From Flavobacteriaceae bacterium (lineage in GTDB: Bacteria > Bacteroidota > Bacteroidia > Flavobacteriales > Flavobacteriaceae), in NCBI GenBank assembly GCA_029238515.1, contig JAQWFW010000032.1:1-64000 (forward strand): a stretch of 64,000 nucleotides of DNA, given 5' to 3'. Both the position numbers and the translations under genes were made by a program. The notes under the pieces are model-generated. The model did not search any database, was not told the origin of the DNA, and saw only the letters and a program-made list of their open reading frames with translations. Shown in pieces: positions 1-64,000 of the stretch (the first letter of the stretch is position 1; each line of letters opens with the position of its first letter).

Positions 1-1
1 A

Positions 2-460
2 GACGACTCGATTGATTTTGCAGATGGATTCACAGGATCAATTACCAATGCTTACATCAAAGGAATCACTAAAGCTGGAATTGAGGGGTCTAACAATGGA
101 GATGACGGAAGTCTTGAACCCGTTACAACAGCAACAATTTCGAATGTTACCATGGTTGTAGACGGTTTAGGAAATTCTGAAGGTGCCATTTATTTTAAAG
201 AAGGTGGAGGAAATCTTACGTATACAAATTTTGTTGTAGATGGTATCAGTCTTGGAATGAAAATAAAAAGTACAGATGACATTGCTCAAGAAAGACTTGC
301 CAATGGCGATTTAGTAATCGAAAACTTTAATTATGTAAATGCCCTTTCAACCTGGGATTGGGGTGGTTACAATTATACTGGTACCAATACAGGCGCAACT
401 GGTGCTGGGAATGGAACTAGTGCTCCAGACTGGGCTGCTGGTTGGTCAGAATCTGAATAA
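2..460 (+). CDS. C-terminal part of a secreted/surface protein of unknown function (5' truncated by window edge)
   Basis: Open frame from base 2 (DDSIDFADGFTGSITNAYIKG...) through the 152..460 ORF to TAA; intrinsic terminator follows. Confidence 0.7.
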   Translation, partial: DDSIDFADGFTGSITNAYIKGITKAGIEGSNNGDDGSLEPVTTATISNVTMVVDGLGNSEGAIYFKEGGGNLTYTNFVVDGISLGMKIKSTDDIAQERLANGDLVIENFNYVNALSTWDWGGYNYTGTNTGATGAGNGTSAPDWAAGWSESE

Positions 461-487
461 TCGAATAGGAATGAATTAGTCAAAAAA

Positions 488-514
488 AAAGCTCCCATGG
501 TGGGAGCTTTTTTT
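488..514 (+). terminator. Intrinsic terminator (GCTCCCATGGTGGGAGC + T-run)
   Basis: Perfect inverted repeat AGCTCCCA/TGGGAGCT followed by T7; A-run on the left makes it bidirectional. Confidence 0.85.
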
Positions 515-541
515 AAATATTTATTTTGATAGGGGATAACC

Positions 542-895
542 TTATTTTAATGCTACTTCAGATTTTTCGTCCCATTCAATAACGTTACTTATTTTGGAAT
601 CTTGAAAGTCAACTTCTTTTAAAGTATCTTCTGACCAAAAGAACCATTTCCCTGATTTAATCCCGTTTTCATAATATCCTTGTGACAGTTTATTCCCATT
701 ATTATCATAGCTAGTCCAAAAACCAACTAAGACACCATCTTTATTAAAGGTTCCTTTTTGTGAGACCTCTCCGTTTTCATGATAATACGTTGCGCTTATA
801 AGTTCTCCATCAACATGAAATAATGGAGATTTAAAATCTTGGGCGCTAACGGTTACACCAATGAATGAGAGAGCTGCAATTATATATATTTTCAT
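542..895 (-). CDS. Exported MORN/YwqK-like repeat protein
   Basis: Signal peptide (MKIYIIAALSFIGVTVSAQ), repeats of the type YHENGEVSQKGTF / YDNNGNKLSQGYYENGIKSGKW. Confidence 0.7.
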   Translation of the reverse strand: MKIYIIAALSFIGVTVSAQDFKSPLFHVDGELISATYYHENGEVSQKGTFNKDGVLVGFWTSYDNNGNKLSQGYYENGIKSGKWFFWSEDTLKEVDFQDSKISNVIEWDEKSEVALK

Positions 896-931
896 GATAT
901 TATTAATTTATTTTACAATATTATGTATTAT

Positions 932-970
932 TTTACAATAAATCAACATAAAATTTACATTGGCTTAACA
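932..970 (+). promoter_or_regulatory. Putative PHO box: four TTnACA-like half-sites at exact 11-bp period
   Basis: TTTACA 932-937, TCAACA 943-948, TTTACA 954-959, TTAACA 965-970; 11-bp direct-repeat phasing as in PhoB/PhoP boxes. Confidence 0.6.
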
Positions 971-1017
971 TTGTAATCTAAAGTAAAGCTAGATTTATTA
1001 ATAATTACATAACAATT

Positions 1018-1092
1018 ATGTTACAATACAGTCATGCTTGGTTATTGAATTTGAAATGTCTTAGACAATTTTTATTCATTATTATTTTTTAG
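1018..1092 (+). CDS. Candidate 24-aa microprotein MLQYSHAWLLNLKCLRQFLFIIIF
   Basis: ATG..TAG between a PHO-box-like array and an orphan intrinsic terminator; below the ORF-track length cutoff. Confidence 0.35.
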   Translation: MLQYSHAWLLNLKCLRQFLFIIIF

Positions 1093-1128
1093 TTTTTGTC
1101 GACTACAATAAGATGAATTAATAATTAT

Positions 1129-1157
1129 GACTGCCTTGGCCAGGCAGTCTTTTTATT
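1129..1157 (+). terminator. Orphan intrinsic terminator (GACTGCCT-TGGCC-AGGCAGTC + T5)
   Basis: 8-bp perfect stem, 5-nt loop, T-tract; no annotated + strand gene upstream. Confidence 0.8.
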
Positions 1158-1162
1158 GAAAT

Positions 1163-1190
1163 TTAATGCTTAAGAAACATTAAGTTAACA
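1163..1190 (+). promoter_or_regulatory. Putative PHO box upstream of porin
   Basis: TTAATG 1163, GAAACA 1174, TTAACA 1185 at 11-bp period, followed by GATTTTTG (-7-like) at 1200-1207. Confidence 0.5.
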
Positions 1191-1237
1191 TTGGAGTTGG
1201 ATTTTTGCAGTGACAAAAACTAATATCCAAAATAAAA

Positions 1238-2440
1238 ATGAAAAAAATTCTATTATTAATTCCTATTCTTTTCTTATCAATCAATACTCAAGCTCAAGAA
1301 ATTAGCGATACTTCTTTCGGTAAGGGACTTATCAACTTCGTCGCAAAGGACAGTACATTCAGTGTAAAATTTGCGCCAAGATTTCAGGTACGTTCAATGT
1401 CGTCTTGGGATCACAACGGTGATATCTACGCAAACCCAGAGCATAATTTTATTGTTCGTCGTGCTCGACTCAAATTTGATGGATTTGCCTATAATAAAAA
1501 TCTAATTTATAAAATTGAATTAGGGCTGTCCAATAGAGATATTTCTGGAGCAAACGCTTTTAACCGAAATACACCTCGATACATTTTAGATGCGGTTATT
1601 AAATGGAAATTTGCTAAAAACTGGGAGTTTTGGGCAGGACAAACCAAGTTGCCTGGAAACGTAGAGCGTGTAGTTTCTTCAGGTAACTTACAGCTGATTG
1701 ATCGTTCTTTGTTAAATAGCCGTTTTAATATCGACCGTGATTTAGGTATTCAACTTCGTCACAAATCAAACTTGGGTGGAGACTTTTTGATGCGTGAAAA
1801 ATTCTCTATATCACAAGGTGAGGGTAGAAATGTGACCGAAGGTAATGAAGGAGGTTTACAATATACCGCTCGATTAGAGCTTCTTCCTTTTGGAGCATTT
1901 AAATCTAAGGGTGATTACAGTCAATCCGATTTGAAACGAGAAGAAAAACCAAAATTAATGCTTGGGTTTACATACAACTTCAACGAAGAGGCTGTAAGAG
2001 AAAGAGGGTTTGCTGGAGATTATATGGTAAGAGCAGATGAAACCATTTATGGAACAGACCAAACAACCATTTTTGTTGATGCAATGTACAAATTCAACGG
2101 ATTTTCATTTATGGGTGAATATGCAAATCGTACTGCAGATAACGAAATTGCCACAGAAGTTGATGGAGTAACACCAACAGGCGATGTTGTTTTAACGGGA
2201 AATGCATTGAATTTGCAAGCGGGATATTTGTTTAAAAACAATTATGAAATTGCTGCGCGTTTTACAACGTTAGAATTCGAATCGGTGACTGGAAAAGACC
2301 CTACAAAACAGTATACTTTAGGATTTAATAAGTTTGTTGTTGGGCATAAATTAAAAATACAAAGTGATCTTAGTTACACAACCGTTGATGGCGAAGCCGA
2401 TAACATTACATTTAGACTCGGATTTGATCTTCACTTTTAA
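1238..2440 (+). CDS. Porin, phosphate-selective porin O/P family
   Basis: Signal peptide; typical OprP-like barrel protein (RRARLKFDGFAYNKNLIYKIELGLSNRD..), C-terminal F; adjacent to PiT transporter. Confidence 0.85.
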   Translation: MKKILLLIPILFLSINTQAQEISDTSFGKGLINFVAKDSTFSVKFAPRFQVRSMSSWDHNGDIYANPEHNFIVRRARLKFDGFAYNKNLIYKIELGLSNRDISGANAFNRNTPRYILDAVIKWKFAKNWEFWAGQTKLPGNVERVVSSGNLQLIDRSLLNSRFNIDRDLGIQLRHKSNLGGDFLMREKFSISQGEGRNVTEGNEGGLQYTARLELLPFGAFKSKGDYSQSDLKREEKPKLMLGFTYNFNEEAVRERGFAGDYMVRADETIYGTDQTTIFVDAMYKFNGFSFMGEYANRTADNEIATEVDGVTPTGDVVLTGNALNLQAGYLFKNNYEIAARFTTLEFESVTGKDPTKQYTLGFNKFVVGHKLKIQSDLSYTTVDGEADNITFRLGFDLHF

Positions 2441-2474
2441 TAATATTAAATTAACACACTAAACCAAAAAAAAT

Positions 2475-4760
2475 ATGATATTTGCCAATATAGCTCAAAT
2501 TAGTACTATGGATAATATATATATATTTATGTTGATTGCCATCACAGTCTTGGCAGCAGTAGACATTATCGTTGGCGTCAGTAATGATGCTATTAACTTC
2601 TTGAACTCAGCAATTGGTTCAAAAGCTATTTCTGTTCGCACCATCATGATTGTAGCAAGTCTTGGTATTTTTGTTGGAGCAGTGTATTCAAGTGGTCTTA
2701 TGGAAGTCGCTCGAAAAGGAATTTTTGTGCCTGCGATGTTCAACTTCAATGAAATCATGTACATTTTTATGGCTGTAATGATTACAGATATTTTATTGTT
2801 AGATTTCTTTAATACCTTGGGGCTTCCCACATCAACTACAGTTTCCATTGTATTTAATTTATTGGGAGCTGCAGTAATCATGTCCTTAATTAAAATCAGC
2901 ACTTCAGACACACAAACATTTGCCGATTTAGGAAATTATATTAATACAAAAAAAGCATTACAAATCATTCGTGGAATTATTATGTCTGTATTTATAGCAT
3001 TCACAGTTGGGGCTATTGTACAGTGGTTTTCTAGGTTGATTTTTACCTTTCAAACAGAAAAGAAAATAAAAAACTTTGGTGCAATCTTTGGAGCTGTAGC
3101 ACTGACCGCTATTACCTATTTTATTTTCTTAAAAGGGCTGAAAGGAACACCATACTATAAAGATTTAAAAGGTACTATTGAAGGTAACGAAATTTACATC
3201 ATAGCCGCTAGTTTCGCATTGTGGCTTGTGGTTTCTTATGTTTTTCAAGCCATTACCAAGAAAACCATTCTCTTGGTTGTGATTGCTGTTGGAACTTTTG
3301 GTTTGGCATTAGCGTTCTCTGGAAATGATTTGGTCAACTTCATAGGAGTACCAATGGCGGCTTACCATTCTTACGAAGCATGGATTGCATCTGGAGTAGA
3401 GGCAACGATGTTTTCTATGGAAGTTTTGGATAAAAAAGTCCCTGCCGAGCCCGTATTACTCTTTATTTCTGGAGGTATTATGGTGGTTACACTTTGGTTT
3501 TCCAAAAAAGCAAAAACTGTTGCAGAAACAGAAATCAGCTTGTCTCGTCAGAGTGAAACTCATGAAAAATTTCAACCCAACATAATCTCACGTGGAATTG
3601 TAAAAGGAGCTACACAATTGTCCAATTACTTTAGTGTAATTGTTCCAAAGTCAGTTCAAGAAAAAATTCAAAAAAGCTTTCAAACTCCTGAGATGGTACT
3701 TACAAAAGACCAAAGTATAGATGCTCCGGCTTTTGATTTGATTAGGGCATCTGTAAATCTAATGGTTGCTGGAATCTTGATTGCAATAGCAACTACAATG
3801 AAACTTCCACTTTCTACAACCTATGTGACTTTTATGGTTGCTATGGGTACTTCTTTTGCCGATAGAGCTTGGGGTAGAGAAAGTGCTGTCTATAGAGTAG
3901 CAGGTGTTTTAAATGTAATTGGCGGATGGTTTGGTACTGCAATTGGTGCTTTTATTGCTTCAGGAATTGTAGTCTTTTTGATCAATATGAATCCTTCAGT
4001 GATTACTCCAATATTTCTTTTACTTACTGCTATTTTATTGTTTAGGAATTATCTTGCTCATAAAAACAAATCTTCAAATTTATCAAATGAAGACAATTTA
4101 AAAAGCTCTGAAAGCAGTTCTATTCAAGGGGTTGTTCAAGAAAGTGCGGATAACATTTCGAATGTTATTAAACGGTCAAATGCAATTTACAACAATGCGA
4201 TCAAGGGGCTTGCTACAGAAAATACTAAGCTTCTAAAAAAGAATAAAAAACAAATCATTAAACTCTCAAAAGAAGTTGATGAATTGAGGGATAATATTTT
4301 CTATTTCATAAAAAACTTGGACGAATCTAGTATTGGAGCAAGTGGGTTTTATATTGATATTTTAGGATATCTTCACGATATGGTTCAATCTTTAGAATAT
4401 ATTTCTAAAGTAACCTATAAGCATGTAGATAATAACCATAAAAAATTAAAGTTCAAGCAAATCAAGGAATTGAGCGAACTCAGCGATGCCATAGAGGGAT
4501 TATTTACCGATGCTAGAGATGCTTTTGAAACGCAGTCTTTTGACAAAATTGAGGCAATCAGTGTACGTAAAAATGACATTTACAAAATTCTGAAATCAAA
4601 TATTGCTTTGCAAGTTAACAGAACAAGAGGTAAAGACGAGTCTAGCCCAAAAAATACAACGCTTTATTTCAACTTACTTCTTGAAACGAAAGATTTGCTC
4701 AAAGCCGCTGGAAATTTATTAGAAGAATATCAAACAGCTCATGATAACTCTATTGAGTAA
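2475..4760 (+). CDS. PiT-family inorganic phosphate transporter with C-terminal PhoU-like helical domain
   Basis: GVSNDAINFLNSAIGSKA and LPTSTTVSIVFNLLGAAV PiT motifs; C-terminal ~200 aa helical region resembles PhoU; alternative start at 2508. Confidence 0.88.
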   Translation: MIFANIAQISTMDNIYIFMLIAITVLAAVDIIVGVSNDAINFLNSAIGSKAISVRTIMIVASLGIFVGAVYSSGLMEVARKGIFVPAMFNFNEIMYIFMAVMITDILLLDFFNTLGLPTSTTVSIVFNLLGAAVIMSLIKISTSDTQTFADLGNYINTKKALQIIRGIIMSVFIAFTVGAIVQWFSRLIFTFQTEKKIKNFGAIFGAVALTAITYFIFLKGLKGTPYYKDLKGTIEGNEIYIIAASFALWLVVSYVFQAITKKTILLVVIAVGTFGLALAFSGNDLVNFIGVPMAAYHSYEAWIASGVEATMFSMEVLDKKVPAEPVLLFISGGIMVVTLWFSKKAKTVAETEISLSRQSETHEKFQPNIISRGIVKGATQLSNYFSVIVPKSVQEKIQKSFQTPEMVLTKDQSIDAPAFDLIRASVNLMVAGILIAIATTMKLPLSTTYVTFMVAMGTSFADRAWGRESAVYRVAGVLNVIGGWFGTAIGAFIASGIVVFLINMNPSVITPIFLLLTAILLFRNYLAHKNKSSNLSNEDNLKSSESSSIQGVVQESADNISNVIKRSNAIYNNAIKGLATENTKLLKKNKKQIIKLSKEVDELRDNIFYFIKNLDESSIGASGFYIDILGYLHDMVQSLEYISKVTYKHVDNNHKKLKFKQIKELSELSDAIEGLFTDARDAFETQSFDKIEAISVRKNDIYKILKSNIALQVNRTRGKDESSPKNTTLYFNLLLETKDLLKAAGNLLEEYQTAHDNSIE

Positions 4761-4783
4761 TGTTTAAAAACTAACATCTAAAT

Positions 4784-4818
4784 AAAAAAACCTCGCCATG
4801 TTTGGCGAGGTTTTTTTT
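4784..4818 (+). terminator. Bidirectional intrinsic terminator
   Basis: AAAAACCTCGCCATGTTTGGCGAGGTTTTTTTT between convergent genes. Confidence 0.9.
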
Positions 4819-4838
4819 ATCATTGTATGTAATTGATC

Positions 4839-7313
4839 TTAAGATCCACACATCAAGCAATCGTCTCCTTCAGAAGCTTTAGCTTGTTCTATAAGGGCCT
4901 TCATCTCTTCGGCAGACATCGGTTCTACTTCGGCATCCTTTGAGCTTTGTTGTGAAAACTTTTCGGCTGTTTTGACTGCTTTCTCTTTCTTTTTTTCAAG
5001 AACTTGTGTTTCACTTTGTGCTTCTGCCTTTGGCTGTTCACTCTTTTTTGTGTCCAACGTAAATTTAATGGCATCCACTGCACTTTTGGTACGTAAATAA
5101 TACATGCCTGTTTTGAGTCCACTCTTCCAAGCATAGAAATGCATAGACGTTAATTTGGCCATTGTAGCGCCTTCCATAAACAAGTTGAGTGACTGCGACT
5201 GATCAATAAAGTAGCCACGCTGACGAGACATATCGATAATGTCTTTCATACTCAATTCCCAAACTGTTTTGTACAAGTCTTTAATTTCCTGAGGGATTAC
5301 GTCAACGTGCTGAATGGATCCATTGGCGCGCATGATTTCTTGTTTTAATCCCTCATTCCAAAGCCCAAGTTGCACAAGGTCTTCAAGAAGATGTTTATTG
5401 ACTACAATAAACTCTCCTGAAAGCACACGACGGGTGTAAATATTAGATGTATAGGGTTCAAAACACTCGTTGTTCCCCAAAATTTGTGATGTACTAGCTG
5501 TTGGCATTGGCGCAACGAGTAAGGAGTTGCGAACACCGTTTTTGAGTACTTGCTTTCGCAATTTACCCCAGTCCCACATGCCACTAAGTTCTTCATCTTT
5601 TAGCCCCCACAAATTGTATTGAAACTCACCTTTGCTTATTGGAGATCCTTTGTATGTTTCATAAGGTCCTTCGGCTTTTGCTTCTTCCATCGAAGCTGTA
5701 ACGGCTGCGAAATAAATGGTTTCAAAAATGTCTTGATTCAACTTTTTGGCTTCATCACTTGTAAAGGGTAAGCGCAATTTGATGAACGTATCGGCCAATC
5801 CTTGAACACCTAATCCGATGGGGCGGTGTCTAAAGTTTGAGTTTTGAGCTTCAATTACTGGGTAATAATTTCGATCAATCACCTTGTTGAGGTTGCGGGT
5901 TACGCGCTTAGTGATTCTAAACAGTTCTTTGTGGTCAAAAGCACCATCTTTGATGAACATTGGCAGTGCAATTGAAGCCAAGTTACAAACTGCTACTTCA
6001 TCTGGAGAAGTGTACTCTATAATTTCTGTACAAAGGTTTGAAGAACGAATGGTCCCCAAATTTTGTTGATTCGATTTACGGTTTGCGGCATCTTTATACA
6101 GCATGTAAGGAGTCCCTGTTTCAATTTGAGATTCTGTGATTTTTTCCCACAATTCTCGAGCTTTGATGGTTTTTCTTCCTTTACCTTCTTTTTCGTACGT
6201 AGTGTATAATGTTTCAAATTCTTCGCTATGGGTATCTGGAAGTCCTGGGCACTCATTTGGGCACATAAGAGTCCACTCTCCATCTTCTTGCACACGCTTC
6301 ATGAATAAATCTGGAATCCACATGGCATAGAATAAATCACGTGCACGCATTTCTTCTTTTCCGTGATTTTTCTTTAAATCAAGAAAATCAAAAATATCTG
6401 CATGCCATGGCTCGAGGTATACGGCAAAACTCCCTTTTCGTTTTCCACCACCTTGATCTACATAACGTGCGGTATCGTTGTAGACACGAAGCATTGGCAC
6501 TATACCATTGCTTGTCCCATTGGTTCCAGCGATGTAACTTCCTGTTGCGCGAATGTTGTGCATTGCCAAACCAATTCCTCCTGCAGATTGTGAAATTTTA
6601 GCGGTTTGTTTAAGGGTGTCATAAATTCCATCTATACTATCGTCTTTCATGGTGAGCAGAAAACAGGAAGACATTTGTGGTTTTGGTGTTCCTGAATTAA
6701 ACAATGTTGGTGTGGCGTGTGTAAAATATTTTTTAGACATCAAAGTGTAGGTCTCAATAGCCGCATCTAAATCGTCTAAATGAATCCCAATAGAAACACG
6801 CATCAACATGTGTTGCGGACGCTCGGCAATTTTGCCATTGAGTTTTAATAGGTATGAACGCTCAAGAGTTTTAAAGCCAAAATAATCATATCCAAAATCT
6901 CGGTTATAAATGATTGTCGAGTCTAATTTTTCTTTGTTCTTCATGATGACTTCGTAGACCTCATCTGAAAGAAGCGGCGCATCTTTTCCTGTGCGTGGGT
7001 TGACGTATGTATACAAGTCATGCATAACTTCGCTAAAAGTCTTTTTGGTGCTTTTATGCAAATTAGAAACAGAAATACGAGCTGCAAGGCGTGCATAATC
7101 TGGATGAGCAGTAGTCATGGTCGCTGCAATTTCTGCGGCCAAATTATCCAGTTCACTTGTGGTTACGCCGTCATAAAGACCATCAATAACACGCATGGCT
7201 ACTTTTAACGGATCAACAAGTTCATTTAAACCATAGCACAACTTCCTGATGCGTGCTGTGATTTTATCAAACATTATTTCTTCTTTTCTTCCGTCTCTTT
7301 TTAGTACATACAT
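4839..7313 (-). CDS. nrdA: Ribonucleoside-diphosphate reductase, alpha subunit
   Basis: N-terminal ATP-cone, [35 protein letters not shown]-terminal CLMCGS redox tail. Confidence 0.97.
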
Positions 7314-7482
7314 ATTTCTTTGTCGTTAGTTGCTTTTTTTTAGTCAAAAAAAGCGGTTAGTTGGTTAATCTACTGTTTTTGACTTTCGCAAAAACACAGT
7401 TGGTTGTGTAAACTTGATGGAAAATTAATCCCATCGTATACTATATTATTGGTGTTGCTTCGGTGTTCTAATGAACAGCAGA

Positions 7483-8463
7483 TTAGAAATCTGTATCGAA
7501 GCTGTATTTGTTAGTGTCCTCTTCTTCTTTGTTGAGTACCCCTGCTTTTTGATATTCTGAAACACGCTTTTCGAAGAAATTTGTTTTTCCTTGTAGCGAT
7601 ATCATATCCATAAAATCAAATGGATTCGAGGTGTTGTATTCTTTCTCACAGTTCAACTCCAAAAGAAGGCGGTCTGCAACAAATTCTAAATACTGTGCCA
7701 TAAGTTTTGAGTTCATACCGATCAAACTTGCTGGAAGTGATTCTGTAATAAACTCGCGTTCTATGTTTAATGCATCAACAATGATTTCTCTGATGCGCTC
7801 TTTTGGCACTTTATTGATAAGATGTTTGTTGTGTAGGTGCACGGCAAAATCTGCATGAACACCTTCATCTCTAGATATCAATTCATTAGAAAACGTAAGT
7901 CCTGGCATAAGACCACGTTTTTTTAACCAAAATATAGAACAAAACGCACCTGAAAAAAAGATACCTTCTACGGCTGCAAATGCAATTAATCGCTCTGCAA
8001 AACTTGGAGATTCTATCCATTTTAATGCCCAATCGGCTTTTTTCTTAATCGCTGGAAAATTCTCAATGGCATTGAAAAGTTTGTCTTTTTCTGTTTCGTC
8101 TTTTACATAAGTATCTATCAACAGCGAATATGTTTCGCTATGGATATTCTCCATCATGATTTGAAATCCGTAAAAGAATTTTGCTTCACTGTACTGAACT
8201 TCATTAACAAAATTTTCAGCCAAGTTTTCATTTACAATACCATCACTGGCTGCAAAGAATGCCAAAATATGCTTGATGAAATAACGCTCATCATCTGATA
8301 ATTTTTCAGTCCAGTCGGTAAGGTCTTGATGTAAATCAATTTCTTCTGCTGTCCAAAAACTTGCTTCAGATTTTTTGTACCACTCCCAAATATCGTGATG
8401 CTGGATTGGGAAAATAACAAATCGGTCTTTATTTTCTTTTAGGATTGGCTCTACTTGTGGCAT
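7483..8463 (-). CDS. nrdB: Ribonucleoside-diphosphate reductase, beta subunit
   Basis: Ferritin-like diiron motifs ([28 protein letters not shown]). Confidence 0.97.
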
Positions 8464-8752
8464 GGTTTGTCTTATTTTTTTGTTTTATAAATTGGTTTTA
8501 TAGCACCTAACAAAGATTTAAAATTGTAGCTTTAAATAAAAGTCATTTTTATAAACATTGGCCTTAAGTTTTTAACAACAAGTAAGTTTTTTCTTACATA
8601 ATTTAAAAACACTAGCAAGGATAAATCACTGATTATCAAGATTTTAAATTGACTTTCTCTCGTAAAGAAATTAAAGGTTAAAAAACAAAAAGAAATTGTT
8701 TTTTTATGATTTATTTTAAAGGCAGACTAAACAACCAAGTGCTTACTATCTA

Positions 8753-9322
8753 TTATTTAACTCTTTCATCTGCAATTTTTTCGAGTGCAGTATACCATTC
8801 TTCGCCAAATTTACGAATCAATGCTTCTTTAACAAATTTATAAATTGGCAACTGCAATTCTTTGCCTAAGACACAAGCATCGTCGCATATTTGCCATTTG
8901 TGATAATTGACTGCCGAAAATTCACTGTATTCTTTTACACGTACAGGATATAAATGACATGAAACAGGTTTTTTCCAATCAATATCCCCTTGATTGTATG
9001 CCTCCTCAATGCCACAAAGGGCAGTTTGGTTTTTATCAAAAATAACATATGCACAATCTGCACCGTCAACTAGAGGGGTTTCCAATTCACCTTCCTCAGT
9101 GGTCACAAAAACGCCTTGTTGCTCTATGGCTTCTATCCCTTCTGGGCGGAGGTATGATTTTATTTTGGGATAAATCGATTCCAATTGTTTTGTTTCGGCT
9201 TTTTCTAGGGGTGCGCCTGCATCACCATCGACACAGCAAGCCCCTTTGCATGCCGAAAGATTACATGCAAAATCGCTGTCTAGTATATGCTCTGAAATGA
9301 TGGTTTTTCCAAGTTGAAACAT
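8753..9322 (-). CDS. DUF3109 family protein (Cys-rich)
   Basis: CNLSACKGACCVDGDAGAPL... and CHLYPVRV motifs. Confidence 0.85.
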   Translation of the reverse strand: MFQLGKTIISEHILDSDFACNLSACKGACCVDGDAGAPLEKAETKQLESIYPKIKSYLRPEGIEAIEQQGVFVTTEEGELETPLVDGADCAYVIFDKNQTALCGIEEAYNQGDIDWKKPVSCHLYPVRVKEYSEFSAVNYHKWQICDDACVLGKELQLPIYKFVKEALIRKFGEEWYTALEKIADERVK

Positions 9323-9425
9323 GATGCGAAGATAAAAATTTTAACCCTAAATATTCTTTAATTATTAACTGGTTTTTTGAATTGGTATTAGAAAAAAAAT
9401 TAGAACTTTGTTGTATTAAATTTTT

Positions 9426-10010
9426 ATGGTTATGAATTTTAATTTAAAAGAAATTTTTACGGCCTTCATGGTGCTTTTTGCAGTGATAGACATTGTTGGC
9501 AATATTCCAATCATCATCGATTTAAGGAAAAAAGCTGGTCATATACAAAGCGAAAAAGCGGCAATAATTGCGGGTGCGATTATGATTATTTTTCTATTCA
9601 TTGGGAAAAGTATCCTGAAATTAGTAGGTATAGATGTGCATTCGTTTGCGGTTGCTGGCGCTTTTATTTTGTTCTTTATTGCTCTGGAAATGATTCTTGG
9701 TATTACGTTGTATAAACAAGATGAAGAATCGTCGCTTAATGCCACTGTATTTCCACTTGCGTTCCCCTTAATTGCAGGGCCTGGAAGCTTGACTACTTTG
9801 TTGTCTCTGCGTTCAGAATTTCATACAGAAAATATCATTTTGGCAGTAATCATCAATGCTATTTTGATTTTTATCGTACTAAAAACTTCATCTAAAATTG
9901 AGCGTCTTATTGGTCAAAATGGCATCAATATCACACGAAAAATATTTGGTGTAATTTTGCTTGCGATTGCCGTTAAATTGTTCACCTCCAATATAAAATT
10001 TTTACTCTAG
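9426..10010 (+). CDS. MarC family integral membrane protein
   Basis: Six TM pattern, FAVIDIVGNIPI and FPLAFPLIAGPGSLTTLL motifs. Confidence 0.9.
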   Translation: MVMNFNLKEIFTAFMVLFAVIDIVGNIPIIIDLRKKAGHIQSEKAAIIAGAIMIIFLFIGKSILKLVGIDVHSFAVAGAFILFFIALEMILGITLYKQDEESSLNATVFPLAFPLIAGPGSLTTLLSLRSEFHTENIILAVIINAILIFIVLKTSSKIERLIGQNGINITRKIFGVILLAIAVKLFTSNIKFLL

Positions 10011-10013
10011 ACT

Positions 10014-10211
10014 ATGAAAATTGCAACATACATCATTACAGGAATTGCATTGATTATTTTAATCTTTAATGTCACAAAAATAGATGTTGAAGCGCCTTTA
10101 GAAAATGATAGTTATACGGCAGTCATTACAAGTATTGCAGCTGGATGCGCCATTTTGATTGCTACACTTGTACGGGTGGTGAGAAAAATTGACCGTCTGG
10201 CCAATAAATGA
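10014..10211 (+). CDS. Small two-TM membrane protein
   Basis: 65 aa, starts 3 nt after MarC stop. Confidence 0.7.
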   Translation: MKIATYIITGIALIILIFNVTKIDVEAPLENDSYTAVITSIAAGCAILIATLVRVVRKIDRLANK

Positions 10212-10226
10212 TTAATAAGAGCATGA

Positions 10227-10646
10227 TCAGGGCTCTACGTGTGCCACTTCTATGCCTGCTTGTTCCAAGAACTTGACTCCTGATAAATCTTTATAAGCTT
10301 TACTGTAAACAACACGTACAATCCCTGCTTGATGTATCAATTTACTACAATTCTGACATGGAGACAATGTGATATAAAGCGTAGCACCCTTGCATGATTG
10401 TGTGGATGCAGCAACTTTTAAAATGGCATTCGCTTCTGCATGAAGTACATACCACTTGGTATACCCTTCTTCATCTTCACAAAAATTTTCAAATCCTGTT
10501 GGAGTACCGTTATAACCATCTGAAATAATCATACGGTCTTTAACAATTATGGCGCCCACTTGTTTGCGCTGACAATAGGAAAGTTTGGCCCACTCTTTGG
10601 CCATTCTTAAATAAGCTTTGTCGTATTTTAGCTGCTTGTTTTTCAT
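10227..10646 (-). CDS. dCMP/cytidine deaminase family protein
   Basis: HAEANAIL and SPCQNCSKLI zinc deaminase motifs. Confidence 0.92.
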   Translation of the reverse strand: MKNKQLKYDKAYLRMAKEWAKLSYCQRKQVGAIIVKDRMIISDGYNGTPTGFENFCEDEEGYTKWYVLHAEANAILKVAASTQSCKGATLYITLSPCQNCSKLIHQAGIVRVVYSKAYKDLSGVKFLEQAGIEVAHVEP

Positions 10647-10708
10647 TGTCTCGTGAATTTAAATCACAATTCGAAGATAGGTGTTTGAAGTCAAATTACT
10701 ATGCTCCC

Positions 10709-11296
10709 TTATGCGAATAATGGACTTTTAATAATCAATGGCAGCATTAAACCTAAAATTATTGCTGAACTTACCATAACCCAATCTCTTGTTGAAAAAC
10801 GGAAGATGTTTTGGAATACAAAATTTATAAAAAGAACACAAAATACGATGATAAGTTGTCCGATTTCTATACCTAAAGCAAATTCAAGTATAGATAAAAA
10901 AGTGCTTTCGTTTGCGCTGACCAAAGCTTGAAAAGCATTGGCAAAACCCAGCCCATGAATAAGCCCAAAAAACAATACTACTCCTAAAATAAAATAGGAA
11001 TACTTAGCAGTTGATCTACCGGATGAAAAAACATTAAATAGCGCTGCAAAAAATATGGTCAAAGGAATAAGCCATTCAGTAACATTGACATTCAGATTCA
11101 CAATATTATATACGCCAAGAAGTAAGCTCAATGTATGTCCCAAGGTGAATACTGAAACTAAAATCAGAAGGCGTTTCCAATCTTTAAAGACATAAGGGAG
11201 CGTAAGCAATATGACGAATAAAATATGGTCGTAGCTGCTGAAACTAACGATATGGTACAATCCGAGTTCTAAAAACTTCAAAAAACTATCAAGCAT
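10709..11296 (-). CDS. HupE/UreJ family membrane protein
   Basis: YDHILFVILLTLPY, FGLIHGLGFA motifs. Confidence 0.85.
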   Translation of the reverse strand: MLDSFLKFLELGLYHIVSFSSYDHILFVILLTLPYVFKDWKRLLILVSVFTLGHTLSLLLGVYNIVNLNVNVTEWLIPLTIFFAALFNVFSSGRSTAKYSYFILGVVLFFGLIHGLGFANAFQALVSANESTFLSILEFALGIEIGQLIIVFCVLFINFVFQNIFRFSTRDWVMVSSAIILGLMLPLIIKSPLFA

Positions 11297-11364
11297 TATT
11301 TAGAGTGTTTATTTGCTCAAAAATAATAAAATAATTCAGCTCTTAAGCCCTGAATTTGAAATAG

Positions 11365-13392
11365 TTAAAGTGAATTTAGCACTTTTAAGCCGCAGTCTAG
11401 GAAAGATTCATACTCTTGATCATCAGGCGTATATCCTATTGGAGGGGTTAAAATTGTTTTCGCATCTGGGCTTAACAACACATAAAATGGTTGTGAATTA
11501 GATTGAAAAAATTCGGTTTGAAAATGAGCCCATTTATGCCCATAGTTCTCGAGCAAACGTCCCCCACCATCTTGCCGTTTGACCATCAATTTTTGATCTT
11601 CTGGGAGTTCTTTTTTATCATCAACATACAAAGAAATCAATACATAATCCTGTTCAAAATAGGGTTTAATGTTTGATTTTGGCCAAATGTGTTCTTCCAT
11701 TTTTCGGCAGTTGACACAAGCATATCCCGTAAAATCCAAAAGAATAGGTTTGTTTACTTTTTTTGCATAAACCACCCCCTCTTTCAAATCTTTAAAACAA
11801 TCAAAATTATTTGGACAATCATTTGGATAGAAAAAACTATACCCTACTGGCGGTGCCAATCCGCTCAACAGTGTCAGTGGTGTAAATGTTTTTGTGGTAT
11901 CATTGATCCTGAACCCTGATGCTAAATACACAACAAATGCCAAAACAAGTATTCCTGAACTGATTCTGAAGAATGATAGTTTTTGTAGTGGTCCGTCATG
12001 CGGAAATTTAATTTTCCCTAAAATATAGAGTGCCAATCCCAAGAAAACTAGAATCCAAATGGCTAAGAAAATTTCAATTTTTAGGATTCCCCAATGTTCC
12101 ACAAGATCAGCATTGGATAAAAATTTGAAAGCCAAAGCAAGTTCTAAAAATCCTAAAATAACTTTTGTGGTATTGAGCCATCCTCCAGATTTTGGGAGTG
12201 CTTTAAGCATATTTGGAAACATCGCAAAAAGTGCAAAAGGAAGACCTAACGCAACACCAAATCCGCCCATTCCAGCCGTCAATTGCCACGCTCCTCCATC
12301 TGAAGAAAGAGACCCCGCGAGGAGCGAACCAAGGATAGGCCCTGTACATGAAAATGAAACAATAGAAAGCGTTAGTGCCATAAAAAAGACCCCTAATATT
12401 CCGCCAACACCCTCGCCTTTACTAGTGATTGAAGTCCAACTGGCAGGTAGTGTCAATTCGTAATACCCAAAGAAAGAAAATGCAAAAAATATAAAAATGA
12501 TAAAGAAAATTACATTGAGCCAAACATTAGTAGAAATTTCATTTAAAATGTCTGGATTAACAGAGTCGAGCAAATGAAAAGGAATACTCAATGTCAAATA
12601 TACAAGCACAATAAAAACACCGTACAATATTGCTTTTGACAGCCCTGATCTTACAGATTCATCTCCTGCTTTTTTGGTAAAAAAACTAACCGTTAGCGGA
12701 ATCATTGGAAAGACACAAGGGGTGAGCAGAGCCAATAATCCCCCTAAAAATCCAAGCCCAAAAATTCGCCATAGTGAATTTGGCTTTTTTACCGATTGAG
12801 CAATTGTGTCGACTTGAGCAGCACAAGAAATACTTGAAATTGTAATGGAATCTAGAGAAATTCCATAAAGGATTTCATTGGCGTTATTGGATATTGCTTT
12901 GGCTTGAATTGCAGAGCCCTCAGCAACTACAAACCCTTGATTTGTCGTATAATCAAATGCAAATGGATTATCTGGTTTGTAGGTGCATCGCGTATCATCA
13001 CAAGTCATATAATCGATATTTCCGGAAAGAGTAAATGCCGAACCTGAAGTCCGCACGCGTTGTTTGAATTCTGCTCGATCGTAAAATTTGGACACGACCA
13101 TATCAAAAACAGGGTCATGTTTTGTGACTTTATTGGTTTCGCTTTCTACAGTTGAACCCATAAGGGTATAATCAGAAGATTGCTCAAAAGTAAAAATCGT
13201 AGGGAGTGGACCTCCCTCTTCCACCTCTTGTGCATAAATTGCCCAGTTTTCATCTATGTTTGCTGTAAAAACAAGGTCAAACTCGTTTGGATTAACGGAT
13301 TCAACGCTCAACTCCCACTTGACAGGGTTAATAATTTGAGCAAATGAATGTGTAAGTGCAAATAAAAAAACTAAGCCGAAAAAGTGTTTCAT
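11365..13392 (-). CDS. dsbD: Thiol:disulfide interchange protein DsbD-type (cytochrome c biogenesis TM region + thioredoxin domain)
   Basis: TPCVFPMIPLT, CTGPILGSLL, DFTGYACVNCRKME; start reassigned to MKHFFGL (ORF opens at 13443). Confidence 0.92.
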   Translation of the reverse strand: MKHFFGLVFLFALTHSFAQIINPVKWELSVESVNPNEFDLVFTANIDENWAIYAQEVEEGGPLPTIFTFEQSSDYTLMGSTVESETNKVTKHDPVFDMVVSKFYDRAEFKQRVRTSGSAFTLSGNIDYMTCDDTRCTYKPDNPFAFDYTTNQGFVVAEGSAIQAKAISNNANEILYGISLDSITISSISCAAQVDTIAQSVKKPNSLWRIFGLGFLGGLLALLTPCVFPMIPLTVSFFTKKAGDESVRSGLSKAILYGVFIVLVYLTLSIPFHLLDSVNPDILNEISTNVWLNVIFFIIFIFFAFSFFGYYELTLPASWTSITSKGEGVGGILGVFFMALTLSIVSFSCTGPILGSLLAGSLSSDGGAWQLTAGMGGFGVALGLPFALFAMFPNMLKALPKSGGWLNTTKVILGFLELALAFKFLSNADLVEHWGILKIEIFLAIWILVFLGLALYILGKIKFPHDGPLQKLSFFRISSGILVLAFVVYLASGFRINDTTKTFTPLTLLSGLAPPVGYSFFYPNDCPNNFDCFKDLKEGVVYAKKVNKPILLDFTGYACVNCRKMEEHIWPKSNIKPYFEQDYVLISLYVDDKKELPEDQKLMVKRQDGGGRLLENYGHKWAHFQTEFFQSNSQPFYVLLSPDAKTILTPPIGYTPDDQEYESFLDCGLKVLNSL

Positions 13393-13494
13393 TTTTGTAG
13401 GTGTCTCGTTAAGTGGCAAAGTACCAAAAAAAGAATTGTACACAATGAGAATGATTAAAATATTTTAAAGTTTTCTCTGTTGAGAAATTACGCT

Positions 13495-13932
13495 TTAAAT
13501 GATTTTTGCCAAAATTTCTGATCGGTCAGATCGATACGCAGATTTGGCTCCTTCTATGGCGTCCTCTGGCGAAGTTTGCTTGAAATGTTCGATCAGTACT
13601 TTCCCTTTGGGGCCAAATTCTTTATCCAAATTTCTACTACTCCAATTGATCATCTCGTATATGATGGGATACATATCTATGCCACGATCTGTAAGGTAAT
13701 AGATTTTTGTTTTTTGATCATAGGGCAGTTTCGTTACACTCAACAAATCTCTGTTAATGAGCAACTCCAATCGATTTGCTAAAATGTTTGTGGCTATTTT
13801 TTCGGGAGATTTTAAGAACTCTGTAAATGTTTTCTTTCCTAAAAATATATCTCTAATCACTAGTAACGACCACTTATCGCCTACGATATCAAGGGCATTT
13901 GCTAAAGGACAATTTGATCTGTTTATTTTCAT
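13495..13932 (-). CDS. HxlR-family winged-helix transcriptional regulator
   Basis: NCPLANALDIVGDKWSLLVIRDIFLGKKTFTEF. Confidence 0.93.
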   Translation of the reverse strand: MKINRSNCPLANALDIVGDKWSLLVIRDIFLGKKTFTEFLKSPEKIATNILANRLELLINRDLLSVTKLPYDQKTKIYYLTDRGIDMYPIIYEMINWSSRNLDKEFGPKGKVLIEHFKQTSPEDAIEGAKSAYRSDRSEILAKII

Positions 13933-14110
13933 AACATCCGATTAATTATACAATATTACAAAGAAAAAGGATTGAAAAAATCACTTTAACGATTAATTAA
14001 TAATCCTAATAAACCCATTAATGCAAATATAGCTTTGCTTTATTTAAAACAAAAGCTTCCATTTTCTTAAGAAAGTACACTTTCTACAAAAAACAAAAGC
14101 TCTTATTTCG

Positions 14111-14185
14111 TCGGGATGACAGGATTTGAACCTGCGACCACACGACCCCCAGCCGTGTACGCTAACCGGACTGCGCCACATCCCG
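14111..14185 (-). tRNA. tRNA-Pro (anticodon GGG)
   Basis: Cloverleaf read by eye; CACGG-CTGGGGG-TCGTG anticodon arm, C1-G72 pair, T-arm GGTTCAAATCC. Confidence 0.95.
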
Positions 14186-14269
14186 TTTTTTGGGCGGAAC
14201 AAATCTATTTATTTTATCTTAATTTCTTCAATAAAAATTAAAAAATAGTACCTTTAAAAAAAATTAACC

Positions 14270-14452
14270 ATGGAAAACAACAAACCCACCATTCAAATTA
14301 CTGCCACAGGAAAAGTTGTAGTGACCAACGCAAAACAAGTCACCTTGTTGGACGCAGAAGGCCAAGCAATCCCCACAAGAAATCGGTTTTCGTTGTGCAA
14401 CTGCGGAAAAACATTGGAAGCTCCATTTTGTGATGGCGCTCACAAAAACTAG
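14270..14452 (+). CDS. CDGSH iron-sulfur domain protein
   Basis: [16 protein letters not shown] motif. Confidence 0.93.
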
Positions 14453-15495
14453 CTTTCAATTGAGGTGAAATATTTTTTTCTCAACCAAAAGGACACCCGT
14501 ACCAACAAAATAAGTGCAGGAACTTCTACTAGTGGCCCAATGACTCCTGCAAATGCTTGCCCAGAATTGAGCCCAAAAACGCCTATGGCTACTGCAATAG
14601 CCAATTCGAAATTGTTCCCCGCTGCCGTAAAAGCAACTGAAGCGGTTTTGTCGTACTCGGCTCCCATAGCTTTGGTAAAGAAAAAACCAATTACAAACAT
14701 TAGCGTAAAATAAATGAGTAGAGGTACAGCAATAATCAGTACATCCATAGGTATTTCTACAATGAGTTCGCCTTTTAGCGAAAACATAACAACAATTGTA
14801 AATAGTAGAGCAATGAGTGTTAATGGGGAAATTTTTGGAATAAATGTTTGGTTGTACCATACTTCGCCTTTAAGTTTCACTAAAATCAATCGGCTGAGCA
14901 TCCCTAACAAAAAGGGAATTCCTAAATAAATCAAAACACTTTCGGCAATTACGACAATAGAGATGTCGACAATAGCACCTTCGAAACCAAAATATGGCGG
15001 TAAAACTGTAATGAAAATCCATGCATAAAAACTATACGCAAACACCTGAAATACGCTGTTGAGCGCTACTAATGCCGCGCCATATTCGGTGCTGCCCTCT
15101 GCAAGATCATTCCATACCAAAACCATTGCAATACAACGCGCCAATCCGATTAGAATCAAACCTACCATATATTCTGGATAATCTTTTAGAAAAATAATCG
15201 CCAAAAGAAACATGAGCGCAGGGCCAATAATCCAATTGAGAATCAATGAAATTGACAATATTTTTGTGTTTTTAAAAACCTTTGGCAATAGGGCGTAATT
15301 CACTTTTGCCAAAGGGGGATACATCATCACAATCAGACCAATAGCAATGGGAATGTTGGTAGTTCCACTGCTCATGCTATTGATAAATTCTGGAATATTG
15401 GGCAAGAAATACCCCAAACTTACACCAATGGCCATAGCTACAAAAATCCACAAGGTCAAGTTTTTATCGAGGAAGCTTAATTTTTTTGGTGCCAT
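14449..15495 (-). CDS. Arsenite efflux transporter, ACR3 family
   Basis: [49 protein letters not shown]. Confidence 0.95.
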
Positions 15496-15498
15496 AAT

Positions 15499-16113
15499 TT
15501 ATAGTTTAATTTTTGAAAAAACATACTTCAGTTCTGTGGCGATCTGAAGACTGCGTTCGTTGTATTTCTCTGCTTGTTGCGGGGTATTATCAAATGCTTT
15601 GGGATCCTCAAACGTCATAGGGATGCGCAGCTCAGCATTGGGAATATAGGGGCACTCTTTGTCCGCTGATGAGCAAGTCAAAACAGCAGCAAAATTTGAA
15701 TTTGGATTAAAATTACTGTCAAATTTTTTTGAATATCCTAAAATGGGATGCTCATTTTCTGAATATTTGATGGCATTTATTGGATTATCTCCTTGTGCAA
15801 TGATTTCAATTTCAAAACCAGTATTTGCTAAGGTTTTAGCCACTACAGGAAATAGTGCTGTAGCTTCCGTTCCTCCAGAATAACAAAATACATTTTTGAT
15901 ATCAAAATAATGAGCCATCGTTTGCGCCCACACTTGAGACAAATGGCTTCTTCTAGAATTGTGCGTACAAATAAAATTGAGACGAATAGTTTTGCCATCA
16001 TCAACCTTCGATTGTATGAGATGAATTAGCGGTTTTAATATGCCTTGTCGTTCCAAAGAAATTAAATTGATATCTAGCTTTTCAACTTGATTTTCTATTG
16101 TTTTAAATAGCAT
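15499..16113 (-). CDS. Arsenate reductase/low-MW protein-tyrosine-phosphatase-like protein
   Basis: LNFICTHNSRRSHLSQVWAQ P-loop; lies between arsR and acr3. Confidence 0.88.
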   Translation of the reverse strand: MLFKTIENQVEKLDINLISLERQGILKPLIHLIQSKVDDGKTIRLNFICTHNSRRSHLSQVWAQTMAHYFDIKNVFCYSGGTEATALFPVVAKTLANTGFEIEIIAQGDNPINAIKYSENEHPILGYSKKFDSNFNPNSNFAAVLTCSSADKECPYIPNAELRIPMTFEDPKAFDNTPQQAEKYNERSLQIATELKYVFSKIKL

Positions 16114-16139
16114 TTGATTAAATTTATTTTAAATGAAGT

Positions 16140-16469
16140 TTAGCAACAGCTTTGGGTGTTTAAGTCTTGATTTATAAAGTTAGAAATAATGTGCTTCATT
16201 TTTGCCCAATTTTCGTTGTCTATACAATAACAAACACTTGTTCCTTCAACATTTCCTTTAATTAGACCTAAGGATTTTAGCACTTTCAGATGCTGAGAAA
16301 TTGTTGCTTGAGCAAGTCCAATTTCAACAACTAAATCTCCACAAACGCATGTATTTATCTTAAACAAATGTTGTAAAATAGCAACACGAGCAGGATGTCC
16401 TAATGCTTTTGCAAAACGGGCAATTTCGTTGTGTTGAGTTGAGAATATTTCAGTTTTCGCAGTGCCCAT
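16140..16469 (-). CDS. arsR: ArsR-family transcriptional regulator
   Basis: FAKALGHPARVAILQHLFKINTCVCGDLV...QATISQHLKVLKSLGLI. Confidence 0.93.
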   Translation of the reverse strand: MGTAKTEIFSTQHNEIARFAKALGHPARVAILQHLFKINTCVCGDLVVEIGLAQATISQHLKVLKSLGLIKGNVEGTSVCYCIDNENWAKMKHIISNFINQDLNTQSCC

Positions 16470-16564
16470 AATTCATTAATTATTCCATTGCAATATTACG
16501 ATTAATTGAATGTGTTAGAAAACAAATAGCTTAAATTCTTAAAAAAAGTTGTAGATTTATACTA

Positions 16565-16789
16565 ATGAGTAAGAAATCACATCTAATTGTATTTTTTTTA
16601 GCACTAACCATTGCTGTTATTTTAGGAGGTTTAGATTATGAAACACGCAGCATATCGGATCTTTTTTTTAAAACAAGAAATATTGTTGCTTTGGGTGTTT
16701 ATACACTTCTATTTATGACTGTAAGCTACACAGGGATTTGGATGTATGTTCAAGCGAAACTGTTTTTAAATAAAAAACCCACCAAATAG
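16565..16789 (+). CDS. Small two-TM membrane protein
   Basis: 74 aa, divergent from arsR; stop codon lies inside a terminator hairpin. Confidence 0.65.
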   Translation: MSKKSHLIVFFLALTIAVILGGLDYETRSISDLFFKTRNIVALGVYTLLFMTVSYTGIWMYVQAKLFLNKKPTK

Positions 16790-16799
16790 GTGGGCTTTT
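16772..16799 (-). terminator. Terminator hairpin CCCACC-AAATA-GGTGGG, usable on both strands
   Basis: 6-bp stem, T6 on minus strand and T4 on plus strand, between convergent genes. Confidence 0.75.
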
Positions 16800-16834
16800 C
16801 ATATAAAGACAAGATGTCCTTTATTTTATTTAAA

Positions 16835-17272
16835 TCAAAGCGCCCAAATTTTGGAGACCTCTCCTTTTTCATTAAGTAAAAAAACTTCAACACCATCAAA
16901 AGTTTCGCCAGCTTTTGTTGTCAACTTAAGAAAACAGATAACATAATTGCCAAGCTCAACGATGTCTACAAGCTCTTGTTTGAGTTCAGTTTCAGAAACA
17001 AATCCAAAAATTATATCTTCGATTTCTTGTGCTCCTGTTGCTTCTAAATTTAAGTTTGGCGCTACCATATGATAATCTTCAGCACAAGGTACTTTGGACC
17101 ACATTTCATAACCTTTTTGCCATTCAAAATTTAGTTTGTATTGTTCAATAGCTTTTGCTGTCGCAGACAGTGTTTTTGTTTCTTCTTTTTCTGCTTTACA
17201 GCAGCTTTTTTCTTGACAAGAAATTAAAGAGAAAACTGTAAATATTAATAATAATTTTTTAATAGATCTCAT
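16835..17272 (-). CDS. Lipoprotein of unknown function
   Basis: Signal/lipobox (LLLIFTVFSLISCQ). Confidence 0.75.
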   Translation of the reverse strand: MRSIKKLLLIFTVFSLISCQEKSCCKAEKEETKTLSATAKAIEQYKLNFEWQKGYEMWSKVPCAEDYHMVAPNLNLEATGAQEIEDIIFGFVSETELKQELVDIVELGNYVICFLKLTTKAGETFDGVEVFLLNEKGEVSKIWAL

Positions 17273-17276
17273 ATCA

Positions 17277-17708
17277 TTATTCTTTTAAAGGCGAAACAGA
17301 AAAATTCACTTTACGATTTACTAAATCCCATGAACCTGTAACTAAATTAATAATACCACCAACTTTTTCGTTATCTAAAGCAATGGTTTTGTACTTGTTA
17401 TCTGCTTTTTTCCAAAGCCCATTAGTTGTACCTCTAAATAATTTGTCCTGAACTTGAGTGAAAAAATACCCAAAGTATTCCCCTTGAGTTTCATCACTAG
17501 AAAAATTAGAAAATGTAATTGAGCCGTAAGCCATACCATAAGGCCCTGCCTGTCCAGAAATGGCCATTACCCAGTCTACTCCATCGGTTGAAGAGGCGCT
17601 GTCAATATCAAATACCACGTCAAAAGACTTTGATGTATCCCATTCTAAATCTTGAGAATACGAGAATAAAAAAAATAAGCTAAACGCTAGTGTAAGTAGT
17701 TTTTTCAT
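17277..17708 (-). CDS. Exported protein of unknown function
   Basis: Signal peptide MKKLLTLAFSLFFLFSYSQ. Confidence 0.75.
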   Translation of the reverse strand: MKKLLTLAFSLFFLFSYSQDLEWDTSKSFDVVFDIDSASSTDGVDWVMAISGQAGPYGMAYGSITFSNFSSDETQGEYFGYFFTQVQDKLFRGTTNGLWKKADNKYKTIALDNEKVGGIINLVTGSWDLVNRKVNFSVSPLKE

Positions 17709-17909
17709 TTTATAAAAGTTAAATAGTTTGAGAGTAAATTTTAAATGTTTTTATTGCAATTTGGAATATATTTTACTCGAAGCAATTATTTTAATGAAAA
17801 AGGAAAAGTACTGGAAACTCACATGACTGAAATGGATAGTTATTTATTAATCTCTTGTATCTCACACAAAATTCTATCACCTATCTCATTCTAGTGTCTT
17901 TTTTGAACT

Positions 17910-17959
17910 GTTCTTTAAGCTGTTTAAAATGAAAGGCGTAAAGTGGTTTTAGGTGCTTA
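17910..17959 (+). repeat. Flanking direct repeat, copy A
   Basis: gttctttaagctgtttaaaatgaaaggcgtaaagtggttttaggtgctta; about 42/50 identical, ungapped, to 21777-21826. Confidence 0.75.
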
Positions 17960-18001
17960 TAAATAGCTATTAAATAGTTGTTTAATTAAAGTGCCATATA
18001 A

Positions 18002-19048
18002 ATGCCAAAAAGTAGTCTTTCTTACCCCAAAGTATGTAAACATAAAGACGGTCGATACTATGTAGATTTCAATCTCAATTCTAAACGTTATCGGTTGTTT
18101 AATGGTAAGCGTATTAATTCGTCTCTCGCTCCTAATTCCTATCCTACTAAACTAAGACGTAGTAAAGCTATTCTGTTAGCTGATGAGGTCTATCGTTATT
18201 TAGTCTCTAATAATTACTCATTTAATAAACCCTTAACGACTCTTGAGCTGTTTGATAGTCTTATAGAAGCTAAACTAAAAGAGCCTCTGTCTGTATCCTA
18301 TAAAAAGACGCTTAATGTACTGTCTTGTTGTTTAAGAGAAGAGTTAATTAGTAGGGGTTCTATTTCTATTCGTTTCTTACACAATATCCCTTTAAAGTAT
18401 GCTAATAACACCTCTTACAATACAGCTAGAAGACACTTAAACGTACTGGTTAATTGCTTGGCTGATAATGGTTTTACTATAGAGCGGATGACTTTAAAGA
18501 CTCGTAAACAGACTGAAACACTGCATAAGCCTATTAGTGATGTTAAAGGACTATTAGATGAGGTGTATAAGTTTAATAAGAACTTGCATCTATGCTGTCT
18601 GTTAACATACTGCTGTTTACTAAGACCTCATCAAGAGATTAGACGTTTAAAGTGGGGTGATTTTAATACGGATCTATCACTTATTAGACTCTCTGGAGAT
18701 AAAGTAAAATCTAAGCGTAATAGACTTGTGCCAGTACCTCAAATAGTACGCTCATATCTTAGTAAATCAGATGACAACTACAATATTTTTACTGGTGCTG
18801 AAAAACCTTACAATAGCGACTACTTTAAGACCCTTTTTAGACGATTTAAACGCAGCAATAAATCAGTTAATGAAAGTATAACACTCTACTCTTTTAGACA
18901 CTCTGGGGCTATAGAAATCTTTAAGAGAACAGGCTCAATTACCAAGCTACAGAAAGCTATGGGACATTCATCTATAAACGTATCTCTAACCTATTTAAGA
19001 GGTTTAGAAATAGCTGAATTAAAAGAAGAAGATATGCCTATGGTTTAG
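18002..19048 (+). CDS. Tyrosine-type site-specific integrase
   Basis: Catalytic pattern LLRPHQEIRRLKW ... SFRHSGA ... MGHSS ... TYLRG. Confidence 0.92.
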   Translation: MPKSSLSYPKVCKHKDGRYYVDFNLNSKRYRLFNGKRINSSLAPNSYPTKLRRSKAILLADEVYRYLVSNNYSFNKPLTTLELFDSLIEAKLKEPLSVSYKKTLNVLSCCLREELISRGSISIRFLHNIPLKYANNTSYNTARRHLNVLVNCLADNGFTIERMTLKTRKQTETLHKPISDVKGLLDEVYKFNKNLHLCCLLTYCCLLRPHQEIRRLKWGDFNTDLSLIRLSGDKVKSKRNRLVPVPQIVRSYLSKSDDNYNIFTGAEKPYNSDYFKTLFRRFKRSNKSVNESITLYSFRHSGAIEIFKRTGSITKLQKAMGHSSINVSLTYLRGLEIAELKEEDMPMV

Positions 19049-19057
19049 TAAACTAAA

Positions 19058-19795
19058 TTAATCTTCAATACTAATTTTATAAGTCCAAAGAACATTTTGA
19101 TAAATGTAATTAATTGTGTTATTATCAGGATAATTTATATATATATCAGACTCAGATAAAGCCTGACCTGTACCATAATCATATAGCATTTCATAATATC
19201 CATCTTGTACAGAATAAGTTCCGTACATTGGTTCTTGCGGACATTCTGGGTCAGGATTATTTGAATAGTCTGCATAAAAATAATCTGTAAATGTTCCGTC
19301 TTCACGGAATTCCATATAGAGCCCAGGACAATAAATTTCATTATTATAATATATAATATCTCCTGATTCATATTCCGCAGAATAATAATTCCAATTATTT
19401 ACTATTTGACTTTCCTCTTCGCTGGCTAGTCTACCTTGTAAATTTCCGTTTCTATTATTTACTGTGTATGAACCTAAACTTGATTCATTATTTAAATTAC
19501 CATTAATATTACCTACAACGTTTCCTGAAGTTATGGAAGCTATTAATTCTCCATCTTCATTTACAGAACCTGAAAATGAATAAATCTCATTATAATCTTT
19601 GGAAGTAAAACTACCTAGTAATGTTCCTGAATCTTTTACAGTTAAAGTCCAAGTTCCGTTATCTTCACCAGTAATATCACCCGACCACAAACCCTTAAAC
19701 TCTGATTCAACAGATTGGAAGCTTTGGTCTAAGGGTTCATCATCACTACTACAAGCGAAGATTAATAAAGCCGAAAGTAAGAGTAGTTTTTTCAT
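19058..19795 (-). CDS. Lipoprotein of unknown function (lipocalin-like)
   Basis: Lipobox LLLLSALLIFACSS; beta-rich; convergent with integrase. Confidence 0.7.
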   Translation of the reverse strand: MKKLLLLSALLIFACSSDDEPLDQSFQSVESEFKGLWSGDITGEDNGTWTLTVKDSGTLLGSFTSKDYNEIYSFSGSVNEDGELIASITSGNVVGNINGNLNNESSLGSYTVNNRNGNLQGRLASEEESQIVNNWNYYSAEYESGDIIYYNNEIYCPGLYMEFREDGTFTDYFYADYSNNPDPECPQEPMYGTYSVQDGYYEMLYDYGTGQALSESDIYINYPDNNTINYIYQNVLWTYKISIED

Positions 19796-19807
19796 ATATA
19801 ATTTAGT

Positions 19808-21250
19808 TTACTTGAAATCTAAAAATTTATTATATATATATCCTGTTTTTTTTCCTTGTATTATTTTAGCCCACTCCACTTTTTTTGTAATTTCTAAATC
19901 ATTAATTGATATAGGTACTGTTATTTTTTTGCCTTGTCCTATTGAGATATTAACCATCAATTCATAATCGCCATTTGTGTCAATTATCTCAACTGATTTA
20001 TGTTTGTTGAAAGTGTACTCATAATCATCTTTTTGTAATGTTATTTTTTTATTTAGTGTTCCATTTTTAGCCTCAGTTAAATCAACTGTTATTGATTCAA
20101 CAAACGCTACCTCCTCATTAAGCCTTAGTTTTCCAATAATATTGTCAGAAATTTCGGGAGTTGATCTAAAATTTAGGTTGTCAACATTTATGAATGCTCT
20201 CTTAGATATTTGCGACTGTGGATTTCCAATATCATTAATACCTTCATCTGTATTACTGAATTTACCTTTTTCAATATTTTGCGCTACAATCTTTTCAGCA
20301 GAATTAAGTCTAAAAAAATCTTGAACAATATCTTTTTGTTTTCCCTCTAATTTATATGTTCCGTAGTAGCTGTTTTTATCATTTCCAAACCAGTATCGTA
20401 TGTAATTTCCAAAATCTGTTCCTTTTCCGTTTTCGTCTGTCAATGTAATTTGTAGTTTTGAACCCTTACCAAAGTTTTTATCAAAGCTAATCCTACCACC
20501 ATTAGCACTACTACTGAAACCAGTTGCCTTCCACTCTAAAACATTAAAATTTTCCTCATATTTATTTGTTGCGTTGAAAACGTAAGGGTCAGACAATTCG
20601 TAAACTTCGTCGGCAGTTGTTTTTTTGTAACTGTAACCATTTAGCCCTCCATATCTTACCATAAACCTATAGCCCTCTTCATACTTATAAAATTTCATAC
20701 TACTTTTTTTATTCATTAAATATCCCGTAGTATTCCATCCACCGTCCACAACAATGTTGTCAATAGTATTGTAAAAATCATCTTTTAATTTAAGGAACTT
20801 TTTAACCTGACTAATGTAATATTTTGCTTGAAGTATTTTATTGTTATTATCTTTAATTTCACTGAATTTCAAATTAATTAATGAGTCTCTAACATTATAT
20901 TTAACAAGGCTATCGTTAAGAGTTAGAATTTTAGTTGAAATGCTGTCAGCTATTGACATATTTCTTTCAATAGTGTTGATTTTTTGTAGAATATTTGCAT
21001 AAGATGGTTTAAACATCCAATAATCATTTAATGACTCCGCATATTCTCTTGGTGTTGAGTCATTAGCTATTACATCAAATTCTTTTATACTTACATCTTT
21101 TAGATAATATTTAAAAGTGGTGAAGTGTGAGTTATATATTTTATATTCTTTGTTGATTTCTTTTTTGAAAGAACTAATGGCTTTTTCTTCCTTTGTTTGA
21201 CAGGAAATAATAAATAAAAAAGCTAACGTTAATAAAAAAATCCTTTTCAT
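19808..21250 (-). CDS. Lipoprotein with coiled-coil-like N-terminus and SH3-like domain
   Basis: Lipobox FLFIISCQ; INVDNLNFRSTPEISDNIIGKLRLNEEVAFVES resembles a bacterial SH3 domain. Confidence 0.72.
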   Translation of the reverse strand: MKRIFLLTLAFLFIISCQTKEEKAISSFKKEINKEYKIYNSHFTTFKYYLKDVSIKEFDVIANDSTPREYAESLNDYWMFKPSYANILQKINTIERNMSIADSISTKILTLNDSLVKYNVRDSLINLKFSEIKDNNNKILQAKYYISQVKKFLKLKDDFYNTIDNIVVDGGWNTTGYLMNKKSSMKFYKYEEGYRFMVRYGGLNGYSYKKTTADEVYELSDPYVFNATNKYEENFNVLEWKATGFSSSANGGRISFDKNFGKGSKLQITLTDENGKGTDFGNYIRYWFGNDKNSYYGTYKLEGKQKDIVQDFFRLNSAEKIVAQNIEKGKFSNTDEGINDIGNPQSQISKRAFINVDNLNFRSTPEISDNIIGKLRLNEEVAFVESITVDLTEAKNGTLNKKITLQKDDYEYTFNKHKSVEIIDTNGDYELMVNISIGQGKKITVPISINDLEITKKVEWAKIIQGKKTGYIYNKFLDFK

Positions 21251-21287
21251 AATATTTAATTTTCACTAAAATTAAAAAAAATATTCT

Positions 21288-21306
21288 AAAGTATTAGTCC
21301 AAGTTT
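21288..21306 (+). repeat. 19-bp direct repeat copy 1 (AAAGTATTAGTCCAAGTTT)
   Basis: Exact match to 21658-21676. Confidence 0.85.
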
Positions 21307-21347
21307 AGTACTTTAAAGATTTAGATAGTTTTGGAATTTCTTGAATT

Positions 21348-21510
21348 TTATTTTGCAGAATTGTAATTATCAACCCAAGTTTGTAAATTTTCTTTAACTA
21401 AACTGTGTGTCTCCCAAATTTTCTTTTCACGACTTTTAAATAAACCTTTAGGTTTTGGAGGAAGTTCAAACCCCCAGAAATCTATAACCAAGTTTCTTCT
21501 AAAATTAAGG
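21348..21510 (-). pseudogene. C-terminal gene fragment (..ITLNFRRNLVIDFWGFELPPKPKGLFKSREKKIWETHSLVKENLQTWVDNYNSAK*)
   Basis: Protein-like minus-strand frame ending in a stop, with an in-frame stop just upstream and no start. Confidence 0.45.
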
Positions 21511-21764
21511 GTGATATTGATATTTTAAATGAGGAGCTGTCCAATATCACGTTTAGTCTATCGAACTACGAAAACTACATTGACGAATCACTTGAATTAG
21601 TCAATGATTTCAGAGGAATTTGGGAAAAAGGAGATATAAAACTAACAAAAATATTTCAAAGTATTAGTCCAAGTTTGATACATCTTAGCGCAGTAGCTTT
21701 GGAACAAAGCGTGTTGAGAAAACAACTAAAAGCAAATGTCTGTCAAATGTCTGTCAGTTTTTAG
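21483..21764 (+). pseudogene. C-terminal fragment of a recombinase-like (large serine recombinase type) gene
   Basis: Frame reads YNQVSSKIKGDIDILNEELSNITFSLSNYENYIDESLELVNDFRGIWEKGDIKLTKIFQSISPSLIHLSAVALEQS...; resembles the coiled-coil C-terminus of flavobacterial serine recombinases; no start or catalytic domain. Confidence 0.5.
21658..21676 (+). repeat. 19-bp direct repeat copy 2
   Basis: AAAGTATTAGTCCAAGTTT, inside the recombinase remnant. Confidence 0.85.
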
Positions 21765-21776
21765 TACATTTGAAGA

Positions 21777-21826
21777 GTTCTTTGAGATGTTTAAAATGAA
21801 AGTAGTGGAGTGCTTTTAGGTGCTTT
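21777..21826 (+). repeat. Flanking direct repeat, copy B
   Basis: gttctttgagatgtttaaaatgaaagtagtggagtgcttttaggtgcttt; matches copy A at 17910. Confidence 0.75.
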
Positions 21827-21853
21827 TCGAAACGTGGTTAGAGTGAGTGTAAG

Positions 21854-21880
21854 AAAAAACCCACCTGTTTGGTGGGCTTT
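21854..21880 (-). terminator. Intrinsic terminator downstream of tRNA-Ala
   Basis: Minus strand GCCCACCAAACAGGTGGGTTTTTTCTT. Confidence 0.8.
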
Positions 21881-21913
21881 GGTTAAACTTATGCAGTGTA
21901 GCGGTAACACTAG

Positions 21914-21987
21914 TGGAGAAGATCGGATTCGAACCGACGACCTCTTGACTGCCAGTCAAGCGCTCTAGCCAACTGAGCTACATCCCC
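21914..21987 (-). tRNA. tRNA-Ala (anticodon GGC)
   Basis: Cloverleaf read by eye; CTTGA-CTGGCAG-TCAAG anticodon arm; G3-U70 alanine identity pair present. Confidence 0.95.
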
Positions 21988-22065
21988 TTTTTATAATCCT
22001 CCATAAGTCTTAAAAGGCACTTACGAAAATACAGTTGCAAATTTATAATATTATTAGCATTTATT

Positions 22066-22080
22066 TGGCACGCTTAAGGC
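22066..22080 (+). promoter_or_regulatory. Candidate sigma-54 (RpoN) -24/-12 element
   Basis: TGGCACG-CTTA-AGGC: invariant GG and GC separated by 10 bp; perfect -24 block, weak -12 block. Confidence 0.35.
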
Positions 22081-22184
22081 ACTAATTTAATTGATATTGC
22101 CTTATCGTTGTTTCTCATGCTTTCTATATATAATCTAAAATTGAAATTGAATTTAATATATTTGAATTAAAAACAATTAACCAA

Positions 22185-23087
22185 ATGAAAAAACTACTCA
22201 TACTTTTTTCCATTTTTGTTTTTACTTGCAGCAACGACACAGAGAGTCTGCTTGCTCCATCTAATGCAGTAGAATATGGGATTAAAGAATACGGTATACT
22301 ATTTCAAGGACTAGACAGAGATTACATTGTATATGTTCCAGAAAGTTATCAGCCCGAAACCCCATCGCCACTGTTGTTTGTATATCATGGATTTGGTGGC
22401 AACAACGAAAGCATAATGAATTATACCGGATTTAATGAAATTGCAGATCAAGAAAACTTTATTATAGTTTACCCTCAAGGAAGCAACTTTTTGGGAACAC
22501 CACATTGGAATGTAGGTGGGTGGACTGTTGGAAGCACTACAGATGATGTCGCATTCACCAATTTTCTGATCAATACCGTCTCAGAAAATTACAGCATCAA
22601 TAGCGATAGAATATACGCCACAGGAATGTCTAATGGTGGATTTATGAGCTTTTTGTTGGCTTGCCAAATGAGTGATCAATTTGCTGCGGTGGCTTCCGTT
22701 ACGGGTTCTATGACCCCCGAAACCTTAAACGAATGTAGTCCTGTGCGTGCAGTTCCTATTTTACAAATTCACGGTACTAATGACGTGGTTGTCCTTTACA
22801 ATGGGATCCAACCATGGAACACCCCCATAGATAATGTGCTCAATTATTGGGCTGATCACAATAATTGTAATACAAGTCCGCAAATCATCAGTTTGGATGA
22901 CGTAGACACAAATAATGACATTACAGTAGACCAAATCACATATAGCGATGGAACCAACGGAACTGTCGTAAAGCACTACAAAGTGTATGGAGGAGAACAT
23001 TTTTGGTTTGCCAATGCAGACATCAAATCCAGCGAGTTGGTTTGGAATTTTTTCTCTACTTACGATCTAAATGGTGTGATTGATTAA
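22185..23087 (+). CDS. Secreted/lipoprotein esterase, polyhydroxybutyrate depolymerase/LpqC-like alpha/beta hydrolase
   Basis: VYHGFGGNNES, YATGMSNGGFMSF nucleophile elbow, IHGTNDVVV, GGEHFW. Confidence 0.88.
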   Translation: MKKLLILFSIFVFTCSNDTESLLAPSNAVEYGIKEYGILFQGLDRDYIVYVPESYQPETPSPLLFVYHGFGGNNESIMNYTGFNEIADQENFIIVYPQGSNFLGTPHWNVGGWTVGSTTDDVAFTNFLINTVSENYSINSDRIYATGMSNGGFMSFLLACQMSDQFAAVASVTGSMTPETLNECSPVRAVPILQIHGTNDVVVLYNGIQPWNTPIDNVLNYWADHNNCNTSPQIISLDDVDTNNDITVDQITYSDGTNGTVVKHYKVYGGEHFWFANADIKSSELVWNFFSTYDLNGVID

Positions 23088-23151
23088 TACTAACACAATG
23101 AAATGAAAGTTGATTTGAATTTTACGTATTTTTGAATTCAATTTTAGCGCC

Positions 23152-24486
23152 TTGAACAAATCCATTAGCAACAAACAAATCAACAGACTGGCCATCCCAG
23201 CCATAATTGCTGGAATTTCTGAACCCATACTATCGTTAACCGATGCCGCCATTGTTGGACATATCCCCACCAACGCCACCGAATCACTAGCAGCAGTGGG
23301 TATTGTGTCTTCCTTTTTGTCGATGCTTATTTGGGTTTTAGGTCAATCGCGTTCAGCCATTTCGGCTATTATTTCTCAATACTTAGGTGCCAACAAACTC
23401 CATGAAGTAAAACGACTTCCAGCACAAGCCATAGCAATCATCATTACGCTAAGCTTACTTGTATGTGCCACTACACTCCCTTTTTCCGAAAGTATTTTTA
23501 AGTTCTATAACGCCAAAGATCTTTTACTCGATTACAGTGTGGAATACTACAATATCCGCATCATTGGATTCCCATTTACGCTGTACACCTTTGCTGTTTT
23601 TGGAATCTTTAGAGGGCTTCAAAATACATATTACCCTATGATCATTGCCATTGTTGGTGCAGTTATTAATATTGTATTAGATTTCATTTTAGTTTATGGA
23701 GTTTCTGGAATAATTCCTGCACTTAACCTCAAGGGTGCGGCTATTGCTAGCGCATTTTCACAACTATTAATGGCTGGAATGGCTTCTATTTTATTATTGA
23801 AAAAAAACCCTATCTCACTAAAACTTGTTTTGCCCTTCAACAAAGAATTGCCAAATTTTTTACAAATGATTGGCAACCTCATCATTCGAACTCTGGCCTT
23901 AAATCTGGCCTTATATTTTGCCACAAGCTTTGCAACAGATTATGGCGCCGAGTATATTGCCGCATACACCATAGCGATAAATTTATGGTTTTTTACGGCT
24001 TTTGCCGTAGATGGTTATGCAAGTGCCGGAAACATTATGTCGGGCAAGCTTTTCGGCGGAAATCAAATCAAACTTTTGGTAGCACTTAGCAATCGCCTTC
24101 TAAAAAGAGCTTTAATAGTGGGGGTCATGATGGCTGCATTAGGCGCACTTTTTTATGAGCAACTAGGGTCTTTGTTTACTACAGAAAAAGCAGTACTTAC
24201 CGAATTCTACAAAGTGTTTTGGATTGTACTCCTGATGCAACCTTTCTGTGCTTTGGCCTTTGTGTTCGATGGTATTTTTAAGGGTTTAGGGGAAATGAAA
24301 ACACTGAGAAATGTATTGGTACTTTCAACAGTTTTGGTTTTTATACCAGCGCTTTTTATTGGTGATTATTACGAGCTAAAACTGCATGGTATCCTTCTTG
24401 CATTTACATTTTGGATGATTGCACGTGGTATACCACTTATTGTAAAATTTAGAAAACAATTTTTACCCCAAATTCAAAACCACTAA
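23152..24486 (+). CDS. MATE family efflux transporter (TTG start)
   Basis: DAAIVGH, 12-TM MATE pattern. Confidence 0.92.
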   Translation: MNKSISNKQINRLAIPAIIAGISEPILSLTDAAIVGHIPTNATESLAAVGIVSSFLSMLIWVLGQSRSAISAIISQYLGANKLHEVKRLPAQAIAIIITLSLLVCATTLPFSESIFKFYNAKDLLLDYSVEYYNIRIIGFPFTLYTFAVFGIFRGLQNTYYPMIIAIVGAVINIVLDFILVYGVSGIIPALNLKGAAIASAFSQLLMAGMASILLLKKNPISLKLVLPFNKELPNFLQMIGNLIIRTLALNLALYFATSFATDYGAEYIAAYTIAINLWFFTAFAVDGYASAGNIMSGKLFGGNQIKLLVALSNRLLKRALIVGVMMAALGALFYEQLGSLFTTEKAVLTEFYKVFWIVLLMQPFCALAFVFDGIFKGLGEMKTLRNVLVLSTVLVFIPALFIGDYYELKLHGILLAFTFWMIARGIPLIVKFRKQFLPQIQNH

Positions 24487-24524
24487 CTTTGCATGAAATT
24501 AACGAATAAACGCAACATCCATCA

Positions 24525-24977
24525 ATGGGGAATATTAGAATCACAAAACAATTTTCATTTGAAACAGGTCATGCATTATATGGGTATGATGGGAAATGCA
24601 AAAACGTCCATGGTCATAGCTACCGATTGGACGTCACTGTAATTGGCCGCCCTATTGCTGACGTATCAAATGTGAAGTTTGGAATGGTCATTGACTTTTC
24701 AGATTTAAAAAAAATTGCTAAAGAAGAAATTGTAGATATTTTTGACCATGCCACTGTGTTCAACAAAAACACCCCTCATGTAGAATTGGCCAAGGAATTG
24801 GAGTCAAGAGGGCACAACGTTTTGTTGGTTGACTATCAACCTACAAGTGAAATGATGGTATTGGATTTTGCAGAGAAAATCAAAAAAAGACTACCTGAAA
24901 ACATTAAATTACATGCCCTAAAACTTCAAGAAACAGCTACAAGTTTTGCAGAATGGTTTGCAAGTGATAACGAATAG
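24525..24977 (+). CDS. 6-pyruvoyl-tetrahydropterin synthase/QueD-like 6-carboxytetrahydropterin synthase
   Basis: FETGHALYGYDGKCKNVHGHSYRL and LQETATSFAEW. Confidence 0.92.
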   Translation: MGNIRITKQFSFETGHALYGYDGKCKNVHGHSYRLDVTVIGRPIADVSNVKFGMVIDFSDLKKIAKEEIVDIFDHATVFNKNTPHVELAKELESRGHNVLLVDYQPTSEMMVLDFAEKIKKRLPENIKLHALKLQETATSFAEWFASDNE

Positions 24978-25753
24978 TGTATATGAATACCATTAATATT
25001 GCTAAAGACAAAAAAGTCTATTTTACGTCTGATCATCATTTTGGAGCACCCACTAGGGCTGCTTCAAAACCGAGGGAAGAAAAATTTGTTTCCTGGTTAG
25101 ATAGTATTAAAAAAGATGCTGAGGTACTTTTCGTTTTAGGAGACTTGTTTGATTTTTGGTTTGAGTACAAGCATGTGATTCCAAAAGGATTTACAAGGGT
25201 TTTGGGGAAATTGGCAGAACTGAGTGATTCTGGGATAGATATCCACTTTTTTGTTGGCAATCACGACTTGTGGATGAATGGATATTTTGAAGAAGAGTTT
25301 AATATTAAAGTGTACCACAGCCCTCATCAATTTAAACTCAACGATAAGACTTTTTTTATTGGTCATGGAGATGGGCTTGGGCCGCATGACAAAGGATATA
25401 AACGGGTTAAAAAAGTGTTTAAAAATTCATTTTTTAAATGGATTTATCGTTGGCTCCACCCAGATATTGGGGTGCGCTTTGCACAATATCTTTCTGTAAA
25501 AAATAAGCTTATTTCTGGCGATGAAGATATACGTTATACTAATGACAATGATGAGTGGTTGGTACAATACGCCCAACGAAAATTAATAGACAACCATTTC
25601 GATTATTTTGTTTTTGGACACCGCCACTTACCTTTAGAAATTCAATTAAACCCTAATTCCAAATACCTGAATCTTGGAGATTGGATTACACACTTTACCT
25701 ACGGAGTTTTTCATGATGGAAAACTCGAACTGGAAAAATTTAAGGATGAATAA
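24977..25753 (+). CDS. lpxH: UDP-2,3-diacylglucosamine diphosphatase-like metallophosphatase
   Basis: FTSDHHFG, LGDLFDFWFE, FFVGNHDLWM, FIGHGDGLG, FGHRHLP. Confidence 0.88.
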   Translation: MYMNTINIAKDKKVYFTSDHHFGAPTRAASKPREEKFVSWLDSIKKDAEVLFVLGDLFDFWFEYKHVIPKGFTRVLGKLAELSDSGIDIHFFVGNHDLWMNGYFEEEFNIKVYHSPHQFKLNDKTFFIGHGDGLGPHDKGYKRVKKVFKNSFFKWIYRWLHPDIGVRFAQYLSVKNKLISGDEDIRYTNDNDEWLVQYAQRKLIDNHFDYFVFGHRHLPLEIQLNPNSKYLNLGDWITHFTYGVFHDGKLELEKFKDE

Positions 25754-25795
25754 TCTTAAGACGAAACTACTTTTTTATTAATCAAAACTTGTACA

Positions 25796-26425
25796 ATGGA
25801 TCTATTTGGAATACCCTTTTTTGATGACGACTTATATAAAATGCTTCTTCGGTTTCTTATCGATATAGTTTTTTTGACTGCAATAATTCGACTGTCTTAT
25901 TACCATTTTTCAAAAAAAACAGAATTTTTATTTACCTTTTACTTGGTTGGAATCGTAGTGTTTTTCTTGTGTTTTACGCTAAAAAAATATGAACTAGACT
26001 TAGGTCTAGCATTGGGTCTGTTTGCTATTTTTGGAATCCTCCGTTACCGTACTGAACCTTTGAAAGTCAGAGAGATGACTTATTTATTTGTGGTAATAGG
26101 TGTTTCAGTAATAAATGCGCTTTCCAATAAAAAGATGAGTTATATGGAAATTCTAACAGCCAATAGTTTCATTTTTACAGCAACATACTATTTAGACCGA
26201 TATTGGAGTCTACAAAGAGTAACGCCAAAGGAAAGAATAAGCCCAAAAGATTTTGGTACAAAAGATATTGTATATAATTCTCTTGAAAACATAAAACCTG
26301 AACAGTTTAGCTTACTTAAAAAGGAGCTTGAAGATTCTCTTGGTGTTGAAATTTTAAAACTTGACATCAATGAAGTTGACTTTGAAAAGCAAACCGCCAA
26401 AATAAAAATCCGCTACAAAAAATAA
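25796..26425 (+). CDS. DUF4956 family membrane protein
   Basis: Multi-TM with LGLALGLFAIFGILRYRTEPLKVREMTYLF motif. Confidence 0.85.
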   Translation: MDLFGIPFFDDDLYKMLLRFLIDIVFLTAIIRLSYYHFSKKTEFLFTFYLVGIVVFFLCFTLKKYELDLGLALGLFAIFGILRYRTEPLKVREMTYLFVVIGVSVINALSNKKMSYMEILTANSFIFTATYYLDRYWSLQRVTPKERISPKDFGTKDIVYNSLENIKPEQFSLLKKELEDSLGVEILKLDINEVDFEKQTAKIKIRYKK

Positions 26426-26426
26426 T

Positions 26427-27143
26427 ATGAAAAAAATAATCTCAACATATTTCTTACACGCTTTAATATGCACATTAACGTTTGGTTTAAGCTCAATTTA
26501 TGCGCAAAACGACCCTGATCTTGAGGGATGGAGCGCTGTAGAAATCGATTTAAAAGCTACTGAGAAATTGTCGTTTTCGATTGCTGAACATTTACGACTT
26601 AGGAATGATATATCGACCGTTAAAAATTATTTCACACAACTTAAGGTAAATTATGAAGTTCTAAAAAATTTAGAGCTTGGTGGTGGAGTTCGCTACATTA
26701 CCAAAAATGATGATGTTGGCAAAAAACAAGGTCTTGATCCATACTTCCGATATCAATTTGATGCAAGTTATAAGACTAATGTTGAAAAAATTGGACTATT
26801 ATTTCGACTTAGATACCAAAATAAAAATCAGCTTGGGCTTTCAGAAGAAGAAGGAGACATAGCACAAGAGTTTATCAGGTCTCGCCTTGGAATTGGCTAT
26901 AGAATTATGCCATTAAAACTAAACTTAAAACTTTTTGCCGAACTCTTCAATCAACCAAGTAATTCAAAAATTGAGGACAGAGAAACACGGTATAGATACA
27001 CTTTGAAACTGAGTCGAAAATTCAAAAAAATAGGAACATTCACCGTATTTTATGGAATACAGGAAAATGAAGTCGCACAAAGCAAAACAAAAAAATCTTT
27101 TTTAGGATTTAAATACGCCTATAGAATTGACTTTACTCAATAG
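26427..27143 (+). CDS. DUF2490 family outer-membrane-type protein
   Basis: Signal peptide; SAVEIDLKATEKLSFSIAEHLRLRND pattern; adjacent to DUF4956 gene. Confidence 0.82.
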   Translation: MKKIISTYFLHALICTLTFGLSSIYAQNDPDLEGWSAVEIDLKATEKLSFSIAEHLRLRNDISTVKNYFTQLKVNYEVLKNLELGGGVRYITKNDDVGKKQGLDPYFRYQFDASYKTNVEKIGLLFRLRYQNKNQLGLSEEEGDIAQEFIRSRLGIGYRIMPLKLNLKLFAELFNQPSNSKIEDRETRYRYTLKLSRKFKKIGTFTVFYGIQENEVAQSKTKKSFLGFKYAYRIDFTQ

Positions 27144-27144
27144 C

Positions 27145-28416
27145 TCATTGTTCTGGATTTTCATGCGCTTCTAAGTCTTCTTCAAGATCTAAATTTCTAA
27201 AGCTTGGAGAAACAATTCCTGTTGTAATGACAGTGATTAAAGTCATTGTCCCGCCAAATACAACGGCAGTAACCGTACCCATCAGCTTTGCGGTAAGGCC
27301 ACTCTCAAAAGCACCTAACTCATTGGACGACCCCACAAACATGGAGTTTACAGAGGATACACGCCCACGCATGTGATCGGGTGTTTTGAGCTGCAAAATG
27401 GTTTGTCGAATGACCATTGAAACACCATCCGTAACGCCACTAAAGAAAAGTGCAACAACCGAGATCCAAAATACTGAGGATAACCCAAAAACAATGATGG
27501 AAATCCCGAATCCAAATACAGCGATAAGAAGTTTTAAACCTGCTTTTCTACTGATAGGAATATAGGCCGTTGTGAGCATAGTGAGAAAAGCCCCCACAGC
27601 AGGTGCCGCACGTAAAATTCCAAAACCCTCCGAACCTACCTTTAAAATATCTTGAGCAAAAATGGGTAAAAGCGCAACAGCTCCACCAAAAAGAACCGCA
27701 ATCATATCCAAACTTAAAGCTCCTAAAATGGCTTTGGTTTTGAATACAAAACGCACCCCTTCTTTCAGGCTTTGAAGTACGGGTTCGCCTATTTTTGGAT
27801 TCAATACCGGTTTTTTAGAAATTAATAACGCAAGTAAAAAAGAAAAAACAACCAACACAAAGACAATACAAAGCGACCAATGTACCCCAATCCAATTGAT
27901 GGTAAACCCTGCCACCGCCGGCCCCATAATAGAAGCCATTTGCCAGGTAGAACTACTCCAAGTCGCCGCATTTGGATAAGCTTTTTTGGGCACAATTAGA
28001 GCAATCAATGAAAAAATCGTTGGGCCAAAAAATGCTCGTAACAATCCTCCAAAAAATACAAAAGCATAAATCGAATACAAAATAGATTTTTGTGTCCAAG
28101 AAGCAGCGACCGATGCGTCTGAAAGAAAAAATAGTCCTAAACTAATCAAAGAAAAAAGGCCAATACACCACAAAAATAAATTACGCTTTTCGCGTTGGTC
28201 GACAATATGTCCAGCAAACAATGCCATACTTAGGGCAGGAATAATTTCCATAAGCCCAATAATACCAAGTGACAATGGGTCTTTAGTGAGTGAATATACT
28301 TGCCATTCGATGACTATAAATTGCATCGACCAAGCAAAAACCAACATAAAACGCAACAAAAGAAAAATATTAAATTCCTTAAATCTAAGGGCTACATAAG
28401 GGTCTTTTTTTGGCAT
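27145..28416 (-). CDS. MFS transporter (EntS/DHA3-like)
   Basis: 12-TM MFS; QFIVIEWQVYSLTKDPLSLGIIGLMEIIPAL. Confidence 0.9.
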   Translation of the reverse strand: MPKKDPYVALRFKEFNIFLLLRFMLVFAWSMQFIVIEWQVYSLTKDPLSLGIIGLMEIIPALSMALFAGHIVDQREKRNLFLWCIGLFSLISLGLFFLSDASVAASWTQKSILYSIYAFVFFGGLLRAFFGPTIFSLIALIVPKKAYPNAATWSSSTWQMASIMGPAVAGFTINWIGVHWSLCIVFVLVVFSFLLALLISKKPVLNPKIGEPVLQSLKEGVRFVFKTKAILGALSLDMIAVLFGGAVALLPIFAQDILKVGSEGFGILRAAPAVGAFLTMLTTAYIPISRKAGLKLLIAVFGFGISIIVFGLSSVFWISVVALFFSGVTDGVSMVIRQTILQLKTPDHMRGRVSSVNSMFVGSSNELGAFESGLTAKLMGTVTAVVFGGTMTLITVITTGIVSPSFRNLDLEEDLEAHENPEQ

Positions 28417-28418
28417 CT

Positions 28419-30110
28419 TTATTGCTTTATGTCTTTAAGTTTTAGCTGTAAACTTACACGACCATTCCATTCATTTTCGTCAATAGCATAAGCAATTTTA
28501 AAAGGTGTTTTAGTGTTGGTGAATTCCAGCTTATCGCCCAAGCCAAAACCTATGCCATTGATAGGTTCGGAGTTTTTTTGCATAACACTTATTTTGAGGT
28601 GTTTATCGTCTTGACCAACACATTTGCCATAACCAGTCTCGAGAACATCATTCGTCATAAAAACAGGAGACATATTTTGTGGTCCAAACGGTGCAAATTG
28701 CTTCAAAATTCTATAAAATTTTGGTGTAATCTGACTCAAATGTAGCTCAGCATCTATAAGTAGTTCAGGGGTTTTGAGGTGTGTTGGTAAAGTTTTTTTT
28801 ACCTCATTTTCGAAGGCCGCCTTGAATGCCGTATAATTTTGTTCTTTAATACTAAGTCCTGCAGCATACTTATGCCCCCCAAATTGCTCAATATATTGAC
28901 TGCAATTCTGAAGTGCTTCATACACGTCAAACCCTCGAACAGATCGCGCAGAAGCGGTTAAAAAATCACCACTTTTGGTAAACACTAAAGTTGGTCGATA
29001 GTGTGTTTCAATCAACCTTGAAGCTACAATCCCTATTACACCTTTGTTCCAAGATTCATTATAAACGACCGTAGTAGCACCATCAACCTCGTTTAATTTT
29101 TCAATCTGCAAAAGCGCCTCTTTTGTGATTTCTTGATCTAAAGTTCTTCGTGTTGTATTAAATGTCTCGATGTCCTGTGCTGCCCGTTCAGCTAGTGCCA
29201 AATCTTTTTCTTTAAGCAATGCAACAGCATAATTCCCATGCTTCATGCGTCCTGCTGCATTGATGCGCGGAGCAATAACAAAAACCACGTCTGAAATGGT
29301 TAGAATATCTTTTTTAATATTTTGTATTAGGGCCTGAAACCCGGGACGAGGATTTGTGTTCATGACTTGAACACCATGGAAAGCTAAGATTCTGTTTTCG
29401 CCAACGATAGGAACAATATCAGCCCCAATTGCAGTCGCAACCAAATCCAAATAAGGTGTAAAATCTTCAATTGTTTCACTGTAATTTTGACCCAATGCCT
29501 GAATCAGTTTAAACCCTACACCACAGCCACATAATTCTTTAAATGGATAAGTACAATCGGACCTTTTTGGATCTAGTACAGCAACGGCTTGTGGTAATTT
29601 ATTGCCAGGACGATGGTGATCACAAATGATAAAATCAACTCCTTTGTCTTTAGCATATTGTACTTTTTCAATGGCTTTCACGCCACAATCCAAAGCAATG
29701 ATAAGCCCAAAGTCATTGTCGATAGCATAGTCAACTCCCTTGTACGAAACTCCATACCCTTCCTCGAAACGATCAGGAATATAGGTCGCTATAAAATCAC
29801 TTTTTGTTTCAAGGTATGTCGCCATTAATGCCACTGAAGTAGTACCATCTACATCATAGTCTCCGTAAATTAAAATACGTTCATTGTTGGTTAAAGCGTG
29901 ATTTATACGTTGTACCGCCTTGTCCATGTCTTTCATTAAGAAAGGGTCGTGTAACTCTTGTAATTGAGGTCTAAAAAAAGTTTTGGCCTGGTCAAAAGTT
30001 TGAATCCCTCGTTGAACCAAAAGTTGAGCAATCACGAAATCTACTACTAGAGCATTGGCTAAATGCTGAACTTTGTTTTCATCAGGAGATGGTTTTAACG
30101 TCCAGCGCAT
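28419..30110 (-). CDS. recJ: Single-stranded-DNA-specific exonuclease RecJ
   Basis: YGDYDVDGTTS, ICDHH, PRINAAGRM, GGHKYAAG. Confidence 0.97.
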   Translation of the reverse strand: MRWTLKPSPDENKVQHLANALVVDFVIAQLLVQRGIQTFDQAKTFFRPQLQELHDPFLMKDMDKAVQRINHALTNNERILIYGDYDVDGTTSVALMATYLETKSDFIATYIPDRFEEGYGVSYKGVDYAIDNDFGLIIALDCGVKAIEKVQYAKDKGVDFIICDHHRPGNKLPQAVAVLDPKRSDCTYPFKELCGCGVGFKLIQALGQNYSETIEDFTPYLDLVATAIGADIVPIVGENRILAFHGVQVMNTNPRPGFQALIQNIKKDILTISDVVFVIAPRINAAGRMKHGNYAVALLKEKDLALAERAAQDIETFNTTRRTLDQEITKEALLQIEKLNEVDGATTVVYNESWNKGVIGIVASRLIETHYRPTLVFTKSGDFLTASARSVRGFDVYEALQNCSQYIEQFGGHKYAAGLSIKEQNYTAFKAAFENEVKKTLPTHLKTPELLIDAELHLSQITPKFYRILKQFAPFGPQNMSPVFMTNDVLETGYGKCVGQDDKHLKISVMQKNSEPINGIGFGLGDKLEFTNTKTPFKIAYAIDENEWNGRVSLQLKLKDIKQ

Positions 30111-30113
30111 GGT

Positions 30114-30536
30114 TTAATTATTTTGAATATGAATTTTAGTAGTTATTGTGGCAAACTTTCGAAACATTTCCATCACACCACAATATTTTTCTACTGATAA
30201 CTGTACTGCTCGCTTGCATTTCTTTTCATCAACATGAGCTCCTGAAAAATAATAATCGACATGAACAGAGTGGTAATATTTTGGGTGTTCATCTGTAAGC
30301 TGACCTTCCACATCAATTCGTAAATTGTAATCTGTAATCTTCATTTTTTTTAGGATATCTACAATATCAATTCCGGAACACCCTGCCAATGAAGACAACA
30401 TCATCGCTTTGGGAGAAAGCCCAGTTTGCTTAGAAATTCCTTCAACAACTGTGTCCATGAGCACATGGTTTCCGCTTGGATTATCGGAATCAAAGAGCAT
30501 TCCCCCTTTCCAATGGGTCGTAGTTTTGTGGGCCAT
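30114..30536 (-). CDS. OsmC family protein
   Basis: SGAHVDEKKCKRAVQLSVEKYCGVMEM. Confidence 0.9.
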   Translation of the reverse strand: MAHKTTTHWKGGMLFDSDNPSGNHVLMDTVVEGISKQTGLSPKAMMLSSLAGCSGIDIVDILKKMKITDYNLRIDVEGQLTDEHPKYYHSVHVDYYFSGAHVDEKKCKRAVQLSVEKYCGVMEMFRKFATITTKIHIQNN

Positions 30537-30592
30537 AATAAAATTATTTTTTGTTACTTGTTACATCAAAAATACTACTAAAAATTTAAAAT

Positions 30593-31183
30593 ATGCCGTT
30601 AGTTACACCATTAAAGCCAGACCACGACTTAGAAACTAAATCATTAGCAAAATTTTTTAATGAAACTTTGGGTTTTTGTCCAAATTCGGTACTTACCATG
30701 CAGCATCGCCCCGCAATTAGTAAGGCATTTATTAATCTAAATAAAGCTGTGATGGCCAATGAAGGCCGTGTGACGTCGGCGCTAAAACGCATGATTGCTT
30801 GGGTAAGCAGCAATGCTACTGGGTGTCGGTATTGTCAAGCTCATGCCATTCGGGCTGCAGAGCGCTATGGCGCAAATGACGAACAATTGGAAAATATTTG
30901 GGAGTACAAAACCCACTCCGCTTTTAGCGAAGCCGAACGAGTAGCACTGGATTTTAGTTTGGCTGCTTCTGTAGTGCCAAATGCAGTGAACGATGCCTTA
31001 AAAAAGCGTTTGTATACATATTGGAGTGAGGGCGAAATTGTAGAAATGTTAGGCGTAATTTCTTTGTTTGGCTACCTTAATCGCTGGAACGATTCCATGG
31101 GTACAAGCATAGAAGATGGTGCTGTAGAAAGTGGAGCGAAATATCTAAAAAAACATGGTTGGAATAAAGGTAAACACTGCTGA
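30593..31183 (+). CDS. Carboxymuconolactone decarboxylase/AhpD-like family protein
   Basis: SSNATGCRYCQAHAIRAAE CxxC motif. Confidence 0.9.
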   Translation: MPLVTPLKPDHDLETKSLAKFFNETLGFCPNSVLTMQHRPAISKAFINLNKAVMANEGRVTSALKRMIAWVSSNATGCRYCQAHAIRAAERYGANDEQLENIWEYKTHSAFSEAERVALDFSLAASVVPNAVNDALKKRLYTYWSEGEIVEMLGVISLFGYLNRWNDSMGTSIEDGAVESGAKYLKKHGWNKGKHC

Positions 31184-31184
31184 T

Positions 31185-31859
31185 CTAGACTCCAGAATTG
31201 CCTGAAATAACAATCACAATTTCTCCCTTTGCGGGAGTTTCTGTGTAATGGTCTAAAAGTGTTTTTGCTGTGCCCCGACGAGTTTCTTCAAAAAGCTTTG
31301 TGAGTTCGCGAGAAATAGAGATTTGTCGATCTTCTCCAAAAAACAAACAAATCTGCTCTAATGTTTTGTTTAATTTGTGAGGGCTTTCATAGAGAACAAT
31401 AGTTCTTTCTTCTTGAGCCAATAGTTTTAAGCGCGTTTGTCGGCCTTTTTTGATGGGCAAAAACCCCTCAAAAATAAAGCGATCATTAGGCAAACCAGAA
31501 TTTACTAATGCAGGAACAAAGGCTGTCGCGCCAGGCAAGCACTCAACAGGAATTTGTTGTGCCACACAAGCTCTAGTCAGCAAAAAACCAGGATCGGAAA
31601 TTGCAGGTGTTCCAGCATCACTAATCAATGCGATTTCTATTCCTCCTTTTAATCTATCGATAATTTTATCTAAAACTTTATGTTCGTTGTGCATATGGTA
31701 GGATTGCATTTGGGTCTGGATGCCAAAATGCTTAAGAAGTTTACCTGAAGTTCTAGTGTCTTCAGCCAAAATTAAATCAACAGATTTAAGTGTGGAAATT
31801 GCACGCATTGTCATGTCTTCTAAATTGCCAATGGGTGTTGGTACTATGTACAATTTCAT
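31185..31859 (-). CDS. rsmI: 16S rRNA (cytidine(1402)-2'-O)-methyltransferase
   Basis: LYIVPTPIGNLEDMTMRAISTL, LISDAGTPAISDPG. Confidence 0.96.
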   Translation of the reverse strand: MKLYIVPTPIGNLEDMTMRAISTLKSVDLILAEDTRTSGKLLKHFGIQTQMQSYHMHNEHKVLDKIIDRLKGGIEIALISDAGTPAISDPGFLLTRACVAQQIPVECLPGATAFVPALVNSGLPNDRFIFEGFLPIKKGRQTRLKLLAQEERTIVLYESPHKLNKTLEQICLFFGEDRQISISRELTKLFEETRRGTAKTLLDHYTETPAKGEIVIVISGNSGV

Positions 31860-32170
31860 GAACTCGAGTTTAAACTCAAAGGTACAATCTTTGATGCATA
31901 AATTGTGAAAAATTGGGGTGATTTTGTCCGTACAGAAAAACTTTTAAAAGGGGAAAAGAGACATTTAGACAATGACAAAAAGAATAAAATAAAAACTTAA
32001 TGATCGTAAAAGTCTAATCAAATTTGTAAAATTCTTAAATTCTAAATAGCTTTACCTAAAGATTTAAACCCATTAATCTACCTAAATATTATGGAAAAAT
32101 ACCTGCAAAATCACTTTTATTTGAATACGGCCCAAACATTCTTTATGCCTTAGGACTCCTTCTTGTTGGA

Positions 32171-32890
32171 TTGTTTATCATAAAAAAAACAGTCGCATTT
32201 ACAGAAAAAATATTGTCTTCGCGAAAAGTTGATAAAACCCTTCAGAACTTTCTTACAAATATGCTTTCTATTGGGCTTAAACTATTTTTACTGATTACCG
32301 TTATTTCTAAACTTGGTGTAGATACAACTGCCATAGCGGCAGCGCTTGCGGCAGCTGGTTTAGGAGTTGGTTTGGCACTTCAAGGCGCTTTGTCTAACCT
32401 CGCTGGCGGAGTGCTAATTATAGTGTTCAAGCCTTTTAAGATTGGTGATCTTGTTGATGCTCATAACGAAATTGGGGTAGTAAAAGACATTAATATTTTT
32501 ACAACACAAATTGTTACCCCAGATAACAAACGCGTTATTATTCCAAATGGTACGCTTGCCAACAGTAATATCATTAATTATTCGGCAGAAGGAAAACTAC
32601 GTGTAGACCTCACCATTGGTGTGGGCTACGACGAAGACATTAAACAAACCAAAGGGGTGCTCTTGGATGTCTTAAAACAACACTCAAAAGTGCTAAGCGA
32701 CCCAAACCCCACTGTAGATGTTGAAGAACTTGCCGAAAGCTCTGTTAATTTTGCTGTTCGGCCATGGTGTAAAGTGGAAGACTACTGGACAGTGTATTTT
32801 GGGATAACCGAAAATTGCAAGCTAGCACTTGACAAAGCAGGTATCGAAATCCCTTATCCGCATTCTGTGGAGATACAAAAACAGGGTTAA
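32171..32890 (+). CDS. Small-conductance mechanosensitive channel, MscS family; 5' end appears frameshifted
   Basis: MscS core AALAAAGLGVGLALQGALSNLAGGVLIIVFKPFKIGDLV; native N-terminus (MEKYLQ..SLLFEYGPNILYALGLLLVG) is split over two frames from 32091. Confidence 0.88.
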   Translation: MFIIKKTVAFTEKILSSRKVDKTLQNFLTNMLSIGLKLFLLITVISKLGVDTTAIAAALAAAGLGVGLALQGALSNLAGGVLIIVFKPFKIGDLVDAHNEIGVVKDINIFTTQIVTPDNKRVIIPNGTLANSNIINYSAEGKLRVDLTIGVGYDEDIKQTKGVLLDVLKQHSKVLSDPNPTVDVEELAESSVNFAVRPWCKVEDYWTVYFGITENCKLALDKAGIEIPYPHSVEIQKQG

Positions 32891-33558
32891 ATTTTCTTCG
32901 ATGGAATCGCTATAAAATCCTTCAAATAAAAAGGTTCAAAATAGGCCAGATCCTCAAAATTTTTCGCTTGAAATTTAGAAAATGACAAGCCACACATTTG
33001 TTGTGCTGAAGGAAGTTGAGCATCGAAATATGCGTTGGGGTGATTAATAATTGATTGGGTTTTTTCTACACCATTGCCCACGAAATAAACAGATTGATCT
33101 TGTAATATATCATTGTAAGATGTGGCGTCTAAAATTTTGGCTGAAGTTGGCTCAATACACTGATAACCATTGTCAAATACTGCAGAATAAACTTCCATTC
33201 GCCGCGCGTCGAGCATAGCCACAATACAACCCTTTTGAAGCTCCACTTTGTGTGCAAGACTTTCTAAGGTTGGAATGGAAATCAAAGGGATATCCAGCGC
33301 GTAGCATAACCCTTTTGCAGCTGAAACACCAATACGTAACCCTGTATAAGAGCCAGGCCCTTTACTTACCGCAACAGCATGAAGTTCACCACGATCAATT
33401 TTTGCAGAACTGAGCACCTCATCTATGTATTCATGAAGTCTTTCGGCATGCGAATAGCTTGAACTGTTGTCTTCTTTCAAAGCAATGAGTCCCCCATTTT
33501 TGGACAGTGCTACAGAGCAATTGGTCGTAGAGGTTTCAATATTTAAAATATTGGCCAT
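32887..33558 (-). CDS. tsaB: tRNA threonylcarbamoyladenosine biosynthesis protein TsaB
   Basis: ILNIETSTTNCSVAL, SKGPGSYTGLRIG. Confidence 0.95.
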   Translation of the reverse strand: MANILNIETSTTNCSVALSKNGGLIALKEDNSSSYSHAERLHEYIDEVLSSAKIDRGELHAVAVSKGPGSYTGLRIGVSAAKGLCYALDIPLISIPTLESLAHKVELQKGCIVAMLDARRMEVYSAVFDNGYQCIEPTSAKILDATSYNDILQDQSVYFVGNGVEKTQSIINHPNAYFDAQLPSAQQMCGLSFSKFQAKNFEDLAYFEPFYLKDFIAIPSKKI

Positions 33559-34917
33559 TTACAAATTTAATGGTTTCCCAAGATAAAAGTCAAGGACTTT
33601 GGTTTTAAATATAAAATCGTACTTGGCACGAACTAAACTTGACTGAGCATTGACCAATTGAGTTCTGTTTTGTTCCAAATCCAATGCATTGAGCGCTCCT
33701 ATATTGTAGCGTTCTTGTGCATTGTCAAAAGAAAGCTGTCTTGCTGCCACGGATTTTTGTGTAGACGAATACGTTTTTAGAGCTGCTTTTGCATCTGTAA
33801 AAGCCCGCTGAATATTACTTTCCAAATCTAGCTTAGCTTGTTCTAGAGCCAATTTTCTGTTTTCAACCTGAATCAATGATTTTGCCAAAGCAGTCTTGTT
33901 TTGAAACCTTGAAAAGACAGGGATATTAAGATTTAAACTAAAACTATGGCCTTTGTTGTCGTTGATTTGCTGAAAAAATGAATTGTCATTACTAAGGTTA
34001 GAAAAATTTGCCCCTGCATTTAATCCATAACTAAAACTGAATGTAGGGTAAAATCCACTTTTTGAAATTTCTCTTGCTAATTCTGCAGATTCAATATTTT
34101 TTTGAGCGACTTTAATTTCACTTCTATTTTCAAATGCATAATTCAAAATTGGTCGTACATCACTGTACATCACCAATTCGGAGGGTGCTTCTAAGTCTAT
34201 AATTTCCACGTCAAATCCATCAAAAGGAACTTGCAAGACTTGCGATAGAGATAAAAGTGCTAGGGTATAGCTGTTTTGCGCAACTGTTAAGCTTTGTGCG
34301 TCATTGGCAAGGGTTGCTTCTGCATCAAAAACATTGGCCTGCGGCTGTGTTCCGGCAGATACTAATGCTTTGACGCGCTCTAACTGTTCTATTGAAAAAT
34401 TGTATTGTACTTGTGCAATGGTCAAATTTTCTTTGTTGAGCAAAACATTCAGATAGGAGTTAACGACATTTAAAGCAACATTGTCTTTTATTCTATTGAA
34501 TTCTTCTTCGTTTGCTTCTTTATTTATCAACGATTGTCTGTAAATATTTGTATTGCGAAATCCATTAAAAATGGTCTGTGATAAATTGACACCAAGACTT
34601 GTGGAATGGAATGTACGATCTACAAAATTTCCGTCAAAAACCTCAACATTTCCAAGGTTCAAACGTTGAGAACCATTAAGTCCAAGTGCTGGCAAAAAAT
34701 TTCCTTTTGCGGCTATAATATCTTGATCGTTTGTGAGTAATGAATTTTCAGTTTGTCGTACAGAAATATTATTCTCTAAGGCATGCGTAACACATTCTTG
34801 TAAGTTCCACTTCTTTTGTGCATACCCATTGAGCCCTACCACGAAACATAAAATTAATATGCTGAATTTCATCATGTGATTATATTTTTGATTACTAATC
34901 ATTTTCTTCATCTTCAT
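33559..34917 (-). CDS. TolC family outer membrane efflux protein
   Basis: OEP repeats; signal peptide likely starts at MMKFSILIL (~34875). Confidence 0.93.
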   Translation of the reverse strand: MKMKKMISNQKYNHMMKFSILILCFVVGLNGYAQKKWNLQECVTHALENNISVRQTENSLLTNDQDIIAAKGNFLPALGLNGSQRLNLGNVEVFDGNFVDRTFHSTSLGVNLSQTIFNGFRNTNIYRQSLINKEANEEEFNRIKDNVALNVVNSYLNVLLNKENLTIAQVQYNFSIEQLERVKALVSAGTQPQANVFDAEATLANDAQSLTVAQNSYTLALLSLSQVLQVPFDGFDVEIIDLEAPSELVMYSDVRPILNYAFENRSEIKVAQKNIESAELAREISKSGFYPTFSFSYGLNAGANFSNLSNDNSFFQQINDNKGHSFSLNLNIPVFSRFQNKTALAKSLIQVENRKLALEQAKLDLESNIQRAFTDAKAALKTYSSTQKSVAARQLSFDNAQERYNIGALNALDLEQNRTQLVNAQSSLVRAKYDFIFKTKVLDFYLGKPLNL

Positions 34918-36016
34918 TGTTTTCTTCAGAAGCTTTGTTCCAAACTTTTATTTTATCGGATTCTTTTACTCCATCTGTAATTTCCACATTGATACCGTCT
35001 GAAATACCAATTTCTACATTTTTGGTTTTAAAGGAGCCATCTTCGTCGAGAATTTCTACAAAAGGTTTTTCGGTAATACGGTTGAATTGTAACAATGCTT
35101 CTTTGATAACTAAAATGCTGTCTTTACTTTCAACTTCTATTTCAGCATTGGCACTGTATCCTGCACGAATTTTGTTGCTTGATTCTACCTCTACATCGGC
35201 CTTAATGACAAATTGTACAGCGCCATTTTCTTCGATGCCTTTAGGGGCCACAAATGTAAGTTTTGCAGAGAATTCCTTTTCATTAATAGCTCCTAATACT
35301 ACTTTTATATCTTTACCTTCATCTAATTTACCAACTTCTGATTCGTCAACTTTACCCTCAAAAATCATTTGGCTCATGTCGGCTATAGTTGCAATGGTTG
35401 TCCCAGCATTGAAGTTGTTGCTTTGAATCACCTGATCGCCTTGACGTACAGGGATTTCTAGAATTGTTCCTGGAATTTGTGCTACAATGTTGGTGTTTGC
35501 AGAGCCACCGCCAGAAATAGATCCTTGACGAATGATTTGATAGTCATTTTGGGCTTGAATGTAGTTCTCTTGGGCTTGATTAAGACTCAATTCGTTGTTT
35601 TCAAAGTCCTGTCTAGAAATCACTCCTTTTTCAAAAAGGAGTTTATTGCGATCGAAAAGTGTTTTTGCGTTGTCATAAGAAAACTTTGCTGTTTTTATGC
35701 GGCTTTGTGCGCTCACTAAGGCCTGTTCGTTGGGAACGACACGAATTTTTGCAATCAAATCGCCTTTCTGCACCAAATCGCCTTCTTCAACTAAAATTTT
35801 GTCCACAATGCCTGAAATTTGTGGTTTTAGTTCAATTTCTTCTTCGGGATTTAGCTTTCCTGTAGCCACAATTTTGGTGTCTAAGGTAGTGTAGAATGGT
35901 AGCTCTGTTTTGTAATCTACAACATCTTCTGTATTGGAGTCCTTAAAGTACTTTAATACGACAACTAAAAGGAGTAGTAATACGATTCCTAAAATAATTT
36001 TTACTGTTTTATTCAT
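34895..36016 (-). CDS. Periplasmic adaptor subunit (HlyD/MacA-like)
   Basis: N-terminal TM; GIVDKILVEEGDLVQKGDLIAKI lipoyl motif. Confidence 0.92.
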   Translation of the reverse strand: MNKTVKIILGIVLLLLLVVVLKYFKDSNTEDVVDYKTELPFYTTLDTKIVATGKLNPEEEIELKPQISGIVDKILVEEGDLVQKGDLIAKIRVVPNEQALVSAQSRIKTAKFSYDNAKTLFDRNKLLFEKGVISRQDFENNELSLNQAQENYIQAQNDYQIIRQGSISGGGSANTNIVAQIPGTILEIPVRQGDQVIQSNNFNAGTTIATIADMSQMIFEGKVDESEVGKLDEGKDIKVVLGAINEKEFSAKLTFVAPKGIEENGAVQFVIKADVEVESSNKIRAGYSANAEIEVESKDSILVIKEALLQFNRITEKPFVEILDEDGSFKTKNVEIGISDGINVEITDGVKESDKIKVWNKASEENNEDEEND

Positions 36017-36029
36017 TGTTTTAATTTAT

Positions 36030-37271
36030 TTATTCTTCTCTTAATGCTTCGATAGGTTTAACACTTGTTGCTTTGAATGCAGGGATCAAGCCGATTAATG
36101 TTCCTAGTATGACTAATATGATAAGGGCTATAAATACGACGGAAATAGATACAGAAGCATTCACTAATGTGGCATCGTCTCCTTGTCCCCAGGCCTTATC
36201 AATAATAATGAGAATCCAGCCGCCAGAAATAATCCCTAAAACTCCAGAAATCATGGTCAAAAAGACCGCTTCTACCACAATTTGACGCTTAATTTCAAAT
36301 GGGGTGGCTCCGAGTGCTCTCCGTACACCAATTTCTTTGGTTCGTTCTTTGACCGTGATGAGTAATATATTCCCAATAGCAAACACTCCAGCAATAAGGG
36401 TTGCTATCCCTACAAACCATGTCAAAAATTGCATCCCCGTCAAAAATCCAGTAATCTTGGCAAATTCTTTACCCAAATTGAAACTTCCAAAAGCTCTATT
36501 GTCGCGTGGATGAATTTTATTTAAATTACGTAGAAGAAGTTTTGTGTCTGCCTCTATTTGCTTGATGTTATATTCCGGTTTTCCCGTGATGACCATCCAT
36601 CCAATACGGTCACCCTCATTATAAATTTGTTGAAAGGTTGTAAACGGAATATGAATATCACTTGTAGGGCCCATGTTCACATTTCCATTTTGAAAAACCC
36701 CTATAACCGTAAAGTTGATGCTGTTCATTTGTACATATGCACCAATAGGATTTTCATCTTTTTCAAAAAGTTGTTTGTAAATGTCCTCCGATATAACAGC
36801 CACTTTTTTATTATAATTAATATCGTTTTGATTAATAAATCGACCACGAATCATTTTCTTTTTTTGGATTTTATCCAACAACGGATAATCGCCATTAACG
36901 CCGTAAGTTCCCGAAAGAAAATTACGAACCACTAAGGCTTGATTTCTGTTTCTAGGAACCACAAATTCTATCCCCTCTATGTTGTCTTTAATTTTATCAA
37001 CATGAGATAATTTGAGACGTACTCTTTTACCCTCTTGAAATCCTTTAAAAGGCATACTGGTGCTTTGTCCCCAAACAAAAACGCTGTTTGTTGCAAAATC
37101 TCCAAAAATACGATTAAAGGAGTTTTCCATGCCTCTTGCAGCACCCAACAAAGCAATAAGCAACAAAATTCCCCACCAAACACCCACCATAGTGATACCA
37201 GTACGAAGCTTATTTTTGCTCATACTGTCATAGACTTCTTGCCATGTATCTCTTTCAAATAAAAATTTCAT
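36030..37271 (-). CDS. ABC transporter permease, MacB/FtsX type
   Basis: MacB periplasmic domain; VKERTKEIGVRRALGATPFEI. Confidence 0.93.
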   Translation of the reverse strand: MKFLFERDTWQEVYDSMSKNKLRTGITMVGVWWGILLLIALLGAARGMENSFNRIFGDFATNSVFVWGQSTSMPFKGFQEGKRVRLKLSHVDKIKDNIEGIEFVVPRNRNQALVVRNFLSGTYGVNGDYPLLDKIQKKKMIRGRFINQNDINYNKKVAVISEDIYKQLFEKDENPIGAYVQMNSINFTVIGVFQNGNVNMGPTSDIHIPFTTFQQIYNEGDRIGWMVITGKPEYNIKQIEADTKLLLRNLNKIHPRDNRAFGSFNLGKEFAKITGFLTGMQFLTWFVGIATLIAGVFAIGNILLITVKERTKEIGVRRALGATPFEIKRQIVVEAVFLTMISGVLGIISGGWILIIIDKAWGQGDDATLVNASVSISVVFIALIILVILGTLIGLIPAFKATSVKPIEALREE

Positions 37272-37275
37272 AAAA

Positions 37276-38505
37276 TCAGTCGTCTCTTAGTGCTACAATA
37301 GGTTTAATATTTGATGCTTTTTTGGCAGGGATATAACCTGCCAATGCGCCAGCAGCAATTAGCGTCAAAGTTGCTGCAATAACGAGTGATCTACTTACAC
37401 TTGGGTCTGTAATAAAATATGTTTTTAAACTAGGGCTTGCCCACTCCAAAATACCTACACCTGCCAATAGCCCTACATAACCAGCAGTGGTTGTTACAAC
37501 AACAGACTCTATCAAAATAATAGAAACAATTGCCCCTGGGGATGCTCCTAAAGCTTTTCTGATGCCAATTTCTTTGGTACGTTCTTTTACAATAAAAATC
37601 ATGATATTACTAATACCAACTATCCCAGCAATAAGTGTCCCCATACCAATGATTAAAATCAAAATGCCTAACACAGAAGTCATTTGATTGATGCCTTTGT
37701 TTTGCATCGCCATATTAAAAACACGAATAGCTCGTTGATCATTTTTGGCTACAGTAAAACGTTTTTTAAGTTTTTTCTCTAAATCTACCCCAAAATCTAT
37801 GGCTTGATCATAGTTCATTTTTGGATCATATGTTAGATTAATTTGATCAACAAAATCATTATTTCCATAAATTTGCTGTGCAGTTGAAAGCGGCATGTAA
37901 ATTATTCTTTCTTCGTTATCTCCTCCATCGTCTTTGTAGGCCCCAACAACTTGGTAAGCGATTCCACTTAAATTAACATACTTTCCTATAGGGTCTTCTT
38001 TCAAAAACAAATCTTGCCGTACCAAATCGCCAATAACAATTGATTTGTTGCGCATGTCCATGTCACGCTGATTGATATAACGCCCTTGTGTAACTTTAGT
38101 TTTTTCGAGATATTGATGATCTCGATGAACGGCGCGTACAGAGTAGTTACTTTTTTCGTTTTTATAACTGGCAACTACGTTACGGTATATTCTAGATGTT
38201 ATAAATTCTATACTTGGTTCAAAATCGGTTTTTATGTAGTCGTAATCCTGATTTTTAAATTGTATGCGGCGACCAGCTTGGAGGCCTTTATGCGCTTTTG
38301 TGGTTCTTCCAGAACGAATAAAAACAGCATTGGCAGCATCGTCAACAAAAGCTTCAGAAAATGTATTATTTAGCCCATTGGCCAATCCAAAAAGAATTGT
38401 AAAAAGCAAAATAGCAAAGGCCACCGTAAACCCTGAAAGTACACTACGGGTTCGGTTTTTGTTTATACTTTGAAATATTTCGCGCCAAAGACCCGTATCA
38501 AACAT
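37276..38505 (-). CDS. ABC transporter permease, MacB/FtsX type
   Basis: VKERTKEIGIRKALGASPGAI. Confidence 0.93.
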   Translation of the reverse strand: MFDTGLWREIFQSINKNRTRSVLSGFTVAFAILLFTILFGLANGLNNTFSEAFVDDAANAVFIRSGRTTKAHKGLQAGRRIQFKNQDYDYIKTDFEPSIEFITSRIYRNVVASYKNEKSNYSVRAVHRDHQYLEKTKVTQGRYINQRDMDMRNKSIVIGDLVRQDLFLKEDPIGKYVNLSGIAYQVVGAYKDDGGDNEERIIYMPLSTAQQIYGNNDFVDQINLTYDPKMNYDQAIDFGVDLEKKLKKRFTVAKNDQRAIRVFNMAMQNKGINQMTSVLGILILIIGMGTLIAGIVGISNIMIFIVKERTKEIGIRKALGASPGAIVSIILIESVVVTTTAGYVGLLAGVGILEWASPSLKTYFITDPSVSRSLVIAATLTLIAAGALAGYIPAKKASNIKPIVALRDD

Positions 38506-39199
38506 CGACTGTTGCTTTTACTTGTTTTACAAAATTATCTTCCATAATGACGCCGTCTTTTAGACGAACAATGCGTTTGCACATGGCAGCAATATCTTTT
38601 TCGTGTGTAACAATTAAGATCGTTTTTCCTTCATTATTGAGTTGTTGTAAAAACGCCATAATGTCGTAGGAAGTAGTCGTGTCTAGTGCCCCTGTCGGCT
38701 CATCAGCCAAAAGGAGTTTGGGGTTAGAAGCCAAAGCACGAGCAATAGCTACACGTTGTTTTTGCCCGCCAGAGAGTTCGCTTGGTAAATGTGTTGCCCA
38801 ATCCAAAAGGCCCACTTTTTGTAAGTGAAACTTGGCTATTTCTTGTCTCTTTTTTCGTTTTAACCCTTGATAGTAAAGCGGTAATGCAACATTCTCTAAT
38901 GCGTTTTTGTAATTGATTAGGTTGAATGATTGGAAAATGAATCCCAAAAATTTATTTCTATATACAGCTGCTTTTTTTTCTGTCAGATTTTTGATGGGGA
39001 CTTCATCCAAAATATATTTGCCTTCATCGGCTTCATCCAACATGCCAATAATGTTCAGTAGGGTTGATTTACCAGATCCTGAGGATCCCATAATAGCTAC
39101 CATCTCCCCTTTTTCAACAAAAAGATCGATTCCTTTTAAAACATGAAGACTAGAATCGCCTATGGGGTAAGATTTGTGGAGCTTTTGGATTTTTAACAT
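38498..39199 (-). CDS. ABC transporter ATP-binding protein (MacB/LolD type)
   Basis: GSSGSGKSTLLNIIG, LSGGQKQRVAIARAL, LLADEPTGALD; start set at MLKIQKL. Confidence 0.95.
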   Translation of the reverse strand: MLKIQKLHKSYPIGDSSLHVLKGIDLFVEKGEMVAIMGSSGSGKSTLLNIIGMLDEADEGKYILDEVPIKNLTEKKAAVYRNKFLGFIFQSFNLINYKNALENVALPLYYQGLKRKKRQEIAKFHLQKVGLLDWATHLPSELSGGQKQRVAIARALASNPKLLLADEPTGALDTTTSYDIMAFLQQLNNEGKTILIVTHEKDIAAMCKRIVRLKDGVIMEDNFVKQVKATVDV

Positions 39200-39389
39200 G
39201 CTTTTTTTGTTCTTTTTGTGACATCTGTAAGACGAAACGCAATAAATATTGTTACAGTTTTGTTCAAAAAAATAAATCATAGATTGATGTCGAGTTCATT
39301 TTTTATCTATATTTATTTTGTTTTTATGTGTAAAAGTCCCCTGTGCCTAAAAGCTTTAACTATGAATCAATTATTAATATTACCTACTT

Positions 39390-39617
39390 ATGACCTCGCA
39401 ACAAGCAAAAAAACTATTGCTAAAAAAACTTGGAAAACGTATCAGGGATTTGCGAAAACGCAAAAAATTTTCCCAATATATCATGGCTAAAAAATGTGAC
39501 ATGGATTACGGAAGTTATTCAAATATTGAAAACGGAAAACGGAATGTAACTGTATTTACACTGCAAAGAATCACTAAAGCTCTTAAAATTTCTTTTAGTG
39601 AACTCTTTAATTTTTAG
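39390..39617 (+). CDS. XRE-family helix-turn-helix regulator
   Basis: IRDLRKRKKFSQYIMAKKCDMDYGSYSNIENGKRNVTVFTLQRI. Confidence 0.9.
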   Translation: MTSQQAKKLLLKKLGKRIRDLRKRKKFSQYIMAKKCDMDYGSYSNIENGKRNVTVFTLQRITKALKISFSELFNF

Positions 39618-39834
39618 GGGTTTTAGCATTCGTTTTGACAAGCCGGTACAAAGCTATCGCCAATCCTCCGATTAAAACATAGGGAATAATCATTAGATAA
39701 ACAATACCGTCATTCACTCCTTTGGCTGTATTTTGCCCTGCTTCACTTTCCAAAACAGCTCTACACATTGCGCATTGTGCATTAGTGTAAAAACTAAAGC
39801 AAATAAAAAATAAAATTGCAAAAAATTGTTTCAA
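39607..39834 (-). CDS. Small exported membrane protein with CAMC motif, cytochrome oxidase cluster
   Basis: Signal peptide then QCAMCRAVLESEAG and one TM. Confidence 0.75.
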   Translation of the reverse strand: MKQFFAILFFICFSFYTNAQCAMCRAVLESEAGQNTAKGVNDGIVYLMIIPYVLIGGLAIALYRLVKTNAKTPKN

Positions 39835-39837
39835 AAC

Positions 39838-40371
39838 TTAGACATAATAAGGTGAAATCATAAGGTAAACAATGACTCCAGTAATGGCTACATACAGCCA
39901 TACAGGATAAGCATATTTTACAATCTTTTTATGAGCAATAAAATCCCCTAAATATGCTCTAACATAGCTGTGCAAAACTAATGGAATGACAACAACGGAA
40001 AGAATAATGTGTGAAATCAATACAAAATAATAGAAATACCTAATGGCTCCTTCTCCACCATAGGGCGTTGGGTCACTAGTCATGTGATATGCTACGTACA
40101 TCAAAAGGAAGAGCAAAGAACATGCGACAGCAGTTTTCATTAAATTTTCGTGAAGTGGGATTTTTTTGTTTTTTATCGCCCATAATGCACCCAAAAGTAA
40201 AAGTGCAGTGATGCCATTCATTGAAGCATATATTGGTGGTAAAAAAGTAAGTGCTTCTACATTTGGAATTCGAATCCCAAAAAGCAATGCAACCACAATA
40301 GGGACGGAAATGGATACAATATTGATCCACAGTCTAAATTTCTTTTCAAAAGGGTTTAATGCTTTACTCAT
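39838..40371 (-). CDS. DUF420 family membrane protein (CtaM-like)
   Basis: TM pattern, YFVLISHIILSVVVIPLVLHSY. Confidence 0.88.
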   Translation of the reverse strand: MSKALNPFEKKFRLWINIVSISVPIVVALLFGIRIPNVEALTFLPPIYASMNGITALLLLGALWAIKNKKIPLHENLMKTAVACSLLFLLMYVAYHMTSDPTPYGGEGAIRYFYYFVLISHIILSVVVIPLVLHSYVRAYLGDFIAHKKIVKYAYPVWLYVAITGVIVYLMISPYYV

Positions 40372-41110
40372 GGTTTAGTAATTTTAAAATATCTTCTTTA
40401 AGTGCTGAAATTTCTTCCAATTCTCCTTCATCATTAATTTGTTCTTTCTGACTAATATCGCCTTTATAATAAATTTTTGGGTTACCAAAATCATCCACTC
40501 TTGAGCGAATATACCCCTCTTTGTCAATTAATGCAAAATTTCCTGAATGTTCAAACCCTCCTGCAGCACCTTCAACCTCTGCAGCATATAGATTGAATCC
40601 AACATTTGCTAAATTATAAATGTCATCTTGATTTCCTGTAAGAAAATGCCAATTTGGATTTGTTACTCCATATTGATTTGCATAATTTTTTAAAGTTTCA
40701 ACGGTGTCATATTCCGGATTTATAGTGAAAGAGGCAATGCCAAAATCGTCGCGTTTTGGAAAGGTGTTTTGAATATCTACAAGGTTTCGGCTCATTTTTG
40801 GGCAGATTGTAGGGCAAGTCGTAAAGAAAAATTCGACTAAATAGACCTTACCCTCGTAGTTTTTATTGCTGATAGTTATCCCATGTTGATTTGTAAAGCT
40901 AAAAGGCATTACTTTTTTTCGTTCTCCGTTGATGACTAAATAAGAAAGAGCAGTCTCATCTGTGGTTTGTAGTTTTACAACATCACTACGGCTTTCCGAT
41001 CGAGTGATGTCTCCTTGTTGTATTCTTGTGATTATTCTAGGAATAAAAATAATCCCAAAAACCAACACAATAAATGCAATACCTACGTATGAATAATTAG
41101 TTGTTTTCAT
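40364..41110 (-). CDS. SCO1/SenC family copper chaperone
   Basis: LVEFFFTTCPTICPKMSRNL copper motif. Confidence 0.95.
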   Translation of the reverse strand: MKTTNYSYVGIAFIVLVFGIIFIPRIITRIQQGDITRSESRSDVVKLQTTDETALSYLVINGERKKVMPFSFTNQHGITISNKNYEGKVYLVEFFFTTCPTICPKMSRNLVDIQNTFPKRDDFGIASFTINPEYDTVETLKNYANQYGVTNPNWHFLTGNQDDIYNLANVGFNLYAAEVEGAAGGFEHSGNFALIDKEGYIRSRVDDFGNPKIYYKGDISQKEQINDEGELEEISALKEDILKLLNHE

Positions 41111-41816
41111 TGTTCAATATATCATCGGCCCTGCGGGTAGTTGAATTGAAATTTCCTTTTCGTTTTTGGCGATATTCAGTAAATAAAATACGCATATCTT
41201 CACTCATTTTATTTTTTAATTCGGCGACTTCCAATACATTGTAACAATTCAACCCAAAGACAGGAGAATTGTTTTCTTTTTGGGTTTTTGTTCGGTCATC
41301 CAAGCGTCCTCGTTGATGGCGTTCTTTATCGATAATAAAAATATGATCGGAAGCCAAATCAGCATTTAAAAACGTTGCTGTTTTTAAGGAAGCGTAAGCT
41401 TTTTTTAAAGCATTTTCTGAACCATAAGCAAAAGTCCAATAGCTCAGAGGTTCAAAATTATTGAGTTCTTTTTTTAGGGCTTTTGCTTGAGTCTTTGCTG
41501 ATTCTGGCAACAATACAATGACCTGGAAGCGCTTGAACCCACGAAATTTGTCATATACCAACTCTTTCAAATTGAGTGCTCGTGTGGCGTCGTCCATGGG
41601 GTTTTCTCCAAAAAACCCTAAAACTGTAAGCTGATTTTCGAGGTTTACAGACGCTCCAGATTCCGTTTGAAAATCATAAAGTTCTGCTATGTCATTCCGA
41701 ACGATGTCCAAGGGGTTATAATTATGTTTTGATGGGTATAAGAATAACAAAAACAGTACTGGTAAAAAAAACAGTACAGAAAGCACAAGTGGTTTTTTGA
41801 CTTTAGTGGGAATCAT
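41097..41816 (-). CDS. SCO-like (thioredoxin-fold) membrane protein lacking CxxxC
   Basis: LGFFGENPMDD at the position of the SCO CPTICP; HIFIIDKERHQRGRLDDR parallels NFALIDKEGYIRSRVDDF of the neighbouring SCO. Confidence 0.65.
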   Translation of the reverse strand: MIPTKVKKPLVLSVLFFLPVLFLLFLYPSKHNYNPLDIVRNDIAELYDFQTESGASVNLENQLTVLGFFGENPMDDATRALNLKELVYDKFRGFKRFQVIVLLPESAKTQAKALKKELNNFEPLSYWTFAYGSENALKKAYASLKTATFLNADLASDHIFIIDKERHQRGRLDDRTKTQKENNSPVFGLNCYNVLEVAELKNKMSEDMRILFTEYRQKRKGNFNSTTRRADDILNNENN

Positions 41817-41825
41817 TGTGCAAAA

Positions 41826-41861
41826 ATAAAAAAGACGGTTAATTAAAACCGCCTTTTTTAT
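41826..41861 (-). terminator. Intrinsic terminator after cox genes
   Basis: Minus strand GGCGGTTTTAATTAACCGTCTTTTTT (one wobble pair). Confidence 0.75.
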
Positions 41862-41880
41862 TATAATATATTCTTAATGT

Positions 41881-42324
41881 TTAAAAATCTCGTTTGACAA
41901 ATCCATTTGTATAAACAGATTCGATATAACCGCCCTCTTGCAGCAAAATGAAAACTAAATAGCAAATGAGGAAAACAGCAGTCCAAACAACTAATCTACG
42001 AAGAGATTTCGTTTCATCGCGCATGTGCATGAAATCCCAAGTAATATAGTATGCCTTTACTATTGTAAGGACAATAAATATCAAGTTCAAACTTTTGGTG
42101 TATATAAACGCCGATAAAGTGATATTTAAAAGCGTTGCGCCTAAACCACCTTCAAAAGGGGTCATGGAAGGGGACATAAGGGCTTCTGGTTTGTAAATCC
42201 CTAGAACAACTTCGACTGCTGTAACTATGGTTAGCAACAAAAGAACCCCCCAGATTTTTTGGGTGTTGGATTTAAATTTTATTAAACCTCTGAAAATTTC
42301 TAATTTATGTGCGTGATCTGCCAT
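41881..42324 (-). CDS. Cytochrome c oxidase subunit IV family (CyoD/CtaF-like)
   Basis: Three TM, DFMHMRDETKSLRRLV; cluster context. Confidence 0.85.
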   Translation of the reverse strand: MADHAHKLEIFRGLIKFKSNTQKIWGVLLLLTIVTAVEVVLGIYKPEALMSPSMTPFEGGLGATLLNITLSAFIYTKSLNLIFIVLTIVKAYYITWDFMHMRDETKSLRRLVVWTAVFLICYLVFILLQEGGYIESVYTNGFVKRDF

Positions 42325-42342
42325 TTTAAAAAATATATATTG

Positions 42343-43344
42343 TTATACAAGGTAAAAGAAGGTGAAAACGAAAACCCATACCAAATCGACAAAGTGCCAG
42401 TATAGTCCTACTTTCTCCACCATTTCGTAATTTTTTCTGCGCTCATAGGTTCCAATGATCACGTTAAAGAAAATAATGATGTTGATTACTACTCCAGAAA
42501 GTACGTGAAATCCGTGAAATCCTGTAATAAAAAAGAAAAAGTCGGCAAAAAGTGGTGTACCATATTCGTTAACTTCCAAATTGGCTCCTTTTACATAACG
42601 CTTCCCATTAGCTTTCAATTGTGCTAAGGATTCTTCTCTTGATAAAACTGTTTTTTCTCCTTCTTCGTTGATGGTTTGGGTACGTACTAAAATATTTGGG
42701 TGAGCCTCTAATCCGTGGTAGACATCTTCAACAGAGAATGCTGGTAAAGCGCCTTCATCGACAAACCAAAGCCCGTTTTTGTTTTGGTGTTGTTTACGAT
42801 CTGAATGTGCTGCAATTGCAAATTCTTCGACAGCAACTCGTTTAAATACTTCTTCACCATCTATTGTTTTGTACGCTCCAAATTGAAGAATATTTCCGCC
42901 TTTAGTTTGAACAGCACCATAATCTCCTTGAATGAATGTTGCCCATTCCCAAGCTTGGGATCCAACAAAAATAATTCCACCAATGATAGTAAAAAACATA
43001 TACCATATTACTTTGTTTTTCTTCATTTGGTGTCCAGCATCTACTGCTAGTACCATAGTTACAGATGACATGATAAGAACAAATGTCATAAATGCAACAT
43101 AAATCATAGGAAGTTCTTGACCGTGCAGAAAGGGCACGTGGGTAAAGACCTCATCAGCAATAGGCCAATAGTCTATAAATTTGAATCGGGAAAATCCGTA
43201 GGCGGCCAAAAAGCCGGAAAATGTTAAAGCATCTGAAACAATGAAAAACCACATCATCATTTTACCATAACTTGCTTTTAGTGGCTGATTGCCTCCGCCC
43301 CAAGTTTTTCCTTCTGTTCCTGTGCTAACTACTGTAGAATCCAT
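42343..43344 (-). CDS. Cytochrome c oxidase subunit III with long hydrophilic insertion
   Basis: FFITGFHGFHVLSGVVINII, YWHFVDLVWVFVF; start set at MDSTVVS (ORF opens 43383). Confidence 0.92.
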   Translation of the reverse strand: MDSTVVSTGTEGKTWGGGNQPLKASYGKMMMWFFIVSDALTFSGFLAAYGFSRFKFIDYWPIADEVFTHVPFLHGQELPMIYVAFMTFVLIMSSVTMVLAVDAGHQMKKNKVIWYMFFTIIGGIIFVGSQAWEWATFIQGDYGAVQTKGGNILQFGAYKTIDGEEVFKRVAVEEFAIAAHSDRKQHQNKNGLWFVDEGALPAFSVEDVYHGLEAHPNILVRTQTINEEGEKTVLSREESLAQLKANGKRYVKGANLEVNEYGTPLFADFFFFITGFHGFHVLSGVVINIIIFFNVIIGTYERRKNYEMVEKVGLYWHFVDLVWVFVFTFFYLV

Positions 43345-43388
43345 AGTTGAAATATTGTTTTTGAGTTGTGCAAAAATAATCAATTTAT

Positions 43389-43970
43389 TTAGTTAAAGAA
43401 ATATAAAAAGAAAAAGAGATACAGCCATAAAACATCAACAAAATGCCAAAAAGTTGAAGCTAAATCGAATCCTAGTTTGTTTGTAGGCGAATATTTCTTC
43501 TTCAGGTGATTAATCGTAACGACGATAAGACAAATTAACCCCACAACAACATGTAAGATATGTACCACTGCAATAATATAGATGTAAGACATCGTGATGT
43601 TGCTTGTTGGGCCTGTAAAATTATATCCAGATTGAATGATTTCGTTAAATCCAGAAAACTGTGTGTAAATAAAAGCTAATCCCAAAATAAAGGCCCCCAT
43701 CAGAAGAGAAATACTCAACTGATTTTGGTTTTTTAAGATTGCTTTTTTTGAAAAATAAAGAATAATACTGCTCATTGCAATAATGATAGTACTTGCTGTG
43801 AATGATTGTGGTAATTCAAAATTTATGAGCCAATCTTCTCGTGTACTACTTACTATGAAGGCGCTTGTTAGGCCTCCAAATGACATCACCAACGATACAA
43901 TACCAAACCAAAGCATCATTTTTTTTGCTCTTATATCTTTCTCCTTTTGTGTTCCTTGTGTTAAATCCAT
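43389..43970 (-). CDS. Cytochrome c oxidase subunit III-like protein
   Basis: VVHILHVVVGLICLIVV, FWHFVDVLWLYLF. Confidence 0.92.
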   Translation of the reverse strand: MDLTQGTQKEKDIRAKKMMLWFGIVSLVMSFGGLTSAFIVSSTREDWLINFELPQSFTASTIIIAMSSIILYFSKKAILKNQNQLSISLLMGAFILGLAFIYTQFSGFNEIIQSGYNFTGPTSNITMSYIYIIAVVHILHVVVGLICLIVVTINHLKKKYSPTNKLGFDLASTFWHFVDVLWLYLFFFLYFFN

Positions 43971-43975
43971 AATAC

Positions 43976-44911
43976 CTAAATAAATTTATCTAAAACGTAA
44001 ATGAGCTGTAAACTAGTGATGTACAAAATACTCACAAACATTAGTTTACGAGCAGATTTATCTGTTTGCTCTTTAAAAAGTTTGAATCCATAATACAAAA
44101 AAGCCGCTCCAATAAGTCCGATAAGTACTGCGCCTAAAATGGAAAGGTTTAAACTTCCTGTGAAGCCAAAGGCCGGAACAAGAGAAATCAAAACAGTCCA
44201 TGCGATGTATATGATAATTTGTAAAACAGTTCCTTTGTCCTTTGCACCAGTTGGCAGCATTAGGAATCCTGCTTTTTTGTAGTCGCTGTCCAAAAACCAT
44301 GCTATGGCCCAAAAATGAGGAAATTGCCAAAAGAATTGCATCATAAAAAGTGTACCCGGTTCAAGGCCAAATTTACCTGTATATGCCACCCAACCTAGCA
44401 TAAAAGGAATAGCTCCTGGAATAGCTCCTGCAAAAACAGAAAGGGGCGTTTTGAGTTTTAATGGCGTATAAACACTTGTGTAAAGAAAAATTGAAATCGC
44501 AGCAAACATTGCTGTCCTCGGATTAATACAATACAACACAGATAACCCCAAAATCGTGAGCATAAGCCCTAAAATGAATGCGTTTGTTACAGAAATTCTA
44601 CCTGCTGGGATAGGTCTATTTTGGGTGCGAATCATAAGCGCATCCAAATCACGTTCTATAATTTGATTAAAAACATTTGATGCACCAACCATGCAATACC
44701 CTCCTAAAGCAAGAAGAGCCAAAACTGAAAAGCGAACTTCATCTGCTGCCAATAAATACCCAGCAACTGATGAAAATACAACACTCAGAGATAACCCCAT
44801 TTTGGTAACAGCTTTAAAATCCTTAAAGCGATTTGCAAAACTTGCGGACGGGACAGCTTGATGGGTCATATGAGAAGAATACTTCAGATTTGCGCTGCAA
44901 AGATAACCCAT
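43976..44911 (-). CDS. ctaB: Protoheme IX farnesyltransferase
   Basis: GASNVFNQIIERDLDALMIRTQNRPIPAG, GAIPGAIPFMLGW. Confidence 0.95.
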   Translation of the reverse strand: MGYLCSANLKYSSHMTHQAVPSASFANRFKDFKAVTKMGLSLSVVFSSVAGYLLAADEVRFSVLALLALGGYCMVGASNVFNQIIERDLDALMIRTQNRPIPAGRISVTNAFILGLMLTILGLSVLYCINPRTAMFAAISIFLYTSVYTPLKLKTPLSVFAGAIPGAIPFMLGWVAYTGKFGLEPGTLFMMQFFWQFPHFWAIAWFLDSDYKKAGFLMLPTGAKDKGTVLQIIIYIAWTVLISLVPAFGFTGSLNLSILGAVLIGLIGAAFLYYGFKLFKEQTDKSARKLMFVSILYITSLQLIYVLDKFI

Positions 44912-44974
44912 AATTACATCTAAATCAATATATTTAAGAAAAAGAAATCAGATCAACGAGTGCTTAAAATATTA

Positions 44975-47593
44975 TCACAGGATAAATCTGTAGGTTGCTT
45001 TAATCAAAAATATATTTTGCGGCTGTTGGTCCAAAATTCCTGCTTGAAATCCATCCACAAGAGCTTCAGTAGCAGAAATATTTGCTCTTGTGCCCTGAGA
45101 CCATACTAAAAACAACTCTGAGCCAGGGATGTACTCCCAACGTAAAACTAGATTGGAATTGAACTGAACATAAGAAAAGTCGGGGTTTTCAAAACTATAG
45201 TCATAAAGCCCATCTTCATCTTCATCGACATGGAAAACACCATTATTTAAGTCAATTTGCGATGCATTGTAAGCATAAAATCGATCCTCTAAGCGATCGG
45301 CAGTCGCATTGGTCACGTACTTAAAGTCTTTATACCTTCCTCTAGAAATAAATGGCTGAGCATAATATTGAATGGTAAGATTTGGATTGATCGTATAGTT
45401 GATACGAAATGAAGCACTCAACGTTTGATTATCAATCGCTCCTAATAGATAGCGCTTTGTATCGTTGTAATCTAGCTGAGTTACGTATTGAGTTTTATTA
45501 GGGTTTAATTCAAATTCTGGAGAAAACGAAATGTTTAAGGCATTAAATGGCTGATAGTTTAGGCCTGCTTCAAACCTAGTGAACGAAAAATTATCTTCTT
45601 TTGCTTGGGAATGAATAACTCCCAACCTTGCGGTAAGTTTTTTGCGATCATCAGAATTGATGAATATAAATTTAAAGTTTTCTTCGGAGAAACGCCACCG
45701 CGGACCACCACGCAATGCGCTGTTGATATAAATTTTTGGTTTATGGGTTAATCCTATGCTCACCCCCCAATTGTTTAAGAAGTTAAATCTTGATCTAAAA
45801 TCAAATTGCGTTCTGTTGTGATTCCCTTCAAAATCATAGGATGTAAATTGATTAAATCTTAAAAAAATATTTCTAAATACAGACACAGGTTTTGCTATAT
45901 TGTATCTCACATTAAAAAATTGAAACTTTTGGTCTGCTCGGCGCAAAAAACCAATGTCGTTAAGTTCAAGTTCTGGTGAAGTCCATTTAAATCCTGTATT
46001 GTAATTCCAGTTTTTGCCGCCATTCCTTCCAATTTCAAAAAGCCCTCCTGTTCCAGTGAGCGAAGTACGGTTTGGGTCTACATCTAGATGTGATGCATCT
46101 ACTCTATTAAATAGGTGTGTGATGTTTTCTTGTGTGGATTGTATGGCCTCTGGACTGCCTTTAACATGGCTCATAACAAAATTTGTTCGCACATAATAGG
46201 CACGGTTTTTCCATTGGTGCTCAAAGTCAATGCCGCCTGTATAGGCGGATTTCCTGAGTCCAGAAGTGGGTTCCGTAATTGCACGATTTGTGGCGGTAAA
46301 CATTCCACCGACAAATGTATTCCTTTCATTCAAATCCTTTTGTACTCTTCCTACAAAATAGTTTGTAAAAGGTTCTGCTTCTGCCTCAGAAATAACTCCA
46401 TTTGTATTAATTTCGACATGTTCTTTGGCGGTCATACTTTCTAAAACACCAATAGACCACCCATTTTTTGTTTTGCCACTAAATTTTGCTGCACCTAAAA
46501 TGGTTGTGTTTTGTGGACGTTTTGTATACGACCCTGAAGGCGTTGATGGATAAACTTGTGGACTTCTGCCTATTCTTCTAGAAAAAAATAAATTGTCTCT
46601 ATTCCCTGCAAAGCGATAATCAAAAATGTTTTTGTTTTCTACAAAAAATGGGCGTTGTTCTCTGTAAAAAACTTCGAAACCATCCAATGCAATAACAGCA
46701 GGGTCGGCTTCCACTTGGCCAAAATCTGGATTAACAGTCACATCCAAAGTAAGATCGTTGGTCACCCCTATTTTGGCATCAAGCCCAGCATTGATTTTAT
46801 ACTCTCGCCCATCTCGATAAGGATTTCCGGTTTCAGCTTGATAGGTTTCCATTTGTGATACTTTGAAGGGTTGGATTTCTATTTGCTTTTGGGGTTTTAC
46901 ATTTTTTATTCCTCGAAGCTCACCAGCTTCACTTACCCATCCTGCGGCTTCAACTGGTATCCGATCCCAAGCCGATAATTCATTTTCTCTAAACAGATTA
47001 CGTATGATATTTAAACCCCACACTTGTTCTTGGGCATTTCCAAAACGTAATTGGCTTAATGGAATTTTCATCTCGGCAGACCAGCCTTCTGGAATAATTT
47101 GAGCTTTGGTGCTCCAAATTGGATTCCAACTGTCATCAATATTATTCCCATTATCTGTGGCAAGTTCATCGCCTCTAACACCTGCTGCTGTTACCGTAAA
47201 AAGAAACGCTGTTCGTAGATCATGATAACTGTCTATAAGCACATTTATTCTATCACCTTCAAAACCATCACGTCTAGAAAGTCGATCGGTAATGGTCTCT
47301 GGAACTGAGTCCAGAGCCAAAAGAGCAATGTACAAATGCTTTTGATCGTATACAATTTTAAACTTAGTCTGCTCAGTAGGAGGTGTGTTTTCGTCGGGAT
47401 CAACTTCAATGAAGTCTGTGCCCCATTCTACTTTGTCCCAAATTGAATCATCAAGAAATCCATCAACTTTTGGTGCATTTTCTGGACTAATTTCTACTGT
47501 AAAATATTGTTTTGGAGGGGTGATTTGAGCAAATAACTCCAGCGATAAGCATACAACAAATAATGTCAAGTATGTTAAAAATGAATTTTTCAT
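44975..47593 (-). CDS. DUF5916/CBM9-like domain outer membrane protein
   Basis: Signal peptide; KVDGFLDDSIWDKVEWGTDFIEVDPDENTPPTEQTKFKIVYDQKHLYIA. Confidence 0.9.
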   Translation of the reverse strand: MKNSFLTYLTLFVVCLSLELFAQITPPKQYFTVEISPENAPKVDGFLDDSIWDKVEWGTDFIEVDPDENTPPTEQTKFKIVYDQKHLYIALLALDSVPETITDRLSRRDGFEGDRINVLIDSYHDLRTAFLFTVTAAGVRGDELATDNGNNIDDSWNPIWSTKAQIIPEGWSAEMKIPLSQLRFGNAQEQVWGLNIIRNLFRENELSAWDRIPVEAAGWVSEAGELRGIKNVKPQKQIEIQPFKVSQMETYQAETGNPYRDGREYKINAGLDAKIGVTNDLTLDVTVNPDFGQVEADPAVIALDGFEVFYREQRPFFVENKNIFDYRFAGNRDNLFFSRRIGRSPQVYPSTPSGSYTKRPQNTTILGAAKFSGKTKNGWSIGVLESMTAKEHVEINTNGVISEAEAEPFTNYFVGRVQKDLNERNTFVGGMFTATNRAITEPTSGLRKSAYTGGIDFEHQWKNRAYYVRTNFVMSHVKGSPEAIQSTQENITHLFNRVDASHLDVDPNRTSLTGTGGLFEIGRNGGKNWNYNTGFKWTSPELELNDIGFLRRADQKFQFFNVRYNIAKPVSVFRNIFLRFNQFTSYDFEGNHNRTQFDFRSRFNFLNNWGVSIGLTHKPKIYINSALRGGPRWRFSEENFKFIFINSDDRKKLTARLGVIHSQAKEDNFSFTRFEAGLNYQPFNALNISFSPEFELNPNKTQYVTQLDYNDTKRYLLGAIDNQTLSASFRINYTINPNLTIQYYAQPFISRGRYKDFKYVTNATADRLEDRFYAYNASQIDLNNGVFHVDEDEDGLYDYSFENPDFSYVQFNSNLVLRWEYIPGSELFLVWSQGTRANISATEALVDGFQAGILDQQPQNIFLIKATYRFIL

Positions 47594-47777
47594 AGGTTAT
47601 TAAGTAGGTTATGGTGCATTTATTTAGCAGCTAAATATACAATGCTGTTGGCTATATTCATTGTTAATTTAGAAAAGTTTAACACGTATACACATAAACT
47701 CAGCATAAAAAAATTGAACAAATATTGTTGTGAAAAAATAAGCACAACAAGATTTTGTTAATAACAATTTATAATTG

Positions 47778-47785
47778 TAGATTTG
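47778..47785 (+). promoter_or_regulatory. -7 promoter element TAGATTTG for rplM operon
   Basis: Matches TAnnTTTG; TTG at 47756-47758 at 19-bp spacing. Confidence 0.65.
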
Positions 47786-47832
47786 CAAACTCTTTTTTTA
47801 GGAGAAATGTATAATTTGAAAAATATTTTAAC

Positions 47833-48288
47833 GTGGATACCCTAAGTTATAAAACAATTTCAGCGAATAAGGCCACTAGCGACAAGCAGTGGGTTCTCGT
47901 TGATGCAGAAGGACAAACGCTTGGACGTTTGGCTTCAAAAGTTGCTATTCTATTAAGAGGAAAGCACAAGCCAAACTTTACACCTCATGTCGATTGTGGT
48001 GATAATGTTATTGTTATCAATTCTGAAAAAATCAACTTAACAGGAAATAAGTGGAACGATAAGTCTTATATCCGCCACACAGGATATCCTGGTGGTCAGC
48101 GTTCTTTAACTGCAACAGAAATGTTTGCTAAAGACCCTGCACGCTTAGTTGAAAAATCCGTAAAAGGGATGTTGCCCAAAAACAAATTGGGTGCGGTATT
48201 GTTTCGCAACCTCGATGTTGTTGTAGGTGCTGCGCACAAACACGAAGCGCAACAACCAAAAACTATTAATTTAAACGAAGTTAACTAA
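47833..48288 (+). CDS. rplM: 50S ribosomal protein L13 (GTG start)
   Basis: [36 protein letters not shown]. Confidence 0.98.
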
Positions 48289-48674
48289 TGGAAGTTATTC
48301 ACAAAATTGGTCGAAGAAAGACTGCTGTAGCACGTGTTTACGTTTCTAAAGGAAAAGGAAACATTACTGTAAATAGTAAAGACATAAAAGACTATTTCCC
48401 AACGGCTACACTTCAATACAAGGTAAATCAACCATTAGCACTTACAGATAATGAAGGAAACTTCGATATTAAAGTAAATGTATACGGAGGTGGTTCTACA
48501 GGACAGGCTGAAGCTGTTCGCCTTGCTTTATCTCGTGCTATGTGCGAGCTAAACGAAGAAAACAGAAGTATTTTGAAACCAGAAGGATTACTTACAAGAG
48601 ACCCTAGAATGGTTGAACGTAAGAAATTTGGACAGAAAAAAGCGCGTAAGAAATTTCAATTCTCTAAGCGTTAA
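48288..48674 (+). CDS. rpsI: 30S ribosomal protein S9
   Basis: IGRRKTAVARVYV ... GLLTRDPRMVERKKFGQKKARKKFQFSKR. Confidence 0.98.
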   Translation: MEVIHKIGRRKTAVARVYVSKGKGNITVNSKDIKDYFPTATLQYKVNQPLALTDNEGNFDIKVNVYGGGSTGQAEAVRLALSRAMCELNEENRSILKPEGLLTRDPRMVERKKFGQKKARKKFQFSKR

Positions 48675-48700
48675 TATATATTTTATAAACCAGTTATTGT

Positions 48701-48783
48701 TGTCCATGACAGGCCAACTGTCAGGATTTAGTTTAGCATCTAAATGTGTAAGGCCTAATGTTTAGCCACTTGTACATTGCTAA
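48701..48783 (+). ncRNA. Candidate structured 5' leader of rpsB
   Basis: TGACAG-gccaa-CTGTCA hairpin (707-723, extendable by GTCC/GGAT with a bulge) and nested TAGC/GCTA + AATGT/ACATT + GGC/GCC stems ending 28 nt before rpsB. Confidence 0.45.
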
Positions 48784-48810
48784 TTCAACAGAACGTAAAC
48801 TAACACAAAA

Positions 48811-49596
48811 ATGGCACAAGTAGAAGTCAAAGACTTATTAGACAATGGTGTTCACTTCGGACACCTCACAAGAAAATGGGACCCAAACATGGCCCCATTC
48901 ATTTACATGGAGCGCAATGGTATCCACATCATTAACCTCTACAAAACAGCTGCAAAATTAGAAGAAGCGACGAAAGCTCTTGCAAAAATTGCAGCTTCAG
49001 GACGAAAAATTCTTTTCGTAGCTACAAAAAAACAAGCCAAAGATATTGTTGCCGAAAAAGCAGCAAACGTCAATATGCCCTACATCACTGAGCGTTGGCC
49101 AGGGGGTATGCTTACCAATTTCGTAACCATCCGTAAGGCGGTTAAGAAAATGGCATCAATCGATCGCATGAAAAAAGACGGAACATTTAACACACTTTCT
49201 AAGAAAGAACGTCTTCAGGTTGATCGTTTAAGAGCAAAACTAGAGAAAAACTTAGGTTCTATCTCTGATATGACTCGTCTTCCAGGAGCACTGTTTGTTG
49301 TAGATATCAAAAGAGAGCACATCGCAATCAAAGAAGCTCAAAAATTAAATATTCCAATTTTTGCAATGGTTGACACCAACTCTGATCCAAGACAAGTCGA
49401 TTTCGTTATTCCATCAAATGACGATGCATCCAAGTCAATCAACAAAATATTGACAACCGTAACAGAAGGGATTGCTGAAGGACTTGCAAACAGAAAAGCA
49501 GAAAAGGAAGGAAAAGCTAATGAAAGTAATGCTCAAGAAGCTGCACCAAAAGCCGAAGTTCCTACTGTTGAAACTGCAACTCAAGAAGAAGAATAA
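48811..49596 (+). CDS. rpsB: 30S ribosomal protein S2
   Basis: LLDNGVHFGHLTRKWDPNMAPFIY. Confidence 0.98.
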   Translation: MAQVEVKDLLDNGVHFGHLTRKWDPNMAPFIYMERNGIHIINLYKTAAKLEEATKALAKIAASGRKILFVATKKQAKDIVAEKAANVNMPYITERWPGGMLTNFVTIRKAVKKMASIDRMKKDGTFNTLSKKERLQVDRLRAKLEKNLGSISDMTRLPGALFVVDIKREHIAIKEAQKLNIPIFAMVDTNSDPRQVDFVIPSNDDASKSINKILTTVTEGIAEGLANRKAEKEGKANESNAQEAAPKAEVPTVETATQEEE

Positions 49597-49621
49597 TTTT
49601 TTTAAATAAATAAAAAACAAC

Positions 49622-49665
49622 AAAGTCGTAAAGTTCTTCTATTGAATAATTTTTCGGCTTTTTTT
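49622..49665 (+). terminator. Candidate attenuator/terminator between rpsB and tsf
   Basis: AAAGTCG...CGGCTTT (7 bp, one wobble) followed by T-run. Confidence 0.45.
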
Positions 49666-49678
49666 AAAACTAAAAATC

Positions 49679-50644
49679 ATGACAAAGATTACAGCTGCTG
49701 AAGTAAATAAACTAAGACAGGCTACTGGTGCAGGAATGATGGACTGTAAAAAGGCCCTCGTAGAAGCTGAAGGGGATTTTGATAATGCTATTGATATTCT
49801 TCGCAAGAAGGGACAAAAAGTTGCTGCAAAAAGAGCAGACCGTGACTCCACAGAAGGAGCGGCAGTTGCAAAAGTAAACAGCGACAACACCTCTGGGGTA
49901 GCAATTGTTTTAGGATGTGAAACCGACTTCGTTGGAAAAAATGAAAACTTCCTTGCTTTAGCAAATCAATTGGCAGAAATTGCCCTTGAGCAGGACTCTA
50001 AAGACACCTTTTTAGCTGCAGATTTTGGAGGAATGACTGTAGCAGAAAAACTTATTGAACAAACAGGTGTTATTGGCGAAAAACTTGATTTGAAATCCTT
50101 TGAAAAAGTAAAAGCTCCATATGTAGGTGCTTATGTGCATATCAACAAAATTGCAGCCCTTGTAGGACTCTCTGCAAACGTTGAAAATGCCGCAACACTT
50201 GCCAAAGATCTTGCGATGCAAGTAGCATCAATGGGGGCAACTTCATTGTCATACAAAGATTTTGATCCCGCTTTTGTTGCTTCTGAAACTGAAGCGCGTA
50301 TTGCGGTCATTGAAAAAGACAATATCGAACTTGAACGATTGGGCAAAACATTAAAGAATGTTCCAAAATACATTTCAATGGCTCAATTGACCCCCGAAGT
50401 TTTGGCTCAAGCAGAAGACGATGCAAAAGCACAACTAAAAGCAGAAGGAAAACCAGAGCAAATTTGGGATAAAATTTTACCCGGTAAAATGGACCGATTT
50501 ATATCTGATAACACTACACTCGACAAAGAGCAATGTTTGTTAGACCAAGACTTCATTAAAGATGATAAAAGCACTGTTGCAAAATATGTCGCTTCTTATG
50601 GTGAGGTTGAAGTAACTGGATTCAAAAGAGTAACGCTAGGTTAA
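49679..50644 (+). CDS. tsf: Translation elongation factor Ts
   Basis: LRQATGAGMMDCKKALVEAEGDFDNAI. Confidence 0.98.
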   Translation: MTKITAAEVNKLRQATGAGMMDCKKALVEAEGDFDNAIDILRKKGQKVAAKRADRDSTEGAAVAKVNSDNTSGVAIVLGCETDFVGKNENFLALANQLAEIALEQDSKDTFLAADFGGMTVAEKLIEQTGVIGEKLDLKSFEKVKAPYVGAYVHINKIAALVGLSANVENAATLAKDLAMQVASMGATSLSYKDFDPAFVASETEARIAVIEKDNIELERLGKTLKNVPKYISMAQLTPEVLAQAEDDAKAQLKAEGKPEQIWDKILPGKMDRFISDNTTLDKEQCLLDQDFIKDDKSTVAKYVASYGEVEVTGFKRVTLG

Positions 50645-50673
50645 TACAAACCAAGAATTACAACTATTAAATT

Positions 50674-50707
50674 AAACCCTGTGCCTAACCGACACAGGGT
50701 TTTTTTA
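50674..50707 (+). terminator. Intrinsic terminator after tsf
   Basis: AAACCCTGTG-CCTAACCGA-CACAGGGTTTTTTT. Confidence 0.9.
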
Positions 50708-50763
50708 AACACTAAAAAACCTTTTGCACACACCAAGTCTTCAAAAAATTTTAAGATATTGCT

Positions 50764-50771
50764 TATATTTG
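50764..50771 (+). promoter_or_regulatory. -7 promoter element TATATTTG upstream of pyrH
   Basis: Exact TAnnTTTG match after the tsf terminator. Confidence 0.55.
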
Positions 50772-50790
50772 TGCAACGATCAAAACAATT

Positions 50791-51495
50791 ATGGCTTATA
50801 AACGCATCTTACTCAAACTCTCTGGCGAAGCACTCATGGGTAATCGACAGTACGGAATAGACCCACAACGCCTTTCCGAATACGCAAAAGATATCAAAGA
50901 CATTGTAGATAAAGGTATCGAAGTTGCTATTGTTATTGGCGGTGGAAATATTTTTAGAGGAGTAGCAGGAGCCAGCAACGGTATGGATCGCGTTCAAGGC
51001 GATCATATGGGGATGTTGGCCACAGTCATCAATGGATTGGCTTTACAGAGTGCCTTAGAAAATGAAGAAATCCCTACCCGATTACAATCTGCAATCAAAA
51101 TTAATGAAGTTGCAGAGCCATTTATTCGCCGAAAGGCCATGCGTCATTTGGAAAAAGGACGAGTAGTAATCTTTGGTGGCGGAACAGGTAATCCATACTT
51201 TACAACAGATTCTGCAGCTGTTCTGAGGGCTATTGAAATAGAAGCCGATGTGATCCTAAAAGGAACTAGAGTAGATGGAATCTATTCTGCTGACCCCGAA
51301 AAAGATGCATCAGCAAGTAAATTTAGCACCATCAGTTTCGATGATGTTCTCAGCAAAGGGCTAAAAGTCATGGATACTACAGCATTCACCCTAAGTCAAG
51401 AAAATGAATTGCCTATCATTGTTTTTGATATGAATAAAAAAGGAAATTTAATGAAAATTGTTTCTGGAGAACAAATTGGAACTACAGTAAGTTAA
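50791..51495 (+). CDS. pyrH: UMP kinase
   Basis: [22 protein letters not shown]. Confidence 0.98.
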
Positions 51496-51505
51496 TTGAA
51501 AAAAA

Positions 51506-52063
51506 ATGAACGAAGAAATTGAATTCATATTGGACAGTGCGAAGGAAGCTATGGATAAAGCCCTAAAGCACCTTGAAAAACAGTTTGTAAACATTCGTGC
51601 AGGAAAAGCAAGCCCCTCTATGTTGGGCAGCGTCACTGTTGATTATTATGGAACACAAACCCCTTTGGCTCAAGTTGCAAATGTAAACACCCCAGATGGT
51701 CGAACAATTACGGTTCAACCATGGGAAAAAAGCATGTTACAAGATATAGAACATGCCATTATGGTCGCCAACTTAGGGTTCAATCCAATGAATAATGGTG
51801 AGAGTATCATCATCAATGTTCCACCACTAACAGAAGAACGTCGCCGAGAACTTGCAAAACAAGCAAAATCTGAAGCTGAAGATGCAAAAATATCCATCCG
51901 AGGAGCGCGAAAAGATGGCAATAATGAACTCAAAAAGCTAAGTGATATTTCTGAAGATCTTAAGAAAAATACCGAAACTGATATTCAAGAGATGACAGAC
52001 GCCTACATTGTCAAAGCCGATACTCTTTTTAACGCAAAAGAAAAAGAAATTTTGACCGTATAA
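51506..52063 (+). CDS. frr: Ribosome recycling factor
   Basis: IRAGKASPSMLGSVTVDYYGTQTPLAQVANV. Confidence 0.98.
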   Translation: MNEEIEFILDSAKEAMDKALKHLEKQFVNIRAGKASPSMLGSVTVDYYGTQTPLAQVANVNTPDGRTITVQPWEKSMLQDIEHAIMVANLGFNPMNNGESIIINVPPLTEERRRELAKQAKSEAEDAKISIRGARKDGNNELKKLSDISEDLKKNTETDIQEMTDAYIVKADTLFNAKEKEILTV

Positions 52064-52146
52064 CCCTCTGCAATTCTCTAAATAAATTTAACTTTTCTTT
52101 TAGAAAGCCCCCTAAAAATTATGCTCACAAATCCAATGGTTTTGTA

Positions 52147-52154
52147 TACCTTTG
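52147..52154 (+). promoter_or_regulatory. -7 promoter element TACCTTTG upstream of RND gene
   Basis: Exact TAnnTTTG match 19 nt before the start codon. Confidence 0.5.
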
Positions 52155-52172
52155 ACGACTTCATAATCAAGT

Positions 52173-54566
52173 ATGTTTAAAGTATTTTCTTCAGGCTTTT
52201 GGGAAGCTGTAGCCCGTCTTATTCTTCGTAATCGCATCCTTATTCTTATATTGATTGGTATTGGAACAGGGCTTATGGTGTCGCAATGGAATAAAATGCG
52301 TTTTACTTATACTGAAGCCAACTTGCTCCCTGATCGACACCCAACAAACCTAGAATACAACACTTTTTTGGATGTTTTTGGCGAAGAGGGCAATATCATT
52401 GTCATAGGAGTAAAAGACAGCACACTTCTTACTGTAGAAAAATTAAACGCTTGGAATCGTTTCAGCAAATCATTTAGTGACAACGAAAATATTGAAGCCG
52501 TCATAACGCTTCAAGATTTAAAAAAATTAATTAAAAACGAGAAAAAACAACAGTTTGATTTTGAACCTATCATCAACGATTCTATTCAAACAAATGAAGA
52601 GGTAGAACAATTGCAACGTTCATTATCTTTAGATTTTCCGTTTTATGACGATGTCCTCTACAATAAAGAATCGAAAGCGATTCGGACCATTGTTTATTTA
52701 AAAAAATCAATTGTCAATACTTCTGTAAGAAAGGAGTTTATTATGGACGAATTGATTCCTAAAATTGAAGCCTTTGAACGCCACACAAATTTAAATGTAA
52801 GAGCATCTGGAATGCCCTATGTCCGTACATTGAATTCTCAAAATATCATTGACGAAATAGAGATTTTTATTTTAGCCGCTATACTCATTACCTCGCTTAT
52901 ATTTTATTTATTTTTCCGTTCTTATCGTGCAACATTCATCTCTATGTTTGTAGTGGTGATTGGCGTAATGTGGACCTTTGGTATTTTGGGGCTTCTCGAA
53001 TATGAAATTACTGTACTAACAGCACTCATTCCTCCGCTGATTATTGTCATAGGTGTTCCAAACTGTATTTTCTTAATTAATAAATACCAGCACGAGGTCA
53101 ACAATCATGGGAATAAAGCAAAATCACTCCAACGTGTAATTACCAAGGTCGGTAATGCCACCCTAATGACCAATACAACAACAGCATCTGGTTTTGCCAC
53201 CTTCGTGATTACACAAAGTAAACTCCTCATAGAATTTGGTACTGTGGCCTCGCTGAGCATCATGGCTATTTTTATTCTTTGTTTGCTCATTATTCCAATT
53301 ATTTACAGCTTCATGCCTATGCCCAAAGAAAAGCACTTGGAGCACCTGAATAAACGCTGGATCAATCGATTGGGCGATTGGATAGAGCAAACCGTTAAAC
53401 ACAAAAATATAGCCATTTACTCCATTTCAATCATTCTTTTAGCCACGAGTATTATCGGAATTTATCAAATAAAAACTTCTGGCAGTCTTTTGGAAGATAT
53501 GCCGAAAAGCGCCGAGTTTTTCGGAGATATTGAGTTTTACGAACAAGAATTCAACGGAGTAATGCCTTTAGAGATTCTCATCGATACCAAGCGCAAAAAA
53601 GGGGTTTTGAAAAGATCTACATTAAAACGCATGAATGAACTGGAAGAGCTTATTGTGGAAATCCCCGAACTTTCAAAACCGCTTTCCATTGTTGGCCTAG
53701 TCAAATATGCTAAACAAGCGTTTTATAATGGAAATCCAAAATACTATCAATTACCCACAGCACAAGAAAACAGCTTCATTTTGTCTTATGCAAAAAACAC
53801 AACAAACGATGTGAGTTTGTTGAAAAATTATGTGGATTCGACAGGGCGATATGCACGTATTACCACATTTATGAAAAATGCTGAAATTGAAAAAATGGAG
53901 CGCATTGAAGAACGATTAAAAGAAAAAATTGAAAAAATATTTCCAGAAGATCGCTACGAGGTAACACTCACTGGAAAAGCGTTTCTGTTTCAAAAAGGAA
54001 CTCGTTTTCTCATTCGCAATTTAATTTTATCTCTGGCACTTGCTATTGTACTAATCTCATTGTTTATGGCTTACATGTTTAGGTCATTCCGAATGATCAT
54101 CATTTCTTTAATCCCTAATCTTCTACCGCTTTTGGTTACTGCTGGAATGATGGGTTATTTAGGAGTTCCTATAAAACCTTCGACAATATTGGTGTTTAGC
54201 ATTGCCTTTGGAATATCCGTAGATGACACCATTCACTTTTTGGCGAAATATCGTCAAGAATTACTTGCAAACCACTGGCGCATAAAGAAATCTATTTTTG
54301 CTGCACTGCGAGAAACAGGGGTAAGTATGTTCTATACTTCCATTGTTTTATTCTTTGGTTTTTCAGTATTCATTACTTCTAACTTTGGTGGAACAGTCGC
54401 TTTAGGAGCGCTCATCTCAGGGACTTTATTGCTCGCAATGATGGCCAATTTATTACTTTTGCCTGTATTGCTTCTGTCTTTGGAACGCAGTATTGCAAAC
54501 AAACAAGTTTTGAAAGAACCACCGCTAAATATCATCCCCGAGATCAAGGATGCTGAAGAAGAATAA
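52173..54566 (+). CDS. RND/MMPL superfamily transporter
   Basis: Two 5-6 TM blocks with large loops; FGISVDDTIHFLAKYRQE. Confidence 0.92.
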   Translation: MFKVFSSGFWEAVARLILRNRILILILIGIGTGLMVSQWNKMRFTYTEANLLPDRHPTNLEYNTFLDVFGEEGNIIVIGVKDSTLLTVEKLNAWNRFSKSFSDNENIEAVITLQDLKKLIKNEKKQQFDFEPIINDSIQTNEEVEQLQRSLSLDFPFYDDVLYNKESKAIRTIVYLKKSIVNTSVRKEFIMDELIPKIEAFERHTNLNVRASGMPYVRTLNSQNIIDEIEIFILAAILITSLIFYLFFRSYRATFISMFVVVIGVMWTFGILGLLEYEITVLTALIPPLIIVIGVPNCIFLINKYQHEVNNHGNKAKSLQRVITKVGNATLMTNTTTASGFATFVITQSKLLIEFGTVASLSIMAIFILCLLIIPIIYSFMPMPKEKHLEHLNKRWINRLGDWIEQTVKHKNIAIYSISIILLATSIIGIYQIKTSGSLLEDMPKSAEFFGDIEFYEQEFNGVMPLEILIDTKRKKGVLKRSTLKRMNELEELIVEIPELSKPLSIVGLVKYAKQAFYNGNPKYYQLPTAQENSFILSYAKNTTNDVSLLKNYVDSTGRYARITTFMKNAEIEKMERIEERLKEKIEKIFPEDRYEVTLTGKAFLFQKGTRFLIRNLILSLALAIVLISLFMAYMFRSFRMIIISLIPNLLPLLVTAGMMGYLGVPIKPSTILVFSIAFGISVDDTIHFLAKYRQELLANHWRIKKSIFAALRETGVSMFYTSIVLFFGFSVFITSNFGGTVALGALISGTLLLAMMANLLLLPVLLLSLERSIANKQVLKEPPLNIIPEIKDAEEE

Positions 54567-54621
54567 ATATCCTTCTTCTTTGTTTCTAAAGTTTTATATT
54601 TGTAGCTAATTTTAGGGATAC

Positions 54622-56064
54622 ATGATCAAGAGTACAGTAGCAGAACTTTTTGCACAAGAGATAAAACATATTGATGTTGAGGTTAAAGGATGGGTAAAAT
54701 CATTTAGAGCGAATCGCTTTATTGCCCTTAATGACGGATCTACACTACACAATATTCAATGTGTTGTCGATTTTGAATCTATGGAAGAAGAACTTCTAAA
54801 GCGCATCACCTTAGGAGCTGCGGTGCACATAAAAGGCAATTTGGTCGAAAGTCAAGGTAAAGGACAAGATGTGGAAATTCAAGTCTCAAGTATCGAAATT
54901 TTAGGGGATGCCGACCCCGAGCTTGTGTCCAAAACCATTTTACAACCAAAACGTCATTCATTAGAATTTTTGAGAGAACAAGCGCACCTTAGAGTGCGTA
55001 CCAATACTTTTGGCGCTGTCATGCGTTTGCGCTCATCTCTTTCGTTTGCTGTTCATGATTATTTTCATAAAAACGGCTTCAATTATATGCATGCGCCCAT
55101 CATCACAGGAAGCGATGCTGAAGGTGCAGGTGAAATGTTTCGTGTTACCACTTTAGATCCAAAAAATCCACCACTTACAGATGATGGCAAAGTAGATTAT
55201 TCCAAAGATTTCTTTGGAAAAGAAACAAACCTAACCGTTTCTGGACAGCTAGAAGCCGAAACCTACGCTATGGCGCTAGGAAAAGTCTACACTTTTGGCC
55301 CAACATTTAGAGCCGAAAACTCCAATACCTCCAGACACCTTGCCGAATTTTGGATGATAGAACCCGAAGTCGCGTTTATGGATTTGGAAGGCAATATGGA
55401 TCTTGCAGAAGATTTTTTAAAATACGTCATCAGCTATGTATTAAAAAATAATGCAAAAGATCTCGCTTTTCTAGAGCAACGCTTAGAACAAGAGGAAAAG
55501 TCTAAACCACAAAATGAGCGTAGCAGTATGCGCTTAACAGAAAAATTAGAATTTGTTTTAGAGAATAATTTTAAACGGGTAAGTTATTCTGAAGCGATTG
55601 ATATTTTAAGAAATAGCAAACCCAATAAAAAGAAAAAATTCAAATACCCAATCAATGAATGGGGCGCAGATTTACAAAGTGAACACGAACGCTTTTTAGT
55701 TGAAAAACATTTTAAGTGTCCCGTTATTTTATTTGACTACCCCGCCAATATTAAAGCATTCTATATGCGTTTGAACGAAGATGGAAAAACAGTGCGAGCG
55801 ATGGATATCCTTTTTCCTGGAATTGGAGAAATTGTAGGCGGATCTCAGCGTGAAGAACGCCTCGAAGTCCTCAAAGAAAAAATGGCAGCACTTGATATCC
55901 CAGAAGAAGAACTGTGGTGGTACTTAGACCTCAGAACTTATGGGACAGCTGTGCATTCTGGATTTGGACTTGGATTTGAACGATTGGTGATGTTTGCCAC
56001 AGGGATGAGTAACATTAGAGACGTCATTCCTTACCCTAGAACGCCACAAAATGCCGAATTTTAA
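54622..56064 (+). CDS. asnS: Asparaginyl-tRNA synthetase
   Basis: GWVKSFRANRFIALNDGS, GFGLGFERLVMFATGMSNIRDVIPYPRTP. Confidence 0.97.
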   Translation: MIKSTVAELFAQEIKHIDVEVKGWVKSFRANRFIALNDGSTLHNIQCVVDFESMEEELLKRITLGAAVHIKGNLVESQGKGQDVEIQVSSIEILGDADPELVSKTILQPKRHSLEFLREQAHLRVRTNTFGAVMRLRSSLSFAVHDYFHKNGFNYMHAPIITGSDAEGAGEMFRVTTLDPKNPPLTDDGKVDYSKDFFGKETNLTVSGQLEAETYAMALGKVYTFGPTFRAENSNTSRHLAEFWMIEPEVAFMDLEGNMDLAEDFLKYVISYVLKNNAKDLAFLEQRLEQEEKSKPQNERSSMRLTEKLEFVLENNFKRVSYSEAIDILRNSKPNKKKKFKYPINEWGADLQSEHERFLVEKHFKCPVILFDYPANIKAFYMRLNEDGKTVRAMDILFPGIGEIVGGSQREERLEVLKEKMAALDIPEEELWWYLDLRTYGTAVHSGFGLGFERLVMFATGMSNIRDVIPYPRTPQNAEF

Positions 56065-56153
56065 CTGCAAAAAGCAACAGTCGAGTAATTAATCAAAACT
56101 AGAACTCAACAATATCAATAGTTTTTTTAATTTTATACAAACCCAAATAAGCA

Positions 56154-57608
56154 ATGCTAAAGCAGTACTTACAATTTAAACTTTCTCAAAAACTGTCTCC
56201 ACAGCAGATTCAGTTGATGAAACTTATTCAGCTGCCCACACAAGCATTTGAACAGCGATTAAAACAAGAACTCGAAGAAAATCCAGCTTTAGAGCATGGT
56301 AAAGACAATGAAAATGATGGTTTTGAAGATGCATATTCAGATCATGATCTAGGAGACAATGAACAGATTAATGCAGAAGACATCAATGTAGATGATTACC
56401 TCAGTGATGACGAAATTCCTGCATACCGACTCCACGCCAATAACTATAGTGCAGATGATGATTCGAAAACAATCCCCTATGCTTCAGGCACATCGTTTAC
56501 ACAAATTTTGATTGATCAACTCAACACCTTTCGATTGGAGGATCAAAACTATGAAATTGCCAAATTTCTTATTGGCAGTATCGACGACAGTGGTTATATC
56601 CGAAGGCAACTTTTAGATTTGACAGATGATTTGGCTTTTACACAAAATATTTACACCGATATTCAAACGATTGAAAAAGTATTAAAAGTTGTTCAACAGC
56701 TGGACCCTCCTGGTGTTGGTGCTAGAGATTTACAAGAATGTCTGCTTATTCAACTACAAAGAAAAACACAAACTCAACATACAGAATACGCTATCAAAAT
56801 CATTGAAAATGCTTTTGAGCAATTCTCAAAAAAACACTACCAAAAACTTCTCAAAAAATTTAATATTTCAGAGCTTCAGCTTAAAGACGCCATTTTAGAA
56901 ATAGAGCGATTGAACCCAAAACCTGGAAGTTCTTTTTCCAACAATTTCCGCTCTACGGAACATGTTGTTCCTGATTTTACGATTAAAATTGTAGATGGCG
57001 AATTGGAGCTCACATTGAATGGCCGTAATGCGCCAGAACTACACGTTTCAAAATCCTACAATGAAATGTTACTTGGCTATAAAGCTTCAAAAGAAAAATC
57101 TAAAGCACAAAAAGAAGCTGTTCTGTTCATCAAACAAAAACTTGATGCCGCCAAATGGTTTATTGATGCCATACGCCAACGGCAACAAACACTACTACTT
57201 ACCATGAGCGCCATTATGCATTACCAAAAAGCATACTTTTTGTCTGGCGATGAAGAACAACTTCGCCCTATGATTTTAAAGGATATTGCCGATGAGGTCG
57301 AAATGGATGTCTCGACAATTTCTAGAGTTGCCAACAGTAAATATGTAGACACCCCCTATGGAACCAAACTGATTAAAGAGTTTTTTAGTGAATCCATGAC
57401 CAACGATCAGGGGGAAGAAGTGTCAACTCGAGAAATCAAAAGTATTTTAAAAACTGTTATTGCCGAAGAAGACAAGAAAAAACCTTTGACCGACGAAAAA
57501 CTTGCGAAAATACTTAAAGAAAAAGGGTATCCCATTGCACGAAGAACTGTAGCAAAGTACAGAGAGCAATTGGATTTTCCTGTAGCCCGACTGCGCAAAC
57601 AGATTTAA
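56154..57608 (+). CDS. rpoN: RNA polymerase sigma-54 factor
   Basis: LSPQQIQLMKLIQLPTQAFEQRL, C-terminal RPN-box-like ARRTVAKYREQL. Confidence 0.96.
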   Translation: MLKQYLQFKLSQKLSPQQIQLMKLIQLPTQAFEQRLKQELEENPALEHGKDNENDGFEDAYSDHDLGDNEQINAEDINVDDYLSDDEIPAYRLHANNYSADDDSKTIPYASGTSFTQILIDQLNTFRLEDQNYEIAKFLIGSIDDSGYIRRQLLDLTDDLAFTQNIYTDIQTIEKVLKVVQQLDPPGVGARDLQECLLIQLQRKTQTQHTEYAIKIIENAFEQFSKKHYQKLLKKFNISELQLKDAILEIERLNPKPGSSFSNNFRSTEHVVPDFTIKIVDGELELTLNGRNAPELHVSKSYNEMLLGYKASKEKSKAQKEAVLFIKQKLDAAKWFIDAIRQRQQTLLLTMSAIMHYQKAYFLSGDEEQLRPMILKDIADEVEMDVSTISRVANSKYVDTPYGTKLIKEFFSESMTNDQGEEVSTREIKSILKTVIAEEDKKKPLTDEKLAKILKEKGYPIARRTVAKYREQLDFPVARLRKQI

Positions 57609-57609
57609 G

Positions 57610-58053
57610 CTATACTTTTTTAATTACATTGGTGACAATCCCCCATATCACAAAGTCGTTTTCAGATGTAATTTGAATCGGTTTATAGTTTTTATTTTCA
57701 GGTTGTAGCCAAACCTCTCCATTGTCAACTTTTAATCTTTTCACCGTGAATTCACCATCTAAAAAACAAACAGCAATCCTGTTGTGTTCTGGTGTAAGAC
57801 TTCGGTCTATCACCAACAAATCGTTATCATTTAACCCCGCATCAATCATGGATTGACCACTTACTCGCGCAAAAAATGTTGCTTCTTTGTTCTTGATTAA
57901 TTCCGAATCTAACGATAGTCGTTCTTGCTTAAAATCGTCGGCTGGAGAGGGAAATCCTGCCGAGATTCCGGTATCAAAATAAATAACCCCTCGATCATTT
58001 TCTGGAGGTTTTGGAATAAAAAAAGTTAACGCTTGGCTGGTTTTTTTTGACAT
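57610..58053 (-). CDS. umuD: UmuD-like S24 autoprotease (DNA polymerase V subunit)
   Basis: ISAGFPSPA cleavage site, SGQSMIDAGL Ser, FTVKRLK Lys; start set at MSKKTSQ. Confidence 0.92.
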   Translation of the reverse strand: MSKKTSQALTFFIPKPPENDRGVIYFDTGISAGFPSPADDFKQERLSLDSELIKNKEATFFARVSGQSMIDAGLNDNDLLVIDRSLTPEHNRIAVCFLDGEFTVKRLKVDNGEVWLQPENKNYKPIQITSENDFVIWGIVTNVIKKV

Positions 58054-59306
58054 TGAACTGTAATTATATCTTTTAAATTGGTGGTGTACTGTGGCGATAA
58101 ATGTTCTTGACGCATTTTCCACGTAAGGGTTAAATCTTGATTGGCTAATTTGAGTTTTGGGGCATTGTATTTCTTATTCACTCGATCAATGGCATGCATC
58201 AAAGGTTTGTGGCGTGCATCTTCATGTGCAAACATTTGTAATTGATGATTATGTGTCGGCACAATGCCTGTAAGAATGACTCCTGCTTTTTTGTAATGAA
58301 TTCCTTTTTTATAGATAGAGCTTATGGCACGAACAGCACTTGAGCTGAGCACCAGACTAGAATCTGTAGGAAAAGGAATACTGACCATTGTACTGGCACG
58401 GTATTGCTCTGTATTTGTTTTAAAACGATCGCTGCGTAAAAACACAACAAGCATATGACAGCTGGAATTTTGACGCCGGAGTTTCTCTGCGCAACTGCTG
58501 GCAAATGTAGAAATACGTTCCTTTAAATCGCCTAAATCAGTCAGCGTGGTCTCAAAACTTCTTGTAGTAGCAATGGCGCGTTTGTTTTTGACTTGATCCA
58601 TCTCTATTTTAGAAATCCCTTCTAAATCTTTTTTTAACTTCCATTCGGTAATAGAGAATGTTTTGCATACCCAAAGGTCTGGAAGCTGAACAAAATCATA
58701 GGCTGTTTTAATTTGTTTTTGTGCCAATCTTTTGTGGAGTGCGTGGCCAATACCCCAAACGTTATCTATGGAAGTCCATTTGAGTGCTTTGATGCGTTTT
58801 TCTTCAGTATCAATAACATAGACCCCTCCTGTTTCTTTAGGAAACTTTCGAGCAATTTTATTGGCAATTTTACAAAGTGCTTTTGTTGGAGCAATGCCTA
58901 CACAAGTCGGAATTCCTGTCCACTTCAAAACACGATTACGGATATCATGGCCATAGGCCTCAAGCTTATAATGTTCGAACCCCTTGAATTGCAAAAATGC
59001 CTCATCAATACTATAAACCTCAACGTCTGGGGTGAATTGTTCTAAAATCTTCATGACACGACTGCTCATATCGCCATACAAAGGATAATTAGAAGAAAAA
59101 ACATGCACTTTATTGGCCTTAAAAAATGATTTGTATTTAAATGCAGGCGCGCCCATGGGAAGCCCCAAATCCTTTGCTTCATCACTACGCGCAATAACGC
59201 AACCGTCATTGTTAGATAAAATAGCAACCGGTTTCCCTTGTAAATTCGGATTAAAAACCCGTTCACAAGAGGCATAAAAATTGTTACAATCGACTAGTGC
59301 AAACAC
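58026..59306 (-). CDS. umuC: Y-family DNA polymerase UmuC (GTG start)
   Basis: FALVDCNNFYASCERVFNPNLQGKPVAILSNNDGCVIARS, VEVYSIDEAFLQF. Confidence 0.96.
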   Translation of the reverse strand: MFALVDCNNFYASCERVFNPNLQGKPVAILSNNDGCVIARSDEAKDLGLPMGAPAFKYKSFFKANKVHVFSSNYPLYGDMSSRVMKILEQFTPDVEVYSIDEAFLQFKGFEHYKLEAYGHDIRNRVLKWTGIPTCVGIAPTKALCKIANKIARKFPKETGGVYVIDTEEKRIKALKWTSIDNVWGIGHALHKRLAQKQIKTAYDFVQLPDLWVCKTFSITEWKLKKDLEGISKIEMDQVKNKRAIATTRSFETTLTDLGDLKERISTFASSCAEKLRRQNSSCHMLVVFLRSDRFKTNTEQYRASTMVSIPFPTDSSLVLSSSAVRAISSIYKKGIHYKKAGVILTGIVPTHNHQLQMFAHEDARHKPLMHAIDRVNKKYNAPKLKLANQDLTLTWKMRQEHLSPQYTTNLKDIITVQCQKKPAKR

Positions 59307-59439
59307 GATTGAAAGGTAGTGTATTTCTGCTTTTTTTTAAAATAGAAATTGTAATTTATTTTAATATAAAATGGTGTTATGAAAGTAAAGTTTTAACATT
59401 ATTTCCACAATTTTATGATGCGTGGTTTATGGATTTATA

Positions 59440-59447
59440 TACCTTTG
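59440..59447 (+). promoter_or_regulatory. -7 promoter element TACCTTTG upstream of TonB-dependent receptor
   Basis: Exact TAnnTTTG match. Confidence 0.5.
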
Positions 59448-59482
59448 GGGCTTATTTTAAACCTACTTAAAACAAACTTAAA

Positions 59483-61285
59483 ATGAAAATTAGATTTAAA
59501 CCATTCGTGCTCATTGGGGTTTTTACAGCACAATTTAGTGTTGCACAACAAGTCCAATCATTAGACTCAGTTACTATTGAGTCCACAAGAATTGATTTGC
59601 CTTTCAAAGAAAATTCACGAACAATTAGCGTCATTAGTTCAGAAGCTATTGAACAAAGCCCAGCCACAAATTTGGCAGAACTACTACAACAAGAAGCGGG
59701 AATAGACATTCGTCGTCAAGGGATCTACGGTATGCAATCGGATTTATACATTCGTGGTGGAAGCTTTGACCAAACACTTTTACTTATTGACGGTATCAAG
59801 GTGGAGGATCCTCAAACAGGGCATCACACTTTGAATATAGCACTCCCTCTGGAAGTCATCAAGCGCATTGAAATTATTAAAGGCCCTGCGGCAAGAGTCT
59901 TTGGCCAAAATGCATTTACAGGAGCAATCAATATTGTTACAAAGTCAAATGGAGATTTAAAAAATAATATCGGATTTCAATTGGGTTCTTACAACCAACA
60001 ACACGCAGCAGCAACAGTGGGAGAACGTTTAGGCAATACAAATCTTATGGGGCATGCTTCAGTCAATAGCTCCGATGGATATCGTTACAATACAGATTTT
60101 GACAACCACAATTACTTTTTAAAAAGCAGCTTTAATACAAATCCTATTGATGTTATCGCTACATTTTCAGAACGTAAGTTTGGTGGAAATCAATTTTATG
60201 CCATTGATGCTAAAGAACAATACGAAGAAACACAGAGTAGTTTGGTTGGTATTTCTACTGTAATGCATCGAGGAGACTTAAAAATTAGCCCTCAACTGTA
60301 TTGGAAACGCAACCAGGATATGTACCTCTACATTAGGAATAAACCTTCAGTGTATAGAAACCTTCACATTTCTAATAAAATCGGTGCGCAAATCAATGCG
60401 TCTTATTCTTCATCGCTTGGGGTTACTGGTTTTGGTGTTGATGTTGCTAAAGTAACTATGAGCAGTAATCGATTAGGAGATCGTGACCGATGGATGGGGA
60501 ATTTCTTTTTGGAACATCGCTTTTCATTTTTAGACGATAAACTTGATGTTACTCCTGGTGTAGCGGTCAACTACTTTTCTGAATTTGATTTCAATGCTTT
60601 CCCAGGAATAGATCTGGGTTATACCATTAACGATTCTTTCCGATTATATGCAAATGCAGGATATACGTATAGAGTCCCTACATACAACGACCTTTACTAT
60701 GTAGGGAGTAGGGATGTAGGAAATGAAAATTTGGTGCCTGAAAAAGCCATTTCAGAAGAAATTGGGTTAAAATATTTTGGAGAAACCCTAACAGCTTCTG
60801 TTGCTTTTTTCAATAGAGATTCCGATAATTTAATAGACTATACAAAAGAAAATGAGGCAGATAAGTGGCAGTCCAATAATTTAAAAAGTTTAAATTCTAA
60901 CGGAATAGAGGTTCAATTGTCTACTCCATTTAAAATAGGACAATATATACAAAACTTTAACCTAGGATATACTTATTTAAATGAAGATTTAAAAGCTGTA
61001 AGAGCTAACTATTCGAAGTATATCATCAATTCACTAAATCATCATCTTACAGCTAATGTAAAGACACAATTTACAAAAAACCTAAGCCAAAGTTTGGTTT
61101 ACAAATTTGCTGAAAGAGCTACAGGTGAAAGCTATAGTGTTGTAGATGTTCAAATAAAATTATTGGTTGGCCAACTAGAGTTGACCCTTACAGGAAACAA
61201 TGTTTTCAACACCTCGTATATAGAAACAGGTATCGTGCCCATGCCAAAAGGTAATGTCTTATTTGGACTACGTGCCTTCTTCTAA
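59483..61285 (+). CDS. TonB-dependent receptor (BtuB-like)
   Basis: Plug domain NLAELLQQEAGIDIRRQGIYGMQSDLYIRGGSFDQTLLLIDGIKV; C-terminal F. Confidence 0.93.
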   Translation: MKIRFKPFVLIGVFTAQFSVAQQVQSLDSVTIESTRIDLPFKENSRTISVISSEAIEQSPATNLAELLQQEAGIDIRRQGIYGMQSDLYIRGGSFDQTLLLIDGIKVEDPQTGHHTLNIALPLEVIKRIEIIKGPAARVFGQNAFTGAINIVTKSNGDLKNNIGFQLGSYNQQHAAATVGERLGNTNLMGHASVNSSDGYRYNTDFDNHNYFLKSSFNTNPIDVIATFSERKFGGNQFYAIDAKEQYEETQSSLVGISTVMHRGDLKISPQLYWKRNQDMYLYIRNKPSVYRNLHISNKIGAQINASYSSSLGVTGFGVDVAKVTMSSNRLGDRDRWMGNFFLEHRFSFLDDKLDVTPGVAVNYFSEFDFNAFPGIDLGYTINDSFRLYANAGYTYRVPTYNDLYYVGSRDVGNENLVPEKAISEEIGLKYFGETLTASVAFFNRDSDNLIDYTKENEADKWQSNNLKSLNSNGIEVQLSTPFKIGQYIQNFNLGYTYLNEDLKAVRANYSKYIINSLNHHLTANVKTQFTKNLSQSLVYKFAERATGESYSVVDVQIKLLVGQLELTLTGNNVFNTSYIETGIVPMPKGNVLFGLRAFF

Positions 61286-61303
61286 ACACTTGATGTAATA
61301 AAC

Positions 61304-61780
61304 TCAAAAAAGCTGGTTGATTTTTTCATAAACCAAATGGGGTTCCCATCCTCGGTATAAGAGATAATCGGCCAGTTTTTTCTTTTTTTTGAGTATAGAA
61401 ACTCCTTTAAGAGAATTCGCTTTTTTATGCGCTAATGCTTCGAATGTTGTTTTGTATTCCACGTCCGAGATTTGCGCTAAGGCCTTTTTGACAAGGTATT
61501 TTGAAATATTTCGTTGTTTGAGTTCAGAAGTTAAACGCCGTCGCCCCCATTTTTTAATTTTGAATTTCCCACGCACAAAAGCCATCGCAAAACGTTCTTC
61601 ATTTAAAAAATTTTCTTCAATAAGCGTCATGATGATTTGTTCTTTTGCTTGAGGGATCATCTGCATGTCTCTAAGCTTTTGAGCGACTTCTTTGTTACAG
61701 CGGTCTTGATAGGCACAATACCTTTGGAGTTTTGCCAATGCTTCATCTACAGTGTATGTTTTTTTGGGGAGGTACATCAA
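61304..61780 (-). CDS. recX: Regulatory protein RecX
   Basis: FAMAFVRGKFKIKKWGRRRLTSELKQRNIS. Confidence 0.92.
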   Translation of the reverse strand: MMYLPKKTYTVDEALAKLQRYCAYQDRCNKEVAQKLRDMQMIPQAKEQIIMTLIEENFLNEERFAMAFVRGKFKIKKWGRRRLTSELKQRNISKYLVKKALAQISDVEYKTTFEALAHKKANSLKGVSILKKKKKLADYLLYRGWEPHLVYEKINQLF

Positions 61781-64000
61781 TTTTGATAGGTAATCGAGAA
61801 AATCAGATTTCTACCGGGTGCGCTTATCCCAGATGCAAAAGGGCGATACCCCTCATTAGTAATATTCTCAATAGCACCAACAAACGAAATTGTATCGCTG
61901 AATTTATATTGCGTTCTAAGATTAAACGTTAACCAAGATGGTGCATAAGGGTTCCCATCAGCATCTTTGGCAAATAAGTGACTAGAGAGTTCATGAGATA
62001 TGTCTTCATGAGAAAGACGAGCATTATAATTTACATAGCCATCAAGCGTTATTTTATTGTGTTTCCAAACAATATGTGCGTTCCCAAAAGCAGGGGCGAC
62101 ATGACGAACAGGCATATTTCTATCATTCGCATTTTTTTGACGGCCCTTAGTAATACTATGCTGCGAAGTAAGCTCTAACGCTTTAGAAAAGCGCACGTGT
62201 AATCCTACTTCAAAGCCATAAATCCATGCCTTTGATGTGTTTTGGATGGCTTGTATAGTGCTTAACTCTCCATCATAAATAAGTTCTGAAACGCCATTAA
62301 TGCTAAAGTCATCTCTTGTCATAGCATTATCCAGATAGGTATAGTAAGAAGAAAAGTCTAACAGTAAAGAATCATCAAAATTGAGGTTTAGTCCTAGTTC
62401 TGCACCATAAGCATGTTCTGGACTTAAACTTGGATTTGGCGCAACCACAATACCTGGTTGAGAATCAAATACTTTGCCGACATCATCGATATTTGGAGCG
62501 CGAAAGGCCATTGTCGTATTGAATTTCCACGACAATGTTTTGCTTTGCGCCCAAGTGAGCCCAGCAGTAGCAGTCAGAGCACTTGTGTTTAAGTTTGCGT
62601 TTGTAAAAGGTAAATCATAAAATTGAGCATTTGGGGTCAAATCTGCCTTGATGGAAATCATATTGTATCGGATACCAGATTGGAAAGTCAGCTCAGTCGA
62701 CGGCTTATATTTTAAACTTAAATATGATGCCAAACTTGTCCATTGTGCATTATCTGGATATCGAGATGCAATACGATCTATTATATTATTTTCAACGTTG
62801 AGAGATACTCCTTCTGAGTTCACTTTGTTATAAATATATTCTGCACCATAGAAAAGATTCGTCTTGTCATTAATTGTTTTTTCAAAATCAAGATTGAAAG
62901 ACAGTGCTTCGACGGCTTCAGTTCTTCTTTTTTGATCTACGTCATCAAATTTTCGACTTATTCGACTTTCACCAAAATGCTGATAAGCAACTGTCGATTT
63001 TATTTTATCGTAAAGATTAGATCTGCTGCTTAACTTTGTCAATTGAAAATTGGCTAAAAGCCATTGTTGTGGACCATAATTCCATTCTGCATATTTCAAA
63101 GTTTGATCAGAGTTCTGAACCACCAAGCGATCATATCTTGGAATATCAGAAGTCGTCGCGTAATGAAGTCCAAAATCGAAGGTTAATGATTCTGAGGGTT
63201 TGAATAGAATTTTTTGAGCGGCATGAAATTGATTGAAATTTGTAAACTTTTGAATGCGCGGATTATGGTTTGGTATCAACATATCCTGTTCATTGCGGTG
63301 GGTTACATAAAATGGGGTTAAATAATCTTGAACATCTGTTTTACCCATCCTTAAATCCCCAAAATCAGAAAAACTCATGCTGGTGTGAAATCCCCATTTA
63401 TTCAGCCCAATGTTTAATCCTATTTGAGCTGTTTTTTCGCTATTGGCTGAGGAATAACGCAAATTACTTTTGGTTGAAACTAGTGGAGATTCACTATTCG
63501 ATAACTGAGGAGATGTTGTATAAAAATTCATCACACCGCCTATAGCATCACTACCATAAATTACTGATCCTGCGCCTAAAATAACTTCGGTGGTTTGAAC
63601 ATTGAATGGGTTAATCGAGATGACATTCTGAACATTTCCTCCTCTAAAAATAGCATTATTGAGCCGCACACCATCAACTGTAATAAGCACTCGATTGGTA
63701 GAAAATCCTCGAATCATAGGGCTTCCACCACCCAACTGGCTTTTTTGAACAAATACACGACCACTTTGTGCCAATAGATCGGCGGAAGTTTGGGGCATAG
63801 CTTGTTGAATATCATTTGCATCTATGCTTATAATTCTTTGCGGAACTTCTTTTTTGCTTTGTTCAAACTTTGACGCTGAGATGACTATTTCGTTTAGACT
63901 GGTTGACTTTGGGCTTAAAAAAATGGTGTCTCTTAACTTTGATTTTAATATAGATTCTCTGTGATAAGATAGATGTTGGAAGTAAATTCGTTCGAAGCTT
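61777..64000 (-). CDS. TonB-dependent receptor (5' end beyond window)
   Basis: Frame open beyond the 63798 ATG to the window edge (..KFEQSKKEVPQRIISIDANDIQQAMPQTSADLLAQSGRVFVQKSQLGGGSPMIRGFSTNRVLITVDGVRLNNAIFRGGNVQNV). Confidence 0.93.
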   Translation of the reverse strand, partial: SFERIYFQHLSYHRESILKSKLRDTIFLSPKSTSLNEIVISASKFEQSKKEVPQRIISIDANDIQQAMPQTSADLLAQSGRVFVQKSQLGGGSPMIRGFSTNRVLITVDGVRLNNAIFRGGNVQNVISINPFNVQTTEVILGAGSVIYGSDAIGGVMNFYTTSPQLSNSESPLVSTKSNLRYSSANSEKTAQIGLNIGLNKWGFHTSMSFSDFGDLRMGKTDVQDYLTPFYVTHRNEQDMLIPNHNPRIQKFTNFNQFHAAQKILFKPSESLTFDFGLHYATTSDIPRYDRLVVQNSDQTLKYAEWNYGPQQWLLANFQLTKLSSRSNLYDKIKSTVAYQHFGESRISRKFDDVDQKRRTEAVEALSFNLDFEKTINDKTNLFYGAEYIYNKVNSEGVSLNVENNIIDRIASRYPDNAQWTSLASYLSLKYKPSTELTFQSGIRYNMISIKADLTPNAQFYDLPFTNANLNTSALTATAGLTWAQSKTLSWKFNTTMAFRAPNIDDVGKVFDSQPGIVVAPNPSLSPEHAYGAELGLNLNFDDSLLLDFSSYYTYLDNAMTRDDFSINGVSELIYDGELSTIQAIQNTSKAWIYGFEVGLHVRFSKALELTSQHSITKGRQKNANDRNMPVRHVAPAFGNAHIVWKHNKITLDGYVNYNARLSHEDISHELSSHLFAKDADGNPYAPSWLTFNLRTQYKFSDTISFVGAIENITNEGYRPFASGISAPGRNLIFSITYQN

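Follow-up and report, generated by a model that had tools for sequence, protein, structure and literature searches.

Upstream of an outer-membrane porin gene, the window (the whole stretch of 64,000 nucleotides analyzed here, from a Flavobacteriaceae-type genome of 1.7 Mb that is 91% complete) carries a predicted small RNA (sRNA) gene that is very probably a dedicated regulator of the adjacent porin and that, judging from sequence comparisons, most likely acts on it as a brake. The loop of the sRNA, UUAGUUUUUGUC (positions 1089 to 1100), which is near-invariant among relatives, is perfectly complementary to the bases with which the porin mRNA is predicted to begin (GACAAAAACUAAUA, from 1212), and comparison across about 90 genera indicates that the sRNA and leader sequences have changed together. 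This predicted antisense relation of the sRNA to the 5' end of its neighbor's mRNA is the key feature that a preliminary description of the region had missed. We assign a probability of about 0.72 to the full reading, namely, that 1058-1154 specifies a base-pairing sRNA of the Flavobacteriaceae at large that works independently of Hfq, has the adjacent porin as its dedicated target, would be co-induced with it by PhoB, and would serve as a brake.

A conserved sRNA gene upstream of the porin gene

The sRNA is predicted to be about 97 nt long (1058-1154, forward strand) and to consist of a 5' hairpin, a central hairpin with the antisense loop, and an intrinsic terminator. It coincides with a conserved block in relatives, and the window scores 67.5 bits against R1, a covariance model for this sRNA that was built on 48 loci, the window included. 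Its putative sigma-A -7 box, TGAATTTG (1046-1053, forward strand), is of the TAnnTTTG type and aligns with AtaTTTG of relatives. Because the TAnnTTTG box occupies -12 to -5 in the start site map of Flavobacterium psychrophilum (PMC9723704), we predict that the sRNA starts at G1058 and the porin mRNA at G1212, the G of GACAAAAAC. The preliminary description had placed the -7 element at 990-997 (TAGATTTA) and the transcript length at about 150 nt; those letters are present but are not conserved, and the start predicted from the conserved box gives the shorter RNA.

The orphan terminator reported earlier is real, with GACTGCCTTGGCCAGGCAGTC and T5 at 1129-1154 (forward strand) forming an 8-bp stem and a T-run, and compensatory changes are seen at 8 of 8 pairs of the stem among 48 relatives. 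The central hairpin (1074-1118, forward strand) has an outer stem of ATTCAT (1074-1079) and ATGAAT (1113-1118), with AGT and ACT closing the loop TTTTGTCG. Its arms co-vary among 79 distinct sequences (cognate -9.15 versus permuted -6.84 kcal/mol; 0 of 10,000 permutations as good), and GTTTTTGTC is without any change in 48 diverse sRNA sequences. The -7 box and the terminator are kept in relatives, and two genomes have the sRNA at a distance from the porin, which points to an independent transcription unit. These comparisons establish a conserved, structured sRNA gene with predicted promoter elements and a terminator of its own, in agreement with the self-contained, terminated sRNA unit upstream of the porin that had been proposed.

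A microprotein had been proposed as well. The 24-codon ORF at 1018-1092 (forward strand) exists and encodes the 24 aa given for it, but it begins about 40 nt before the predicted and conserved sRNA start, and neither its sequence nor its length nor its frame is conserved in relatives, where it has no counterpart. Counting the window, 14 of 89 loci have an ATG ORF of at least 15 aa starting in the corresponding stretch, but these ORFs resemble one another neither in sequence nor in length, and only 5 of 84 sRNAs contain an ATG ORF of at least 10 codons. We therefore reject the ORF as a gene, and the chance that its 24 aa are the product of the locus is practically nil.

The predicted target (1238-2440, forward strand) encodes a Porin_O_P protein (PF07396; Pfam 45.2 bits, over the cutoff) and is followed, as previously described, by a gene for a PiT-type phosphate transporter (PHO4) with a PhoU-like region at its C terminus (2475-4760, forward strand); the two genes probably form one operon. 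The porin promoter contains a PHO-like box, GAAACATTAAGTTAACATT (1174-1192, forward strand; consensus GgAAACATTaAgTTAACATT across 93 loci), and a -7 box region, GATTTTTG (1200-1207, forward strand, with TTTG at 1204-1207; consensus GTTcTTTGCAgC-GAC across 93 loci). The leader up to the first ATG measures 26 nt in the window (median of 20 nt among loci) and has no obvious SD. On the reverse strand, 542-895 encodes a small secreted MORN_2-like protein (under the Pfam cutoff), and a MORN_2-like gene is also the divergent neighbor (785-1105) in relative L027. A strong terminator hairpin between A and T runs (484-514) is likely common to the 542-895 gene and to a forward-strand ORF ending at 460.

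Distribution among relatives

Upstream regions were compared for 115 orthologous porin loci (the window's genus plus 109 wider-family loci, roughly one per genus). The same order recurs in 91 of these: 11-bp repeats, a -7 box ending in TTTG, a 5' hairpin (reading GTCTTAAGAC in most of the 91), ATTTCATATAATCTATTAGTTTTTGTCGACTACATTATCATGATTT, and an intrinsic terminator, followed by the porin promoter part with second repeats (GgAAACATTaAgTTAACATT), GTTcTTTGCAgC, GACAAAAACTAATA, and the porin start codon. Both sRNA and target site were present in 93 loci and neither in 19, whereas two loci had the target only and none the sRNA only (Fisher P = 1e-19, treating loci as independent; one of the 115 was too short to score). 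When a hidden, divergent sRNA was sought in the 19 loci with neither, no inverted complementarity to the porin leader clearly exceeded that of shuffles; L007 and L098 gave z values of about -3 for leader complementarity but lacked the context of a core or a terminator. Within the window's genus, two MAGs, L004 (about 1310-1409) and L005 (near 700), keep the target site and the terminator and have a decayed or deleted sRNA core, apparently a recent loss.

Scanning for the core and the target separated by 100 to 130 nt returned at least 119 stretches, and the named matches listed were all Flavobacteriaceae or unclassified Bacteroidia/Flavobacteriales MAGs, with none named outside Bacteroidota. 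Genera with culturable strains are among those carrying the pair, namely, Christiangramia, Arenibacter, Maribacter, Formosa, and Winogradskyella. When R1 was run against 298 genomes at the order level and 297 at the phylum level, clear matches (at least 47 bits) came only from Flavobacteriaceae and from MAG contig G522. Matches of about 43 bits and below were set aside as generic terminators, L290 to L293 being without the core. No such sRNA/target pair was found with the relatives of the G522 porin within its own family, so this contig may be misbinned.

No Rfam family exceeded its gathering cutoff in the window (E-value mode) or in five relatives; the lone match to the GibS family (RF04182) lies elsewhere (479-612) and reaches 21.1 bits versus a cutoff of 115. 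Our literature search, in which the coverage of subscription journals was thin, found no description of such an sRNA.

Complementarity to the 5' end of the porin mRNA

The first clue came from a self-comparison of window positions 880-1200, in which 1067-1111 matched 1202-1249 in inverted orientation. The match includes the antisense core TTAGTTTTTGTC (1089-1100, forward strand), which ends in C1100, the base opposite porin +1 (G1212). Pairing in the window is unbroken over porin +1 to +12 and thus covers most of the target site GACAAAAACTAATA (1212-1225, forward strand), which corresponds to +1 to +14 of the porin mRNA as counted from its predicted start site. Across 89 loci, pairing is 100% at +1 to +8 and 97 to 74% at +9 to +14, and it is at background outside the site (about 15% at -2 and 20% at +15). 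Because the background level is already reached at -2, the complementarity begins at the transcript end, outside the promoter.

The duplexes are stronger between cognate partners (mean of -21.3 kcal/mol) than between permuted ones (-17.3 kcal/mol; standard deviation, 0.31; 0 of 20,000 as good) in a permutation in which each of 52 distinct sRNA types was represented by a single pair and phylogeny was left outside the model. The window's own pair brings no co-variation to this result (cognate -16.4 versus a median of -16.7 with other species' sRNAs). Idiosyncratic paired replacements occur in L117, L107, L061, L040, L097, L070, L057, L047, L048, and L037/L038/L043; examples of compensated pairs are TCTTTG/CAAAGA in L117, TCTTAG/CTAAGA in L107, TTACAG/CTGTAA in L040, and AATCGTTAAG/CTTAGAACGATT in L038. 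Even the core is changed and compensated in L287 (G522:C16), where TTTTAGTC occurs with GACTAAAA before a divergent Porin_O_P gene, on a contig of a MAG assigned to another family that was possibly misbinned or transferred. Pairing with the target mRNA is in this way backed by co-variation, and selection on the pairing of the sRNA with the predicted porin 5' end is strongly supported by these comparisons.

Two readings would explain the complementarity without a separate regulatory RNA. In the first, the cause lies in the DNA, the inverted repeat being a protein-binding site or the outcome of quasi-palindrome correction and the RNA being functionless. At one locus, L090 (at the end of contig G132:C107), a 33-bp perfect inverted repeat joins the sRNA with the porin promoter and leader and extends into the -7 region; it appears to be a quasi-palindrome conversion or an assembly artifact. 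A repeat that enters the porin promoter is what quasi-palindrome correction would leave, but in the other 89 loci the complementarity ends at the transcription start and the promoter is not entered. Further, the pairing tolerates wobbles and bulges, one arm lies in the loop of a co-varying hairpin with a conserved terminator after it, and identity is retained over 3 kb where the two parts are far apart (see below), leaving this explanation a very slim chance.

The second is a cis-acting leader or attenuator, in which a long porin mRNA from the upstream promoter would have a leader that folds onto the porin start, with the terminator as the switch. Such an arrangement is suggested by the sRNA and the porin lying on the same strand, usually 100 to 150 nt apart with the terminator between them, but a conserved porin promoter sits between terminator and gene. 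A leader or attenuator should also be contiguous with, and share one transcript with, the gene that it controls, and this is not the case in genomes G088 and G111, where about 3.2 kb separates the sRNA from the porin downstream. Opposite-strand genes for a SulP-type transporter and a carbonic anhydrase-like protein occupy the interval there (L312 and L313). The idiosyncratic complementarity of G088 and G111 (ATCGATT, AATCGTTT) is nevertheless retained at -23 kcal/mol. Pairing that persists over about 3 kb of intervening genes on the other strand is incompatible with a leader or attenuator at these loci; as a general account, we find such a mechanism scarcely credible.

Target range and proposed mode of action

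Outside the locus, the GACAAAAACTAA 12-mer and the start site-anchored pattern TTTG-N2-9-GACAAAAAC both occurred at or under the counts of reversed-pattern controls (22 genomes each). With no surplus of long-complementarity sites elsewhere in these genomes, the porin stands alone as a conserved long target. This bears on the idea that the porin leader is a sponge or decoy that titrates the sRNA while the mRNAs that matter as its targets are others, recognized through shorter seeds. Seeds of 6 to 9 nt are below the reach of the target searches used, which leaves room for such mRNAs, but the absence of any surplus in either search and the idiosyncratic co-variation with the porin leader, which points to a single dominant partner, make the sponge a long shot. 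Hfq (PF17209) was found in none of 12 genomes, whereas control genomes were positive in 5 of 14 cases, as expected.

We propose the following mechanism for the sRNA as a brake on its adjacent porin. When phosphate is scarce, PhoB would probably switch on the sRNA and the porin, each from its own promoter. With UUUUGUCG presented in the loop of its central hairpin, the sRNA would use this loop plus the 5' arm of the stem to pair with the porin leader from +1 to about +14, in some species up to the start codon, as complementarity and co-variation show. Because the leader is so short (about 20 nt at the median and 26 nt in the window), the duplex should exclude the ribosome; blocked ribosome loading would most likely result in less porin and, through operon coupling, PiT synthesis would be lowered too. 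A target co-induced with its brake would constitute an incoherent feed-forward loop, capping or speeding the porin response. The repressive direction is suggested by the short leader together with the behavior of FopS and GibS of Bacteroides thetaiotaomicron, which repress on binding the leader region of a target (PMC11697453).

The main rival to the brake is the same pairing with the opposite sign, i.e., activation through protection of the 5' end, in which the duplex would shield the porin mRNA from 5'-end-dependent decay or remodel the leader and so give more porin. In its favor, the pairing starts precisely at the predicted +1, stopping about 6 nt short of the AUG in most species, and the apparent co-induction of sRNA and target suits activation as readily as it suits a brake. 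However, in so short a leader, the duplex falls within the ribosome landing site, it reaches or almost reaches the start codon in L062, L038, and L287, and the Bacteroides sRNAs mentioned above repress from such a region. Activation is, in our judgment, clearly unlikely, and repression is preferred by analogy with those sRNAs. A bolder claim would be that of a one-to-one pair that has co-evolved over the age of the Flavobacteriaceae and that, free of Hfq, masks or guards the mRNA 5' end (+1 to +14), possibly with a positive sign. We regard this as speculative and on balance doubtful; if true, control by occupying the mRNA 5' end would be a mode undescribed in Bacteroidota.

Possible phosphate control

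PHO control of both the sRNA and the porin is suggested by PHO-like repeats at fixed spacing and by the phosphate genes downstream. In relatives, the PHO-like 11-bp repeats keep a fixed spacing to both the sRNA and the porin -7 boxes. In the window, the sRNA promoter has half-sites with an 11-bp period at 1010-1038 (forward strand; TAACAAT at 1010, TTACAAT at 1021, and a weak TCATGCT at 1032), whose register and 18-nt gap to the TTTG match the TAATATT/TTACATT/TTAACTT repeats of relatives, and we infer that they are a PHO box.

The preliminary description had instead linked the transcription unit to an array of four TTnACA half-sites at 932, 943, 954, and 965. The 11-bp period of that array (932-970) is exact, but only three units read TTnACA, the one at 943 being TCAACA; PHO-like 11-bp repeats do precede the sRNA, but the nearest are the weaker half-sites at 1010-1038. 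The array is the sole one with four units (three exact and one near) in the 64 kb, with about 0.0 expected per Markov-shuffled window, and its counterpart in relatives precedes the sRNA by some 90 nt. The motif CAAAnnTA, which is the TAnnTTTG box of a divergent gene on the reverse strand, occurs near the array in 54 of 88 relatives, as counted without a shuffle control. The array may thus serve the divergent gene at 542-895, or both directions, and this MORN_2-like gene, whose promoter region shares the array, may be part of the same regulon. Relatives also have a conserved cTgattttcA element about 20 nt past the upstream PHO-like array; this element could mark another start site.

Pi depletion did not induce OprP (PF07396), a protein of the PhoBR operon, in Flavobacterium johnsoniae (PMC8115612). 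Should OprP be an orthologue with the sRNA, this result would weigh against the PHO assignment, which calls for caution. Matches to the PHO pattern outside the sRNA/porin locus were few and had no obvious phosphate genes nearby, and so they speak neither for nor against PHO control.

Relation to known sRNAs and significance

To our knowledge, few sRNAs of known function have been described in Bacteroidota outside gut Bacteroides. Enterobacterial sRNAs of the MicF/MicC/OmrA type are Hfq dependent and usually pair around the SD and AUG of several unlinked mRNAs. The porin sRNA shares with them antisense pairing with porin leaders, presumably likewise as a brake on outer membrane protein synthesis, but it differs in that its pairing begins at the +1 of a leader that is very short and has no obvious SD and in coming from a group in which no Hfq was found in 12 genomes. 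FopS is multicopy, has many targets to which it is unlinked, and carries its seed in a single-stranded 5' stretch (PMC11697453), whereas the porin sRNA has one copy, one conserved target, and a hairpin-loop seed, and its gene adjoins the target. Rfp18 of F. psychrophilum is likewise an sRNA from the same bacterial family that is conserved past its species, but it controls metalloproteases and is set apart from the porin sRNA by its description (PMC9723704); we found no published link of Rfp18 to phosphate or a porin. Phosphate-responsive sRNAs of proteobacteria provide a precedent for PHO control of an sRNA, and in the literature on such sRNAs, of which our coverage is incomplete, we found none adjoining and antisense to a phosphate porin.

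Predicting the targets of sRNAs is difficult. In the present case, compensatory changes that arose naturally in about 90 genera, mostly marine, point directly to the target, and they do so at a phosphate uptake gene pair. The sRNA and its porin thereby offer a ready test system for Hfq-independent pairing and for the shut-off of a leader without an obvious SD, and the sRNA ties RNA regulation to the phosphate physiology of abundant marine bacteria.
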